Source of the DNA: Aurantiochytrium sp. KH105
Lineage: Eukaryota > Sar > Bigyra > Thraustochytrida > Thraustochytriidae
Length of the DNA: 64,000 nt
Assembly: GCA_003116975.1 (NCBI GenBank)
Contig: BGKB01000046.1
Span: forward strand, 1 to 64,000
Direction: 5' to 3'
Shown here: positions 1-64,000 of the stretch, one piece after another
Layout of the letters: every line of letters starts with the position of its first letter
How positions within the stretch are numbered: position 1 is the first letter of the stretch
The notes under the pieces: generated by a model
The model's database searches: none
The model's input: the letters and a program-made list of their open reading frames with translations, nothing else
What the model was told of the DNA's origin: nothing
Translations under genes and position numbers: made by a program

Positions 1-109
1 GTTCTCGATCGACCCGAAGGACGGAGAAAATGCGGCTTGAGGAGCCCGCTCGGCTCCGAGCGTTACACGTGCAATGTCTGCGGAAAAGTGCGCAGCGTGC
101 AGCGCGACT

Positions 110-140
<31 letters not shown>

Positions 141-159
141 AGCTAGCTAGCTACGATTT
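1..159. other. Non-coding edge with GGCT microsatellite
   Basis: No gene is visible. From about 111 to 152 the sequence is a simple repeat of GGCT units passing into AGCT units, ending seven bases before the stop codon of the alternative oxidase on the minus strand. It therefore lies in, or just beyond, the 3' untranslated region of that gene. Confidence 0.8.
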
Positions 160-1122
160 TTAGGCGCTCGCGGTCTGCTTGGTATCGCTAGTCGCTTTGT
201 TGTTCTTCATCTCGTTGACTTCGTCAATCATCTCGGTCGGATGATCATCGATCCCGCCGGATTGAATGAGATCAGAAAGATGGTGGTTAAAGTCGCGGTG
301 CATGCACTCGTCAGCACGCACGTGGAGGACAACATCGCGCAGCGTCGCGTCTTCAGGGAGATGGTAGTAGTTTTTGGCAATGACAAGGGCAGGGACATTG
401 GGGATGTCTCCCTTGTCGATGGCCTCGAGATAGTCATTGTATGCCTGGTGTGCGGCCTCCTCGAGGTAGCCAACGGTACGGTGCGCAGTCACGGGGGAGA
501 GTGCGTACATGCCAGTGTAAAAGGTCACAAAGGCGGCCTGTGCGGTCATGACAAAGGCGCGCTCGATAAAGGTGGGCTTGGTGTGCTGCATCCAGATGAG
601 GAGGTGGAGGCGCTCGTTTTCAGCCTCCTCCTGGAGAGAGGCAATCCAGCCGTGGTCGCGCTTCATGGTACGCAGCGAGCGCAAATGGCGGTGTGCCGAG
701 GCGACAATGCCTGGGACGGCTGCGACGGTCTCGAGACAAACGGCGTGGTGGTCATACTTTTCTCTGAAAAAGAGAAACATGAACTTTTCGAGAACCTGCA
801 CCGTGTTGTATGCGATCTTGTCGCGCAAGTTCTTGGGTTCGTAGTGGTAGACCTTGCCGAGGGCCTCGAGATTCTCGCACGAGAGCGCGGGCGGGAAGGA
901 TTCCCCAACCTCTTGGTATCTCTTGTGGCGCTCGTACGCCTTGGCAATGAGTTCCTCTGCCTCCGGTTCGACCCAGTCATACTTGCGGCGCAGCAGATGG
1001 AATCCGCGCGCCTGCGTCGCCTTGAGCGCCGCCTCGGCCAGACTGCCCTGCACGCCTGCGCGCGCGGCCTGCATCTGCATGCCGCGCACGAGGCTAGTTC
1101 TTCCCAGTTGGCTCGCGAGCAT
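160..1122 (-). CDS. AOX: Mitochondrial alternative oxidase
   Basis: The 320-residue protein matches the di-iron ubiquinol oxidase that reduces oxygen to water on the matrix side of the inner mitochondrial membrane, bypassing complexes III and IV. The expected ligand motifs are all present: LETVAAVPG with E131, NERLH with E170 and H173, YLEEA at 219-223, and RADECMH with E272 and H275. The family motif LEEEA reads LEEAA here. The ATG at 1122 gives a basic, alanine-rich leader of about 40 residues suited to mitochondrial import. The frame stays open upstream, but that part is low-complexity lysine/glutamine/serine sequence made by a CTTG/CTGG repeat and is better read as 5' untranslated. No intron is needed. 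Confidence 0.95.
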   Translation of the reverse strand: MLASQLGRTSLVRGMQMQAARAGVQGSLAEAALKATQARGFHLLRRKYDWVEPEAEELIAKAYERHKRYQEVGESFPPALSCENLEALGKVYHYEPKNLRDKIAYNTVQVLEKFMFLFFREKYDHHAVCLETVAAVPGIVASAHRHLRSLRTMKRDHGWIASLQEEAENERLHLLIWMQHTKPTFIERAFVMTAQAAFVTFYTGMYALSPVTAHRTVGYLEEAAHQAYNDYLEAIDKGDIPNVPALVIAKNYYHLPEDATLRDVVLHVRADECMHRDFNHHLSDLIQSGGIDDHPTEMIDEVNEMKNNKATSDTKQTASA

Positions 1123-2820
1123 CTTCTCTTCTCTTGCTGGCTTGCTGGCTTGCTTGCTGGCTTGCTTGCTTTCTCGTTCGGGGTTTGCTTGCTTGCCTCT
1201 CGAGGTTTGTGCTTTGTCTGCTGCGTCTGTTCTGGCTGCCTGTTGCTGTTGCTTGCGATTCCTGGGACCGGATCTGCTTCGGCGCAAGTTGTTTGCCCGC
1301 CAACCGACTTGAGGGCGTCCACTTTGTGTCCCCAAAGGTACTTGGCCGTAACTAGAAGGCCTACCAGTATTCGTTGTGATTGATCGAGTCAAGTCAAGTT
1401 CGTCGCACCCGGCTTCCAGCCAGGAAACCGCCACACGCAAAGCGCCGACCAGGTCAGCCCGAGCAGCCAGCTGTGCTGCAGCGTATGCAGTGCAGAGCAC
1501 CAGCACCTTGGCTAGCTTCTTGAAGGATGCATGGCAGCTTGAGCAGGCTAGCAATAGCACGAGTGGAGTGGACAATGCAAAGCGCCGAGCGTGGAACTCC
1601 GGGACGAATGAAAGGCGTGGATTCAGAAAGCCGTCTGCACTGCACTGCTGCTGCGTCTCGCCAGCCAGATGAGGCGAGGCGAGCGTCGTCGACGGTGGCC
1701 CGCGAGACGAACCGAACAGGCAATGACAGTATGGCAATGGTACCATGGCCACGAGGGGTAACGAACTTGCATTGACGCAGCGATGACGCCGCAGGCTAGC
1801 CACCCACCACTCACCACCCACCCCACCAGCCTCGTCGTGCATCAGCCCAGCACGCACAACGAGATTCCAAAGCCACAACGCCGCGAGATCTTTCCTATTC
1901 TCCGCGCGGGGCTTCCGGGCGGCCAACAACGGCTCGTCACTCGCTCGTGCAGGACCGGCGCCGCTGCACTGCGCCCTCTACAACGAAAGTCAAACGTCGG
2001 CGTCCCCACGTTCACCGCCCATCACAGCGCGCTGCACGCAGTCGGCCATGAGCCCGGCATCGACGCTACGGTCGCGACGCCTCGTTCGGGCTTATGGCAA
2101 GCGCTCTCAGTCCCGTCACATATCCATCCTACGCTACGCGCAGCCAGAAAGAAGAGAAGAACCAAGGGAGAAGACTTCTGCCTCGTTGCCGGAGCGGAGC
2201 CGCCGCCTTCGCCGACCTCGCGCAGAAAGCGCCGCGCCAGAGCCGAAACGATGCGCGGCGCCGCGCGCGTCCGGTGCACGCGCGGGCGCGGGCGCCGGAG
2301 CGGGCGACGTGCGGCAGATCAATCTCCGCGCCCAAAGCGCCGGCCAGGCAGGGCACGCGCGGAGGCGGTGGGTGGGATGACGATGTGCGAGGAAGACTGC
2401 GACTACGACGCGCACGGCGAGGCTGGCGACGGCGCGATGGGGGGCGGCTAGAAAGAAGCGCGAAGCTAGCGACACGAGCTGCTGCTGCTGCGTAGCTTAG
2501 GCTTGCGGTCCGCGATGAGGACGAGGGGCTTGGAGGACGCAGCAGCCAGCTAGCAGGTCAAGCTGAAAAGGTGGAGACCATTGATGGAAGCAAGCCGCGC
2601 GAAGAGGTTCTCTTTGGCCGACGAGATTTGACCGCTCGCTCGTCACAGCTGGCCTTGGTAGCTGGAGACTTGTCACATGGCGTCTTGTCGTCGAGGGGAG
2701 GGCGTGGCTGGTCAGGAGCTGCAGCATTTCGCCCGCCAATGGCTTTTGCCCCTGATGGCCGCTATTCTGCGGTGACAGTGACAATTAGAGCATTGCATTG
2801 CAGGGCAGTTTAAGGGGAAG
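1123..2820. other. Gene-free GC-rich stretch
   Basis: This stretch begins with the repeat-rich 5' flank of the alternative oxidase (CTTG/CTGG units at about 1136-1175). It continues as GC-rich sequence with several short overlapping open frames on both strands. None shows a recognisable domain, and all have the arginine/alanine-rich composition expected of random GC-rich frames. I see no supportable gene. Confidence 0.6.
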
Positions 2821-3777
2821 GGCCATCATTCAGCAGCGGCGGCCAGAACGACCTGAGCATCGCGTCGTTGTGGACGGCAGATGTGCTTTGGCTATTCTGC
2901 CGCTCCGATTGGCCGAAAAGAGCAACCTTGGCCGTAAAGAGCAACAGGAATATGAGTGTGCGAAAATGCGGAGCTAGCGTCTGTTATGCTGACGCTGGAA
3001 CCTAATAGGCTAGTTGGGAATGACGTGGGAACCGAGGTGGTCAGACAGCTGGAACGATGATGACGCAAAGTTGCTTCGATTTGCTGGCTCTGGTTCTTGG
3101 TGTGCTATTGTCTTCTTCTTGATTGGTCAATCTTTGTTCTGGCTCACTTGCCTTGCCTTGGCTTGACCATTATTCAGCACCAGCATCTACGACGACCTGA
3201 GCGTCGCGTCGCTGTGGACGGCGGAGGTGCTTTGGCCGACGACATTTTGCCGCTCCATTTGGACTCCATATGAGTGTGCGGACACGCGGAGCTAGCGCTT
3301 GTTTTGCTGATGCTGGAACCTAATAGGCTAGTTGGGAATGACGTGGGAACGGAAGGAGGTCAGACAGCTGGAACGATGATGACGCAAAGTCGTTTCAATT
3401 TGCTGGCTCTGGTTCTCGGTGTGCTGTTGTCTTCTTCTTGGTTGGTCAATCTTTGTTCTGGCTCACTTGCTTTGTCTTGGCTTGACCATTATTCAGCACC
3501 AGCATCTACGACGACCTGAGCGTCGCGTCGCTGTGGACGGCGGAGGTGCTTTGGCCGACGACATTTTGCCGCTCCATTTGGACTCCATATGAGTGTGCGG
3601 ACATGCGGAGCCAGCGCTTGTTATGCTGATGCTAGAACCTAATAGGCTAGTTGGGAATGACGTGGGAACGGAAGGAGGTCAGACAGCTGGAACGATGATG
3701 ACGCAAAGTCGTTTCAATTTGCTGGCTCTGGTTCTTGGTGTGCTATTGTCTCTTTTTGGTTGGCCAATCTTGTTCTT
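2821..3777. repeat. Tandem repeat with ~319-bp unit
   Basis: Taking ATGAGTGTG as the phase marker, units start at 2952, 3270 and 3589, so the period is 318 then 319 bases. A diverged partial unit precedes them from about 2821, and the last unit stops matching near 3777. Units two and three are nearly identical, while the first unit and the leading partial unit are more diverged, suggesting stepwise duplication with a recent last step. Frames through units two and three are open for 80-130 codons but begin at GTG, and the first unit does not keep the frame. I therefore call this a non-coding satellite-like repeat. Confidence 0.85.
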
Positions 3778-5400
3778 GATCACAAGATTGGGCGAGCTCA
3801 TTCTGGCGATCATGTGGAGCCACAGCGTCGTGGAAGCATGTCATGTCAAGATCAACCTGGCACGGTCCGTGACAATCTTGCTAAAATTTTTGGTGAGAGG
3901 TGCTCGCAAGAACGCTTCTCCCTGTTTGTGCATTATCTTCGCTGCTAAGCTCTTCCTGGTCGACCGCAAGAAACAATGTGGCCTATAGGTTTAGGTCTAT
4001 AACCCGAAAGTGTGGCCTCATTCATACCTCACCGTTGGATCAGCCAGAAATTCGACTCTGCTTTCTTTCGCCGGTCCCCTCACACCATCTCGTCGCTCGG
4101 GGTCGCTCCTCTTCGCACTCTCGGCGTGCGCCTTCGTCCGCTCTGCGCAGCCCTACCCTGCGCTGCTCGCCCTGCTCACTCTGCGCTCAGCAGCTCCGCC
4201 TCCGTGGCGTCAGCAGCACACACCAGCTTCTCAGCGCCTCCGTTCAGCCGCACACGCCTCAATTCCCGGTTCACCGCCGTCTGCAGCTGCGCCTGCGAGG
4301 ACATTGGCGACGCGCACGTGCTCCTCTCGACTCCTCCACGTCCTGGCGCTGCCGGGGCGGTCGGAGAGACTGCGTGCACTCCGCTCCACTCCACTCCACT
4401 CCGCCTCGGTCGCGCCCAGGTGTGCCGTGAGCGCGCTGCTGTGCGCGCATTTCTGCTGTGCAGTATTTGTAACTCATTGTTGCGACTTCGAGGTGAGCGT
4501 TGACCTCCAATGGCACGGCCTGTGTGAAGACTGGACCATAACCTCATCGGCGCCGCTCGAGCGAGCAGACCCTCGCGACCTGGCTGCCCGGCTGCCTGCC
4601 CGGCTGCCTGCCCGACTGCCTGGCGCAGGCGCAGACCTCCGTGCGCCCCGCGCAGAGCGGCCTCGCCCCGGTCGTGTCGGTCGCGGCCGCTCGGGCTCGA
4701 GGCGGGTCGAGCGAGCGAGAGATTCGCTTGCGGCATTCGTTCATTCTCATCTTCGACGCGCGTGAAGCGTCCGTCGCGAGGCGCTGCCGCGCGCGGGCTC
4801 AGACCCGCTCCGCCAGCCCGGCCCCTGCCCGCGCGCAGCCCTGCTTGCTGTCCTGCTTGCCTGCCCGCGAGGCGAGGCGGCAGCGTCGATCGGCGTGGCG
4901 CGGCGGCGTGACTTGGCTTGGCCAGGCCAGGCCAGACCCGGTTCGACGCCATCTCGTGCGCCGTGCGCGCCGGCCACGCGGACGCCGCGGACGCAGGTCG
5001 CGGACGCGGGTCGCGCTCGCTCGCCAGCTCGCGCCGCCGCCGCCGCCGCCGCCCGCGCGAGCCGCGGGCCCGGCGCGATCAGCGCCGTGGAGGCGAGGTT
5101 GAAGCCCTCGCGCGGCGACGACGACTCCGACGCCGGCGAGCCCGCCTCGAAGGCGTTGCACGCGAGGGCGGAGGGGAAGGGAACGCGCGAGCGCCGGCGG
5201 CACGCTGCGCTGCGCTGCGTGGGATCGGGAGCGAGCGCGCAGGCGTGCAAGCGCGACAATAGTTGTCGGGGAGGGAGTCGACCGCGCACGGTGTGAGCAG
5301 CCAGGCGGGCGACACCGCCACGTCTTCGAGCAAGCGAGGCCCTCGAACTTGGTCAAGGAGACATCCGTCCAGACAGCCGGCTGCCTCGTAGGCAGGTGCC
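3778..5400. other. Gene-free, very GC-rich upstream region
   Basis: No gene is supported. The first 250 bases are AT-balanced flank of the tandem repeat. From about 4080 the sequence becomes extremely GC-rich, with CTGCC and GCC runs (for example 4583-4620 and 5035-5055). It opens many long overlapping frames on both strands, all arginine/alanine/proline-rich and without domains. The last part is presumably promoter and 5' leader of the glycosyltransferase starting at 5401. Confidence 0.6.
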
Positions 5401-7029
5401 ATGATCAAGTCGCCCAAGGCGCGCCAACTTACGGACCCGAGCATCAGCATCAACAACCTCTCGCGCACGCGGGCGCACTCGGCGGTGCAAGGGGGCACAA
5501 GCCCAGTCATGAATCGAAACGGAACCAGCCCCGCGCAGCCCTGCGTGGTGTCGTACGAAAATGGAAAGGAAGTGGACATCGAGAGCAATACCGTCTCCTG
5601 TGACGACATCTCCAACAAAAAGCCCCGAATGCAAGCGCTTCTTCTCATTGCAATCATTCTGGCGACGTGGTACTTTTACTGCGCCTACGACCTGCAGATG
5701 TCGCTCTACGTGCGCACACAAAAGTATCTCGCAGCAGACGTCAAGTTCAACTCCCTCATCAACACGGTGCTGATGAGGCCTCTGGAACCGTATTCGCTCG
5801 AGGCCGAGCGGGAGACAGTGCTCAAGAGCACTTTCGCGCAAATCGCAATGACTGCCACTCACGAAAGTACAAGTCATGTTTCAGAGGACCTCCAGGAGCT
5901 TCGCTCCTACATCGATGGCAAGGTGGGAACCAAAGCTGTTTTGACCTGTATCACGCGAGACGACCACTACGGTCTCGAGGTGAACCGGTATCAGCTCGAG
6001 GAGCTTGGTCGTGCCTTCCAGGATTATCGCATCATCATTGTTGAGAATGATTCATCCAAGGAGTACCGCGCCAAGCTTCAAGCTTGGGAAAAGGAAAACC
6101 CCAAGGTCAAACTCATTTCCAAAACGTTTGAATTCAAAAAGCGACCCAACCTCGGTTTCTTGGGCGAGATGCGGAATTTTTACGTTTCCGAGATCCGCAA
6201 GCCAGAGTACCAGGATTTTCAGCGTGTCATTGTCTTTGACATGGACGTTTCGCACCGATGGCCCATCAAGGACATTGTTGCGAGCGCCATGGTACGGACC
6301 TCGCACATGGGCGTCCGGTGCTTCAACGTGTACAAGGACAATTTAGGTCATCGCGATGTGCTCGCGTTTCGGTCCAAGAAATACATTGATGAGTTCAAGT
6401 ACAATGTTTTTCCAAGCTCTGTCGACGCGGGCACTCTCCACAATGTCCACAGGGTCACGGCGGAGTGGTACCGCGAGGGGCGAAGCGTGCCTGTGGACAG
6501 CTGCTTTGGCGGCATGGCCGTCTACGCGCGCGACGCGTTCGTGACCTGCCAGTATGACGCCACGCGTGACGAGTGCGAGCACCTTGCTCTGAACGAGTGT
6601 TTTTTGCAGCATGGGCTCTCGATCCATTTGGACACTGGCGTGGCCATACCATTTCATTACAGAACATTCAAGGAGGGATTGCTGCTTACGTTGATTGCAG
6701 GCAGAGAGGTCCCCGTCTTGATTGGTGCCCTTTTGTTGGGCATTCTGCGAGCCATGTATTCGCATCACTTTAGCATTGGCGTCCCCATTACTGACAGTGC
6801 TGATTTTCTGCGCATTTTACGCGCGGGAACCTTCACGTTGGTTTGTTTCGTTCTTCTCGCCAAGGATCGCCCGCGTCAGTACATTCTTGTTTATTATCTC
6901 GTTGTTTTGCTGATTGAGATCTTTTGCACACGCGTGGTTTTTCACATTTTGTCAAAGGTTTTCTCACAGCGCAACATCGGGAACGCGCGCAACTGGGCTT
7001 TCCTTCATGCAAGTTCGGCAAGAAGCTAG
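5401..7029 (+). CDS. Membrane-anchored glycosyltransferase, GT69/CAP59-CMT1-like
   Basis: The protein has 542 residues. One membrane segment at about 78-98 follows a short cytoplasmic tail, the type II layout of Golgi glycosyltransferases. The lumenal part contains IIIVENDSSKEYRAKL, then an LGEMRNFY helix, then VFDMDV near 278-283, a DxD-type metal/nucleotide-sugar site, and later PVDSCFGGMAVYAR and EHLALNECF near 394. This order resembles the CAP59/CMT1 mannosyltransferases of fungi (GT69) and similar protist proteins. The C-terminal 115 residues hold two or three more hydrophobic segments (about 427-453, 476-488 and 494-509), unusual for a type II transferase. Donor and acceptor cannot be read from sequence. 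No intron is needed. Confidence 0.7.
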   Translation: MIKSPKARQLTDPSISINNLSRTRAHSAVQGGTSPVMNRNGTSPAQPCVVSYENGKEVDIESNTVSCDDISNKKPRMQALLLIAIILATWYFYCAYDLQMSLYVRTQKYLAADVKFNSLINTVLMRPLEPYSLEAERETVLKSTFAQIAMTATHESTSHVSEDLQELRSYIDGKVGTKAVLTCITRDDHYGLEVNRYQLEELGRAFQDYRIIIVENDSSKEYRAKLQAWEKENPKVKLISKTFEFKKRPNLGFLGEMRNFYVSEIRKPEYQDFQRVIVFDMDVSHRWPIKDIVASAMVRTSHMGVRCFNVYKDNLGHRDVLAFRSKKYIDEFKYNVFPSSVDAGTLHNVHRVTAEWYREGRSVPVDSCFGGMAVYARDAFVTCQYDATRDECEHLALNECFLQHGLSIHLDTGVAIPFHYRTFKEGLLLTLIAGREVPVLIGALLLGILRAMYSHHFSIGVPITDSADFLRILRAGTFTLVCFVLLAKDRPRQYILVYYLVVLLIEIFCTRVVFHILSKVFSQRNIGNARNWAFLHASSARS

Positions 7030-7495
7030 GTCCATGAGAGAAAATAGCCAACCTGTTGTTCTTTGGTTGGCGCCCACAATTTTAGGCACCCGCAACCCCG
7101 CGGAATTCCTGCAACCCCGCGCACCTCATTGCACGCAACCGATCGTGTATGAGATTATTGATAGGCTCTGTATACCACTCTTTAATTTTAAGATGTGAAT
7201 TTTGTTTCTTTGTGCAATTTTGATGTATGGAACTAGGTATAGATAGATAAGAACATTGGCCGGCCAGCAAAACGCGCTGGAACGAGATGCCCCTCGACTC
7301 CTCCACCTCATCAATTTCCGACCCTTTAGTTTTCTTCTTTTTCGCGATGCATTTCTGCTGCGCCGTGTGCGAGAGAGTGGCGTGATGCACGGGCCCGTCC
7401 TCTCCAGAAAGAAGAAGAAATTAGGTTGGGCGAGTAGGCGGGTGGTGAGCTTGAGTGGTGAGGACCATGATGAGAAAAGACGGAAATAAAAGGTA
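7030..7495. other. Intergenic 3' regions of two convergent genes
   Basis: This lies between the convergent glycosyltransferase and DHHC genes, so it should hold both 3' ends. It is AT-richer than the surroundings. Short frames on both strands lack domains. I see no gene or structured RNA. Confidence 0.6.
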
Positions 7496-8458
7496 TCAAA
7501 TGAGACGAACATGTCCTTCAGACACGGCCTGGGAGGATGCAGGCGCGCTGTTCGCCGGCTGTTGCGGCTCTTGCGACTGAGATTGCGATTGCCTCACAGA
7601 ACCGCCAATCTGATGAGCCGACCCGCAAAGTCCAAAGCAACGCATACGACGGACGGGAAGAACCTCGGCATCTTGCTGCTGTTGCTGCTTGGATCGAGAG
7701 CGTCGCGCCTTCGCAACAAGGTAATCATACGTTGTTTCGCCACGGAAGCTCAGACGCACATGGAAAATGAGCAGATTTAGCACCGCGCAAGTGGCCATGA
7801 GAGAAACGCAAAAGTATACAGCCACAAAAATGGTGTGACTTCTCTCGTTCGTGGCCACCAACACACTCCGTGTGTACAAGACGAGAGCCGAAAGACCAGT
7901 GAGAGCCTCAAGTCCGAGAAGAACGGTTGCGGTCATCAATAGCCAAAAGAAGCTCGTGTAGTTCTTGCTCCCAATACACTGTTGAATCCAGACGCAGTGG
8001 TGATCAAAGCCGGCCACGCATTTATTGCAAGTGCGGCAATGTTTGCTCGACTTGCGGACAGTATGTCTGCAAATGTGGCAAAAGCTCAGCTCCTGGCGCG
8101 GAACGTTTCCAGGGTACTCTTCCTGGTCCTCGGGATCAATGAGCGAGCACCGGAGCGTGAAGACGATCACCATCACGGCCAGAATGCCGTGCACTGCCCC
8201 AATCACATGATACAGGACGCCTGGGAGTACCTCCTGGCTCACAACGTAAAAGACCCCTACAAAGTACCCAAAGAGCACCCACGAGCTGACTTGCAGCTTC
8301 GTCCACGGCAGCTCGAACCCATGCCTGCGCACGTGTCCTCGCGCGCTCCCTGCCGCTGCCGCCGCCGCCGGCGCGCTCCGCGTTCTCGTCGTCGCCGCCG
8401 TAAACGAGGCGGCCGGCGTCGGCACCGCCAGGCCGGGTCTCTCCGCGTCCGCCTGCAT
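7496..8458 (-). CDS. DHHC-type protein S-palmitoyltransferase
   Basis: The 320-residue protein has the layout of zDHHC enzymes that attach palmitate to protein cysteines. Two membrane segments (about 57-77 and 80-100) are followed by the cysteine-rich zinc domain (about 124-174), with CHICRHTV, CRTCNKCV and the catalytic DHHC at 152-155, and then two more membrane segments (about 168-190 and 208-232). GETTYDY after the last segment corresponds to the family TTxE-like motif. The C-terminal tail is glutamine/serine-rich. The start at 8458 is an ATG preceded by a very GC-rich leader. Substrate and membrane cannot be assigned. No intron is seen. Confidence 0.93.
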   Translation of the reverse strand: MQADAERPGLAVPTPAASFTAATTRTRSAPAAAAAAGSARGHVRRHGFELPWTKLQVSSWVLFGYFVGVFYVVSQEVLPGVLYHVIGAVHGILAVMVIVFTLRCSLIDPEDQEEYPGNVPRQELSFCHICRHTVRKSSKHCRTCNKCVAGFDHHCVWIQQCIGSKNYTSFFWLLMTATVLLGLEALTGLSALVLYTRSVLVATNERSHTIFVAVYFCVSLMATCAVLNLLIFHVRLSFRGETTYDYLVAKARRSRSKQQQQQDAEVLPVRRMRCFGLCGSAHQIGGSVRQSQSQSQEPQQPANSAPASSQAVSEGHVRLI

Positions 8459-9081
8459 CGCCGCCTCCGCAGGCAGCCCGCAGCCGCTCGCTCGCCCGCT
8501 CGCCCGCCCGCCCGCCCGCGCCCGCTCCGCCCGCGCGAAGACGCCCGCGCCCGGCGAGCAAGCGGCTTTGCTTTGTTTTTCTCCGCTCTGCTCTCCTGCT
8601 CCGGCTCGCGCTGCTCGTGCGCGCTCTCCTTCTCTCCTTCCTTCCTTCCTTCCTTCCTTCCTTCCCTCCGAAACGAGCTCGGTTTCCCCGCGACCCTTGC
8701 ACGGGTCGCCGCGGGGGGGGGGGCGGCACGCGCGAGGGGAGCGAGCGTGGGTCCGGGGGACGGGCGAAGCGACACGACGCGAGCCGAGCCGGGCCGAGCC
8801 GAGCTCGTTCAGATCGGGGTTCGCTCGCCTCCGCGATGGCTTCCGCTCGGCCTTGCCTGGCGCTGGTTGGCTTGCCAGCTTTCAAGAACGCCGAGCGAGC
8901 GAGCGAGCGACCAGGCGGGCGAGCGGGCGGTCCGCCGGCCGGGCGCAGCTGCGTCCGCCGTAAAGGATCGTAGTGTGTACCTTTGCCAGGACGTCGCGAC
9001 GGTGATACCTAGATTCCTTCCTGTGAGGAGGAAGCAAAGTAGAAAGCTGGGATCGGCCGACCTGTCGTACTTGCGCGTCGA
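8459..9081. other. Intergenic region with CTTC microsatellite and G-run
   Basis: This is upstream sequence of the DHHC gene and downstream sequence of the ATG17-like gene. A CTTC repeat covers about 8634-8665 and an 11-base G run lies at 8713-8723. The rest is GC-rich with GAGC repeats near 8890. Open frames here are compositional artefacts. No gene is seen. Confidence 0.65.
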
Positions 9082-10929
9082 TCATTTAGCACGGACGGAG
9101 GCAACACTTTCGGCATTAGAGTCTGTATCCTCGTCCTCGTCCTGATTGACATCATCCTTGATGATGCCCTTGTCAATATCCTCGTCGGCATTCTTGTCTT
9201 CGTCGAAATCATCGTTGTCCTCGCCGACAGTCTTGCTGGCGATCTCTCCATGCGCGCTGGCGCTAGATGTGGCTGGAGTTTGGGCGTCAGACGGGGCATC
9301 GACATCATCCTTGACCGCGCTCAACGTGGTAGACTTTACATCCGTCTCGAGCGCGACACCCTCGTCCGTCACCGCAGAAAAGCTCGCGGCTTGGAGATCA
9401 GATAGGTGCTGTGTACAGTCATGAAGGTTGTGCGCATCGTCGGCATTTACGATGACGTATTGAAAAGACGTCGGCTCTGCCTTGGGCCGAAGCGCCGAGC
9501 AGTACCCATCCGGCAAATACACACCATACGTTTCATCAAACTTCGCTCTCGCAGCAAGTTCGGCGTCTACCAGCTCGAGCATCTTCGCCTGGTGCTCGCG
9601 CGCGAGCTCTTCTGCCTTGGCCAAGGACTCCCATCGTCGACGGAGCTCTGTTTCGGCTTCGGCCTGGGCATTTTGGAAATGATGATAAAATTCGTCAAGC
9701 TTGACAAATTCCTTCGACGCAAGATCCACCTCGCGCTGGGCATCCTGGCAAATCTGGAGCAGCCCCTCAGCCCGGGCGGCGACCTCGTGGCCCACTTGGA
9801 CTGCGGCTTCCACAGCCGCGTGAGCTTCAACAGGGTAGCGCTTTCGGGCCTGGGTCAGAACCTGCGACACCGTTTTGACGCGATCCACGGAGGCAGCCAT
9901 TCGTTTCAAACCACGCTTCATGTGCGCTTCGCAACGCGCTATACTTTGGCGCAGGTCGACGTGTGACTCGGAGTCTTGTTGCTGCTGTTGCTGCTGTTGC
10001 TGCTGCTGTTCCTGGAGATCATCGTGCTCTTCTACAGGGCCCGTTGACGCTGCTGCATCCGGCTGTGACGAAGTCTGGGTATGGGACTGCGCCATATTGC
10101 CGCCGCCTGGGGTCGTTATGTCGTTGTTGTTCTTCTTATTGTTGTTTTTGGCCATGGCTGCAAAATCGTGCGCAAGAAAGTCTCGCACAGGCCGAACAAG
10201 CTGAGCATCGGGCGGACCCAGCTCCGATGCATCGAGAAGATGGTCGTAGAAACCTGCAAGGCCAAACGAACCTCTCGACAAAACCTTGACAATCGCACCT
10301 TGCTCGTCGACCTCAGCAGAAACTTTTCGCATCCACTCTTCGAGGACGTCGAAGATTGTTGCAGCCTCGCCAAAAGACGATGAAGCCGGCGTAGTGTCTT
10401 CAATTCCCTGGACTGCCCGAAGCATATCTACCTCCAAAGCTGCCCGTTTCCGTTCCGAAAGCGCTTCCGCGGCGACGCGGACTTCTTCCACCTGCCGCAA
10501 GGCATCAGCGGCAAGGTCCTGAGCGGACTTGCGCAAATTTTCGATCTCCCGGGCATCGACAAAGTCCAGAAGCGACCCTTGGCCGCTCTCTGTATGCATG
10601 CCACCGCCTGCATTGGGTAGCCACGGCGGTAACGCCGTGGCGCCGAGGGCATCGAGGGTGATGCGCAAGCTTGAAAAGGCTTCGTCGCGGTCGTTGACCT
10701 CGGCTTCGGCAGCTTCTGCTCGCGACAGAGCATCACTTTTGCAACTCTCGAGCGTCTCGAGTGCGGCAATATCGCGCTGCGCGCCTGTGCGGATCTCCTC
10801 AATCCCGCCCTGCACGCGCACTCTCGTGCTACGGCTGTGCTCCAGCAGCGCATGGGCGTTGTTAACGACCTTGACACTAAAGTCATAGGCCGCCTTGGTG
10901 GCCCTCAGAAGCTCTTCGCGGCCGCTCAT
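9082..10929 (-). CDS. Coiled-coil protein with ATG17-like domain
   Basis: The 615-residue protein is almost entirely helical. Its N-terminal third resembles the ATG17/FIP200 scaffold domain of the autophagy-initiating ATG1/ULK1 complex: a first long helix with NNAHALLEHSRS, then LDALGATALPPWLP, then SLLDFVDAREIENLRKSA, which mirrors the fungal ATG17 pattern of a threonine/proline stretch followed by a LFDFVD-type segment. A glutamine run encoded by a CTG/CAG repeat (9978-10011) sits in a low-complexity linker. Another coiled coil follows, and the C-terminal 100 residues are highly acidic (Asp/Glu/Asn). The frame extends upstream to an ATG at 11037, but MSGREELL at 10929 begins the recognisable helix, so I chose it. 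The alternative is a generic coiled-coil protein with a chance match. Confidence 0.6.
   Translation of the reverse strand: MSGREELLRATKAAYDFSVKVVNNAHALLEHSRSTRVRVQGGIEEIRTGAQRDIAALETLESCKSDALSRAEAAEAEVNDRDEAFSSLRITLDALGATALPPWLPNAGGGMHTESGQGSLLDFVDAREIENLRKSAQDLAADALRQVEEVRVAAEALSERKRAALEVDMLRAVQGIEDTTPASSSFGEAATIFDVLEEWMRKVSAEVDEQGAIVKVLSRGSFGLAGFYDHLLDASELGPPDAQLVRPVRDFLAHDFAAMAKNNNKKNNNDITTPGGGNMAQSHTQTSSQPDAAASTGPVEEHDDLQEQQQQQQQQQQQDSESHVDLRQSIARCEAHMKRGLKRMAASVDRVKTVSQVLTQARKRYPVEAHAAVEAAVQVGHEVAARAEGLLQICQDAQREVDLASKEFVKLDEFYHHFQNAQAEAETELRRRWESLAKAEELAREHQAKMLELVDAELAARAKFDETYGVYLPDGYCSALRPKAEPTSFQYVIVNADDAHNLHDCTQHLSDLQAASFSAVTDEGVALETDVKSTTLSAVKDDVDAPSDAQTPATSSASAHGEIASKTVGEDNDDFDEDKNADEDIDKGIIKDDVNQDEDEDTDSNAESVASVRAK
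9978..10011 (-). repeat. CTG/CAG trinucleotide repeat (poly-Gln)
   Basis: A short imperfect CTG/CAG tract encodes a run of eleven or so glutamines in the linker of the ATG17-like protein. It is in frame and likely length-polymorphic. Confidence 0.85.
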
Positions 10930-11465
10930 CTTGACCTGCGCCCTTCCGCAGTCCTCGCGCGTCCCTTGTCTTGCCGTCAACGTGCGCTGGGCGCCGGGCG
11001 CCGGGCTCGCGCTCGCAGGAAAGAGTCTGCGAGGCAATTTCCGCCCACGGTTTTTCCTCCTCGTGGCGCCGCTACACGGGCCTTCGCCTCAACTTTGGCG
11101 CTGCAGGCCGTCGCGCGCCGTCCCAAGACGCCGACGCCCGCCTCGACACCGACACGGGTGCAGCACGCACGAGTCCTCGCGGCGCTCTCGGCGTTCTTGT
11201 CTTGCTTGCAAAAAAATACTCGCAGTCTCGTTTCGTATTCTCGTCGATTCTCGTAGGCCTACGTATGTATTATCATTATTATTATTAGGAGTCCAGACAA
11301 GAGCCATGTGCAGTGCAGTGCAGTGCGCTGGAAGGGCGATGAGACAAGGTGCTTTACTTCGACGGTGATTACGAAGACTTCTCAAAAGAGGCAACTCTAG
11401 AGGTCACAAGCAAGGGTCTAGAGAAGGTGATGTGTCCTCGCCGTAAAGCTTAGACTTATCGTTTT
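10930..11465. other. Intergenic region upstream of the ATG17-like gene
   Basis: This holds the 5' flank of the ATG17-like gene and the 3' flank of the lectin-like gene. An ATT repeat lies at about 11272-11287, followed by CAGTG repeats near 11312. A TAGGCCTA palindrome lies at about 11256-11263. No gene is seen. Confidence 0.6.
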
Positions 11466-12833
11466 CTATGCGCAATCGGCGTCATCGTGCGACTCGCAAA
11501 AGGTCCACGAGAGAATGTCGTGTGAAGCCCATGACCGACCCGTTGCAGACGTGAACCCAACAATGGCACGATTCTCCTCTAGGTCGAGAAAAGCGCTGAG
11601 ATTGATGGGAATCGCAACGAGCGGATGCGTGTTGTTGCCGTCAATAAATATTCCGAGGGTACCAAGACGATACCCCTCGCCGTTGTCGACAACATATGAC
11701 GTGCCAATTGTAGTTATCTGGAAGAAAGGAAGCAGATCCGTGTTGAGAAAGGGGTAGTACACAATGCGTGCAGAGTGTATTCGGCCGTCGGCAAGTGCTG
11801 TAGGTTGTGGAGAGCTCAGATGCAAAGCCTCTCGTGCAAGGAGCGTTTCCCCTGGCCCTGCGGCTAAGACAGTAACGTGGTCTTCGAAAGCATCGCCACG
11901 CTCTGCATTGTACCAGACGTCAAATTCGATCGCCAAAGCGTTTTGTAGGCCTCCAAAACCCAAGTCAGCACCGCCTTGTCCCAGGGCCGTGCGATCGCCA
12001 TCGTCTCCGTGAATGACAAACGCGAAACCGTCTCCGCCATGCACAGAACACGACTCGTATCGCTTCGAGGAGAAGCTAGCATCTCGAACGAGCGCGCAAG
12101 CTCGCGAAAGGTCGCTAATTTGAAAGTTGAATTTCGTACTAAAACCTTGGAGCACATTTGTTCCCTCATCACGCCAAACGGCTCCGGTCTCATTGGGCTG
12201 CGAGCTGGTCAAGCGTAGGCGGAGGGCGCAGTCGTCTGTTTCGAGGTCAGCAAAGCCCCCGAAAAAAGATTCGTCTCTGTGTCCAATGCCAGCGAGATTC
12301 GTCTCCATGTCGTCAGCGTCAGCCTCCCTGGCCGTCTCGACGCGCATGTCGCGAATAGTTTCTACTGTTTCGGTGAGGAGATGAAGCATGCTAGCAGGCG
12401 AGGTTTTCCCGTGCCGTGGCTGATACCCATAAGCCAGCTGGGATTGTGCGTCTGCGCCATCCTTTTCCTCACAGCTGCTCGTGATGGCATCGCCAAGGAA
12501 CAAGAGGCCGTCAGTCTGGTTAAAGTCGGCGTACTTGAATCCAAAGGAATCAGCTTCTCGCATGAGCTGGCACCACATCACAATGAGAAGTAGCAGCCGA
12601 CAAACAGCCTGGACATCGCGTGGCGAGGCGCGCAAGCATCTTCGTCTTTTCCTCTTCTCGGGCGTGCGACCGCCCGCTCGGTTGGCAAGTTTACCAGGCG
12701 CACTGGGCTTAGGCCCCATCTTCTTTCGGGTCTCTGATGGCGCTGACGTGCTCGTGTCAGCCATCGAAGAGGACGTAGTTAGCGCCGTGCGCGGCACAAA
12801 GCCTTCCCCGTGAGGATCTCCCTCGTCCATCAT
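11466..12833 (-). CDS. Membrane or secreted protein with L-type lectin-like domain
   Basis: The 455-residue protein starts at the first ATG of the frame; codons further upstream begin only at TTG. A basic N-terminal tail of about 75 residues precedes a hydrophobic stretch (about 76-92), which may be a signal anchor or, if a later Met is used, a signal peptide. The rest fits the legume/L-type lectin sandwich: FGFKYADF near 97, FSTKFNFQIS at 230-239, GGDGFAFVIH at 266-275 and ALAIEFDVWYN at 299-309, and a final strand ending WTFCES. An acidic insertion of about 70 residues (about 125-195) interrupts the first strands. The family binds glycans in secretion or at the cell surface. Sugar specificity and true start are uncertain. 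Confidence 0.75.
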   Translation of the reverse strand: MMDEGDPHGEGFVPRTALTTSSSMADTSTSAPSETRKKMGPKPSAPGKLANRAGGRTPEKRKRRRCLRASPRDVQAVCRLLLLIVMWCQLMREADSFGFKYADFNQTDGLLFLGDAITSSCEEKDGADAQSQLAYGYQPRHGKTSPASMLHLLTETVETIRDMRVETAREADADDMETNLAGIGHRDESFFGGFADLETDDCALRLRLTSSQPNETGAVWRDEGTNVLQGFSTKFNFQISDLSRACALVRDASFSSKRYESCSVHGGDGFAFVIHGDDGDRTALGQGGADLGFGGLQNALAIEFDVWYNAERGDAFEDHVTVLAAGPGETLLAREALHLSSPQPTALADGRIHSARIVYYPFLNTDLLPFFQITTIGTSYVVDNGEGYRLGTLGIFIDGNNTHPLVAIPINLSAFLDLEENRAIVGFTSATGRSWASHDILSWTFCESHDDADCA

Positions 12834-13397
12834 CTGTCCAGCCGAGAGCGCTCCGCAGGCCCTGGGCCCGACCGCGAGCAAGGCCAAAGCTCGTTCTTTT
12901 GACTTTGACCGTTGACGGTGTTCCAACGCAGAGGCTCGGCTCTCTCAGTCAGCATCAGCTTTATGTTCGGGGACACACTGTGGAAAGAGAGAGGAGTAGG
13001 CCTAAGAACAGCGAGACTAGGCCGAGACCTTGTTGATGGAAGCGGAACTTTGAGAAGAAGTTGGGTCGGGCAACCAATCCAGACTATGATCGACTGCCTG
13101 TCAAAACGAAAAGGAGATTGTCTTCTTCTGTAAGAGAATGGGCATCTTGAGCGGTTAATGTGAAGTCTGACTCGGAAGAGACAGAAATTTGAGGCACGAA
13201 GGAATCGTATCAATTGCGAGGCTGTCTGTAGGACCTCGTGACTTTTCAGACTGTCTTCCTCGCGATCTTACAAACACACGCACACAAAAAAGAAAAAGAA
13301 CAGAAAACAAGCCAAGAAGGAAACAATTGGAGCGCAAGCAAAAAAGCAAAGAAAGAGTCCAGGTGGCTCGATACATCTAGCGTCTATAAATCGGTAA
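12834..13397. other. Intergenic region between lectin-like and CCT7 genes
   Basis: This is the promoter side of the lectin-like gene and the 3' flank of CCT7. It includes a TAGGCCTA palindrome near 13001 and an A-rich stretch around 13285-13350. No frame here shows a domain. Confidence 0.6.
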
Positions 13398-15155
13398 TTA
13401 CTTTCCGCCACGGCCCTTCATCATGCGCACGCCGCGACCTCCCATGGCTTGACCCATGCCGCGAAGACCCTGTCCGCCCATAGCCTGAGACATGGGCATA
13501 CCACCACCTCGGCCGCCCATCTGGCCGCGCTGCTGCATCTGCGCCTGCTCCGACTGCGGGTTGCGCACGGTCTCGTCAACAGAGAGAATTAGGCATGCAG
13601 CCTCGGCAGCAGAGGCAATGGAGTTAATCTTGTTGGCCGAAGGCTCCCAGACGTTAGACTTGAAGGTGTCGCAAATGCCCGCAGCGTTGACGTCGACGCC
13701 AAACCAGAGCCCCTCCTCGGGCTCCTCAAAGTGCTTCTTGCGCAGCTGATTGAGAATGTCAGTGGAATCAAGGCCAGCGTTGTCGCAAAGCTGGCGCGGA
13801 ATCTTCTCGAGCGCCTTGGCAAAAGCGGTCATCACGAGCTGCTGCTTGCCCTCAATAGTGCGCGCCTGCGCTCGAAGGTAACGCGAGAGCTCCATCTCGA
13901 CGGCGCCACCACCCGCAACGACGCTCGAGTTCTCCATGGTACGCTTGACAACCATGAGCGCGTCATGCAGCGAACGGTGGGCTTCCTCGACGAACTGCTC
14001 CGAGCCTCCACGAATGACAATTGTGCACGAGGTGGTAGCCGAGCACTCGGTAAAGTAGTTGAAACGCTCGCCACCGACCTGGTTCTCTTCAAAGAGGCCG
14101 CAGTTGCCAATGGCAGACTCCGGAATATCATTGGTGCTGGTGAGCATCTGCGCGCCCGTGGCGCGCGCCACGCGCTCCATGTCGTCATCAGAGACGCGAC
14201 CCGCGCAAAACATCTCGCGGTCGGCAAAGTACTGGGTGGCCAGATCTCCGATGGGCAGTTTGGAGAGGACGACATTGGCGCCGGACTTGACGCACTGGTC
14301 GAGCTTGTCATAAATGATCTTCCACTCGGCGTCAACAATGCTCTGGTACAGCGAGGGGTCTTCAATTCGGACCTCGGCGTTCTCCTTTTCGCTCTTGAGC
14401 TCGAGCTCGACGTTGAGCAAGAGGACCTTGGGATTCTTGATGTGTTTGGGCTGCTGCTCGAAACCGGCGTAGGAAAAGGTCTTTTTGAAGGCGACACCAC
14501 GCACGAGGTGCGACTCCATGACGGAACCACCCGTGACCTTTTTGATGCCAACATGCTTGAGGTCAAGGTCGTCCTTTTTGAGAAGACCGACGGCGTCGAC
14601 GGCCATGGGCGCAAAGAGAGACTTGTAGGCGCAAATGAGCTTGGAGTTTAGTGCCGTGCCGGCGACTCGCTCCAAGAGCACGCGGGCGCCGTCCTCGCCG
14701 GCATCCTTGAGGTCAGCGACGCCGACCTTGAGCTCCTCGAGGCGGTTCACGGCCAAGAGGGCAGCCTTGCGGTAACCGGCAATGAGGATCTGCGGGTGCA
14801 CGCCGTCCTCGAGAAAGGTCTTGCACTCGTTGAGCAGCTCGCACGCAATGAGGGTCACGCTGGTGGTGCCGTCGCCGACCTCAACGTCCTGGGACTTGGC
14901 AATGTCGACGAGGGCGCGCGCCGCCGGGTGGACGATGTCCAGGAGCTTGAGGATCTCGGCGCCGTCGTTGCTGATGGTCGCCTTTCCGGCGCCGCTGTAC
15001 AGCAGTTTGTCGGCGCCCATGGGGCCCAGGGTGGTCGCCACGATCTCCCCGACCGCATAGCAGGCGTTAATGTTCGAGATAAGCTGGGCCGTGCCTTGCG
15101 AGGTGTCCGTGCCCTCGCGGAGCAGGATCACGCTCGGCTGCATGAAGTGCGACAT
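13398..15155 (-). CDS. CCT7: T-complex chaperonin subunit eta
   Basis: The 585-residue protein is one of the eight subunits of the cytosolic TRiC/CCT chaperonin that folds actin, tubulin and many WD proteins using ATP. It matches the eta subunit along its length: [15 protein letters not shown] at the N-terminus, [11 protein letters not shown] at 41-51, [12 protein letters not shown] at 63-74, the ATPase motif GDGTTSVT starting at 94, and the C-terminal [10 protein letters not shown] and IDT/CD-type region. The extra length over the usual 540-560 residues is a glycine/arginine/methionine-rich tail. Strong use of C- and G-ending codons suggests high expression. A near-consensus heat-shock palindrome lies about 500 bases upstream. 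TXNDC9 and PFDN6, cofactors of CCT, are encoded elsewhere in the window. No intron is seen. Confidence 0.97.
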
Positions 15156-17171
15156 CTCTGCTCCCTCTTCAGCTGCCTTGTCTCGGGCCTCGGCTGCGCG
15201 TCTACGAGCGCCTTCTCCGCGTCCTTGTCGCGCGCGCTCTTCTTTCTACCCGTCGACGCCGATGAAAGATCGATCTCGCCAACGACCGGTCGGTCGGTCG
15301 CTCGGTCGGCGGACTGCGCGAGCGGGCGAGCAGCCGGGCAGGCGGTGCTGGCTGGCTGGCTGGTTGACGGGCGAGGGCGCGCGGAGGCGGCGTTCGGTCG
15401 GTGCCTGGGCGCGCGGGAACGGACGAGCGAAGCGGGCGCTGCGGCGGCAGAGCGGGGCGGGCGCCGTTGGTGGTCTGCCCCAACGTAGTTAGATTTGCCG
15501 CACTGCCGCGCCCTGCTATAACCCACTTGCGCCCGCCGCCCCAAGTCGCCTATCCGCGCCCCTCCCAAGTGCGCATTGCGCCGCCGCGACTGTTGCAAAA
15601 AGATGGAAAATCAAAGACAAAAAAAACAGCAAAAATCAAGCAACGGTTGGGACCTTCCGGAAGGTCCTGATCTGCGGTACCAATCATGATATCCTCTATT
15701 ACCGTTGACCCTCAGTAATGTAGTATATCCTCTATCTTCCAGACGGCGGATACTTTTCTGCAAGATGAAGAAAAACATGAAAAAAAGGAAAGAAAAAAGC
15801 CTGAGGGGATGGCGTCGTCGCGGGATGAGCGGGACTGCGACGAGCCTATACCTTCTCTCGCACCGCGCACACGCAGGCTGCTCCGTTCCGCAGCGGCTGC
15901 GGCTTGCATCATATGCACGGTATACAGGCCTGACCTCGTGGCAGGAAAGCTTCTCTCCCCGGTAACAGCAAGTATGAGTTGGTTAGTCATATATAGCCGG
16001 TGGCCGGCCGGCCGCTCGCTGCGGTGCCGCTGCTTCGAGTCGGCCTGCGCCTGCATCCTAGGCGCCCGCCACCGGAAACGCTAGTCCACTCCGGGCGGGG
16101 GTGTGCGTGCCTCGCTGTCGCGTGTGCGGGTGTGCGCAGTGTGCATTCCATCCCTTTCTTTGCGCCCGCTACGGTCGCAAAATGCCCCGTCCCTCCAACA
16201 AGTCTGCCTCTGTGTTTGCTTCTGCACGCAGTCGTTGCATCTGGCTGGCTGGCCGCTCCGGCAGGCAGTAGTGGCCTTGGTGGCAGGAGCTCCTCCTCCC
16301 TCGCCCATCCTCGGGGCCGGAGGGAGCCTGGCGGCTGCCTGCGACCGGCCGCAGCGGCCGCCAGGGAGGTCTCGCCTCGCGTCACGGACGAAGATCGCGG
16401 CCGCGGGAGGAGCCCCGAGGCGGCGGCAGCGTCCTGGCCGAGGCAGGTGCGAGCTCCGACCGAGGCCTTGCTTTCCAGAAACAGAACATGCATGCCCTTG
16501 CCTTCGATTAGTGATCGACACAAGCGAGCTTCGAATAAACAAGCAACCTGAGTCGAATTCGAGTGCTGATGAACGAAGCACGTGCCGCGCGTGTGCACAC
16601 TCAAGCCCCGCTGTGGGGGCTTCCGCCCTCACACGCCACTGTCCCATACTACTGACGGCGTCGCGTTCCCTCCTCCGACCGTGGACTAAAAAGATATGTC
16701 CCCTGACGCGTCACTGGCTGTCGCGCGCGGCGGCTTCGCCTGCTTACGCCTTGTGCGGGGGCGCCGGGCACGCGCGTCGGGGCAGAAAGTTTAGGCTGCG
16801 AGGTTGGATCCCCACTGCGACCTTCGCCACTGCCTCTAGCCGGGCGGCACGTGCTCTGTGCACAGTCTAGACATCAGCCGTATGTCCAGTGTAGGCCGCA
16901 GTCCAATCTCGAAGGGGGAATGAACGGGGCGCGAGAATTGACTGTATGAATAACATGGGGAAGGAGGCTGCGAGAGAAAGTAAGGCGCAGCAAGATGGAC
17001 GTGGCGGAGGCGGCGCAGGACAGCCTGCCAAACCCGCAACAGAAGCACTCTCTGCCGCACGCCGACCTCGTTGCAGCACAGTAGACGCAAGCCAGCCAAC
17101 CAAACAGCCAGCCAGCCAGCCAGCCAGCCAGCAGCCGCCGCCGCGACTTTCTCGCGCCCAGACCAGACACG
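15156..17171. other. Two-kilobase divergent intergenic region
   Basis: The divergent CCT7 (-) and EF-hand (+) genes share this region. It contains a CACTTGCG element at 15524, a perfect 18-bp palindrome at 15650-15667, an 11-bp direct repeat ATATCCTCTAT at 15689 and 15725, and an AGCC repeat at about 17105-17140 in the EF-hand leader. The middle part (15980-16870) is GC-rich, with several long frames on both strands that show no domain and look compositional. I support no gene here. Confidence 0.55.
15650..15667. promoter_or_regulatory. Perfect 18-bp palindrome resembling a heat-shock element
   Basis: The sequence GGACCTTCCGGAAGGTCC reads identically on both strands. Its core TTCCGGAA is a tail-to-tail TTCnnGAA heat-shock-factor unit, and the flanking GGA and TCC are one base from further GAA and TTC units in the correct five-base spacing. 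It lies 495 bases upstream of the CCT7 ATG and about 1.5 kb from the EF-hand gene. The sequence is direct observation; the function is inference. Confidence 0.45.
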
Positions 17172-18137
17172 ATGGCCGCCTTCACTGATGACGACGAGGT
17201 CTTCCTTGAGAAGTTCAAGGACCTCCAGGCGGAGCCCATTGACGAGCAGCGCGACGTCTTCACACGTAAGTTGACCCGGACGCGCGCATGTGCGGCCGAG
17301 CGCAAGCCTAGCTGCACCAGGCAGAGATTACTTCCGCACGCTCGTACGACTCGATGCATTGCATGAATGAATCACTAACTGACCGACTGCTACAACGTGT
17401 ATACAGGCCGCTTCGTGTTCTCGCTGGGCGATAGGTACTCGGAGGTCTTCGACCTCGCGACCGCCTTCAAGGAGGCGTGCACCGCGGACGAGGGCGGTGA
17501 GACCCTCAGCGCGGCCGGTGCTGCCAACTTTTTCCAGCAGAACGGCAAGACTCGCACGGCCATCCAGCGCAAGAGCGAGCTCAAGGACGTCGACATCAAC
17601 CAGGATGGCCGCACCTCCTTCATTGAGTACCTCCTTCTTCACTACAAGATCATGATCCTCACAGAGTACTTTGCGCGCCACCACATGGAGCCCGATGTCG
17701 ACATGGATAACGATGGCGTCGGCGTCACTGGCGTCGGCGAGCGCCTCGTCCAGGAGCTCTTCTCCGTGCCCCAGGGCCTTGACCCGGAGCTCGAGAAGAT
17801 GATGGAGGAATTCTCCATCGAGCACGCCAAGCGCAAGGCCAAGATTGCCGACCTCGAGGAGAAGGTCGCCGCCGGCGGTGTCAAGGGTATGGCTGCCAAG
17901 AACACCCTCACCCAGCTCCAGCAGGAGGATCAGACCGCGATGCACGCCATTGAGGCTCGCATTGCCGCCGCCGTCAAGAAGGCCGTCGCCAAGGCTCGCA
18001 AGGAGCTCGACGCCAAGACCGCCGGTGCCGTTACTGACGGCGAGGCTGCCCGCGTTGCTGGTCGCAGCAAGCTCGCCGAGAAGGCGTCCATGTTCGGCAA
18101 GCGCGTCTCCCAGCGCCTCAGCCTCGGTCGCAAATAA
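17172..18137 (+). CDS. EF-hand coiled-coil protein, one intron
   Basis: Exons 17172-17265 and 17407-18137 join in phase 1 to give 274 residues. Exon 1 supplies MAAFTDDDEVFLEKFKDL and exon 2 continues RRFVFSLGDRYSEVF. One canonical EF-hand loop, DINQDGRTSFIE, lies at 94-105. A second acidic loop, DVDMDNDGVG, near residue 130 lacks the final glutamate. The C-terminal 120 residues are an alanine/lysine/glutamate-rich coiled coil ending in a basic, serine-containing tail. Codon use is extremely biased to C-ending codons, more than in most neighbours, so high expression is likely. I do not recognise an orthologue; calcium-regulated binding to a filament or membrane partner is a guess. Confidence 0.85.
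17266..17406 (+). other. Spliceosomal intron of the EF-hand gene
   Basis: The 141-nt intron has a GTAAGTTG donor and an ATACAG acceptor. A strong branch-site candidate, CACTAACTGAC, lies about 30 bases before the acceptor. Removing it joins the two frames without loss, which supports the boundaries. Confidence 0.88.
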
Positions 18138-18783
18138 AACCGCATTCACTTTCTCGTACAATTCCTTGCGCCGCTTCACGTCATACCGTATCTGTGGGAG
18201 GAACGTGAGACATCTCCGGTGACCACAGCGTCCCTACGGTGGCCCCAACGATTATGAAAATCAATAGCTGTAAGACCATACTACACATGTGTTCCTCTTT
18301 TTGGATCATCTCTTCTGGGCAAGCAAGCTAGCAACTGCCCCACGACAAATAGCACTACACGCGCCCAACGGTTAGCCACCTGTTGGATGAGGCGGCCGGT
18401 TGCCAAGCCGTTTGTCAACGCTCCTGCCAACCGCTTCGTCACGGAAATGTAGCGCATGGATGCTCGAGCCGATCAGTTTGCAAAAGGTGTGGTGGTATAC
18501 TATTATGGTACAGTATACTCGGTAGAAAACAGCGCCGTGCCATCTTTCTCAAAATGGAACCTTTCCCAAGAAGCAACCCTTCGGCAATGCCTTCAGGCGT
18601 GGTCATCGCACCGACCGTGCGACTTTCAATTAAATTTGTGAAATAATGCACAAACAGCTGAATCGGCATTGTTGTTGCAAGCATCCCCTTTCATTGATTC
18701 TGTAACCTCACAAATCAAGTCCACGGCATCCGTTCCATCACTACGTCAAGCTCAGTCCTTCTCTTAGAAAATAGAAACAATGT
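18138..18783. other. Intergenic 3' regions of convergent genes
   Basis: This lies between the convergent EF-hand and COQ2 genes and should carry both 3' untranslated regions. A small inverted repeat, GTATACT at 18495 and AGTATAC at 18512 around a 10-base loop, is the only structure seen. No gene is supported. Confidence 0.6.
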
Positions 18784-19953
18784 CTAGAGCATGTATTTTC
18801 CGCCGACAATGCCGGCGAGCATGATTGCACCCACAGTCTGGTTCGACACAAAGCGCTGCGTCAAGTTGAGTCGGTCATCCAAGTCTGCAGTGCCAATCTG
18901 CCAAGCAAAGTGCGCACCTGTGCAGCCCAGAGCCCCAAGGTACAAGGGCGAGGCCCCAAGACCGGCATTGGCACCTGCTAGCGCCCAAAGCGCCAAGGCT
19001 CCGGCTCCGAACCCAGCAAGCACGGGTTTGGCCATTTCATCGCCAATCGTCAGCGCCGACGACCTCAGACCTAGCGCCCGGTCGTCTTCCTTGTCCTGAT
19101 GTGCGTAAATCGTGTCGTACATGAGCGTCCACAACGCCCCGCCAAGGTACAAAGGAACAGTCACCGAAAGGTCGAGATCCCCATGCACCGCGGCCCATCC
19201 GAGCAGAGCTCCCCAGTTGAACGTGAGTCCCAACACGGCCTGGGGCCAGCCAATGTACCGCTTCGCAAGCGGGTAAAGTGCCACAGGCACAAGCGATGCT
19301 GCACCCAGGGCAATGGTAAACGTATTCATTTGTACCAAGACGCCAAGGCCTATCGAGCATTGAGCCGCGAGAAAAGCCCACGCCTGCAGTGGCGACACGC
19401 GTCCCGACGCTAGAGGACGCTGTCGCGTGCGCTTGACCTTGCCATCAATATCGCGATCCCAAAAATCGTTTATCGTGCAGCCTGCGCCGCGCATCACAAA
19501 AGCGCCAATCCCAAAGAGCGCCATCAGCTCCAAGTTGGGGAGATGGCCCGGTTCTGCCGCAAGGCCAATACTCCACAGACCTGGAAGCAGCAGGAGATAC
19601 GTCCCGATCGGTCTGTCCACGCGCGCGAGCTTGGCGTACGGCAAAACGCTCTCCGGAAGGTGCTTGTCAGCCCACGTCGCGTTTTGATCCTTGTAAAGAG
19701 TCTCGTCTTCAGCATTTGCTGCTGTATCCTCATCTCGTCTGTCAATTGCCTTGGTCGGCCCCGCTTCCGGTGCCTCCTTGCCCGAGGTGGCGAGCGCGCG
19801 CGCCCAGGCAGGACCAGCGCTTTGCCGCGGCAAGGCGACCTGCATGCGCGCTCGTGTCGCCCATCCACAGCGAGCTAGCGTCGACGACGGTGCCTGAAGG
19901 CCGCCGGTGTGCGCAGCCAGCACGCATATCGCTCGCCTTTGCAAGCCGCTCAT
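18784..19953 (-). CDS. COQ2: 4-hydroxybenzoate polyprenyltransferase, mitochondrial
   Basis: The 389-residue protein belongs to the UbiA membrane prenyltransferases and matches COQ2, which joins the polyprenyl chain to 4-hydroxybenzoate in ubiquinone synthesis in the inner mitochondrial membrane. Seen are LARVDRPIGTYLLLLPGLWS, the first aspartate motif NDFWDRDIDGKVKRTRQRPL, the second motif YDTIYAHQDKEDD, and eight or so hydrophobic helices. The ATG at 19953 starts a basic, alanine-rich targeting leader; the frame runs further upstream but only from a TTG. A spliced upstream exon is not excluded. No intron is needed. Confidence 0.95.
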   Translation of the reverse strand: MSGLQRRAICVLAAHTGGLQAPSSTLARCGWATRARMQVALPRQSAGPAWARALATSGKEAPEAGPTKAIDRRDEDTAANAEDETLYKDQNATWADKHLPESVLPYAKLARVDRPIGTYLLLLPGLWSIGLAAEPGHLPNLELMALFGIGAFVMRGAGCTINDFWDRDIDGKVKRTRQRPLASGRVSPLQAWAFLAAQCSIGLGVLVQMNTFTIALGAASLVPVALYPLAKRYIGWPQAVLGLTFNWGALLGWAAVHGDLDLSVTVPLYLGGALWTLMYDTIYAHQDKEDDRALGLRSSALTIGDEMAKPVLAGFGAGALALWALAGANAGLGASPLYLGALGCTGAHFAWQIGTADLDDRLNLTQRFVSNQTVGAIMLAGIVGGKYML

Positions 19954-20982
19954 CTTCTCTGCACGCCTCCTCGCCGCGCAACGGGAGCAATCTATGCTGC
20001 CACCAGCTGCAGCGAGCGGCGACTTGGCTGATTTTGGATTAGGCAGCAAAATGACGCTGACACATTTCTCATTGCCCAGTCGTGCTACTCACTGTCCATG
20101 CTGTAGGCCATGCTTCCTTTCTTGTTCGCTTGCCTGCACAGCAAAACATGACATCGCAGAGGGAGTCAGACTCGGCTCTTTGGAAAGGGACAACGACACT
20201 ATCAGCAGCACCAGCACCAGCACCAGCACCAGCACCAGCAGCCAGAGGCAACGAGACCATGCACGCATTCTTTGGAATCAAAGGTCTCAAGAACCGGTCG
20301 CGGATACTCGAAAAAACTAACATTACCATTGACAGGCATCTGAGATCGCTCGAAGCAGTATGAAGTGAACATTCTCTCCATTTCTCCCCATTCTTCTCTC
20401 GAGAACAATCTGTGCGCATGAAGAAGAGATTTTGTTTCGCGCCACAAGCCACTTCGAAAACGCACCACGCTGTGTTCAATGGCTCATCCTGATGTTTTCA
20501 TTCAACAAGACTCATCGAAGCTCACCGTCTTCCCAATGATCGTCTCGTGTTATCAAAACGTGTTCATGTCTCGGCCACGTGGATGTCACGTGGACGTGAT
20601 CTCCGTGCTTACACATTGTCTCACCGCGTTGTCCCGAGACGATCTCAGAGCAGAAGCCGCATTTCCGCACCCACGTGGTCCTCTGCACTCTCACCTTCGC
20701 CTCTTTCCCGCGCCCTGTCCTCCGGCTTCGAGGCCGGTCTCTGCATGTAGCGTGCCAGTACTCCGGCTGTATGCGCACTGCGAGTGATCTGTGAACCGGT
20801 AAGCGGTGTATAGGCCTGGAAAACGTTGTCGCCGCCGTTAACAATCGTCACAATCATCTCCCTCGTCAACCATAAGCAACCCACCCTGCAAGGACGGCGA
20901 GCAAATCAGCAACGCGGAGCTCGCTCGCTTCGAAGGCGTCAGAAGCGGCGCGTGGCGCAGAGCCAGAGCCGGGGCCAGGGCT
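19954..20982. other. Divergent intergenic region, COQ2 and vigilin
   Basis: This region separates the divergent COQ2 and multi-KH genes. A CAGCAC hexamer repeat covers about 20202-20241. A TATAGGCCT element lies near 20807, about 175 bases upstream of the KH-protein ATG. Small open frames around 20100-20800 show no domain. Confidence 0.6.
20202..20241. repeat. CAGCAC hexanucleotide repeat
   Basis: About six near-perfect CAGCAC/CACCAG units lie in the COQ2-vigilin intergenic region. The same hexamer recurs in the leader of the Kelch gene near 41270. Confidence 0.85.
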
Positions 20983-23900
20983 ATGGAGGCGGCGGCGGCG
21001 GCGGCGGCGGCGGCGGCAGCGGCAGTCGAAGATGCCGCGACGGCGAGTCTGCGGGGCGCCGAAGAGCTCAAGGCAGTTGACCGCGAGCTCAAGGTCGCCA
21101 GCCGCAGCGTGCCCCGCGGCGCCTCGCGCGAGAGCGTGGACCGCGAAATGCGCCAGCTGGAAGCCAAGCGCGAACGCACAGCGACCATGACGCTCGCGCA
21201 GGAAAAGACCCTGCTCAAACAGTTATCCAAGCTTCGCGGCGTGCGAAAGGCCCTCGAGACAGTTGCCGCCCTGGAGCAGCGCAAACGGGCGCTGCTCCAA
21301 GCCCAAGCACTCAACGCTCAGCGCCGACGGAAATCGCAGCTTTCTGTCAAGGAGGCAGAGGCTAGCACCAGGCGAGCCGAGCTTTGTCAGCGCATATCCG
21401 CATCCAAAGGCGGTGCACTTGTGACGCCAGACATGCTTGCGGAACGAACCGTCACCGTGCCCCCGACTCGTATCGGCGAGTTTGTTGGCAAGCAAGGAAC
21501 TCGTCTTAGTAAGCTTGAAGAGGCGAGCTTTGTCACCATTCAGGTGCACCCGTCCGGTCAGGTTAGCATTCTCGGCGTCCTTGAGGACGTGGAAAGTGCC
21601 GTCCTCGCCGTGTCCAAGTTCTGCGACGAGGTCACCACCCAGATCCCGCTCTCCGATGCAGACCTGCACGTACTCAGGATGGACAAAAGTACGCATCTCA
21701 AGACCATAGAGTCTCTCCTCGACGTTAGCATCTCTCTGACAGGAAATATTATGTGGGTGCGGGGTCAGCCCGACGATATAGAGCGTGTCAAAGGCGCTCT
21801 CAACGACCTCGGAGCGACCACGGAAGAGGTTGAAGCCGTTCCCAATGGATCCTTCCTCCGCATGCTCCTTGCTCAAGGCGGCGCAGAAATTCAGACACTT
21901 GAGACCGCTCATAATGTCACGCTCGACCTCGACCGCACAGCCGGCCGCATCAGCGTCCTGGGAAGGGCGGCAGACGTTTCCCAGGCTACCCAGAAACTGC
22001 GCGCTCTCGCTTTAGAAAACGAAGAACAGACGCGCCGGATTCCCCTGATATCTGCCGATCAGGCCGCGGCCATTGTCGGCAAGAAGGGATCCACAATCCG
22101 CGAGCTGCAGCAAGTCACGGGTGCGCACATTGATGTGCCCAAGTCTGGCCCCGAGGGCAACACAAAGTCGGAGAACCTCCCCTGCGTCGTCTTGCGCGCG
22201 ATTCCTGCGAAGCTTGACGCCGCAGAACAAGCGGTTCGCGACGTACTCGAGAAACATGCAAAGGAAAACGTTACTCTCGACTTTCCCGAAGACTTCCATG
22301 CCGTTCTCTTTGACGCTGTTGCCGGTGCGGACAACGGTCCCCCTTCCTCCCGCATTAAGCAGATCCAGGACGCCTCTAGAGGGGCCTCTATTACGGCCCA
22401 GCGCCGCGATGTGGCCAAAGCCCGTGGCACAGCCGTACCTGTAGATGGCAAGGCAGGCGGCGCAAAGACTTTTCGTGTTCTCGTCCGTGGGCCTGAAGAT
22501 GCTGTCGCTACAGCCGCCGCCGCAGTGCGCGATCTCATCGCTGCGCTCAGGGTTGAACATGTCTCTGTGCCCGAGGAGGTCCGCCCCGCGGTGATTGGTA
22601 CCAAGGGTGCCGTCATTGGCAAACTCCAGCGCGAGACACAAACCAGCATATCTCTCGTTGACGGCCAGGCTGTGATTCGGGGCCGCGCCTCAGAGGTCGA
22701 GGCCGCCAAAGCCCAGATCGAAACGATCATTGAACGCTTTGCGCGCGAGAACACCACCCTTTTCGTCCTCACCTCTGCAGCAGGAAATCTTATTGGCAAA
22801 GGCGGAGCTACACTGCGGCGTTTGCGCGAGGAGACAGGTGCACAAATTGACGTGAATTTGGACCGGCGCAAGGGCAGCAATGCTACCGCGAACGACGCAC
22901 CGGCAGACAAGTTCGGTACCATCGCTGCGGTGAGTCCGGTTCGTGTTCACGCGGAAGACCCATCGAAAATCGAAGCTGCCATCGAGGCCATTCGAGCGCT
23001 CGTTGGCGATGCTCTTGTTCCCGAGAAGGAGCGCGAGGCTTACAGGGAATCGATCGTTCCTATTCCTTCGCCTGAAGCGGTTCGTAGGCTCGTCGGCCGG
23101 AACGGGGAGACCATTCGCGGAATCCAAGACGAATTCTCCGTTCAGATTGACGTTTTGCGTGGCCCGCAAGAGGTCCGTGTTCGCGGCAAAGCCAACGACG
23201 CTCTTTTGCAAGCGCTCGATCAAGTTCGTTCCTTGTTACAGGAAGGAGTCCGCATTCAGGAAAAGCTTGTGAATGTACCGACCAAGGTTCTCTCGACGCT
23301 GGATGATGCTTCTGTGGTGCGTCGCCTCCAAGAAGAAACTGGCGCCAAAATTCGAATCGAAGAAGAAGCCGTCGTTGAGGACGATACGCCGTCGTATCTT
23401 CGCCCGAAGCATGTGCCTGCCCCTGTCAAAGTCGTTTTCCTTGAAGGGCAGGGTCCGAATGTGCAATCTCTCAAGGTCGTACTTGGAGAGATGGCGTCTG
23501 GTATTGACCATGAAATCCTTCGTGTTCCCCATGACCATGCATCTCATCTCACGCAGCCCTCTGTCAAGGTGAATCTGGAACGTATCGAGTCCCAACACAA
23601 AGTCAAATTTCAGGTGGACGAAACACGTGGCCAGGTCCGGATTGCAGGTCGGTCGAAGAACCTCGCGGCTGGCAAAAGCGCCCTCTTTGCTCTCCTTCGT
23701 TTCTCCTTTCCCGATCAAATTGTTCGTGTCCCCCTGGATGATGCGTCTATGATTGCTTACATCATTGGCAAAAAGGGCGCTTCCATTCGCAAAATTCAGG
23801 AGGCTCATCCAAACGTGCAGATCAACGTCCAACGCGATCCCTGCTGCGTCGAGCTCATCAGCAGCGAGGCCGACGCGGTACAGGCTGCTCAGCGCGCCAT

Positions 23901-25155
23901 CGGGGATATTGTGCAAGCCTGGCATCGCGAGCGCATGTCTATCCCAGTTCCGGCTGAGGCCATTCCTTCCCTGATTGGAAAGAAGGGGGCAAACATTCGA
24001 GAGTTGCGCGCAGCAAGCGGAGTGGCGCAGATCGACGTGAGTCGCGACGCTGGCTGCATTCGCCTTCGTGGCGCCGAAGAAGCGCTTGCCAAGGCAAAGG
24101 AGCTCATTGAGGAACACGTGGAGCGCTACGAGCGTGAAAACGACGTGATTCACATCGATCCTGCCGATGTTCCCGTGATCATCGGGTCCAAGGGGGCAAC
24201 CATAAATGCAATTCAAGAGGAGTCTGAGGCTCGTATCGATGCTTCGCAGGCGCAGCCTGGCGTTCTTCGTCTTCAAGGCTCAGAAGAATCGATCGCAAAG
24301 GCTCGTGAGCTGATCGATGCCAAGCTGCAACAAGTCCGTGAGGAGCGCAATGAGCAGGCGAAACGTCGTCTCGCAGAGCAGGAGCTTCGCAGACAAAAAG
24401 CGAAAGAAGAAATGCAGATGCAGGAACGTAAACAGGAAGAAAGTACTCGAAACGAAACGAAGAACTCATCCGAAGGCAATGTCAATTCCCCCGGAAACAA
24501 TGACAATAGCAAGGAAACTGCAATCATGCAAGCAAAGCTTGATCAACTCATCGGGATCAAGCCACCGCCTTCGTCCGTTTCATCTCTCGAAGCTCCTGCT
24601 GTTCCGCTCGGGACACCCGTCGAGCTTGATACGAGCTCTGTGGGCTTTTTACGCCGCACTTCAAATAAATCCAACAAGCCAAAGCCCAAGCCGGAGCTCA
24701 TGGTATCCGATTCGCTGACGAGCGGGACTTCGCTGCCAACGGAGCCGCCTTCTCAAGGCCACGGCCACGTTCAGGCGCACCCGGAGGCACCATTGCCGGC
24801 CGCCCAAGCCCAGCGCATTTCGGGCTCCGAAGTCATGAGCATGCTCCTCGGCGGGACCGGCGCCCCATCGCAGACGACAACGCAAGCTCTTCCTGGTCTC
24901 AGTTCCTCGTGGCAGACGCCTCCTGGCCCAGCCGCCACTGGCTTGAATCCGAGCAGCATTTGGGGGGCGAATACAAATCCTATCCCAAGCCAAAGCACTC
25001 CCATTGGCAGCACGAACACTAGTCGGCATATCTCAGGTACCAACGTAGGACTTTCGCGAGCGCCACCAGGGTTTGCTCAGCCTGGTCTTCCGAGTCTCGA
25101 GGCAGATAGCGAATCATTTTACAAGAGCGCAGATGGATTCTCCGTGCGCCTCTGA
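20983..25155 (+). CDS. Vigilin-type multi-KH RNA-binding protein
   Basis: The 1390-residue protein carries about 13 tandem KH-type modules between residues 150 and 1120, as in vigilin/HDLBP and yeast Scp160, which bind mRNAs and ribosomes at the endoplasmic reticulum. About eight modules keep the GxxG loop (VGKQGTRL, VGKKGSTI, IGTKGAVI, IGKGGATL, VGRNGETI, IGKKGASI, IGKKGANI, IGSKGATI). The others are degenerate, as is also common in vigilin. An alanine-rich start and a helical segment precede the array. After it come a glutamate/arginine-rich coiled coil (about 1110-1165) and a 220-residue Ser/Pro/Gly-rich tail. The ATG at 20983 directly precedes the alanine run. No intron interrupts 4.2 kb. 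Confidence 0.92.
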   Translation: MEAAAAAAAAAAAAVEDAATASLRGAEELKAVDRELKVASRSVPRGASRESVDREMRQLEAKRERTATMTLAQEKTLLKQLSKLRGVRKALETVAALEQRKRALLQAQALNAQRRRKSQLSVKEAEASTRRAELCQRISASKGGALVTPDMLAERTVTVPPTRIGEFVGKQGTRLSKLEEASFVTIQVHPSGQVSILGVLEDVESAVLAVSKFCDEVTTQIPLSDADLHVLRMDKSTHLKTIESLLDVSISLTGNIMWVRGQPDDIERVKGALNDLGATTEEVEAVPNGSFLRMLLAQGGAEIQTLETAHNVTLDLDRTAGRISVLGRAADVSQATQKLRALALENEEQTRRIPLISADQAAAIVGKKGSTIRELQQVTGAHIDVPKSGPEGNTKSENLPCVVLRAIPAKLDAAEQAVRDVLEKHAKENVTLDFPEDFHAVLFDAVAGADNGPPSSRIKQIQDASRGASITAQRRDVAKARGTAVPVDGKAGGAKTFRVLVRGPEDAVATAAAAVRDLIAALRVEHVSVPEEVRPAVIGTKGAVIGKLQRETQTSISLVDGQAVIRGRASEVEAAKAQIETIIERFARENTTLFVLTSAAGNLIGKGGATLRRLREETGAQIDVNLDRRKGSNATANDAPADKFGTIAAVSPVRVHAEDPSKIEAAIEAIRALVGDALVPEKEREAYRESIVPIPSPEAVRRLVGRNGETIRGIQDEFSVQIDVLRGPQEVRVRGKANDALLQALDQVRSLLQEGVRIQEKLVNVPTKVLSTLDDASVVRRLQEETGAKIRIEEEAVVEDDTPSYLRPKHVPAPVKVVFLEGQGPNVQSLKVVLGEMASGIDHEILRVPHDHASHLTQPSVKVNLERIESQHKVKFQVDETRGQVRIAGRSKNLAAGKSALFALLRFSFPDQIVRVPLDDASMIAYIIGKKGASIRKIQEAHPNVQINVQRDPCCVELISSEADAVQAAQRAIGDIVQAWHRERMSIPVPAEAIPSLIGKKGANIRELRAASGVAQIDVSRDAGCIRLRGAEEALAKAKELIEEHVERYERENDVIHIDPADVPVIIGSKGATINAIQEESEARIDASQAQPGVLRLQGSEESIAKARELIDAKLQQVREERNEQAKRRLAEQELRRQKAKEEMQMQERKQEESTRNETKNSSEGNVNSPGNNDNSKETAIMQAKLDQLIGIKPPPSSVSSLEAPAVPLGTPVELDTSSVGFLRRTSNKSNKPKPKPELMVSDSLTSGTSLPTEPPSQGHGHVQAHPEAPLPAAQAQRISGSEVMSMLLGGTGAPSQTTTQALPGLSSSWQTPPGPAATGLNPSSIWGANTNPIPSQSTPIGSTNTSRHISGTNVGLSRAPPGFAQPGLPSLEADSESFYKSADGFSVRL

Positions 25156-25455
25156 AATCATCATTTGATTCTTTTCTCCGATAGCAATGATGGGTTAGCC
25201 CACCTCCCGAACATACCTTAATAGACTTTTAAAAACAGAGACTAGCAAAATCTCGCTTCTTTCCTTTTAATTTGCAACCTGGACCTGACTCGCAGAAACT
25301 GAAGAAGGAAAGAGGAAATATACAAATACCTTAGGACGAAGAAGAAGAAGGTGCTGGCGATAGAATCCAAACTTCTTCATGTTTGCGCAGGTCGTTTCGC
25401 AGAGAATAGCAGCAAAGGCTTACCTTCCTATGGAGAAGAAAGGAAAGAGGCAGTC
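25156..25455. other. Short intergenic 3' region
   Basis: Both flanking genes end here, so these 300 bases hold two 3' ends. The sequence is AT-richer than average, with a GAAGAAG tract near 25337. Nothing else is seen. Confidence 0.6.
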
Positions 25456-28400
25456 TCATTTCGCAAAAATAAATCGCTCGAGGATGCCTCGCTTTGATGG
25501 CGAGTTTAATTTGATGGCCTCGCATCGCACAGTAAAGGACAGCAACTTGGCATAGAGTTCCTTGAATGCATATTGGACTTCGGCAAAGCGAAAACAGGTC
25601 CGTCCTACATTGTTCCCCGTTTGTACAGGGTCCTCGACGACCAAGAGGGCGGTATAGTCGCCGCTCGAGGGCGCCGCAGTGCCCGCACGAGATCGCTCGC
25701 CAATGCGCATTGTTTGCCGCTCATTGCCTGCGGTTGTGTAATCGACCAAGATCGCATCTTGGGAGGGATTAAATTCTCGCCCAAAGAACTGCAAGAGGTC
25801 CATCAGCAAAAGACCGAGGCTCAAGCGCGACGAGGCATGTTGTGCCGTGGCGGCAGTGCCTCCAGACATCGTCCCTTCGAGCGTACCCCCAAAAGATAGA
25901 CCCAGATCGCTCATTGAAGGCGAGCGTGCGCCAAAGTCCTCCGAACGACGCCGTGCGCGCCATAATCTCCGATCCACTGAACGATTTAGCGAGGCCACAA
26001 CCATAAGCACGAGGGCATACGAGGATAGACCTCCCGAGAATGGGTCATGAAGGCCTCGTTCAGCAAGAAATCGCTTCAGTGTGAGCACGATCGGGCGGAG
26101 CTGCTCGTGGTGCTGCACAAGGCGACGAATATGCCCAGCGGCATGCAAACCGGCATGCGAAGGCAATGCAATTGTCAAGTCCACGTTGACGGCGCGACCA
26201 ACCACTTCGGGGTTTGTCTTGAGTTTTACCACGGGCATCTTCGCACGATCAAGAATCTTAATATCGGACAACCAGTTTTTGTGACGCAACACGCGACCGA
26301 GAATGTTGCAAATGTTCGCGCCATTCACGTCCAGCCGGCCATGACTCGTAATGAGAACCAGGTCCAAGTCAGAGAGACCCGGCACCGCCAGTCCGCTCGC
26401 GTACGATCCAAAGAGCTCAGCACGCGAACCATGTCCGAAACACAGGGATGCCTCGTGCTCGATTTTCGAGCGAATGTCCGCAATCGTACTTTCGTACGAA
26501 ATATTCTCTTTGGTGCAAGCGTCTGCGTACTCTTGCAGCTCGATGCGAAGGCGACGATGCAGATTTCGCATTTGATCGTCCATGTGGTCGTGAAGGGAGG
26601 ATTCAGGCATCGAACCATGAACCCCGGACTCCGAAGACATTGCTCTCTGCGTCTTGCCCCGGGAGGAACTCCCCCAAGGCTCGCCATTATCCCCATCCAA
26701 TCCGAAACTCTGGACGTGTAGACCCGGGCCCTGATATCCGAGACTTCGACTTCGATGGTGACGCGTCGTTGGCCATACTGGCATCCCGGTGCTCTCCGTG
26801 GTCAACGAAACGACCGAAGAGGTCGAGGTGTTAGCGGTGTCTCCAGAAAGCTCCGAGGCCCGCGAACTGAAGCGCTGGCGTATTGCCGGGCTCGCGTCAA
26901 CACTACTTGCCGTGCTACGTCGAGAGCGCGAAGCTCGCATCACCGCGTCAAAGCTCATTCCCGCACCGGCGGCTGCTTGCGCTAGAGACGCAAGAGAGTT
27001 ACCCACGGAGGTGCTCTTGAGACTTGAGATCGACATTCCGCGATCCCGCAAATGCTTGAAGCTATTGGATCGCGTGAGCTCCCGCGCCGGAGTACTTGGC
27101 CTTGTCCGACTCGAATTGTCCATGCTGGTCTCAGAACTGCTTGTGCGATCACGAGTCTCTGCGACGCGAGGTGGAGAGTCCTGGCTTCTTGCCTCGCCGT
27201 AGCTTAGCATCGCTGGCGAGGAGCGAATGCGGCGCAGCGGCAGCACAAAGCCTTTGCGCCGTGCGCTCCCGGAACCGCCCCCGCCCATGGCGCGCTCCAA
27301 AGCACGCAGTTCGACCTTTTGGCGAAGCGCCTCAATTTCGGCCGCCTTGAAGATCCATTTCACGTTTTTGCTGTTGATGAGACTGTCGCGGCCTCGAGCA
27401 GAATCAAAGCTCGACTCGCGACGGAGCGACTCGGAGGGCCACGAGGGCTCCAGTGATGTTAAGCTCTGCGCATTCCTGTGCGTCGGCGGGAGGTTGCGCG
27501 AATGCGAAGGGGACAAGGAAGATGGCCCCTGCACGGGAGAATAAGACGGCGACGTGGAAGACCGCTCCCCTGCGCGCTGAGGGGTCTGAGGCAAGGGTGA
27601 CAACAATGGCGAAACAGGGCTCAACGAACTCGTGGCGATTTGCTCGAGGTGAAGAGATCCACGCTCGCCATTGACGTTGTCCACAGGTGTCGAGGAAGGA
27701 GCGGAGGTCGACTCCGAGTCCTCAGCTCCTTGCACCACGTCATGGGTGGTATTGGTTAGCTGCGCTGTTGCGCTTGCCTCCGCCGACAGCAAGCTTAGCT
27801 CCTCGAGACTGCCGTTCACACCTGCGGCAAGGCGTACCAAGTCCGACGCCGATTCCTGAGAAGGAAGTGAGCTATGTGCACTGAGCCGGAGGGATGAGCT
27901 ACGGCTTGACCGGCCGGAAACAACACCCTCAAGATCGTCAAAGTTGTCTCTTTCCCCAGGAGCAAAAGCCAGACTCGCCGCCGATGGCCCCACTGCACCG
28001 CCAAATCCTTCGTCTGCTAGCCCCGGTGCGCCGTTGACAAGGAGATCATCGCTTCCCGCCGCCCCAAGCGAGACGAGAGAGTGTGAGGAGGAGGAGGCTG
28101 ACCCGATCGAAGCTGTAGAGGCAGCTGAAGTGCTGAGCGCCCCGAGAGCCGCCGTGACCGTACCCAGCCGATGCGAGCCGGGCGAAACGGCGTCAAGACT
28201 AGACGCCTCTTCGTCTTCCTCGCGTTCAAGCGTAATGAGACGGGCCTCGATAAGTGCACGTACGAGCCGTGTAAAGTGCTGCGAGCGCATTCTCTCATTC
28301 TCTTCCTCGGAGAGAGTGAGTCGACGCTTGCGTTCGTCCTCAGCGGCCTCGATGGCCATCTCCATGTTCTTGATTCGATCAGCTTCTTCTTGCTGTCGTG

Positions 28401-31400
28401 TCACAGGCGCAAAGGGACAGACAGCGAGGTGAGCGGAATATTCTGACCGCAGGATGATGTCAGTGCATCCCATGATGGAGTAAGGGCACACAATTTCGTA
28501 GCGTTCCATATCAACGCCACTGCGGGAAATCGTGGCAAGGTTGAAGCGGTCGAGGTCGATCGGCCCCGTATCATCGTCATGAAAAGCGCAGTGCACGAGG
28601 TGCTCAGGAAGCATAGCGCGAGAACACTCGTGCTCGCAGCCCATCACCCTGTAAGGACATGTGACAACGCAGTCAAGTGGATTATAGAGCATATTGATGT
28701 CATCGTTGGACTCGTGGTCGTCGACAACGTCGCGCGCACTTGCGCGAAAATCGCATATTGAAAGGTGCTCGTCGAGTTCGCTTCGTAAACACGTTGTTCC
28801 GCATCCGAGAATCGTGTAAGGACAGACTACTTCGTAATCGTCTACATAGGGCGAATAGCCATCATCGCTATCGTCGCTAAAGCTTGACATGGAATCCAAA
28901 TCGGAATCGAGGTCGGCTTCAGAGAGATAGTTGGCTTCAGAAGAGTCCGCCAGATCCGCCCCTGCAGACAAGCTTTCCTGTTTGCGCACATTACTGGGCA
29001 GAAGAGCCGGTGAAGACTTGGCTACGCCCTCCCCGTTGCCTCCCAGGCTACTTTCGAGACGCGCGCGACGAGCTCGCGAAGCTTCTGCGCGGATCTTGCG
29101 ACGCGCTTCGCGCAATACAATGTCAGCGCCAGCACCTCGCTTGATGCGTCGGTCGCGCTCTACCTCTTCTTGACGAATCGTCCACTCCTTGAGAACGCGC
29201 CGTCGGCGATTGACGCGCCGCTCGTAGGCTTTGTCACGGCGTGTCTGTCGCTGACGCTCCGCTTCAGTGGCTTTGATGGCCCACTCGAGACGCCGCGCAC
29301 GTTCTAGTTTCTCTTGGTATTTGTCGTTCAAGTGTTCCTGCACGCGTCGCGCGCGCTCTGCTTCTGCCATCTGAATTGCCCGAGCCACACGCGTTTCCCG
29401 ATCCACGTCGTACAGACGATAATAATTGGCAAGCACCTCGTGTCCCTCTTTCGACGTGCTCGCTGTGGCCCCTATTGCCCCACTGCTGCTTCCGCTCGTA
29501 GCAGAAGCTGCACTACTGTGCGCGCTGGCACCCGCTGCAGGTGTCGTCGACCCAAGCGGTTGGCCCTTGGTCTCCACACTGGTTTGCGTTGCTTCTCGTA
29601 CGGTGGCTGCAGCAGCAGCGAGGCTATGCTGCCCTCCAAAGGACGACCGGGTCTCAAAGGAATCGCCGGCGTCGCTCCAGCTAGTACTTTGGCTGTATGG
29701 TCGTGGTGAAAAATGCGACTGAGCAAGGCGTAGAGAGTCCGGGTTGGGTAGAGCCTTGGCAAGGTCGAGAACGAGCAGCTCAAGTTCATGGGTCTCGCCT
29801 CCGATTGGAGAAAACGGGCTGCGCACCTCGTCTCGGCTGGGGTGGAACGCCTTGTCGGTGTCTCGATCATGCCTTTCTTTGACGTATACAGCCGTAGGAC
29901 TTCCGTATGTAGATATCCGAGAATTCACGCCCCGATGTTCCATATAGCCTTCGTTTTCTCCCCTTGATGTCGCGTAAGCGTGGACTTGACTTAGAGACGC
30001 GCTGCCTGCGTGCGCATGCATTTGGCCTTTCTTTTGTGAGTCTTCTTGGTACAAAAGAGTTTGTGCTGCTGCTAAAGGAGGAGCAAGATGTGAGTAATTG
30101 TGCATGTGCGTTGCAGCCATTGACGATGGTAAAGATGGGCCGTATGCGCCCTGCGTCGGCATCGATGGGCCATAAAAGGGTTCGCCGGGGTCTTCGGCAA
30201 GCATATTCATATCAGGGTTGTAATTTGCAGGATAAACGTGGTGGCGGTGTTGCTGCTGCTGCTGAGGAGGCAGCATTCCAACACCAGCAGCATTGCTCAA
30301 ATGATCCCCTGAAGTCGGGGATCCAGGATTTGATTGTCCGTTGTAGACAGGAAGACTATCTTCTGAGCGGTATTCGCGAGGCATCTCCTGATGGAGATGG
30401 TGAGGAGTGTGATAGCCAGGGTTCGTCATCACCGGGGTCACATTTGCTGGCGAAAGCCACTCGTCGTGCCGCACGCCTGCCCATGCGTGCGCTTGTGGTT
30501 GTGCCTCGATCGGTGGTGGAGGTAAAGGCGGAGGTGGTGGCAACGGAAGCAACGGGTCTGCATGCTGCTCTGCGCGACTGGCAAGACCATGATTTTGTGG
30601 TGCTGCTGTCGTGATTCGAGACCCACGAGGGATGTCACTTGTCAACGTTCGCCCAGGGGCACTCGCTGACCTCGCGCGCGCCTCAAGTGGGACAGCATCG
30701 TCGGGTAGACCCCTTTGCAAGTCGGCTGTTTCTTGGCCGCCGAGAACAGAGAGCGCAGCATGAGAAGCCGTTTCCTCCGCGTTGACGAGTGGAAGTCGTG
30801 ATCGAGACCGTCGCTTTTCCGTCGAATCCGACCCTCCTGTGTCTTCCTCATTCTCTGCTTCTTCAAGCACGGGCAAAGATCCTTGGCCGCGCCGCTTCTT
30901 CTTCTTCTTTTTCCTCTTTCGTTTTGATTTTTCTTGATCCGAATTAACGGGATGATCGTCTGTATCGGCGTGCTCTACGTCTTCATCTCGGTCCTGAAAA
31001 AGCTGGTTTTTTTCTTTCGTATTGTCTCCACTTTTGCAAGCATCAGCATTGCTTTCTTCGGCGTTGTGCGCGCTTTGTTCACGTCGTTCGCGGGTTTGCT
31101 GCTGCTCATGTTTTTTTGCGATTGTTGGTTTTGTTTCTGATTCTGTTTCGGTATGTGCGGTAATGGTTTCTTTCCCGAAAGATTGTGCGTGTTCTGCGGT
31201 CTGATGTGTGCTCCTGATATCTTTCAAAGCGTCTGCAGCGTTGTTTGCTTTCTTTCGTTTGCGCTTGCGCGGGCCCTTATGAGATCGTCCGTACATAAGA
31301 ATTTTAAGAGTCTTTTTATCAGCGCTGCTCGCAACACTTGCAGCGTCATCGTCAAAATTGTCCATTGCAGACTCGCTGTTATCGTCGCGGCAAATATCGA

Positions 31401-31503
31401 CGTCGCTTTCGTGGTGATTTTCATGTTGCTCGGCAGCAGCAGCACTCTCGTCAGAGTGTGCGCCGTTTCGTGGGCTTTGATCATCGTGCTCTTCCTGCTC
31501 CAT
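25456..31503 (-). CDS. TRF4/PAPD-type nucleotidyltransferase with TRAF-type zinc fingers
   Basis: This is an uninterrupted frame of 2015 residues. The last 350 residues are a non-canonical poly(A)/uridylyl polymerase of the TRF4/TENT4 type: LFGSYASGLAVPGLSDLDLV with the GS and DxD catalytic residues (near 1695-1715), the third aspartate in NVDLTIA, the LKRFLAERGLHDPFSGGLSSY helix region, and DPVQTGNNVGRTCFRF. Near 890-1030 lie three TRAF-type zinc fingers that begin CPYTILGC, CPYRVMGC and CPYSIMGC and end HLxxC. Before them (about 700-830) is an Arg/Glu coiled coil. The N-terminal 600 residues are lysine-rich then proline/serine-rich disordered sequence. TRF4 enzymes tail aberrant nuclear RNA or stabilise mRNA; this protein is three times the usual length. 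Confidence 0.88.
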   Translation of the reverse strand: MEQEEHDDQSPRNGAHSDESAAAAEQHENHHESDVDICRDDNSESAMDNFDDDAASVASSADKKTLKILMYGRSHKGPRKRKRKKANNAADALKDIRSTHQTAEHAQSFGKETITAHTETESETKPTIAKKHEQQQTRERREQSAHNAEESNADACKSGDNTKEKNQLFQDRDEDVEHADTDDHPVNSDQEKSKRKRKKKKKKRRGQGSLPVLEEAENEEDTGGSDSTEKRRSRSRLPLVNAEETASHAALSVLGGQETADLQRGLPDDAVPLEARARSASAPGRTLTSDIPRGSRITTAAPQNHGLASRAEQHADPLLPLPPPPPLPPPPIEAQPQAHAWAGVRHDEWLSPANVTPVMTNPGYHTPHHLHQEMPREYRSEDSLPVYNGQSNPGSPTSGDHLSNAAGVGMLPPQQQQQHRHHVYPANYNPDMNMLAEDPGEPFYGPSMPTQGAYGPSLPSSMAATHMHNYSHLAPPLAAAQTLLYQEDSQKKGQMHAHAGSASLSQVHAYATSRGENEGYMEHRGVNSRISTYGSPTAVYVKERHDRDTDKAFHPSRDEVRSPFSPIGGETHELELLVLDLAKALPNPDSLRLAQSHFSPRPYSQSTSWSDAGDSFETRSSFGGQHSLAAAAATVREATQTSVETKGQPLGSTTPAAGASAHSSAASATSGSSSGAIGATASTSKEGHEVLANYYRLYDVDRETRVARAIQMAEAERARRVQEHLNDKYQEKLERARRLEWAIKATEAERQRQTRRDKAYERRVNRRRRVLKEWTIRQEEVERDRRIKRGAGADIVLREARRKIRAEASRARRARLESSLGGNGEGVAKSSPALLPSNVRKQESLSAGADLADSSEANYLSEADLDSDLDSMSSFSDDSDDGYSPYVDDYEVVCPYTILGCGTTCLRSELDEHLSICDFRASARDVVDDHESNDDINMLYNPLDCVVTCPYRVMGCEHECSRAMLPEHLVHCAFHDDDTGPIDLDRFNLATISRSGVDMERYEIVCPYSIMGCTDIILRSEYSAHLAVCPFAPVTRQQEEADRIKNMEMAIEAAEDERKRRLTLSEEENERMRSQHFTRLVRALIEARLITLEREEDEEASSLDAVSPGSHRLGTVTAALGALSTSAASTASIGSASSSSHSLVSLGAAGSDDLLVNGAPGLADEGFGGAVGPSAASLAFAPGERDNFDDLEGVVSGRSSRSSSLRLSAHSSLPSQESASDLVRLAAGVNGSLEELSLLSAEASATAQLTNTTHDVVQGAEDSESTSAPSSTPVDNVNGERGSLHLEQIATSSLSPVSPLLSPLPQTPQRAGERSSTSPSYSPVQGPSSLSPSHSRNLPPTHRNAQSLTSLEPSWPSESLRRESSFDSARGRDSLINSKNVKWIFKAAEIEALRQKVELRALERAMGGGGSGSARRKGFVLPLRRIRSSPAMLSYGEARSQDSPPRVAETRDRTSSSETSMDNSSRTRPSTPARELTRSNSFKHLRDRGMSISSLKSTSVGNSLASLAQAAAGAGMSFDAVMRASRSRRSTASSVDASPAIRQRFSSRASELSGDTANTSTSSVVSLTTESTGMPVWPTTRHHRSRSLGYQGPGLHVQSFGLDGDNGEPWGSSSRGKTQRAMSSESGVHGSMPESSLHDHMDDQMRNLHRRLRIELQEYADACTKENISYESTIADIRSKIEHEASLCFGHGSRAELFGSYASGLAVPGLSDLDLVLITSHGRLDVNGANICNILGRVLRHKNWLSDIKILDRAKMPVVKLKTNPEVVGRAVNVDLTIALPSHAGLHAAGHIRRLVQHHEQLRPIVLTLKRFLAERGLHDPFSGGLSSYALVLMVVASLNRSVDRRLWRARRRSEDFGARSPSMSDLGLSFGGTLEGTMSGGTAATAQHASSRLSLGLLLMDLLQFFGREFNPSQDAILVDYTTAGNERQTMRIGERSRAGTAAPSSGDYTALLVVEDPVQTGNNVGRTCFRFAEVQYAFKELYAKLLSFTVRCEAIKLNSPSKRGILERFIFAK

Positions 31504-32039
31504 TTCAGTTTCTCTCCCGGCGACAGTGAGACGCTGCGTACATTGCGGCCGGTCCTCTCCCTCTGCAGCGGTCCGGCCCGGCCTGCGTTCGGCCTGTCGC
31601 GCGAGGCCTCGGGCCGGGCCGCGTGCGGTTTGGTCCAGGTCTGATCACCGCGCGTCCCGCCGAATCTCGCCTCGCAAGCTCGCCTTTTGGCGCAAGTACG
31701 CAGGAAACGGGGGGAGGCGGGAGGGGGGCGGGGGCGGGGGAGGAGCCCAGGCGATGCTCTGAGTCGCGTGGCTCCGATCCCTGCGCGTCGCTTGGACTCG
31801 CGTGGATGCGCGCGACGCGGACTTGCTGCTCACTCCGTGCCAACACTGTGCTGCGTTTTATTTTACCAGCGCCAAAGAGAACGTTCCAGAACGGCTATTT
31901 TTTCCCAGGCACAATGGTCACTGTCCGAGTCGCGGGCAGCAGCATCAGCAGCTTGACCCGACTTGGCTCGCCTCGGCTCGGCCGAAGCTCGAACTCTTGC
32001 GAACGGTCTTACATGTCAGGCGAGTGTATGCAAGCGGGA
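31504..32039. other. Promoter side of the TRF4-type gene
   Basis: This GC-rich region with G-runs (about 31709-31742) lies upstream of the minus-strand TRF4-type gene. Open frames on both strands are compositional. No gene is supported. Confidence 0.55.
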
Positions 32040-32360
32040 TCTTAGAAGGTTTGTGAGTTGGCTGGTGTTGATGTAAGCTCCATTCCCTTTCCAAGGCGTC
32101 ACAGCGCCGCAAGTGAATTCCTCAACTTTGTTGCGAAGGCACTTGAAGGAGCCTGCGCAGAGATGCATGAACGGATCGCATGCCCCTCCAGCAGCTGTCT
32201 GTACAGACAGACATTGTTTGCTAAGATTCTGCGTCTGAACGCAAGCGAGTCCGTCGTCACAAACGCGGTGGTGTCGAAGTTCGCTATTCACTTGCGTGGT
32301 GATCCCACAGCTTTTGCCCTTGCCAACGTAGTTGATGCTTGCCTCAGATGTTCTGTTATG
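32016..32360 (-). pseudogene. Cysteine-rich open fragment, orphan exon or gene relic
   Basis: A minus-strand frame open from 32360 to the stop at 32016 has no ATG near its start but reads like a disulfide-rich secreted module: GKSCG, CDDGLACV, KQCLSV, GGACDPF, LCAGSFKCL and EFTCG, with nine cysteines in about 65 residues. The C-x-x-G-x-x-C-V spacing resembles cysteine-rich domains such as EB or dickkopf-like modules. A possible acceptor AG lies just after the upstream stop. It could be an internal exon of an unrecognised spliced gene or a remnant of a duplicated one. The opposite strand has an open frame too, without a domain. Confidence 0.4.
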
Positions 32361-33176
32361 CTAGATGGAGGGATAATAACATGGAAGAATCCCGAAAGAA
32401 GGAATGTGTGATTGCTTTTGCTTTTTTTTTTGAGCAACTTGAAAAAAGTGTATTTATTGGATTTAGAGGAAAGAGAAATTGCTCATCAGCATTCATCCTT
32501 AAACATTCATGCATTTACATGTGCGAGGCTATTATCGTGGCATGCCATGGCATGAAGTCATGAGCTGCTCGATAACTCTACAATGTGTTGTCATGGCTTC
32601 GTCCCCAAAGTTCTTTTACGGTTTTCTGCTCCCCCAGTCTGATGCCATCTTCTGCCCAGACTGCCTCCACCGGACAACCGGAGCAAGCTTTTCCACACGG
32701 TGAATTTTCCTGCTGCGCTCCCAAGCTTTCCTTCGGTCCTTCCTTGCGTCATCGAAAGCGCCGACCACCCCCTGCGACCGGTCCCGTCTAAGTGCGGAAT
32801 CGCCACATTCTTCACTTGCGCCCCGGAAATACCCACTTGCGAATGCCCACTTGCGGGCCGCGACCCCGCGCTCGAGAGCAGCAGAAACCCAAACGACCGC
32901 TCCGCGCGCAGCGTCGAGGACGCTGCGCGAGGCCGGCGGCGCGCGCGCGAGCGGGCGGACTCCGCGCGGGCGGACGCGCAAACAGGCGCGCAGAACCGCG
33001 CGGCCGGTCCTCCGCGGGCGCCGGCCGGCGTCGGCGTCGGAGACCGAGACGGGAAACGGATCCCGGCGCAACGACTTGAACTCGCGCAGTGCTGCTCCGT
33101 CGGGGACGTCCGGAGCGCGCTCCGGAGCCCGGCCGACCGGGCGAGCGTGGCACTCTCCGACGAAGGGACGGTCGCG
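32361..33176. other. Upstream region of the 33177 gene
   Basis: Three CACTTGCG elements (32813, 32834, 32848) lie within 43 bases, about 330-360 bases upstream of the next ATG, after which the sequence becomes very GC-rich. A frame open from 32700 joins the downstream gene in frame but is arginine/alanine-rich and probably 5' leader. No separate gene is seen. Confidence 0.55.
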
Positions 33177-34031
33177 ATGGTCGGGAAGAGACCGCTGCCT
33201 GCGGCCGACAGCAACGCCTCGCGCAGCGGCGAGGTGCGAGAGGCGAGAGACCTGCTTGGAGCTTCTGGGGTGAAGAAGCTCCGCCTCGACAGCCCTGTTC
33301 TGGGCGGCGCCGCAGGTGGAGAGATGGACGACCAGGCGTACACGAGAATGCCAGATCCCGGACGCGACGTCGCGGTCGCCTACGCAGACTGGAATAATAA
33401 GCTCCGAAGACTGCACGCCGAGCGTATGCTGCGCCATCGTCGGAGTTCGCGAGAACGCGATGCGTTCGCAAAGCGAGCATCGTCCGGAGGTAGCTCATTT
33501 CAGGGTGGACACGGCGTGCTGGGCCCAATTCGACCCTCAGGCGAGTTTCCACCCTTTCCACCACCCAGCGTCCGGGCGCGGACGCCGAACTCCTCGTCAA
33601 TGACCGCCGCCGTCCCACCAAGTAGTAAGCCAAGTGAGTTGAGTGCCGCATCTGCGTCCGGAGCAAAGCCTCTTAGTTTCGCTGGCGAACGAGGGACATC
33701 GTTGGGATTCTCCGGCGCACAGTCTAAATTAGTTTTCCCTATGGCGGCACCTTCAACTTCAAAAAAGAGAAAGGATCAAGACGGGGACAGCTCCATGGAC
33801 GAGGCTGCTGTTGCTACCTCAAGGTTTCAGTCGCCGTACCCATACGCGTCTTCCTCGTCCTCAACAGCTATGGCGACCAGTCCATTAAACAAAAGACGAC
33901 GACGAATGGAAATTTCTCCATTAACAGATAGTAATTGTGCAAAACTGGGGCCCTTCGGGCCAGCCTCTCTGGGGAGTGAGGCGCCAAACACGAGCAACGA
34001 CGACCGCATGATGGACGACCCGCTGCTTTGA
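33177..34031 (+). CDS. Unknown Ser/Pro-rich, probably nuclear protein
   Basis: The 284-residue protein begins MVGKRPLPAADSNAS at the first ATG after the GC-rich leader. Residues 55-100 (MDDQAYTRMPDPGRDV, then YADWNNKLRRLHAERMLRHR) look like a short charged helix. The rest is low-complexity serine/proline/alanine sequence with basic clusters KKRKDQ and KRRRRME that could be nuclear localisation signals, followed by SP dipeptides. I recognise no family. The longer in-frame start at 32700 is an ATG-less, arginine-rich extension and was not used. Confidence 0.65.
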   Translation: MVGKRPLPAADSNASRSGEVREARDLLGASGVKKLRLDSPVLGGAAGGEMDDQAYTRMPDPGRDVAVAYADWNNKLRRLHAERMLRHRRSSRERDAFAKRASSGGSSFQGGHGVLGPIRPSGEFPPFPPPSVRARTPNSSSMTAAVPPSSKPSELSAASASGAKPLSFAGERGTSLGFSGAQSKLVFPMAAPSTSKKRKDQDGDSSMDEAAVATSRFQSPYPYASSSSSTAMATSPLNKRRRRMEISPLTDSNCAKLGPFGPASLGSEAPNTSNDDRMMDDPLL

Positions 34032-34528
34032 ACGAAAAGAGCACGCGCACTGTATTTCAATTTCACATCGTGTTATCTTATAAATGTTTTTCTCTTTTGT
34101 GTCCTTGCGGTCGCTGTACGCTGTCATCATCTCCGGCGAACGACTTCAATCCAGTGCCTGAAGTTCATCCATTTGATTTCAATTTCACGTTGTAATTCCG
34201 TCGCTCGATTAACGCTGTCAGCCCGAGTTGCTATGCACTGAACCGCTATTCGCGGCGGTGAGAATTGTTAGCGCCTCGATCTCACCAAGCGATCTCATTG
34301 AGCGGGACTGCCATGCGGACTGCCATGCACTTCAACATGCGGACTGTCTGGAAAGTTCTTGACGCACAACTTGATCTCTTCATGACTTCTTCATATCCTT
34401 CATGTCGTCCTTTTCTCCTTTCTTAGGTTCTCCCTTATGCCAGCCCCCAGAAAGCTGCAACCGAGCCTTTGGCATCGTTGACAACCATCACCAAGCACCT
34501 GGTTACTTTTTTTACAAGCACATGGTTA
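34032..34528. other. Intergenic region between convergent genes
   Basis: This is the 3' flank of the unknown gene ending at 34031 and of the LRR gene on the other strand. Direct repeats such as GGACTGCCATG near 34304-34325 are short. No gene is seen. Confidence 0.6.
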
Positions 34529-35866
34529 CTATTTCTTCTTTTTTTTCTTCTTTGCGTCCTTTTTGCCACCCGACGAGCCTTTGGCGTCTTTGGCAATCGT
34601 CTTGAGTTGCTGACTGACCGGCAACGGCTTCCAATGCGGCATCAGGCCACCCGCATTTGAAAGACCAACAGGCGCATCTCTTCTTCGCAGAAACTCGATG
34701 CTTGGACAAGAATCACGCACTTGCTCCAAGCCATGCCGTGAAATTCCATAACAGCCGTCGAGATGCACCGTGCGCAGGGCACCAAACGCTGTCAGGGACT
34801 CAAGCGTCGATTTTTCAATGGCTTGATTGCCGCAAAGCAGAATGTCTTGTAATGCTGAGCATGCTTCAGCTGTACCTTTGAAAAGATTTTTGTCGAGCCC
34901 AGGGCAGCTGCTCACGTCAAAATATTGCAAAGTCGACCCGACGGCGCCAAGAAGCTCGTGAAGTCCCACCGAAGAGATTCTTGGACAGCCAGAGATCATC
35001 AGTCTTTCCAAGGACACACCCGCAGCTGCAAGCTCATAGAGACCCGCATCATCCAGACACGGAACTCCGGAGAGATCTAGATCTCGCAGATTACAGCACC
35101 GCTGCGCAATACACGCTATGCCTTTGCTCGTGAGCTGTGCACATCCACCAAGCTTCAAAATCTCGATCGCGTTCGTCTCAGGAAGTCGACTTAAGAACAC
35201 GTCATCGACGCCATGCACATCGCTCAGATCCAGGTGTCGAAGCTTCGTCGTATTCTCACCAAGAAGCTCCATAAAGTCAGCTCGGGCGTCTGCAATTTCT
35301 CGTTGCCTGTCCGCGGCAAGGTGGCTCGTCTCAATACGGATTCCTTCTCGAAGAGCAGGCGGCAAGCTGGCATTAAAAAGTTCCAGGAGATCATCGTCAG
35401 GGGAGGTATCTGGTAAAGATAATAGTTCTTGGTTCCGACCGAAATCGAGCGTTTCGAGCGAGGGACACAGTGCAAGTACCATTAGAGCTCCTTGCAAGGT
35501 GATCTTTGGACAGCCACGTGCGTGTAAAGCATGCAGGTTTTTCCCCAAGTGCTGCACGACACGAGAAAGAATCTCATCGTCGACCGCGGCGCAGCCATTC
35601 AATGTAAGCGTTTCCACGTGTGACTCACCGTATTCTGCGCAGCGTTCAGCCATATCTACGAGCGTCTCACCATCAAGCCAGTCCATGCCCGAGACGTCCA
35701 CGCTCACAAGCTTTTCGGCGCGTGCATGCTCGAGCAGAACTTGTCTCGTCATAAGTGAGGTTACAGTCAAGCCCGCATCTGGATCTGTCACTAGTCGCGC
35801 ATATCGGACTTCCTTCCCCGCGGCATCGACAAGCCGGGGCCCGGGGCCTCCGTGGCTTACGGACAT
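34529..35866 (-). CDS. Leucine-rich repeat protein, AMN1/F-box-LRR type
   Basis: The 445-residue protein is built of about ten cysteine-containing leucine-rich repeats of the AMN1/FBXL kind: VETLTLNGCAAV, LHALHARGCPKI, LRHLDLSDVHGV, IEILKLGGCAQL, LRDLDLSGVPCL, LERLMISGCPRI, LQYFDVSSCPGL and LRTVHLDGCYGI. Such arrays usually recognise substrates of SCF ubiquitin ligases. No F-box is visible after the ATG at 35866, but upstream codons in the same frame read WQDLRNLWPGLQL, which resembles the end of an F-box; they follow only a TTG and a possible acceptor AG, so an unseen upstream exon is possible. The protein ends in a lysine run of seven after a GKKDAK motif. Confidence 0.82.
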   Translation of the reverse strand: MSVSHGGPGPRLVDAAGKEVRYARLVTDPDAGLTVTSLMTRQVLLEHARAEKLVSVDVSGMDWLDGETLVDMAERCAEYGESHVETLTLNGCAAVDDEILSRVVQHLGKNLHALHARGCPKITLQGALMVLALCPSLETLDFGRNQELLSLPDTSPDDDLLELFNASLPPALREGIRIETSHLAADRQREIADARADFMELLGENTTKLRHLDLSDVHGVDDVFLSRLPETNAIEILKLGGCAQLTSKGIACIAQRCCNLRDLDLSGVPCLDDAGLYELAAAGVSLERLMISGCPRISSVGLHELLGAVGSTLQYFDVSSCPGLDKNLFKGTAEACSALQDILLCGNQAIEKSTLESLTAFGALRTVHLDGCYGISRHGLEQVRDSCPSIEFLRRRDAPVGLSNAGGLMPHWKPLPVSQQLKTIAKDAKGSSGGKKDAKKKKKKK

Positions 35867-36299
35867 CGCGTCGCCTCGCAGTTGCAGCCCCGGCCAGAGG
35901 TTGCGCAGATCCTGCCACAAGTTTGCTGCGAACCTTCATGTCCACAAAGCTTGACGGTCCGCGCCGGAGGGAAAAAAGCTTAGAAACCAATTAGGCAGGA
36001 AAAGAAAAAATGGAAATCGCAAAGTAAGACTGAAGTATGAAAGCATTTAGCTTGCATCTGTGACGAGTCACTTGCCACATGTCATGTGTCACATAAAATA
36101 AAAAGGTCTATAACCGGACAACTCCGCCTCGATAGACCAGTTACTCTAGGGCCCCGGTTGGCACCGCGGCACGGACAGAACACGCAGCCAATCCGTACTG
36201 TGGCTGCCTCGCAGGAGCGGCGCGCAGAGGCGGCCTGCGCGTAGGCCTCTGATCCAAACAGACCTCCGCCACAGAGCGTTCTGTTGTGGCTCAGAAACA
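35867..36299. promoter_or_regulatory. Compact bidirectional promoter region
   Basis: Only 433 bases separate the divergent ATGs of the LRR gene and the small GON7-like gene. The region contains GTCTATAACC at 36108 and a TAGGCCT element near 36243, about 57 bases upstream of the plus-strand ATG. No open frame here shows a domain. That it works as a shared promoter is inferred from geometry. Confidence 0.5.
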
Positions 36300-36662
36300 A
36301 TGGAGCTCCGCTTCTTTATTGACGGCAAGGAGGACCTGGTGGTGACGCCAGAGACCGATGTCGAGGGGCTCGCGACACAGGCCGCCGAGACCACGGAAGC
36401 GTCCTCTGCGGAAGACGCCTTCTCAATTCGGTTTTATGGCAAACACGACCATGGCTCGCTCCCCGAGCCAACTCCGAACGAGGCTTTTGAGCCGCTCACT
36501 GTCTTTCTCGAAAAGGCCAAGGATGCTACAAACGCGTACCTTGCCCCCATTGTCGCCCGTGAAAAGGAGGCCAAAGAAGCAGCTGCAAAGGCCGCCAAGA
36601 GAGCAAAGACCGAAGACGTGAAACCCAAGGCGTCAGACGGCCCGAACACTTCTGATGCGTAA
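36300..36662 (+). CDS. Small acidic-basic protein, possible GON7-like KEOPS subunit
   Basis: The 120-residue protein starts MELRFFIDGKEDLVV, has an acidic middle, a helix EPLTVFLEKAKDATNAYLAP and a lysine-rich end with AKRAKTEDV. In metazoan GON7, a small disordered subunit of the KEOPS complex that makes tRNA t6A, an MEL start, a helix of the form PFQGLLSGVAQMKDMVTELF and an AKRPKT end occur in the same order. The likeness is weak, because the family is short and fast-evolving. It could equally be an unrelated small protein. The gene shares a 433-bp divergent region with the LRR gene. Confidence 0.6.
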   Translation: MELRFFIDGKEDLVVTPETDVEGLATQAAETTEASSAEDAFSIRFYGKHDHGSLPEPTPNEAFEPLTVFLEKAKDATNAYLAPIVAREKEAKEAAAKAAKRAKTEDVKPKASDGPNTSDA

Positions 36663-36849
36663 ATATGAAAATAGACTACGTTCAACCGGCACAGCCAATA
36701 CAGCCATTCTTTTGTTTGTTTGTGTTTGTTCGTTCATTTGTCCAATTATGTGCTCGTTTCGTTTCGTCTCGTCTCAATTCGTTTGTTTTCCCCTTTCTCA
36801 TTTCGCTTCGTGTCTCGACTATCCATTGCAAACATCCTCTTCCCTCTCG

Positions 36850-38799
36850 TCATGACGAGTAAAAGTGCAGGTGGATTGAAGATCCTTGATCGTCGCGATG
36901 CCATGGGCGATGTACTTCGTTCGCATCTCGAAAGGGATCATTCGGATCCACCTCTTGCACATCGTGATCCTCGAGCTTGGGCGGTGTTACGCGGATTGTC
37001 CGATCACGCTTAGGCTTGCTCGGCCCAACCACCGAGGCCACACTGAGACGCGGGACGACATCTGTCGGGGCTGATAATAAGGCGGCCCGGGCAGCAGTGG
37101 CCTCGGGATTCGTGTAGCCTCGCCTGGCGGCATCTTTCGAGCTTTGGCCTGCGAGACCCGCCTCTTCCATAACAGAATGAAATGTCTGATACGAATCGAG
37201 CGCCTTTGCCTTCTCGCGCGCTACGCTTGCAACGCACGCGAAAACGTGCAGGATTTCGTTTACTCGCTGCTCGATGAGGCCGAGACACTGGAGAACCTCG
37301 CTGTCACTGAGTTCATCGATACTAAAATGCTCGGGCAGGGGAAGCGAGTCGCATTGGGCCTGGCCAAAGATGTCACGCAAATGAGGACGAAAGGTCTCGA
37401 AAGCTTCCGAGAGACCATTGGACGCCAGTTCGAGCTCGTCCGCTTCCGCACAAATGTTATCACAATCATCGCGCAAATCCTGAATCACGCGGCGCTTGAA
37501 CGCGGAGTATGCACCCGTGTGATGTTTTGATTCATCAAGCTGCGCATGTAGACCCGCCACAGAAGCTTCGAGAGAGCTCGCCTCGGTGTTCATGGCCGCG
37601 AGATGTTGAAAGGCCCGGTAATTTTTGTCCTCGGAGGCGGCCATGATCTCAGCAAGATCCTCGAGATCTCGTGCGCCTGTGAGTTGCTGCACCTTTTTGA
37701 AAGAGTCCTCGAAGGTGTGGACCTTTTCGTTGTAAATGTGCGGAGCAATGCGCGTGCGCGCTGTCGCCCAGTTCCCCGTCGCCACAGCAATTTTGAGCTT
37801 TTTCTCGTCGCGCTGAACCTTTTTCAAAATTTTCTTTTCAATCTCTTTCGCCTGCGTTGGCATGCCAAGGCGGAGCTTGCTAAATTCCATCTTGTACCTG
37901 TTTTCCTTTGCCGTCATGACCTTGGAGAGAGCGTCCCACTCGCGCTCAAATTCGGTGGCTGCCTCCTGATGGCGTTTCTCGAGCTGCTGGATCATTGCCA
38001 TGGCTTCTCCGCGACGGGCAAAGGCTACACGTGATGCAGCAACAATGCGAGCGACCTCTTCTTTTCTTTCGATCACATCGTTGTCGAGGTCCCTGATTTT
38101 TTCGTCGAGAATAAGTACCTCGCGCCGACCATGGTCGATCTTTTCGCGAAGCTGCGCATAGTCGCCGACAAGGTTGGTCTGGCGTGTTGAAGCTACGTAT
38201 TGGCGATGTTCGAGCTGCCGAACCCTGCTTTGCAGGCGTTTGATGGCGCTACCGCCGTCGCGAATACGGTGCAGTTGCCTGCGGAACATGGCTTCGTCTC
38301 TCTTGGCCCGAAAGTAGGCCTCCTTGAGGTCTTGTCTTTCCTCCGCCAAGTCCTCGATCCTGCCGACAAAGATACTGCCTTGCGCGTGGAATCGGCTTAG
38401 GCTTTGCACGAGCGGGTTTGTTGGTCCTTGGTGTTGCGAAGATGACGCTCGTTTTCGTCGCTTGCCGCGCTTGGAGCTTCTTGGGTTCGCTGCGGCAATC
38501 GTATTGTCGTCCATTTCTATGTCTTCTTTTTCTTCTTCCTCTTCCTCGCCTTTTCCAGCTGCTGCTGCTGCTGCTACTGCTGCTGCTGCTGCTGCTGCCT
38601 CTACCTCTGGAGTTCCCTCCACTCCTGATTGTGTTGTCGATGATGAATATGATGATGTTGGTGATACTGCTGATGCGGCTGCACCTGCAGATACTGCGGA
38701 TACTGCTATTTTCGAAGCTGACTTGTCCTGTGCTGCTAGCGCGGACGCGTCTTCGCAGATCTTGGCCACCGCCGCGTCCTTCTGGTCTGGTTGCTTCAT
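36850..38799 (-). CDS. Outer dynein arm docking complex protein, ODA1/CCDC63-CCDC114 type
   Basis: The 649-residue coiled-coil protein resembles the ODA-DC subunit that anchors outer dynein arms to doublet microtubules of motile flagella. Matching segments are LREKIDHGRREVLILDEKIR, then ERKEEVARIVAASRVAFARR and FEREWDALSKVM, which parallel CCDC63. Later come TFEDSFKKVQQLTGARDLED and EDKNYRAFQHLAAMNTEA, the family pattern of a TG-containing helix followed by a N-x-x-x-F/L helix. The N-terminus has alanine and glutamate runs from CTG and TCC repeats. Only 187 bases separate its stop from that of the convergent small gene. It implies a flagellated stage. Confidence 0.8.
   Translation of the reverse strand: MKQPDQKDAAVAKICEDASALAAQDKSASKIAVSAVSAGAAASAVSPTSSYSSSTTQSGVEGTPEVEAAAAAAAVAAAAAAGKGEEEEEEKEDIEMDDNTIAAANPRSSKRGKRRKRASSSQHQGPTNPLVQSLSRFHAQGSIFVGRIEDLAEERQDLKEAYFRAKRDEAMFRRQLHRIRDGGSAIKRLQSRVRQLEHRQYVASTRQTNLVGDYAQLREKIDHGRREVLILDEKIRDLDNDVIERKEEVARIVAASRVAFARRGEAMAMIQQLEKRHQEAATEFEREWDALSKVMTAKENRYKMEFSKLRLGMPTQAKEIEKKILKKVQRDEKKLKIAVATGNWATARTRIAPHIYNEKVHTFEDSFKKVQQLTGARDLEDLAEIMAASEDKNYRAFQHLAAMNTEASSLEASVAGLHAQLDESKHHTGAYSAFKRRVIQDLRDDCDNICAEADELELASNGLSEAFETFRPHLRDIFGQAQCDSLPLPEHFSIDELSDSEVLQCLGLIEQRVNEILHVFACVASVAREKAKALDSYQTFHSVMEEAGLAGQSSKDAARRGYTNPEATAARAALLSAPTDVVPRLSVASVVGPSKPKRDRTIRVTPPKLEDHDVQEVDPNDPFRDANEVHRPWHRDDQGSSIHLHFYSS
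38557..38599 (-). repeat. CTG trinucleotide repeat (poly-Ala)
   Basis: A near-perfect GCT/CTG run encodes an alanine stretch in the N-terminal disordered part of the dynein docking protein, beside a glutamate-coding TTC/TCC run. Confidence 0.85.
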
Positions 38800-39050
38800 G
38801 GCGCAACCTCAACCGTCAGGCGTGAGCCAGCCTTTCCTCCTGCAGATTGGTCTGCAAGTCTTGGCAGGCCAAAGTTGCTCTTGCTCTTTTGGCTTCCGAG
38901 CGCGTCGTCAGCGGCCGCGATGTTATAGCTAGTATTCCAATCACGAGCAATGATCGAAGCTGCTGAGCGGAGCACACACCACGTACCGGATAAGTAAGGT
39001 TTCTTTCTCCACAGTTAAAATTTTTATACCAAACAAAACAGGACGAGGGA

Positions 39051-41210
39051 TCAATATTTCTTTGGCGTCATGGTCGTGGTCGTGGTTGTGGTCGTTGTGC
39101 GAAAATCGAGCACGAGAGCAATGACAGAATCAAGCACGCGACTGCCCGACACGCCGCCCGCTACTAGCAGACAGAGCTCGGCTCCAGCATCGACAATCGT
39201 GTAGCCAAAGGAACTGCGACATTCGGGTAATTCCAGAGGCATGCGCTGCCAATCGGATGCAGAATCTGCTTCAAGACAGAATTGCATCACGTTCGCAAGG
39301 TCCTTGCCTGAAGCACTGCGTCCACCCGCGACAACAATGCGACATTGTTCATCAGGACCTGAAATGCCAAAGACGCCCATCGAGTGCAGTGGAGCAGGAA
39401 GCGGTTTTGACTTGGCCCACTTAACCAAAGCTAGGTCCTCGAAGCTTTTCACATGCTCAGGCACACGGAGGATCTCCACAGAAGCCAGAGTCTCTCTCGC
39501 ATTTGATGCGAGGCCCCCGACAACAACCATTGTGTCTTGAGCGATAACGCAAGTCCCGGCCGCAAACCTTGCCTCGGCGAGAGCTGAACAGGATTTCCAC
39601 TCTGTTGCCCAGCTCCAAACTGCTTTGGAGTCTTCAATTGTACAAGTAAATTCGAGACCCAGCGTACTTGAATCAGCATGGCCTGTCTCGTCACAGCCCG
39701 CCGTGATCACAAGCACATAGGAACGATTCCGCTGCAGACACAGCCAGCCCGCGCAAGCCGCAACTCGAGGGCGTGGCAGAGGCGGAAGACTGACCCACTC
39801 TTTGGTGTCGAGAATAAAAGCTGAGACGGAGGCTAGCGTTTTGCCTGTCTCAGCATCACACCCGCCCGCCACAACACCAAAATGATGCTGTGCAACCGCT
39901 GTGGCTGCGTCGACGATGCGCAAGTCCTGCCGCTGCGAGGACACAAGTCGGTGATGCCCAGCATCTTGCTCTCGAACCTGCGATGGCCACGTCGGCCGCA
40001 GTCGGGAATCAAGGGGCATCGAGCCAGATGAAATGGGCCATGCTGTTCGATGGGCGAGCGCTGGAAAGAGATCTCTCATCTGTACGCGGGGAAACGCCGC
40101 CGCGCCAGCAGGCCCTCGCGACTCTTGCATTCCACCAAACGTGAAGAAACTGTGCTCGTGCGTAATGAGCGACAACCCCAAGAGCGGCACATGAAGTGTT
40201 TGAATGGGTTTCCACAATTTTGAAGTCAAGAGCAGTTTGCGGTTCTGACGCAAGGCTACGTCGACAAGGAAGCTCCAAGAAGTAGTGGTCCGTTCCATGC
40301 ACTTTTCAACAAGCACCAGGCGCTCCACGATTTTTGGCGAATTTTGAACTGCTTGATACACCTTGGCGAAAATGAATGTCAGACGAGGGCGGTCTGAACT
40401 GCTCACGGGGAGCGCGCAAAGCAGGGCGCTCACTTCCTCATTTTCAATTTTTCGCGAGGTGTGGCAGATCCATCGCAGAAAGCAGTGCAGGATTTTTGCA
40501 GTAGGCGTAGACGCTGCGCGTGCTTCGTGCACCCACGCTTCAATCTCGGTCCACGAAAGCCGGCACCATTGCTCGGTCCGGCTGACTGCGTCAAGATTTC
40601 GTACCACGTACAATCTGCACTGTTCGAGTTCTTCGCCGGTTCCAAAGCGTTGAATCCAATTGAGCGCCTTGAGTGCATTTTCTGGTTTAGTTAACAAGCG
40701 AACGCTGCCGAGAGCGGCAGTGCCGAGGAATTGCATCCGAAGAGTTTGCGCTGCGCGCAATAGGTCGACCGCGTCTTGAAAGCTTGCACACGCAATGCCG
40801 CGCCCGCAAAGGTGGGCATGTACTTGGGTAAGAGCAGCTGCACTGATGGAGGCGTCGGGGATTCGAAGCAAGGAGTCGCCTCGCGAAAGAGCGTCCGCGA
40901 TTGCGTCCGATTGAAGAGCGCCCATAATACTCGGGACCTGAATCTGTAAGGCATCTGAGACGACAATTGAGAACGGACGCTCGCCATCGTCGGCCAGAGC
41001 TGCCGTGAAGGGCATGTGCGGCCAGAGCTTGCCCGCAACCATGTCTGCCGATGTCGAAGTGGATCGACGGACATCTTTTGTGGTTGATGGCGCAGCGAGA
41101 ACAAATTCTACGGGCTGTGCAACATCTGGCTCATGGCGCGCTCTCGCCTTGCGAAGGTCATTGATCAAATCGTCCACCTCATCTTTGGATAGTGCCTTGC
41201 GCTTCGGCAT
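39051..41210 (-). CDS. BTB-BACK-Kelch protein
   Basis: The 719-residue protein has a BTB-like N-terminal region (about 50-170, with RPFSIVVSDALQIQVPS), a helical BACK-like region (about 180-320, with ENALKALNWIQRFG) and Kelch-type repeats over about 400-700 (FGVVAGGCDAETG, VSLPPLPRPRVAACAG, MVVVGGLASNARETL, CRIVVAGGRSASG and LCLLVAGGVSGSR). Such proteins usually serve as substrate receptors for cullin-3 ubiquitin ligases. The C-terminus is a threonine run from a GTGGTC repeat. The ATG at 41210 (MPKRKALSKDEVDDL) was chosen; the frame upstream is a hydrophobic artefact of the CACCAG repeat. Confidence 0.82.
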   Translation of the reverse strand: MPKRKALSKDEVDDLINDLRKARARHEPDVAQPVEFVLAAPSTTKDVRRSTSTSADMVAGKLWPHMPFTAALADDGERPFSIVVSDALQIQVPSIMGALQSDAIADALSRGDSLLRIPDASISAAALTQVHAHLCGRGIACASFQDAVDLLRAAQTLRMQFLGTAALGSVRLLTKPENALKALNWIQRFGTGEELEQCRLYVVRNLDAVSRTEQWCRLSWTEIEAWVHEARAASTPTAKILHCFLRWICHTSRKIENEEVSALLCALPVSSSDRPRLTFIFAKVYQAVQNSPKIVERLVLVEKCMERTTTSWSFLVDVALRQNRKLLLTSKLWKPIQTLHVPLLGLSLITHEHSFFTFGGMQESRGPAGAAAFPRVQMRDLFPALAHRTAWPISSGSMPLDSRLRPTWPSQVREQDAGHHRLVSSQRQDLRIVDAATAVAQHHFGVVAGGCDAETGKTLASVSAFILDTKEWVSLPPLPRPRVAACAGWLCLQRNRSYVLVITAGCDETGHADSSTLGLEFTCTIEDSKAVWSWATEWKSCSALAEARFAAGTCVIAQDTMVVVGGLASNARETLASVEILRVPEHVKSFEDLALVKWAKSKPLPAPLHSMGVFGISGPDEQCRIVVAGGRSASGKDLANVMQFCLEADSASDWQRMPLELPECRSSFGYTIVDAGAELCLLVAGGVSGSRVLDSVIALVLDFRTTTTTTTTTMTPKKY

Positions 41211-41665
41211 ACTTCCAAAGCTGACTCTCGCTACAAAGCTTGGCACGGAATCGTTCAGCACCAGCACCAGCAGCACCAGCAGCACCAGCAGCAGCGTCGA
41301 TGGCCGGACCGGTTGAACTTCGACCAGACCAGAACAGTCTCAGTCTCGTGCGCAGATGCTGAGACTTGAACCGAAGAAAAATTTGAACAAGAGTTGGCGA
41401 TTTGAAAATTACACTTTTGACACAACGCCACGCGCGTGAAATCTAGCGCGGGCATCGAAAGGGGGAAAGGAACATATCACGCACAGATCTTATGCACGGT
41501 TGGTGCAATCGGTACGTGCGGGTGAGGGCGCGGGTGCGGGAAACGAGGAGGCCGAGAATGCGTGCGGCAGGCCTTACTGGAACCTGCCACATCGTACATG
41601 ATAACCCCTGTGACAGACAGGTCAGAGCAAGAGACAACGGCGTCCTCAGGGCGGCCTGGCCTCGC
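41211..41665. other. Intergenic region with CACCAG repeat
   Basis: A CACCAG/CAGCAC repeat at 41256-41294 lies in the leader of the Kelch gene. The rest separates it from the 3' end of the kinase gene, and no further gene is seen. Confidence 0.65.
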
Positions 41666-41910
41666 TCATCTGGCTTGAGGAGGGGTCTCGGGCTCGATAG
41701 ACTCAGTACGGGCCGGGGGCTCTACGCTCTTGAGCCGCTGAGGCGCTACCGGATCCCCGGATGAGGAAGTTCCACCAGCTTGCGTTGGCACTTTCGGTGG
41801 TGATGTTGGATCCACAGAGCCTGTCGTCGCATTCTCTGCACCGCCTGTGCCCCTACCGTTGTTGTTGTTGTTGTTATTGTTGTCGTTGTCCGTGCTAATG
41901 CTATTATTGC

Positions 41911-41950
<40 letters not shown>

Positions 41951-43864
41951 GACAGTGCCTTCATCATCAGCATCGATTGTATTTTCATTGGACACATGAG
42001 AAATGAGTGCCCCGGTCGTAAGACTTCGCTGCGAGTCGTCGAGACCGTCATGAGAAGAATCCTCGACTTCAGTCAGATCGGCGCCTTCGGAGTGCAGAGA
42101 CATGCCATCAGCATCGGCATCAATGCCAAGTTCCGAAAGATCCATGGATCTTGATGGCACCTGCGCAATTTCGTCGTCGTGACCCTCGCGAACGATAGCC
42201 ATAAAGTCCTTGATCGTAATCTTACCGTCAAGGCCCCGCATGCTATTGCGCTTGATGACCTCTTCAAGCACCTTGGAAGCGTACTTTCCATCCTCATCCT
42301 TGAGATGCGAGCCAAAGCGGCTACGAATCTGCTCCACGTCGACTAAACCGTCGTTGTCGAGATCCAGGCGGGAAAAAGCGTGTTGCAAAATTGTCTCGTC
42401 GTGATCAAAGCTGAGACTGAGCGCCGCAGCGACAAACTCGTTGAAGTGAACTTTGCCGGTGCGATCAAAGTCCATCGCCTGGAAAATTTCATGGCATTCC
42501 GAATTGCTCATCTTGTTGTGACTAGTGAGCTCTTGCTGGAGCTCTTCCGAGGTAATGTAGCCGTCGCCATCTCGATCGAGAACTTTGAAAGCATTCTCTA
42601 GGTCCTTGATGTCGTCGCGGGAGAGCTCGTACGAGACTGCCTGCAAGGCGATGCGCGTAAAGCTGGCCTGATGCGCGTACTGACGAAGGTTTTTGATGAT
42701 ACCGTCGTTGACAATCGTGGATGACGAGTCGCTCGAGATCGAGCTCGCCTCAGCCTCGGAGGCGTCGTTGGCGAGCTCCATGCGAAACCAAGGGTGGTCG
42801 AGCGCGTCACGCGCCGTCATGCGCCGCTTGACGTTGATGACAAGGCATTTGCGCACAAAGTCCTTGGCCTCCTCCGTGAGCGTCTTCCAGACTGGACGAG
42901 ACATGGAGTAGACACCGCGCAGCGCCGAGGCCATGATTTTCTGCTCGGTTTCGCCCTTGAAGGGAGGCGTGCCGGACAGAAGCATGTAAACAATGACGCC
43001 GAGGGACCAGATGTCACACTCGACGCCATAGTTCTTCTTCAAGACCTCTGGCGCAATGTAGTATGAGGAGCCGACAATGTCGTGCATCTGGTCTGTGGCG
43101 CGACCCGAGGACTTGTACTTGACCGAGAGTCCAAAGTCAATGAGGACGAGGTCAGAGCCGCCTTGCTCGCGGTAGACGAAATTCTCAAGCTTCAAATCCC
43201 GGTGCACGATGCCGCGTGAGTGCAGATAGGCGATGGCACTCACCATTTGCCGCGTGGTGTTGCGGGCGTCAACCTCGGTGAAGCGACCCTTGTGCGAGTC
43301 CACGGTGAGGCGCTTGAAAAGCTCTCCGCCTTCGAGAAGTTCCATGATAAGATAGAGATTGAGGCCTTCTTCCTCGTACGTTTCGTAAAGCTTGGCAATG
43401 TGCGGATGGTCGAGCTTGGAGAGCACGAGGATCTCGTCGAGGAGTTCCTGTCGCCTGTGCGGGGTCATGTTCTTGGACAGGCGCAAGATCTTGCAGGCAA
43501 ACTTGCGTTTGTCGTCGCGGCGCGTCACGACGCGGACCTGGCCCCAGTTCCCCGAGCCGAGCCAGCCGTCCTCTTCGGAGGCGCCTGCGCTCCCAGCCGG
43601 GGCTGCGGCCTTCTTGCGCTTCGGGTGCTGGAGGCCGTCGTAGACCTTGCGGATGTCCTCGTTCAGGTGCAGCTGCACCATGGCCTCATTGAGCGTGGAC
43701 AGCTCCCGCTGGTACATGGCCTCTCCCGTCAGCGACCCGGACCTGACCTTTCTGCGCTTCGCCTCGTCGGCGGCGTCGCGCTTGCCGTCCTTGCCCGCTC
43801 TGCCTCCTCCGCCGAGCGGCTCATCCCGCGCGCCCTTCACCAGCTTCGACCGCGTGCACCCCAT
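41666..43864 (-). CDS. Calcium-dependent protein kinase (CDPK)
   Basis: The 732-residue protein begins MGCTRSKLVK, a typical N-myristoylation plus palmitoylation signal. The serine/threonine kinase domain spans about 95-360, with GSGNWGQVRV (103-112), lysine 125 in FACKIL, HRDLKLEN (222-229), DFGLS (243-247) and APE (271-273). A junction helix and four EF-hands follow: DRDGDGYITSEE, DFDRTGKVHFNE, DLDNDGLVDVEQ, and a degenerate fourth ending DGKITIKDF. This is the CDPK architecture of plants, alveolates and some stramenopiles, which couples calcium to phosphorylation at membranes. A disordered C-terminal extension of about 170 residues contains long asparagine runs. Codons upstream of the ATG at 43864 are an arginine-rich artefact. 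Confidence 0.95.
41858..41951 (-). repeat. GTT/AAC trinucleotide repeat (poly-Asn)
   Basis: Imperfect GTT triplets encode two asparagine runs in the disordered tail of the CDPK. The longer run has about 13 consecutive asparagines. Confidence 0.9.
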
Positions 43865-44534
43865 CGCGCCGCGCCTCTCCGCGCGCCTCCTCCGCCCCCC
43901 GCCTCCCGCGCGCCGCCGCCGCCGCCGCCGCCGCTCGCCGCGCACGCTCCGCCGCGCCGCGGGATGCGACGCCCGCTCTGGATGTTTGTTTGTGTGTTTG
44001 TTTGTTTGTTTGGGCGTTTGTTTCCTTCTCTCCGTCGCCTGCTCGCCTCGCCCAAGGCCGCCAATCCACTCGCTACAGTCGCCCTCCGCGCGCGCAAGTC
44101 GGCCTTTCCCTTTGCGCCACTTGCGCGTCGACGAGCCCCTGCCCGCTTCCGGCTGGCTGGCTACTATGCGCTATAGGGCCTGCGACTATTTCATTTCCAC
44201 TTCCAAGGTCCAGAACAGCGCTTGTTCGACCGGGTATAGCCTACTACTACATTTCTTGTCGTGGCATCCCACCTCGTCCTGCCTGCCGAGCCCGCCCAGT
44301 TCGCCGCCGAGCACGGGACCCGGGACCCCGCGCCCGAGCTGCACGCGCGCCCGGCCGAGGACGCCGACCTGCGCGCGGCGCGGTCGCGGCGCGGGAGGTC
44401 GGCGCGAGCGGCGCAGGGGGACCGCCGTGCCGCCGCGGGAGTGAACGCTTGCGCGCAGATTTACATGTTAGTCGATGCGAGCGAGCAAGGCGCTGCGCTG
44501 CGAGCAAGGCGATGGTGAATGAGGAGCCAACGCA

Positions 44535-44565
<31 letters not shown>

Positions 44566-45244
44566 GCGCGGCCTGCAGAGGCGTCGCGGGTGGTTTTCAA
44601 GAGGGTCTTGGGCTTCCCAGCAGCGAGGATAACACGAACCGTGTGGACTCGCTAGAACCTTGGCTGAACGCAATGACGGTCGCGAATGATGATGGGGATG
44701 ATTGTTTTGGCAACGCAGCACAGCACAGCGCGGAAGATATGAAGACTCGGGGCCTCGACGGGTACAAGCCAAAGCTGAGCTGTTGAGCCCTCGCCAGCCG
44801 CACTGCCGCATCCAGCATGACCGAGGAGACAGCTGCACCGCATTGCTGTGGTCAAAATTCGTTGGTCGTATCGACGCCCGACCATCGATCGGACAAGCAA
44901 GCGAACAAGCAAGCAAGCAAGCAAGTAAGCAAGCTGGCTAGCTTGCAAGCGAGCAAGCACTCAATCATCGGACTCACCAGCCTTGGCTCCGCGTCAAAAG
45001 GAAGACTCTCGCGAGAACCAAGAACCACAAGCCCGTCAAGTTTTTTTAATTAAGGCGGTACTGCTGCCTGGTCCGGGATGTAGAGGCCACCCCTGCCGCG
45101 GCGTGCCTGCCTGTGAACGGATATGCGCCAAGAAAGGCAGAACTCGAAGACCTGGCGCTGGTGTGGCTGCCAGTGCGTTCAAGCGTCTGCGTCTGCGCCT
45201 GCGCGCGCACGTGCGCTTGGCGTCGAGGTCGCGGGCGCTCGGAG
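43865..45244. other. Divergent intergenic region with several microsatellites
   Basis: The region lies between the CDPK (-) and the zinc-finger-like gene (+). It holds a GTTT repeat (about 43984-44028), a CACTTGCG element at 44118 some 255 bases upstream of the CDPK ATG, a GACGGC repeat (44537-44563) and a CAAG repeat (about 44893-44960). A 45-codon frame from an ATG at 44511 runs through the GACGGC repeat and has no domain. No gene is supported. Confidence 0.55.
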
Positions 45245-46351
45245 ATGCGGGATAATGTGTGCTGGGTCTGCGTGCGCGACTTTGCAGGGAAGACCGCGCT
45301 CGCCGAGCACGAACGCGAGCGTGAGCACCTCGAGTTGCTCTTCAAGCAGGCGCTAGGCGAGGACTGCGACCGCAGAGATGCGCGACGCACGCAACTCAGA
45401 GCCAAGATCGCGGCAGTTCAAGATGGTCTACAGCGCGACGTGGCCATACGTAGCCGCGTAGGCCCACTCTGGACTGTAGAGCAATTTGGTCGTGGTCACA
45501 ACGATGCAACGGCGGGCGGCAGCGCGGAACAAGCACCTGACCACCCCGAGACCACACAAGAAGATGAAGTCAAGGACGAGGACGAGAATCTCACGTTCTG
45601 TCGCTGCATCCTCGACTGGAGGGTTGGACCCTGTCAGACTTGTGTCAACGCAGCGAAAAAGGGTCCGCCAAATGCAGCAGATCTGAGGCGGCGCATCTTC
45701 AAAAACATGTACCAGGCACAGGCTGTGGACCAAGAGGCAGCTCGGCGGCGGAATGCCTTGCAGCGGGGCCTCACGTCCGCATATTTGAGCGAGATCGAGT
45801 ATGACCCCCATGCTGAGGCCGAGGCGCGCGCGCGAGCCCTCAAGGAAATGTCCACCTTCCAGCGCATCCTGCGCAGAGCACATTATATGTTGCGTCGCAG
45901 ACTCAGTGTACCAGATGATTTTCGCCGAGCGCGCAGTCCGCTCCAAGAGAGCGCTGTGCGCTACAAGAGTTTCAAACGAGTCCACGTTCTCGGCCACGAA
46001 ATTCAGCATCCACGTTTGACAATTGAGCAGGCCATTGATCAATATGCTCCAGCCCTTATTCCCGACGCCGCGTCGGAGGCCGTCGCGCGCGCGCGACTGC
46101 AGATTCGACGAAAGACAGCGCGTTTCGTTCCGGGCGTCGAAAGCGATGAAACCATCATGGAGAGCAGTCCTTTGATCGCCAGTACCAAACGACGACCCGT
46201 CATCACGCGCGGGGATATTTTTGAGGAACGCGTTGCAAATCTACACGCGAGCTTGCGGGAGCGTATTAAGCAAAATAGTATGCTTCATCAAGTTGCGCAG
46301 CTCGGTGCTCGCTCCCCTGCTAATGGCCGACCTGTCTCAGATAAATTGTAA
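45245..46351 (+). CDS. Unknown protein with N-terminal C2H2-like finger
   Basis: The 368-residue protein begins MRDNVCWVCVRDF, and CWVC followed by HEREREH fits a short C2H2-like zinc finger near 6-28. A second cysteine cluster, FCRCILDW and GPCQTCVNAAKKG, lies near 120. The remainder is basic and helical: RRRIFKNMYQAQAVDQEAAR, ALKEMSTFQRILRRAHYML and LHASLRERIKQNSMLHQV. I recognise no family; nucleic-acid or ribosome-associated functions are possible but not shown. The frame is open upstream of the chosen ATG to another at 45113, whose extra 44 residues include a cysteine/arginine-rich GC-driven stretch. Confidence 0.7.
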   Translation: MRDNVCWVCVRDFAGKTALAEHEREREHLELLFKQALGEDCDRRDARRTQLRAKIAAVQDGLQRDVAIRSRVGPLWTVEQFGRGHNDATAGGSAEQAPDHPETTQEDEVKDEDENLTFCRCILDWRVGPCQTCVNAAKKGPPNAADLRRRIFKNMYQAQAVDQEAARRRNALQRGLTSAYLSEIEYDPHAEAEARARALKEMSTFQRILRRAHYMLRRRLSVPDDFRRARSPLQESAVRYKSFKRVHVLGHEIQHPRLTIEQAIDQYAPALIPDAASEAVARARLQIRRKTARFVPGVESDETIMESSPLIASTKRRPVITRGDIFEERVANLHASLRERIKQNSMLHQVAQLGARSPANGRPVSDKL

Positions 46352-46738
46352 TGGCAAGCTGCACACCAAGAAAAGAAGAAAAGAGACAAGAATGGAACAA
46401 AACACAAGGTAATGATGATGATTATTATTATTATAAGGATGTACCCTGGGCCTACTAGGCTATTCAACGATTATGCAGTGCCTCGGTGATGTATTCTTTA
46501 TACCACGTATAAAGGCGGGCCAAGCCAGAATTGTGCAAGAAATGCAAACAGACAAATGTGTAAAGATGTGATAATTGACTCATGATCCGGCCCTTGCCCC
46601 TTTTGCTGTCGACGCTAATGGGAAACTAATGTTGCATGTGCGAAGCAGTGCGCCTCGCTTCGTTGCGACATGCAAACGAAACAAGAGACAATGGATGTAA
46701 AGCCAGTCCGCTCGCTCGCTCGCTCGCTTGTTCAATAT
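46352..46738. other. Intergenic 3' regions of convergent genes
   Basis: Both flanking genes end here. ATT/ATG repeats occur near 46412-46435 and a GCTC repeat near 46710-46727. No gene is seen. Confidence 0.6.
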
Positions 46739-47500
46739 TTAGTCCCACCAATCATCATCCTCGTCGAGGTTGGCGGTCTTGCTGCGGATCGACTTCTCGG
46801 CCTTTTCGTAGCGCGAAACCTGCTTGTTCGAGCTCGTAGGGTCCTCGGGCGGAGTACCGTCGTGGAAGATGCCACCATGTCGACCGAGGACGAAGGCGCA
46901 CATTTCCGTGCTAAAGTCGTCAATACCACCAAATTCGTCGAATCCGGTAATGGTGTGCTCGGTCTTGCCCTTGATGGCAATGACGATGGAAGGCATCATC
47001 CAGATTTTGAGCCGCTCGACCAAAAAGGGGCTCTTCTCCGCATTCACCTTGAGAAACTTGGTCTCGACGTGCTTGACCGCAAGATCGCCCAGGTGGCGAT
47101 CAATAATGTTGCAGCGGCGCGTTGCCGGTCTATAAAAGTGAATCACAACGCGCTCGCTACCCTTGACGTCCTTGAAGAATTCTCCCTCGTCGTTGACCTC
47201 GCGATAGGTGCCGTGGCCCTGGGCAACCCAGTCGGCACGCTTCTCGGCTTGCTTGCGCATTGCCTGCAGTCTTCGGTCGCGCATCTCGTCCAGTTCGCTC
47301 TCCTTCATGTCTTCCATGCGGCTCAGACGATTAATGTCCTCGTCCATCTGGTCTTCCACGTGCTGCAGGGTCTTCATTACGTTCTTGGCCATGGCGCGCT
47401 CCATGTAGGCCTGCTGCTGCTCAATGCCGGCCATCATCTGCTGCTTCTGCATTTCCGCAGCAAGCTGCTCGCGCGCCATCGCCTTGTCCTCGTCCGACAT
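46739..47500 (-). CDS. TXNDC9: Thioredoxin domain-containing protein 9 / phosducin-like protein 3
   Basis: The 253-residue protein matches TXNDC9 (PhLP3), a cytosolic cofactor that binds CCT and modulates tubulin and actin folding. An N-terminal helical region (about 1-85) leads into WVAQGHGTYREVNDEGEFF, then the thioredoxin-like fold with VVIHFYRPATRRCNIIDRHL, KHVETKFLKVNAEKSPFL and IDDFSTEMCAFVLG. The redox CxxC is absent, since the position reads TRRC, as in the family. The acidic tail ends DEDDDWWD. CCT7 and PFDN6, members of the same pathway, lie elsewhere in the window. No intron is seen. Confidence 0.95.
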   Translation of the reverse strand: MSDEDKAMAREQLAAEMQKQQMMAGIEQQQAYMERAMAKNVMKTLQHVEDQMDEDINRLSRMEDMKESELDEMRDRRLQAMRKQAEKRADWVAQGHGTYREVNDEGEFFKDVKGSERVVIHFYRPATRRCNIIDRHLGDLAVKHVETKFLKVNAEKSPFLVERLKIWMMPSIVIAIKGKTEHTITGFDEFGGIDDFSTEMCAFVLGRHGGIFHDGTPPEDPTSSNKQVSRYEKAEKSIRSKTANLDEDDDWWD

Positions 47501-48200
47501 TGTGCTTGGTCTCTTGGCACGCGCGCGCGCGCGTGAACGTTCTCAAACAGAGCAGTTATCGGCTGGCGACGTTGGGCTCGCTCAAGCGACGCGAATCGGC
47601 GCGCCGTGGACAGCCCGCGTTCGATCGACCTTTGAAGGGCTGGCTTCAACAGAAGTTCTCCCCGCGGCCGCTGCGCGTGCTCGCTCCGAACGCGGTCGCG
47701 CGCTCGGTCTCGGTCTCGGTCTCGGGCTCGGGCTCGACTGTTTGGGCTCTGCTCATCAGGCTCTTGTTCTGGAGGCGTCGCGAGCGTCCGTTTGCGCACC
47801 AAGGTTTTACTGCGCTTCCCTCTGCAGAATATATTTCCCCGAGTCGAAGAGTTGATTGCAGTGGAGGATGATTCGATGCGCCACTGAAGCAGGCGTTGCT
47901 CTTGAAGGGTCCGTTGCAATATCGGCAAAACCCAGTGGCGGGAGACTCGGAGAAACTTTTGTGACTGGTAGCAAGAAAAGGAAGGGAGAAAACGAGAAAG
48001 GAGGGAGAAAGAAGAATAAACGATCTTTGCGGCGAAATGCAGGGACGACCAAGGGAACCATACAAGAAACTCATGCAAAGAAATAATGTCAAGTCTGAAC
48101 AAACAATCACTGACACAATGCTGATTTTCTAATATTTTAATTGGTCAACCAGGGTTGGGTTTACTCTACTACATGCTAGCCCATACACGATTGGTCGTCG
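47501..48200. other. Intergenic region upstream of TXNDC9
   Basis: Close to the ATG are a CG dinucleotide run (about 47519-47533) and a TCGGTC repeat (47704-47736). The remainder is the 3' flank of the multicopper oxidase gene. No gene is supported. Confidence 0.6.
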
Positions 48201-51200
48201 TCAACCAAAACTGGGAGCAAGAATGTTTTCAAAGACACCAACAACCACTTCATCAGACTCGTCATCCAATGCGCAAGTGCACACAACGTCAGAACCACTC
48301 TGCGCGAGCGCGCATGGACTTGACTGCCAATTAAGTGCAGCATCATTCCACACGCCGCAGGAACGCGAGTGCCCAGAGGCAGCCTCGGATGGAGAGTCGA
48401 AAACGGCCTCGACCACGCGGCTCTCGCCCACAGCATCGTACACATTTGCTGATTTATCGGCGAGGAAGATGGCCACAATGGTGCTTGAAAGAACGCTCTG
48501 GCTCGAACTCGGGGCGCACAAGTTCTCCGGCGACATCCACGTTGTACTATAAAATGTGCCCAGAGGTTCAATGCGCACGCGCATTGCGGCGCGTACCTCT
48601 TCAGACACTGGCATGGACTCCACAGCCTCAAAGGCAAGCCAAGATGTTTCGTGCAGAAATGCAGGCTTGCCATTGTACCACGTCGCAGCCAAGAGGGCGC
48701 CGGCGAGAGCATGCCGACCGCGCAGCATGCAGGCTTCCGTTCTTATGCCAATTTTTGCCATTGTATCGATCAGTAAATGTGGCACAGCGACAGGGATGGG
48801 TGCCGCCAGATAGAGTGGAGTACTGGCTTCGACCACGCTTTTGGCTTGAGTCGTCCACATTTCGACGGCAAAACCCCACGCGCCCAAAAGGTCTTCGAGT
48901 ACATCCACAGAGGACGATGAAGCATTCACCGCCACCTCGGAAAGCACCGCTGCGGCCAAAATGCTCACATCGAGATTATTCTGGGCTTCAACGAGGACAG
49001 ACGCGATTCGCCCTGGCAGAGCCGCATACTCGCTGACAACGAGCGAGGAACTCTCTGGTGAAAGTCGAGACACCTGCGCGGCGCATGCGAGCAACCTCCG
49101 CGTGCGTGAAGCCACGGACGAAGTGCTGACGTAGGAGCATGTCGGCGCTAGATGTCCGAGTGACGGCGCGCCAGCATCAGAAAGGGTAACTTCCACTACG
49201 GCAGCAGAAGGGACAGACTCGACACCATTGTCGCCACGTACTTGTGCAAAGAGACGCAGCGTCTGTCCAGCATCGGTGGCCCGCGTCAATGGCAAAACTA
49301 GGCCGTAAAGGGCAGAGCTAGAGGAAAAGGGAGCAAACGGTATAACTACGCCTTTATCAGCGTCCCACTCGAGGGAAAAGCGAACCTCAAACGGACCCTG
49401 CACGCCGTCTTGAGCTTGAACCTCGGCAAAAAGCGAGAACGGATCGACACCCGACCTTCCGGTTGACCGCGAGACGTTGAACGATGAGACCAAGGCGGCA
49501 TCAGCAATGGCTACATCAACAAAGGCAATGTCATCGTCACTGCGAAGCTTGAATGTGTACTGCTGACCGGGCACAAGAGCGAAAGGTGGAAGCTCGTACG
49601 TGAGCTGCGTCCGCGAGAGCTCATCCGACAGACACGTGCCACTGGTATCATCCTGAGCGGGCATGTACACCAAGGAGCTATATGCACCGTAGTCACGCGT
49701 CCAACACCTGTCCTGCCCCTCTTCGTAACATATGCTGCGCAGAACAAGTCCATCCTGCGTCAAGATGGGTCCAGAAACTTCGGCATCGAGACAAAGCTGA
49801 GGAATGACTGGCGGTGATGTCGCCCGGTACGTTGGCGCTTTCGTTGGATAAGCAGTGGGACTCCGTGTGGGCCGCGGTGTCGGTTTTTGCGTCGGTCTCG
49901 AAGTGGGTCGTGGTGTTGGACTGCTTGTCGGAGCGGCTGTAGACAGCTTTGTCGGATACATGGTTGGGAATTGCGTCGGAAACTTGGTCGGGCTCATTGT
50001 TGGTTCTAGCGTCGGCGCCTGCGTGGGAAAAGCGGTCGGCTTCAACGTTGGTGCTCGTGTTGGAAACGAGGTCGGTCTCCGCGTCGTGGGCTTCTGCGTT
50101 GGCGCTCGCGTTGGGTAAACAGTCGGCCTCGGTGTCGTGGGTTTCACGGTCGGTGCTTTTGTTTCCACGTTACCATTTCCATAACGCGATGGATATGGCG
50201 TGGGCGCTGGAGTCATTGACGCATCATCAAGAGCAACGAGAGACACCTTGTCGGCACAAACATCGGCCCAAGGACGAGTAAGGGATGTAACGCGCGAATC
50301 CTCGACATCTGGATCGCTAATCACCCACGCCTGCGCCATGGAACCCAGATCGCTGTGATCCACATTGTGGCAATGCAGAACGATCCGGCCCGTAAATGTA
50401 TCGGGCTGAAATCGAATGGCAACTTCGTATTCGTAGCGAGGTCTCAGCGTGTCGATCCAGTCGCCTCGACGGTGGTATCCGGTTCCATCTTCGATGTCGT
50501 CGACAAGTTGAAAATGATTCACATGAACGTGAAGTGGGTGACTCGCGCTGTTTGCCGTGATTACCCACTGCTGCACATGACCGATGACCATGATGGTGAC
50601 ATTGCGTTGTTCTTCCACAAGGTCGTTGGCCCAGCCCCAACGCTCGAAGATAGCGTCGTTGATTTGATCAGGTTCCACGGACATGTAAAAGACTTTGCTA
50701 TTTCGACTCCATCGAATCTCATAGTTCGGACGAACGAGGCCCTGGTCCACAAAGCCCTGACGTTGTGGGTACGTTGCGCCGCCATTAAAATCTGCAGAGA
50801 CATCGCGAAGGTCACTTTGATAAAAGGGCAGGCAGGGAGTGAACGTGAAATTCCTGGGAACTGCGTCTGACCCGCTCGTAGCCGAAGAAGATGCAATCAC
50901 CTCAACGCGCCATATGAGTTCACGCTTGTAAATGTCCTCTTTGTATGGGTCAACGAGGCCATCTGTGAAGCGGTTGAAGCTGTCATAGACGTCTGCTACA
51001 GCTCCGATGGTTCCATCGCATCGCAAAAAGAGGTCCGCGCGATTTGCAGGGTGAAGATGAATACTTTGACCAAGGTCGAAACGCATCGTGCGAGGGCCAT
51101 CGGGCAAGTAGACCCCATCCTTGGCAATCAAGACAACGCGACACTGCGCATCGCCGTCCACGTCATCATAGAGCGTCAACTTCATGTCCTGCACAGCAGC

Positions 51201-52124
51201 AACGTTGAGGACGCGAAGGCGATACCAGTGTCCCTGTTCGACTTGTATCCTCGGCTGCCAAAAGCCATTGACGAGATACATGCGTTCTTTGAGCTCGCCA
51301 AGACCTTGCAGCTTGTCGAGTCCTTGCTCGGAAAAATCGAAGTCAACGAGGTCATCGTGCACATTGCCGCGAAGTTCAGTAAGTGAGCCGTTCGCAAGCC
51401 CGTTGAGCTTTTCGAATTCGATTTGCTGGACGACAAGGGGTATCTCTGGAGCGTCCATGATTTCCTGCGGAATCTCAGAGGCATCGTCCGCGTCATTCAC
51501 GACGATCATACCAGCCGCGCCCCCTGCGGTGGAAAGTTCAGAGAGAAAATGCGCATGAGGATGATACCAATGCGTGCCACCAGCATGGTCAGTGGGAAAA
51601 TGGTAATCATAGGTATGCGATTCGCCAGGGGATATGGTAAAGGTGACATCATCTTCATTTGGAGATACATGAAGGCCATGCGTGTGCAGATTGACGACAT
51701 AATTGCCGTCGTCAGGCGCGTCTTGGTCATTCAAGAGACGAACGCGGATATTTGCCCCCTTGGCAATGCGAAGCAAAGGCCCCGGTGCCGAAATGCCGGT
51801 GTCCTCGGTGCCAAAGCCCTTGCCCGTAAAGACAAAGGTCCCTTCAATGGTCTCCGAGGAGCGCCGCACAAAGGGCAGCCGCCATGCATGGGTTGTATAC
51901 ACAAGGTCGAGCGCGTCTCCTCCCTGGAGCGCGATCTCGGCAAGTGGGCAATCATTCAGCACAGCATATGCGAGCCCAGTGTCGCAATTCGTACTGGTCT
52001 GGGCATTGTAGCTTGGTATTAGGAAGGCTACAATACAAAGAAGTAAGGTGGTGATGGAGGGCGAAGCAATCGAATTGCTTCGTGCATGACGTGCGCATAA
52101 AGTTCGCTTAGAGCGCCATGGCAT
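48201..52124 (-). CDS. Secreted multicopper oxidase with PT-rich linker and GPS-like C-terminus
   Basis: The 1307-residue protein starts at the ATG of MPWRSKRT and has a signal peptide ending near residue 41. Residues 60-610 form three cupredoxin domains with all four copper motifs: HTHGLH (147-152), HWYHPHAH (185-192), HPLHVHVNH (529-537) and HCHNVDH (584-590), as in laccase/bilirubin-oxidase-like enzymes that oxidise phenols or metals with oxygen. At the type 1 axial position serine-methionine replaces the usual MM. A Pro-Thr repeat linker spans about 638-770. The last 500 residues look like an REJ/GAIN-type extracellular region ending in a GPS-like motif (CGVWNDAALNW, then SPC, then CTCAL). 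No membrane segment follows. The frame upstream of the ATG starts only at GTG. Confidence 0.88.
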   Translation of the reverse strand: MPWRSKRTLCARHARSNSIASPSITTLLLCIVAFLIPSYNAQTSTNCDTGLAYAVLNDCPLAEIALQGGDALDLVYTTHAWRLPFVRRSSETIEGTFVFTGKGFGTEDTGISAPGPLLRIAKGANIRVRLLNDQDAPDDGNYVVNLHTHGLHVSPNEDDVTFTISPGESHTYDYHFPTDHAGGTHWYHPHAHFLSELSTAGGAAGMIVVNDADDASEIPQEIMDAPEIPLVVQQIEFEKLNGLANGSLTELRGNVHDDLVDFDFSEQGLDKLQGLGELKERMYLVNGFWQPRIQVEQGHWYRLRVLNVAAVQDMKLTLYDDVDGDAQCRVVLIAKDGVYLPDGPRTMRFDLGQSIHLHPANRADLFLRCDGTIGAVADVYDSFNRFTDGLVDPYKEDIYKRELIWRVEVIASSSATSGSDAVPRNFTFTPCLPFYQSDLRDVSADFNGGATYPQRQGFVDQGLVRPNYEIRWSRNSKVFYMSVEPDQINDAIFERWGWANDLVEEQRNVTIMVIGHVQQWVITANSASHPLHVHVNHFQLVDDIEDGTGYHRRGDWIDTLRPRYEYEVAIRFQPDTFTGRIVLHCHNVDHSDLGSMAQAWVISDPDVEDSRVTSLTRPWADVCADKVSLVALDDASMTPAPTPYPSRYGNGNVETKAPTVKPTTPRPTVYPTRAPTQKPTTRRPTSFPTRAPTLKPTAFPTQAPTLEPTMSPTKFPTQFPTMYPTKLSTAAPTSSPTPRPTSRPTQKPTPRPTRSPTAYPTKAPTYRATSPPVIPQLCLDAEVSGPILTQDGLVLRSICYEEGQDRCWTRDYGAYSSLVYMPAQDDTSGTCLSDELSRTQLTYELPPFALVPGQQYTFKLRSDDDIAFVDVAIADAALVSSFNVSRSTGRSGVDPFSLFAEVQAQDGVQGPFEVRFSLEWDADKGVVIPFAPFSSSSALYGLVLPLTRATDAGQTLRLFAQVRGDNGVESVPSAAVVEVTLSDAGAPSLGHLAPTCSYVSTSSVASRTRRLLACAAQVSRLSPESSSLVVSEYAALPGRIASVLVEAQNNLDVSILAAAVLSEVAVNASSSSVDVLEDLLGAWGFAVEMWTTQAKSVVEASTPLYLAAPIPVAVPHLLIDTMAKIGIRTEACMLRGRHALAGALLAATWYNGKPAFLHETSWLAFEAVESMPVSEEVRAAMRVRIEPLGTFYSTTWMSPENLCAPSSSQSVLSSTIVAIFLADKSANVYDAVGESRVVEAVFDSPSEAASGHSRSCGVWNDAALNWQSSPCALAQSGSDVVCTCALDDESDEVVVGVFENILAPSFG

Positions 52125-52222
52125 TTCTCTGGCTGTCAAAGACACACATAGGGACGTCAGTCAGTGTGGCTGTTTCCTTTCGTTAAAAGTTTTCTGATGG
52201 TCATGTCATCACAAAACACGGA

Positions 52223-52253
<31 letters not shown>

Positions 52254-53586
52254 CTTTTTGCGCAGAATAAGCTTGCGACTGTGAATCGACAAGACGTGAA
52301 AATGGCCACCAACACCATAAAGGCGCCGCCACCAGGGCGCGGTACCCAGTATGCTGGAGTCTAGACAAGGGCTCTGCAAATGAACCCTTGCCCTGGCAAT
52401 GTGCCCCCTCGCGAGTTGGTGGATCTCGTAGGTTTTAGAGACCACACGGCTGAGATCGGGGGGCGACCTCTACACCTCTCTCTCTCTCTCTCTCTCTTGT
52501 ACCTACACGCGCGTCCTCGCCGTCGCCGCGTCGGGCGTCCCTGGCTCGCTCGGCTTTCTCCCTCTCATGCTAACCCCTCTTTTCCCCGGACCGGATCGAC
52601 CGCGCCTCTCTTCTCGCGGTCGGCGCTTGCTCGCCACTCGCTCCAGCTCGCTGCGCTCTCGCTCTCGCTCTCGCTCTCGCTCGCGCTCGCGCTCGCGCCG
52701 CTCTGGCCGCACGTACCGTCGCCGCTTCGATCGCGGTCTGTCTGCTCTGCTGCGCTCTTCTTCTGCCCGGCGGGCGCGTGCACCTCCTCGTCGCTCTCCG
52801 TCTTCTGCTCGGTCGAGCCGCCTTCTTCGGGCCTCCCTCCTGCCCTCGATCGATGACGCGACCGCGCTCGCGCCCTCGCCTCGCGCAAGGCCGAGGCGCG
52901 CGGCCGCTCCGCTCCGCTCAGCCTGAGGTCGCGCCGCGGGCGCCGCGGGCGCCGCGGGCGTCGCGGGCGTGGGCACGAGCGCGGGCGCGGGCGCGGGCGA
53001 GGATAGGCGCGGGGCGCCTGCGCAGGGCGCGGCACGTGCAGCCGCACTGCATCTTTCTCGCTTCGGCGCGGCGACTTTCGGGTTTGCCGCCCCGCCCCCC
53101 CGCCCGGCGGCCGCGCGGCGGGCGCTCGCGGGGTCCTGCGCGGCGCTGCGCGGCGCTGCGCGGCGCGCCGCGAGGTTTGGGTGGCGGCAGCTGCAGCGGT
53201 TGGTTGGCTGCGAGGCGAGGGAGGAAGGAAGGGAGGAAGGAAGAAGCCAGGACGAATGGGTGGACGCTTGGCGGGCACCTGAAAACGGCACCGGGTATTT
53301 TGGGGTACCTGGCCAGGTCAGGTTTGGCGGCCGCAGCCGGTTAGAGCCCGCGGTTAGGTTAGGTTTGGGCGAAGAGCGGCGCAACAACGTTCGCGAGGGC
53401 GGCTTGCTTGCGGAGCTGATTCATTCGTTCGTTCGTTCGTTCGTTCGTTTATCAGAGCTTGATCTTGCGTGGCGTTGCTTGCTTGCGCGCGTGCGTGCCT
53501 GCCTGCCTGCCCATCTACTCGCCGCCGGATCGTCCTCGCGCGCGCGCACCGAGAGAGGCGAAAGAGACGAGAAACGGCGGGGCAAG
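52125..53586. other. Divergent intergenic region with CT microsatellites
   Basis: This lies between the oxidase (-) and PFDN6 (+). CT runs at 52223-52250 and 52476-52497, a CTCTCG repeat at about 52651-52695 and a GTTC repeat at 53424-53449 dominate. The middle is extremely GC-rich and opens long frames on both strands without domains. A frame open from 52969 joins PFDN6 but is arginine/alanine-rich leader. No gene is supported. Confidence 0.6.
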
Positions 53587-54131
53587 ATGGCGGATATCGG
53601 AGCCATCGAACAGCGCGGCCAGGGCCTGATCAAGCAGTTTGAAGCCCTCGACGCCGAGCAGGGCCAGCTCAACAAACAGGCTGAGCAGCTCCGCGCGCAG
53701 CTCATGGAGAACCAGGCCGTCGAGGGCGAGCTGAAAATTCTTGACGAGGACGCCGAGGTTTTCAAGTCCATGGGCCCCGTGCTCGTCAAGGTCGACCTTC
53801 CGGACGCCAAGGCCATGGTGAAGCAGCGCCTGGACCGTCTGCAGTCGGAAATGTAAGTTTCACGTGATCCAGTTGATCGTCGTTTGGGGTGCAAAGGGTG
53901 CCGAGAGGCTTCAAGAAGAAAAGGAGCAAACGTGAGTGAGGATGACGCTGACAACACATGCGCATGTTTTATTGCATCATTTACATATCTTGTGCATGTA
54001 GTGACCGATTGGACAAGACCTTCAAGGAGAAGGAGACGGCCAAGAACAAGCTCCAGCAGGAAATTGCCAAGCTTCAACAGGAGGTTGCCCAGATCCAGCA
54101 AAAGCAGCAGCAATCCGGAGAGGAGGAATAA
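53587..54131 (+). CDS. PFDN6: Prefoldin subunit 6, one intron
   Basis: Exons 53587-53852 and 54002-54131 join in phase 2 to a 131-residue beta-type prefoldin, close to the usual 129. Prefoldin is the hexameric jellyfish chaperone that delivers unfolded actin and tubulin to CCT. The N-terminal helix (IEQRGQGLIKQFEALD), the beta-hairpin region (LKILDEDAEVFKSMGPVLVK) and the C-terminal helix across the splice junction (RLDRLQSEIDRLDKTFKEKE) fit the KE2/Yke2 family. Without splicing, the frame stops immediately after QSEM. The tail ends in a glutamine run and GEEE. Confidence 0.95.
53853..54001 (+). other. Spliceosomal intron of PFDN6
   Basis: The 149-nt intron has a GTAAGTTT donor and a CATGTAG acceptor. 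GCTGACAAC, about 55 bases before the acceptor, is the best branch-site candidate. Splicing restores the conserved prefoldin C-terminal helix. Confidence 0.93.
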
Positions 54132-54878
54132 GTTTGCAGCGCACATCAGTATCGTCGAGTTGCCCGTTGCGCGTGCGGCGCAATCAAGGGAGAAATAGGA
54201 AGGAAGGGAGTGAAAGAAAGAAGTACAGGAAAGAGTTAGTTCTCGCACCTTTATTGCTGTTTTGCTCCTCGGGCTATTGCACGCATATGTGTCAACTGCA
54301 AATTGTATTCCTCAAGGTCACCCACAAAAAAAAAAAAAAGAAAAAGAAAAAAAGAAGAAGAAACAAATCGATGCGTGGAGCATTTGAGATAGCATAGCCC
54401 TCGGCTGTCTTGCTGTCCATGAGCACGAATATCGTAACACTGATGGAATGTGGAGAGACAGTGGCTATGTCCCTTGAAAATATACCAACGCGCGCAGCAG
54501 GGCTGCTGTCTGTACGTACGTTGTGAACGTGCTCGAGAGACGATCAATTGATGAGGACTAAGGGCCGAGAACGGCGCCTGTATTTCCAAGGACTCCTGGC
54601 GCACATTGCCATCTCACAATCTTCATCGCCACCCTATCATTAACGAAGAAGCAGAACAATAGATCATGTTTGCTTTTCCTTTTCCTTTTCTTCTCTTCCT
54701 TTTTTCTTCCCCACGCAACGAGGGGCGAGCTTGCGTCTAGCACAACGTACACGGCGAGCTAGGCATCTTGCAACGCATCTCGTGTTTTCTTTTCGCGGGA
54801 TCTCCAAGATCTTGGGCACACATGCACTGCACGGCCTTGCATATCGGAATATATTCGGTCTGCTTTTTTCGGGTTAGG
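54132..54878. other. Intergenic 3' regions of convergent genes
   Basis: This is the 3' flank of PFDN6 and of clathrin light chain. A poly-A/AAG tract covers about 54327-54364 and a TTCC-rich stretch lies near 54670-54710. No gene is seen. Confidence 0.6.
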
Positions 54879-55682
54879 TTATTGAGCGGGGGGATCGTTT
54901 TTGAGCTGCACAAAAATCTTGCGGAGACGAGCGAGATCGCGCTCGCCGCCCTCGCCCTTTGCGCCGGAGCTCTTTGAGATATCTACGAGGCTAAGAATGC
55001 GCTCCCACGGGTTTTCTGCAGTGAGGGCCTCATTGATGTCTTCGAGAAAGTGCTCTTCTTGCTCGCGGTTGGTCTTTTGCCTCGACTTGAGCGCGTCTGC
55101 CTTTTCGGCCTTGAATTTTTCGAGTTCCTGCTGTGCGCGCTCCTGCATCTCACTGCGCTGCGTTTCCATCTTGGCATCCTTCTCGCTCAACTCAGCCTCC
55201 CACTTGCGCTGGAAAGCGCGGAGGGCAGCGTCGTCCGCGTCAGGATCTTCGGCGTCCATGTTGCTTTCGTGCGGCTGCGCGGACATTTGCTGAGGCTGCT
55301 GAGGCTGTTGTTGTTGCTGTTGCTGCTGGGCTTCATTGTTATCCATCATATCTGCACCATCGGACTCTGCAAAGGCGTCATCGCCGCCCAAATCGGCGTA
55401 GCCGCCTTCGGCGTCCTCCGACTCCTCAAAGGCCTAAATAGTCTCGTAGCAGCAAGCACACGCGTTGTGTTGTGTTGTCAGGTTAGAACACGAGACTTGA
55501 GTTCACGGATATACATTTCTGTTTCAACTTACATCCTGGCCATCCACATCGTCAGTTTCACCAAAGGCATCGATGGGAGGCTGACCATCCTCGCTCTCCT
55601 GGAACGGGTCTTGAAACTCGTCGACGTGCTGCATTTCCTCGTTGCTCTCCTCGGTAAAGCCGAAGGGGTCTTCCTCGGCCAT
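54879..55682 (-). CDS. Clathrin light chain, one intron
   Basis: Exon 1 (55682-55533) encodes 50 acidic residues beginning MAEEDPFGFTEESNEE, and exon 2 (55433-54879) adds 184, a 234-residue protein in all. The features of clathrin light chain are present: an acidic N-terminal half, a glutamine-rich linker, a central coiled coil (AFQRKWEAELSEKDAKMETQ and on) that binds the heavy-chain hub, and the C-terminal NPWERILSLVDIS followed by RLRKIFVQLKNDPP. It regulates assembly of clathrin coats on vesicles. The exon 1 DPF repeats (DPFGF and DPFQES) could bind adaptor appendages, an inference. Exon 2 begins AFEESEDAEGG, with no ATG before the acidic run, which supports the splice. Confidence 0.92.
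55434..55532 (-). other. Spliceosomal intron of clathrin light chain
   Basis: The 99-nt phase-0 intron has a GTAAGTTG donor and a TATTTAG acceptor on the minus strand. TTCTAACCTGAC, about 45 bases before the acceptor, resembles the branch region of the EF-hand gene intron. Confidence 0.9.
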
Positions 55683-56935
55683 CTTGCTTGCTGGTCGGCT
55701 CCCGGCTACTTGATCTTGATCCTTCTCGACGTAAGGCAGCTAGCCTGCCTCTCGTCAGCACACGCCCGAGGGCTAGTCACGTGCGTCCTCACCGCGTAGT
55801 CTCGTCCTCGCCCGCCCGCTCGTCTGTCGGAGCGCGTCTATTCCTTCCGCGTTTGCGTTCATGAGGATCTCACCGGCGCGGCTGACCTGGCAGACTCTCA
55901 CCTTTGCTTAGCTACTGTCGTCAAAGAGAAAGAGAGAAAGAGAGAAAGAGGGAGCAAAGTATCTTGCATGAGAAGCAAAAAAAAAAAAGTCGCGATGGCG
56001 CGACGTAGCGAACTTTGATCGATTGCGATGCAGCAGCGACATCTTACGAGCGAAGGAGAAGCTGCAAAAGCACAGAATGAAAAAAAAAATCATCCAGGAA
56101 TCACGAAAATGATCATGACAGGGCACGCATGCATGCATGCATGCACGACAAGGAGAAGAAGATGGGTTTGTCTGTTGCGCTTGGGCGTCTCCAAATTTTC
56201 GTACAAGACTTATTTCAGTCTTGCTTTTCATCTTCAAAACACCACAAATAAGAGCTCAGGCCCTTGGCCCAGCGCATTTGCTCCGGACAAAATGCAGAGC
56301 AAAAGTCGTTTGATTGCGGAAAAGAGAGAGGTCGCCTGTTGCAAGTAAAGCTACCAGCCGACGCCGAGGTCAGGGCAAGTGATGGGGCCAAGTGATGTAT
56401 AGAATTCATTGGCAAAAGGCCAGGACAAGTGATGGAATAAATAAAAGCACGCCTTTCAGAGCAGTAAAATGTGGTCTTCGGTTTTGAAGAGATATAAGGT
56501 CACGCACTGCGCCTGGACAGACGCGACCGATAGCAGATCCTAGAAAGAAAGCACACTGAGACACATCGCGCAGCTCAACGAGATTTCAAAAGACCCAGGT
56601 GGACAGAAGCTGCCGATGGGACAGAACCTGTCGCGATTTCTTGAAAGCTGAGACCCTGATTATGGCGACAAGCGTACGGTTAAACGAGAACACCTTTTGG
56701 GGAGCAGAGAAAGGAAAGGAGGGAAATCGAGGGCGGGTAAGTCTTGTCTTCCACAGACTTGATTGAGCCAGGGCCAGAGCCAGAGCCAGAGCGAGCCAGC
56801 TCGCAAATACGAAGCGCCATGCCTTGCGCAACAAGCCGCGCAGAGCCTAAAAAAGAGGGCGCAGATACGGCGACGTCGAGGAGAATGGGGAAAAAGGAAA
56901 TAAGAGGTCGCTGAAGGAGGACACAGCAAAGGAGA
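55683..56935. other. Intergenic region upstream of clathrin light chain
   Basis: AGAGAAAG repeats lie at about 55925-55952, an A run at 55977-55987 and a GCAT repeat at about 56125-56146. The part nearest 56935 is the 3' flank of mL54 and contains an AGCCAG repeat near 56770-56792. No frame shows a domain. Confidence 0.6.
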
Positions 56936-57322
56936 TCATAATGCGTCACCACGCATGTTGTTTTCCTTGATGCGTCGCTTGTTGAGCTTGCGAAAGTACT
57001 TTGCACCACCCTTCTTCCAGGTGATGGTATCCTTCTTGCTGAGCACCTCTTTTTCTGTGGCAGGTGGCTTGAGAATGTCAAAGAGCCACTCTGGGTACTC
57101 GTCCTTAGCGAGGAGCACCGGGTCAGAGCCTGACTTGAAGATGTTCACGGGCACGGCCTTGCCCGGCTCGCCGACGCCACGGTCCTCAGAAGGGGTGCTG
57201 CTGGCGGCGGCCGGAGCCTCCGGCGCGTCGGCCTCGGCGGCCGCAGCCGCGAAGCCTCGCGCGCGCACGCCGCCCAGGCGCCGGCTCGTCGGGGCCGCCA
57301 GTCGCGTGGCTGCGCGGAGCAT
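56936..57322 (-). CDS. MRPL54: Mitochondrial large ribosomal subunit protein mL54
   Basis: The 128-residue protein starts with a basic, alanine-rich presequence (MLRAATRLAAPTSRRLGG) suited to import. The mature part matches mL54: VNIFKSGSDPVLLAKDEYPEW, then WLFDILKPP, and a basic C-terminal end with KYFRKLNKRRIKENN. Human MRPL54 shows the same order, including the DAEYPEWLFE-type core. It is a component of the mitoribosome. The start at 57322 is the only ATG before the presequence. No intron is seen. Confidence 0.92.
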   Translation of the reverse strand: MLRAATRLAAPTSRRLGGVRARGFAAAAAEADAPEAPAAASSTPSEDRGVGEPGKAVPVNIFKSGSDPVLLAKDEYPEWLFDILKPPATEKEVLSKKDTITWKKGGAKYFRKLNKRRIKENNMRGDAL

Positions 57323-59421
57323 GGTATGTGGGTTGTGGCAGGCGCGCAGCCGGCAGGGGCAGGCGGGCAGGCGGGCGCGGGGCGGGCGGGAGGGAGGGCT
57401 AGAGGGCGACCGGGCGACGACCGCGCGCGAGGCAGCACCACCGCGCTTCCGGCCTGCAAACGCTCTGTCTCCGTCTTGCTTGTCTGGTCTTGTCTTGCTT
57501 TGCCTGCTTCAAGCGTCCAGCCGCTGCCGCGCTGCAGCCACGCGAGGCGAAGTGGTCCAAATCAACATGGATAGGTCTCTTTGCGAGAAACGAGATAGGC
57601 CTAAATTATGGCACACTTCAAGTTGAGCGAACAAGATAACGGAAAAAGCTTACTAGGGCCTTCTGTGTAATAAGCGTCCTTTTTCTACGCCGCTGCAGCT
57701 TTTAGCGAGGTAGTGCCTATAGTCAGTCGCCAGATGCGCGAGTGGGTCAGATTGTCGCAACTGCTCCTGCGGCAAGTTGCTGTTACAACCAACCATGGCA
57801 ACCAGGAACGGGAGGATGCGTTCGTTTCTCGCAGGCAGTTCTACTCTCAGCATCAGTCAGCTGCCAGCTGCACTGGCTGCTGACTGACTGCAGACAAGAA
57901 AGCACTGCCAACGCGATCGATGCGACCAGCCAGCTTGCCCGACACACATCATCGTTGTTTGCGGCAGCGGCCTGTGGAAAGTTTTTTTCTCTCTCTGTAG
58001 TCGGCCAAGCTCCTCGTCGGTCGATCAACCAATCGATCGGTCGGTCAGTCGGTCGGTCGGTCCGCATTCGTTTTCTTCGTCACAAAGACGCTGCTGTTCC
58101 GGCTCCACTATCTTCCCCGGTTCTTTGCGACCCATTGACCACGTCATGGCAGTTGTGATGGCAGTGCAACTGCTTCGCTTTGCGTTCCGACCTGCCCGGA
58201 TGGATGGTCTACTCCTTTCGCGTCCCAAAGAACTTACGCTCTTTTCTTCAGCAAGCCTCTGCTGGTGGCGGCACGCTTGCCTTGCGCGCCGCCACGAACT
58301 CCTTCTGCTTGCCCTTCTGCTTGCTGCCGCCGGCTCGCCGATCGAAGTCTGCCGCCGCGCCAACGCAGCTGCTTGTGCTCGCCAATCTCCTCGTGCGTCT
58401 CGCTGCTGCTGCTTGCTCGCTGGGACGCGGGACGCTCGGGAAGCTCGTCATCACTCTGGCTGGCCATCGGCTCTCCTCCTCCATTCGCCGCGAAGCATCC
58501 TTCTCGCCTCGCGTCGCGCTCGCGTCGCGCTCGCGTCGTGCTCGCGTCGTGCTCGCGTCGCGCTCGCGTCGCGCTCGCTTGGGACGCGCGATGGCGAGCT
58601 TTTATTCATTCATTCTTTCTTTCTTTCTTTCTTTCCTTCATTCATTCACATGTCAGTCTCTCCTCGCACATCATGTGCACGTGCCACCCCTCCTTTTGCG
58701 GCACTTGCCCCGGCCACGTTTCCACTTGCGCCCGCACTTTGCTCCACTTGCCCGCGCGAATGCTGCCCTTGCCCGGCGTGTCGCCGCTGGTGTCTACGTT
58801 AGCCCCCTCTTTCTCTTTCTTCCCCTCCAAGTCCCTCCCTTCTTTCTTCCCTCTTTCTTTCGAGGTTGGCTTTTCAAATTCTCCCGCACGAGCCAGCGAC
58901 TCTCCCGAACCGCGGCAGACGACCAACCCCACCCGCCGGCCGGCCGGCGGCGCGCCTGCCCAGGCCGCGCTCCCTTCTCCCCGCGCTCGCGCGCGCGCGC
59001 CCCGCCTCCCGTCCGCCCGCACACCCGCACGCGCTGCCGAGGCCGGGCGCCGGTGCCTGGCGAGCGCGGCTCATCGCGCGGCGGCCGCTGAGCTGAGCTG
59101 AGCTGACCTGATCTCGCTCTCGCTCGCCGCTCGCTCGCTCGCCTCCATCCCGCGCGCGGTCGCGCCGCGCCGTCCGCCTGCCCGCCCGCCCGCCCGCCCG
59201 CCGCCGAGCGCGCGCCGCGCCGCGACGCGCGCAGGGCGCAGCGCGCCGCGCGGAGCCGTCACGCAGGCAGGGAAGCCGAGCAGGAGGAGGCCGTGCACGA
59301 CAGCAGCGACGAGGTTGGCCACGACGAGGACGACCTGGACAAGGACCTGGACAAGGACCAGGACGCACGGAGAAGGCCTGTGCAGAACGTAAACGGCTTG
59401 CTCAGAAGAGGCGGGAGCGCG
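57323..59421. other. Two-kilobase divergent intergenic region
   Basis: This lies between mL54 (-) and the MAP2K-like gene (+). Features are a TAGGCCTA palindrome near 57594, six 11-bp tandem units at 58511-58576, a CTTT/CATT stretch at about 58600-58650, CACTTGC-type elements at 58702, 58723 and 58745, and a GCCC repeat near 59176-59200. Small minus-strand frames around 58230-58480 begin at real ATGs but overlap in different frames and match nothing known. The kinase frame is open upstream from 59293 but only from a GTG. Confidence 0.5.
58511..58576. repeat. 11-bp minisatellite, six units
   Basis: Six consecutive copies of GCGTCGCGCTC occur, the third and fourth with T for C at the seventh base. 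The array lies about 850 bases upstream of the kinase ATG in non-coding sequence. Confidence 0.92.
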
Positions 59422-61659
59422 ATGGAGCGGCTGTTCTCGCGCCGCCGCCGCAAGGCCGCTGGGCGAGAGGACGCTGCCGCCGCCGCCGCCACCACTGCCG
59501 CAGCAGATGATGAAGTAGCTGATGATGCAGCAGAGGGCCAGGATTTGCTTCTCGCGCTGGCGCGCGTTGGCATTACGAATGCGCCGACGGCCAAGCAGGA
59601 CGGCTCGTCCGAGGTGGCGAATGAGGACACGATGTCAAACATGCCCAGGCTCTTGCCATCTCCGCCTGTAAATGTGGCTCCATCACCTCGATCAGGGCAA
59701 AACACGAGTGCGAACTTGTCGCCCGCCTCTCCTTACCTCCAGGCCCAGGGCACCGCTTGGCAGACCAGCGGGAGCATCAACGGCGGCAGCCCTCGCCTGA
59801 GCCCTCACCTGAGCCCTCGGCTCAGCCCGGGCCTCAGCCCGTCGGCTGGCGCACGTTTCACAGACCGTGGCAGATCTCTCAGCGAGAAGCGACAGGCGCA
59901 TTTTGGTCAAAAGATGCCCGTGCTTAACCTGAGTCTCGCTCTCGACCTGGACGCCGAGGAAGACGAATCGCCTTTTGGCCGCGCAGACACTGATTTGAAG
60001 TCGGTGAGTACGCAGGCGACTCTTTGGCACGACGAAGAAGACGACAGCGACAACGATACTCAAAATGGAGAGAGCCGCCCTCTTACGGAAACGCAAGACG
60101 ATGACCAGGATGACTACTTTCGCAAGCTTTTCCTCCGCGAGAGCCCGCTCGTACGTCAGCACTCGAGCAGTTTGAGCGAGACGCGAGAGCAAAAATCGCC
60201 AAGTCTGCGTCTCCGACGTCGCAGCACGCGAGGTCGCCAGGCTCGATCCGGCAGTGTCAACTACGAGCTGAGCAGCTCAGGCACTCTGCACATGGCTGGC
60301 TTTACGGTCCACGAAAGTGGCGTCTCGCCCACGCCAGACAACACGGTGTTTCCTTCTCACGAAAGCTTTGAAAAGGACGACGCCTTGTCCAGACAGCGGT
60401 CTTCGGGCGGTCAGCAGTCGCCCATGTCCCAGCGCAGCGAGGCTTCGGTAGAAAGCAAGACGCAGAGCGACGATATGCCCATTCATCGCGATCGGAGCCA
60501 AGGTCCAGGCGCGCGCCACGGGCTTCGCGCGTTGGCCGCGTCGAACACTGCGTCGCCCAAGCGCGCGACGCCAAGCGAGCCGATCGAAAGCAAGTCGCTC
60601 GAATTTCTCAATCGCGTCGGCAAGGGGGCAAGCGGTGTCGTCTTCAAAGCTCTGCATCGCGAGACAATGCACCTTGTCGCCGTCAAGTCGGTGCCTGTCT
60701 TTGATGTGACCAAACGCGCACAAACCGTGGCCGAGATTGAGGCTCTTTATCGAGACCATCATGTCCCGCTTGCCTCTCTGCGCGGCACCAAGGTTTTCCC
60801 ACGGAAATGTCCGTACATTGTAGGCATGCACAACGCTTATGTGGACCGCAGCGAATCAACGATCAATCTCGTGCTCGAGTGGATGGGCGGCGGTTCGCTA
60901 GAAGACCGTCTGACCATGCATGGCCCTCTCTCGGAGCGCGAGATCGCCTGTGTTTTGCATTGCGCCTTTCGCGGCCTGCGTCATCTTCACGGCCAGCGTC
61001 AACTGCATCGGGACATCAAGCCGGCCAACATGCTTCTTTCGCACAGCTCAGGGCTGGTCAAACTTAGCGACTTTGGCATTGCCCACTCCTTTGGTTCATT
61101 CTCGGCGGCAAACACCTTTGTCGGCTCGCTCTCGTACATGGCGCCTGAGCGCATCAAGGGTAACGAGGACGGCTATTCTTATCCAGCCGATGTGTGGTCG
61201 CTCGGACTCTCGGCTCTCGTCTGCGTCACAGGTCGCTACCCATTCCAGATCGAGTACAACGACCAGGGGTACTGGGGTCTTGTGCAAGCGATTGGCGAAC
61301 GTCCCCCGCCTCGTCTGTCGCAGGACCGCTTCAGTGCCAATCTGTGCGACCTCGTGTCGCGTTGTCTGCAAAAGGATCCGCAGGACCGCATCACGGCCGC
61401 GGCGGCGCTCGACCACCCCTTTTTGTCTCGTGACTTCCCATTCTCCGAGGTTGTGGGCTCCTCGTTTGAGCCTGTCCATGCTTCGGATGCTGACGAGATG
61501 CTCTGGCAGGATTTGCACCGCTTTCTATCGCTCGCGACGGGTCCTGTGACCCGTGAGATGGCCACGAGTCTCGCTGCTCAGGTTGGCGTCGACCTTTTGA
61601 CGTCGGCATCGCGCAAACGTTTCGATGACGAGCTCGCTGCGCTGGCCTCTTGTAAATAA
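59422..61659 (+). CDS. MAP kinase kinase-like (STE7 family) protein kinase
   Basis: The 745-residue protein has a 390-residue disordered N-terminus with an alanine run and a series of LSP motifs (SPRLSPHLSPRLSPGLSPS) that could be proline-directed phosphorylation sites. The kinase domain (about 393-670) has GKGASGVVFKAL, VAVKSV, HRDIKPANML (near 529) and DFGIAHSF (near 550). Its activation loop SAANTFVGSLSYMAPERI is the MEK pattern, in which the serine and threonine would be phosphorylated by a MAP3K. The ATG at 59422 (MERLFSRRRRK) was chosen; an acidic in-frame extension upstream begins only at GTG. A 110-residue tail follows the kinase. No intron is seen. Confidence 0.9.
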   Translation: MERLFSRRRRKAAGREDAAAAAATTAAADDEVADDAAEGQDLLLALARVGITNAPTAKQDGSSEVANEDTMSNMPRLLPSPPVNVAPSPRSGQNTSANLSPASPYLQAQGTAWQTSGSINGGSPRLSPHLSPRLSPGLSPSAGARFTDRGRSLSEKRQAHFGQKMPVLNLSLALDLDAEEDESPFGRADTDLKSVSTQATLWHDEEDDSDNDTQNGESRPLTETQDDDQDDYFRKLFLRESPLVRQHSSSLSETREQKSPSLRLRRRSTRGRQARSGSVNYELSSSGTLHMAGFTVHESGVSPTPDNTVFPSHESFEKDDALSRQRSSGGQQSPMSQRSEASVESKTQSDDMPIHRDRSQGPGARHGLRALAASNTASPKRATPSEPIESKSLEFLNRVGKGASGVVFKALHRETMHLVAVKSVPVFDVTKRAQTVAEIEALYRDHHVPLASLRGTKVFPRKCPYIVGMHNAYVDRSESTINLVLEWMGGGSLEDRLTMHGPLSEREIACVLHCAFRGLRHLHGQRQLHRDIKPANMLLSHSSGLVKLSDFGIAHSFGSFSAANTFVGSLSYMAPERIKGNEDGYSYPADVWSLGLSALVCVTGRYPFQIEYNDQGYWGLVQAIGERPPPRLSQDRFSANLCDLVSRCLQKDPQDRITAAAALDHPFLSRDFPFSEVVGSSFEPVHASDADEMLWQDLHRFLSLATGPVTREMATSLAAQVGVDLLTSASRKRFDDELAALASCK

Positions 61660-62248
61660 ATAACTAGCAGCTCGCAGCAGCAATTAGCTGTCTCGCAGGC
61701 TGCATCCAAATTACCCTCCTCATACGGCCGGCCCCAGCCACTGCCGCTCTCACTCCCACTCATGTATTTCTTCGTGCCCTTTCGGGCTTGGAGTGCCCTT
61801 TAATTACTTACGTAGATGTTCCCCCTTCCTCTTCCTCCTCGTTTGCTTTTACGATGATGATGATGATGATGATGCCTTGTCTAGACTAGATCGGACGTCG
61901 GCCGGCTCAAGCACGCGCGCTGCATGGGCTCGCGATGGCGATCGATCTCGCGTGCACGAGCTCAGCTCGCCCAACTCTCGCAATCTTCCTCGACGCTGCG
62001 GCGCAGGTCTTGCCAGCGCGCCACATCCGTTCCCTCGTCACGGGGAGAGGCCCTGGGCGGTGCACGTGCGGCCCGCGCTTCTCGGGCGCCAGTGCCAGCG
62101 ACCAATGTCGAAACTCACTTCTAAAATTATACATACTACAGAGAATGAGAGAGAGAGAGAGAGAGTCCAGGAAGTGAGAACTCACACATTTTCCACGCGC
62201 CTTGGACCGCCGCACCACGGAAACTGAGAAGCCATCCCGCTCACAGCC

Positions 62249-62283
<35 letters not shown>

Positions 62284-62603
62284 GGCAAGCCTGCGCGCCT
62301 GCTTGCGGGCGAGGGAAAGGCCAGCAAACACGCAGCTCCGCGTCAGGCAGACGACTGGCGAGCGCGCGGACGTGGCGTGGCGTAGCGCGGAGGGAAGGGG
62401 CGCAGCGCGGCGCGGCGCGGCCCGGCGCGGCGCAGCGCTCTCAGGTCATTCATTCACGGTCTCGGTCTCGTCCCGGGGTCCGGCTGCGAGGCGCGTCTCC
62501 GTATCGGCACTCGCGGCTTTGCGTGGCTTTTCGCGCAAGCGCATCGTAGCGAGGCGTAAGCGCCGTACCTGCCAAACTCGTGCGTTGTACGGCGGCGACA
62601 GCG
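61660..62603. other. Intergenic region with ATG, GA and GTGC repeats
   Basis: An ATG trinucleotide repeat (61852-61875), a GA run (about 62145-62166) and a GTGC repeat (62250-62282) are present, followed by very GC-rich sequence before the next gene. Open frames are compositional. No gene is seen. Confidence 0.6.
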
Positions 62604-64000
62604 ATGGGGGCGACGGCCAGCAGCAACAGCGGCAGGAAGGGGAGAAAAGGAAGACGCAATGACGCCCCGAACGGGTTCTATTGCGAGCAAAGGCCGCTAA
62701 AAGGAGAAGACTATGCGCAAACAGCGCGCTTGTCGCGCGGATCTGGATTCTCGTTGTGGAACGTTTCGATTCCTCCGCCGCCGTCCGAGTCTGGCGATAT
62801 GGATGCGGACGACGAAGACTTTTTCGGGCTCCCCCCCGACCCGGACAGCTTCGCTCACATGCAGCCTCCTTCGGAGCAGCAGTCCATCGCGCATGAAATG
62901 GCTTTTGAGTTCCTGCGCCGTAACCAGGACGGAGATGCTATCCTGCGTCGACGGCCTGAGGAGGCCACGCTCGTGAGGCCTTCCCGACAGCAACAAAAGA
63001 CCTGGGATCGAGCCCGGGGAGCAGCCGCCGCATCACGGCGCCCTCGTCGCAGCTTTTTTAGCCGCAAGCAAGCCGCCGAAGATGAACGACTACGAGAGCT
63101 TCTCTCTGATAACGAAGATGATCTGAGCGAAGTGGGTAGTGACGACGACGAGGATGACGAGCTTCCCGAATATTTTTTGCTGTATGGGAAGCTGTACGAG
63201 TATTTCAAAACGATCGATGAGGATGGCGCTGCCAAAGTAGATATCGACAGCATTGTACGCTGGACCTTGGAGGATGACAAGGGCTCGATCGAGTTCCTGA
63301 ATCATCGACTTATGACACGTTTCGGCGTCGATCTGAACGGACGCAAGCGCGAGGATCGCCAGCGCCCGCCCTCGCTTCCTGCCCGGCGGCCCAAGGCGGG
63401 CCAGGCGAAGACGCAAACTCCCGCTCGCGTTCCACCTCAAGCCCCGCCTCGAGCTCGTCGACCACAGCCGTGGTCTCTCACCCAGAGAGCAGACTATGGA
63501 AGCGAAGACGACGACGAGGAGGAGGAGGAGGGCGGGATGGATGGCGGTGAACGGGTTGTGTGGAGCGACAGTGAAAGCGAGGCCGGGGACAATGGAGATG
63601 GCGACGACGAGAGCGTCTCTTCCGTGGTGCGACATGCTGTTCCTCCTCCTCCCCCTCCCCCTCCATACCAACCGCACACAGCAGCCAAGACGAGAAGCCG
63701 CGTTGCTCGGCGCAAGTCACGACTCTCGATTGGCGTGCCTTCGTTCATGCGTCCCTCTGGATTGACCGCCGCGAAGAAAAAGGCATCCGCAAGCCCCGAG
63801 AACGGGCCCATTGCAGAAGAACTCCGCGAGCTCGAGAGCAAATTGCGTCAGTTCTTCTCCGAGGTGGATGCTGTCAACACGGACCGCGGCGTAGAAGTCT
63901 TGCTGTCCAAATTCGTGGAACATGGCTTGTTGGCGGTCAATATTGCGCTTTACAAGCAGTACGGCTGCAATTTGAACACCATGCTCTGGAAGGCAAAGCA
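62604..64000 (+). CDS. Unknown acidic, Arg/Pro-rich protein, cut by the window edge
   Basis: A frame from the ATG at 62604 stays open to the last base and gives at least 465 residues. The start MGATASSNSGRKG fits an N-myristoylation signal; MDADDEDFFGLPPDPDSF at 62799 is an alternative start. Charged stretches alternate: a DDEDDELPEYF acidic run, a helix YGKLYEYFKTIDEDGAAKVD, proline/arginine-rich linkers, an eight-proline run, and near the edge a helical part starting IAEELRELESKLRQFFSEVD. The last 60 residues look like a folded helical domain whose remainder lies outside the window. I recognise no family. Codon use and the absence of stops over 1.4 kb in a mixed-composition region support coding. 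Confidence 0.72.
   Translation, partial: MGATASSNSGRKGRKGRRNDAPNGFYCEQRPLKGEDYAQTARLSRGSGFSLWNVSIPPPPSESGDMDADDEDFFGLPPDPDSFAHMQPPSEQQSIAHEMAFEFLRRNQDGDAILRRRPEEATLVRPSRQQQKTWDRARGAAAASRRPRRSFFSRKQAAEDERLRELLSDNEDDLSEVGSDDDEDDELPEYFLLYGKLYEYFKTIDEDGAAKVDIDSIVRWTLEDDKGSIEFLNHRLMTRFGVDLNGRKREDRQRPPSLPARRPKAGQAKTQTPARVPPQAPPRARRPQPWSLTQRADYGSEDDDEEEEEGGMDGGERVVWSDSESEAGDNGDGDDESVSSVVRHAVPPPPPPPPYQPHTAAKTRSRVARRKSRLSIGVPSFMRPSGLTAAKKKASASPENGPIAEELRELESKLRQFFSEVDAVNTDRGVEVLLSKFVEHGLLAVNIALYKQYGCNLNTMLWKAK

Follow-up and report, generated by a model that had tools for sequence, protein, structure and literature searches.

A Trf4-like nucleotidyltransferase preceded by three TRAF-type zinc fingers in a thraustochytrid genome

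A single open frame and its second allele

The minus strand at 25456..31503 of the window, the whole 64-kb stretch of DNA analysed here, carries an ATG-started frame that is open throughout and encodes 2015 amino acids, with its stop codon at 25456-25458, whereas frame 1 of the plus strand contains many stops over the same interval. The original prediction had described an uninterrupted frame of 2015 residues without giving a strand, and that frame is borne out on the minus strand, to which all feature coordinates below refer. A second copy of the gene on contig C86 adjoins the same neighbour, has an identical architecture (three fingers and a catalytic core) and is evidently the other allele; its frame is open for 2012 residues counted from the first Met.

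Silent changes are in clear excess between the alleles over the entire frame (pN/pS 0.20). The finger block differs by 8 silent changes and no amino-acid change (binomial p = 5.5e-6), the long linker between the fingers and the catalytic part (aa 1046-1640; 26584..28368) by 35 silent and 20 amino-acid changes (pN/pS 0.20; binomial p = 4e-9), and the catalytic part by 31 and 10, respectively. Constraint is weak at residues 30-230 (pN/pS 0.76) and, within the linker, at residues 1091-1300 (pN/pS 0.51). These two stretches are what might be expected if two genes or a read-through intron had been fused by chance into a single frame, but the whole frame is open in both alleles and the linker as a whole retains its strong silent excess, and we regard such an artefact as scarcely credible. 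Because both allele frames are open and silent changes prevail in the whole frame, the linker and the finger block, the allele comparison indicates that the fingers and the nucleotidyltransferase, about 640 residues apart, most likely form one real gene.

Outside these two parts, the protein has two strongly basic clusters that are possible nuclear localisation signals, RKRKRKK (aa 79-85; 31249..31269) and KRKRKKKKKKRR (aa 194-205; 30889..30924). Upstream of the fingers lies a basic segment with a net charge of +19 (aa 705-845; 28969..29391), judged by eye to be probably helical. A coiled coil around the fingers found no support, as hydrophobic periodicity in three segments did not rise above that of shuffles. 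NCBIfam gave no match to the protein up to E 0.1.

Three TRAF-type zinc fingers

Three fingers fit the pattern C-x6-C-x11-H-x3-C exactly, at residues 894-917 (28753..28824), 949-972 (28588..28659) and 1006-1029 (28417..28488), with 31 and 33 residues between them. Among 20,000 shuffles of the protein, two contained one match and none contained two or more, and a six-frame reading of the whole window found one further match outside the gene. When the finger segment was searched alone, Pfam zf-TRAF matched in three stretches (35.4 bits against a cut-off of 27; E = 1.8e-8) and zf-TRAF_2 also exceeded its cut-off (32.8 against 27), while Sina_ZnF remained below its own (27.6 against 32). Scores were lower in other settings: in the whole protein zf-TRAF was barely above cut-off (27.7) and zf-TRAF_2 was under it (19.7), and each finger taken singly, as 40 residues, reached 17-19 bits, under the Pfam cut-off. 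The three TRAF-type fingers of the original prediction are therefore confirmed by the exact pattern and by both families on the segment, and profile searches on either the segment or the whole protein do not reject the assignment.

The finger pattern is shared with TRAF and SIAH/Sina proteins, in which such fingers adjoin RING domains. The present protein differs from them in its finger spacing, in having no RING or MATH match and in coupling the fingers to an RNA-tailing domain. Against solved chains, a profile of the three fingers found TRAF5 first, as a weak match (E = 0.067), and its sole other match up to E 10 was the U11/U12-48K finger (E = 5.9), which is of an RNA-contacting type; the finger block alone had no match among PDB sequences up to E 1. 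In a protein search of the genome, the finger block retrieved only this gene and its allele (two matches, E up to 0.1), and the idea that a different gene of the genome had supplied the fingers was accordingly set aside. Scans of viral_contigs with the whole protein, the catalytic part and the finger block found no relative; in one of them four stretches fitted a peptide pattern, none of which was confirmed.

A Trf4-like catalytic part and its paralogues

The C-terminal part contains a nucleotidyltransferase palm of the Trf4/Cid1 superfamily (aa 1673-1778; 26170..26487), which scores above cut-off for Pfam MTPAP-like_central (38.4 bits against 27) and NTP_transf_2 (24.2 against 21). Alignment with the paralogues and with Trf4/Cid1 places the catalytic aspartates D1712 and D1714 in SDLDL (aa 1711-1715; 26359..26373), and the third, D1775 (26179..26181), lies within NVDLTI, so that all three are present; the columns holding G, S and the three D do not vary across five aligned nucleotidyltransferase domains of the genome, this one included. 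In the central domain, an insertion of about 50 residues (aa ~1841-1894; 25822..25983), with limits set by eye in the paralogue/Trf4 alignment, precedes a PAP_assoc-like part (aa 1895-1964; 25612..25821) that falls below the Pfam cut-off (20.7 bits against 22.6); a weak second alignment stretch with Trf4 and Cid1 crosses the region. The original description of the catalytic and central domain as complete holds for the motifs, but the central domain scores weakly and is interrupted by the insertion.

The closest solved structure is yeast Trf4 (3nyb; E = 9.4e-15 on the single sequence), and Cid1 and TUT7 are also among the solved relatives. A profile built from this domain and four others of the genome again found Trf4 first (E = 4.5e-50), with the uridylyltransferases TUT4 and TUT7 ranking right behind. 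This neighbourhood, together with the fact that nucleotide specificity is not provable from sequence, is what a uridylyltransferase or an enzyme adding mixed tails would have in its favour. In the nucleotide-recognition stretch EDPVQTGNNVGRT (aa 1957-1969; 25597..25635), however, the His linked to uridylyltransferases is missing: in the alignment of GNNVGRT with Cid1, N1964 stands where chain 4nkt has H and chain 4fhx has N. In TENT2, inserting a single His changes nucleotide use from ATP to UTP, as described in PMC6232586. With Asn in place of the Cid1 His and Trf4 as the best relative, we consider uridylyl or mixed-tail addition quite improbable.

The protein shares with the TRAMP poly(A) polymerases, yeast Trf4/Trf5 and human TENT4A/B, the palm, the three aspartates, an N-rich recognition stretch and probably the central domain. 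It differs from them in its three in-chain TRAF-type fingers, in having some 1640 residues ahead of the catalytic part and in the roughly 50 extra central-domain residues. Within the genome, the locus C245/C280 is far closer to Trf4: of the eight tailing-enzyme loci, the four compared with 3nyb scored 158.6 (C245), 74.6 (C26), 57.3 (the present gene) and 54.3 bits (C16). Since C245 matches Trf4 so much better, sequence comparison indicates that the gene is a Trf4-like, Trf4-side nucleotidyltransferase and not the Trf4/TENT4 orthologue; the identity originally proposed holds for the side of the family but not for Trf4/TENT4 itself. The Trf4-like paralogues C16/C41, C26, C9 and C74 fall on the same side of the tailing-enzyme tree, with weak support for the clade (83/91, open fork) in a tree of 11 rows with long deep branches and a root placed by midpoint only.

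No fingers were seen in these paralogues, in contrast to the present gene. A six-frame reading with a looser finger pattern found none in the frame portions read at the seven other tailing-enzyme loci, which comprised the whole frame of one allele each for C36, C245, C26, C9, C16 and C74, C100 up to its last ~106 C-terminal residues, and all or part of the second alleles C17, C280, C107 and C41, with C220 and C174 left out. The few matches to the looser pattern at those loci all lay outside the nucleotidyltransferase frames. Across the genome, the DNA pattern for CP[YF or similar]xxxGC occurred at 32 places, compared with 22 for a backward control; six of the 32 correspond to the three fingers in each allele, and the other tailing-enzyme loci contain no such place. 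A genome-wide zf-TRAF search cannot prove absence, because its list omits the present gene itself. Accessory modules vary among the tailing enzymes of this genome, with TRAF-type fingers here, a DCD domain and an RRM in C74, and CCHC knuckles in C100.

Possible roles of the fingers

Our favoured reading, to which we give about an even chance on the evidence of sequence, is that the gene encodes a nuclear, Trf4-side non-canonical poly(A) polymerase whose TRAF-type fingers tether a protein partner. TRAF-type fingers generally bind protein partners, and this habit, together with the charge of the finger block (net -19, against +12 for the CCHC knuckle region of the tailing enzyme C100), is the reason for proposing that the acidic, strongly conserved block would grip a partner and so deliver the enzyme to its RNA. 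The block is not alone in its acidity: 95 of 1850 equal-length segments of the protein are as acidic. The long linker would let the catalytic head reach the RNA 3' end, where the intact-looking core would add A, as suggested by the Asn rather than His in the recognition stretch; the two strongly basic clusters suggest that the enzyme may act in the nucleus. The in-chain array might thereby replace or supplement a separate recruiting partner such as Air1/2 in TRAMP, where Trf4 acts together with the zinc-knuckle protein Air2 and with Mtr4 (PMC7988573).

Alternatively, the fingers could bind RNA themselves, playing within one chain the part of the Air1/2 zinc knuckles or of the zinc finger with which TENT1 binds RNA. 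Tailing enzymes offer precedents, namely the TENT1 finger and a TUT4 knuckle that grips the growing tail (PMC6232586), and the uridylyltransferases TENT1/TUT1 and TUT4/TUT7 likewise unite zinc fingers and a tailing domain in a single chain, although their fingers are of C2H2 or CCHC type in that account and the present enzyme has Asn where His goes with UTP use. RNA contact would also fit the strongly basic segment that precedes the fingers, the U11/U12-48K finger as the second, weak profile match, and a score of 14.8 bits for finger 3 against Pfam zf-U11-48K (cut-off 21.1). However, zf-TRAF and zf-TRAF_2 are better fits than zf-U11-48K, and the net charge of the block is negative. We judge direct RNA binding rather unlikely.

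The original prediction conjectured instead that the fingers form a ubiquitin-pathway or signalling dock, at which an E3 ligase, a ubiquitin chain or an adaptor would switch tailing. TRAF and SIAH proteins provide the general model, locus L048 of the same genome joins a RING to zf-TRAF, and the first TUT4 finger, of C2H2 type, binds the protein LIN28A (PMC6232586). Yet Pfam searches up to E 1 found no RING, MATH, other ubiquitin module or ubiquitin-binding domain in the 2015-residue protein, and a RING accompanies the fingers in one of the five other zf-TRAF loci of the genome that were scanned, as pieces; in the remaining four, zf-TRAF occurs with ankyrin repeats, with ankyrin plus WW, with a Ras domain (there below cut-off), or by itself. 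Because these contexts vary, the finger type by itself appears to name no partner, and we judge a ubiquitin or signalling dock improbable. Similarly doubtful is a signal-gated tailing enzyme, in which a ubiquitin or signalling adaptor would dock on the in-chain fingers and steer poly(A) tailing to chosen RNAs; no description of such a link was found in the literature searched.

Likewise, the claim that the combination of TRAF-type fingers with an RNA-tailing enzyme is undescribed stands, as no paper on it was found in the literature searched. Known tailing enzymes are steered by partner modules such as Air2, ZCCHC14 and GLS-1 (PMC7988573) or by same-chain C2H2, CCHC and RRM modules (PMC6232586). 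The finding leaves known tailing chemistry unchanged, but an array of TRAF-type fingers would add a new class to these steering modules, and the differing accessory modules of this genome offer a natural set in which to study the choice of tailing targets. If true, signal-gated tailing would couple RNA fate to signalling within one polypeptide.

Frame, fingers and allelic constraint

The original prediction placed TRAF-type zinc fingers and a TRF4-type nucleotidyltransferase in one uninterrupted 2015-residue frame, and the frame was borne out: the gene is a single open frame of 2015 aa that starts at an ATG and lies on the minus strand (25456-31503). The three predicted fingers were likewise recovered. 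The pattern C-x6-C-x11-H-x3-C occurs three times (aa 894-917, 949-972 and 1006-1029), and its cysteines account for 9 of the 19 in the protein; among 20,000 shuffled versions, two gave one match and none gave two or more. Scored alone, the finger segment exceeded the Pfam cut-off of 27 bits for both zf-TRAF (35.4 bits, E = 1.8e-8) and zf-TRAF_2 (32.8 bits) and came slightly below that for Sina_ZnF (27.6 bits; cut-off 32). In the whole protein, zf-TRAF was barely above its cut-off (27.7 bits) and zf-TRAF_2 below it (19.7 bits), and the fingers scored singly reached 17-19 bits each, all below the Pfam cut-offs. In TRAF proteins the zinc fingers are arranged head to tail, whereas those of this gene are spaced by 31 and 33 residues.

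A second copy, on contig C86, lies beside the same convergent KH-protein gene and for this reason is evidently the other allele; its protein is 2012 aa counted from the first Met. When the codons of the two alleles were aligned via their proteins, the finger block (aa 881-1045) showed no amino-acid changes and 8 silent ones, compared with 50 and 55 in aa 1-880, 20 and 35 in the linker (aa 1046-1640), and 10 and 31 in the catalytic part (aa 1641-2015). Overall pN/pS was 0.20, and four other tailing-enzyme allele pairs, mostly partial frames, gave 0.10-0.20. Constraint is weak at aa 30-230 (pN/pS 0.76) and aa 1091-1300 (0.51), and the only change in aa 1046-1090 is of the amino-acid type. Across the linker there is nonetheless a silent excess (binomial p = 4e-9, treating sites as independent), and four indels beyond residue 30, six codons in total, leave both frames open. 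An intron or gene border within the linker is unlikely on this evidence. As far as two alleles can tell, the joining of fingers to catalytic part is a real, conserved fusion.

The convergent neighbour in the window (20983-25155 (+); 1390 aa) matches KH_1 with 291.7 bits over eight stretches, a vigilin-like architecture. A GTG-started frame of 443 residues (32700-34031 (+)) also adjoins the gene; Pfam gave nothing for it at E 0.001 or below, and it may not be a gene.

Catalytic part and the tailing-enzyme family

The catalytic part carries MTPAP-like_central (aa 1673-1778; 38.4 bits, cut-off 27) and NTP_transf_2 (24.2 bits, cut-off 21). The prediction of a complete TRF4-type catalytic and central domain stood in part: among solved chains yeast Trf4 comes closest (3nyb, E = 9.4e-15), ahead of Cid1 (E = 2e-11), and the aspartates are kept, but PAP_assoc (aa 1895-1964) scored 20.7 bits against a cut-off of 22.6, and another locus, C245, is closer to Trf4. 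D1712, D1714 and D1775 do not vary across five aligned domains of the genome, nor do the G and S just before them, and a profile of these five domains ranked Trf4 first among solved chains (E = 4.5e-50), then TUT4 (E = 1.5e-36). The nucleotide-recognition stretch is EDPVQTGNNVGRT. N1964 aligns with a histidine in Cid1 chain 4nkt and with an asparagine in chain 4fhx, reportedly a mutant built for altered specificity. Given this asparagine at the Cid1 histidine position, and the switch from ATP to UTP brought about by an inserted histidine in TENT2 (PMC6232586, available text), the enzyme is predicted to add A to RNA. Nothing out of the ordinary is expected of its chemistry.

The palm family occurs at 15 places in the genome that contains the window (G000; 76,034,492 bases, 367 contigs), 13 of them above the Pfam cut-off; the 15 places were interpreted as representing eight loci, all but one in pairs. 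C245 scored 70.1 bits for MTPAP-like_central and 47.3 for PAP_assoc; in a comparison with 3nyb that covered four of the eight loci, it reached 158.6 bits, against 74.6 for C26, 57.3 for the window gene and 54.3 for C16. Judged by sequence, the pair C245/C280 is the canonical Trf4 of this genome. An 11-row tree grouped the window gene with C74, C26, C9 and C16/C41 beside Trf4 (support 83/91, an open fork) and set C36 and C100 apart.

Accessory domains occur at two further loci. In the Trf4-like tailing enzyme of L011 (contig C74, 4002-8795 (-), 1598 aa), a DCD domain (Dev_Cell_Death; 54.1 bits) stands at the N-terminus and an RRM (22.2 bits) at the C-terminus, another unusual combination; more than 200 inserted residues interrupt the palm of this enzyme. 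The pair L005/L006 (contigs C100 and C107) encodes a Cid1-like enzyme; downstream of its tailing domain come CCHC zinc knuckles (51.7 bits in C100) and glutamine/asparagine-rich runs, whose lengths are not the same in the two copies. TRAF-type fingers were absent from the frames, as read, of the seven other tailing-enzyme loci, C100 being covered up to its last ~106 C-terminal residues.

The finger module in other company

Five other zf-TRAF loci were scanned for companion domains, as pieces and in one copy each. L045 (contig C175, 320-7795 (-)) combines 12 zf-TRAF stretches with numerous ankyrin repeats in a frame of 2492 residues. In the pieces scanned, zf-TRAF stands without a companion in L046, with WW and ankyrin in L047, and with RING in L048. 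L049 (contig C30, 2-1636 (+)) joins a Ras-family domain and a zf-TRAF match in one frame, the latter at 21.8 bits in the piece scanned (cut-off 27) and 27.2 with its neighbours in the genome scan. Because its domain company is so varied, zf-TRAF is a module mobile among the proteins of this genome, and its joining to a tailing enzyme is thus plausible without special meaning.

The original prediction also stated that no described RNA-tailing enzyme was known to have this combination. In agreement, no TRAF-type or zf-TRAF finger joined to a nucleotidyltransferase or noncanonical poly(A) polymerase was found described in the literature searched, which excluded most subscription journals; it may already have been recorded somewhere without comment. 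Reviews give C2H2, CCHC and RRM as the modules of mammalian tailing enzymes (PMC6232586, available text), and the main text of a plant review (PMC13030794) contains neither "TRAF" nor "zinc". The accessory module is unusual for a tailing enzyme.

Possible role of the fingers

Two basic clusters in the minus-strand-encoded protein (aa 79-85 and aa 194-205) suggest that it may be nuclear. Searched against solved chains up to E 10, the finger profile gave two matches altogether, both weak: TRAF5 at E = 0.067, in an alignment covering the latter half of the finger, and, at E = 5.9, the finger of U11/U12-48K. The second match would fit a less likely alternative, that the fingers contact RNA, but the finger block has a net charge of -19 (the knuckle region of C100 has +12) and is unchanged between alleles. 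Acidity together with this invariance favours protein contact over RNA contact, although the charge test is indirect, and among 1850 windows taken along the protein, 95 are just as acidic. In the available text of PMC7988573, Trf4 relies on Air2, its zinc-knuckle partner in TRAMP, and TENT4/GLD-4 has the partners ZCCHC14/GLS-1. With protein contact as the preferred reading, the fingers of this enzyme would be a recruiting module carried in the same chain.
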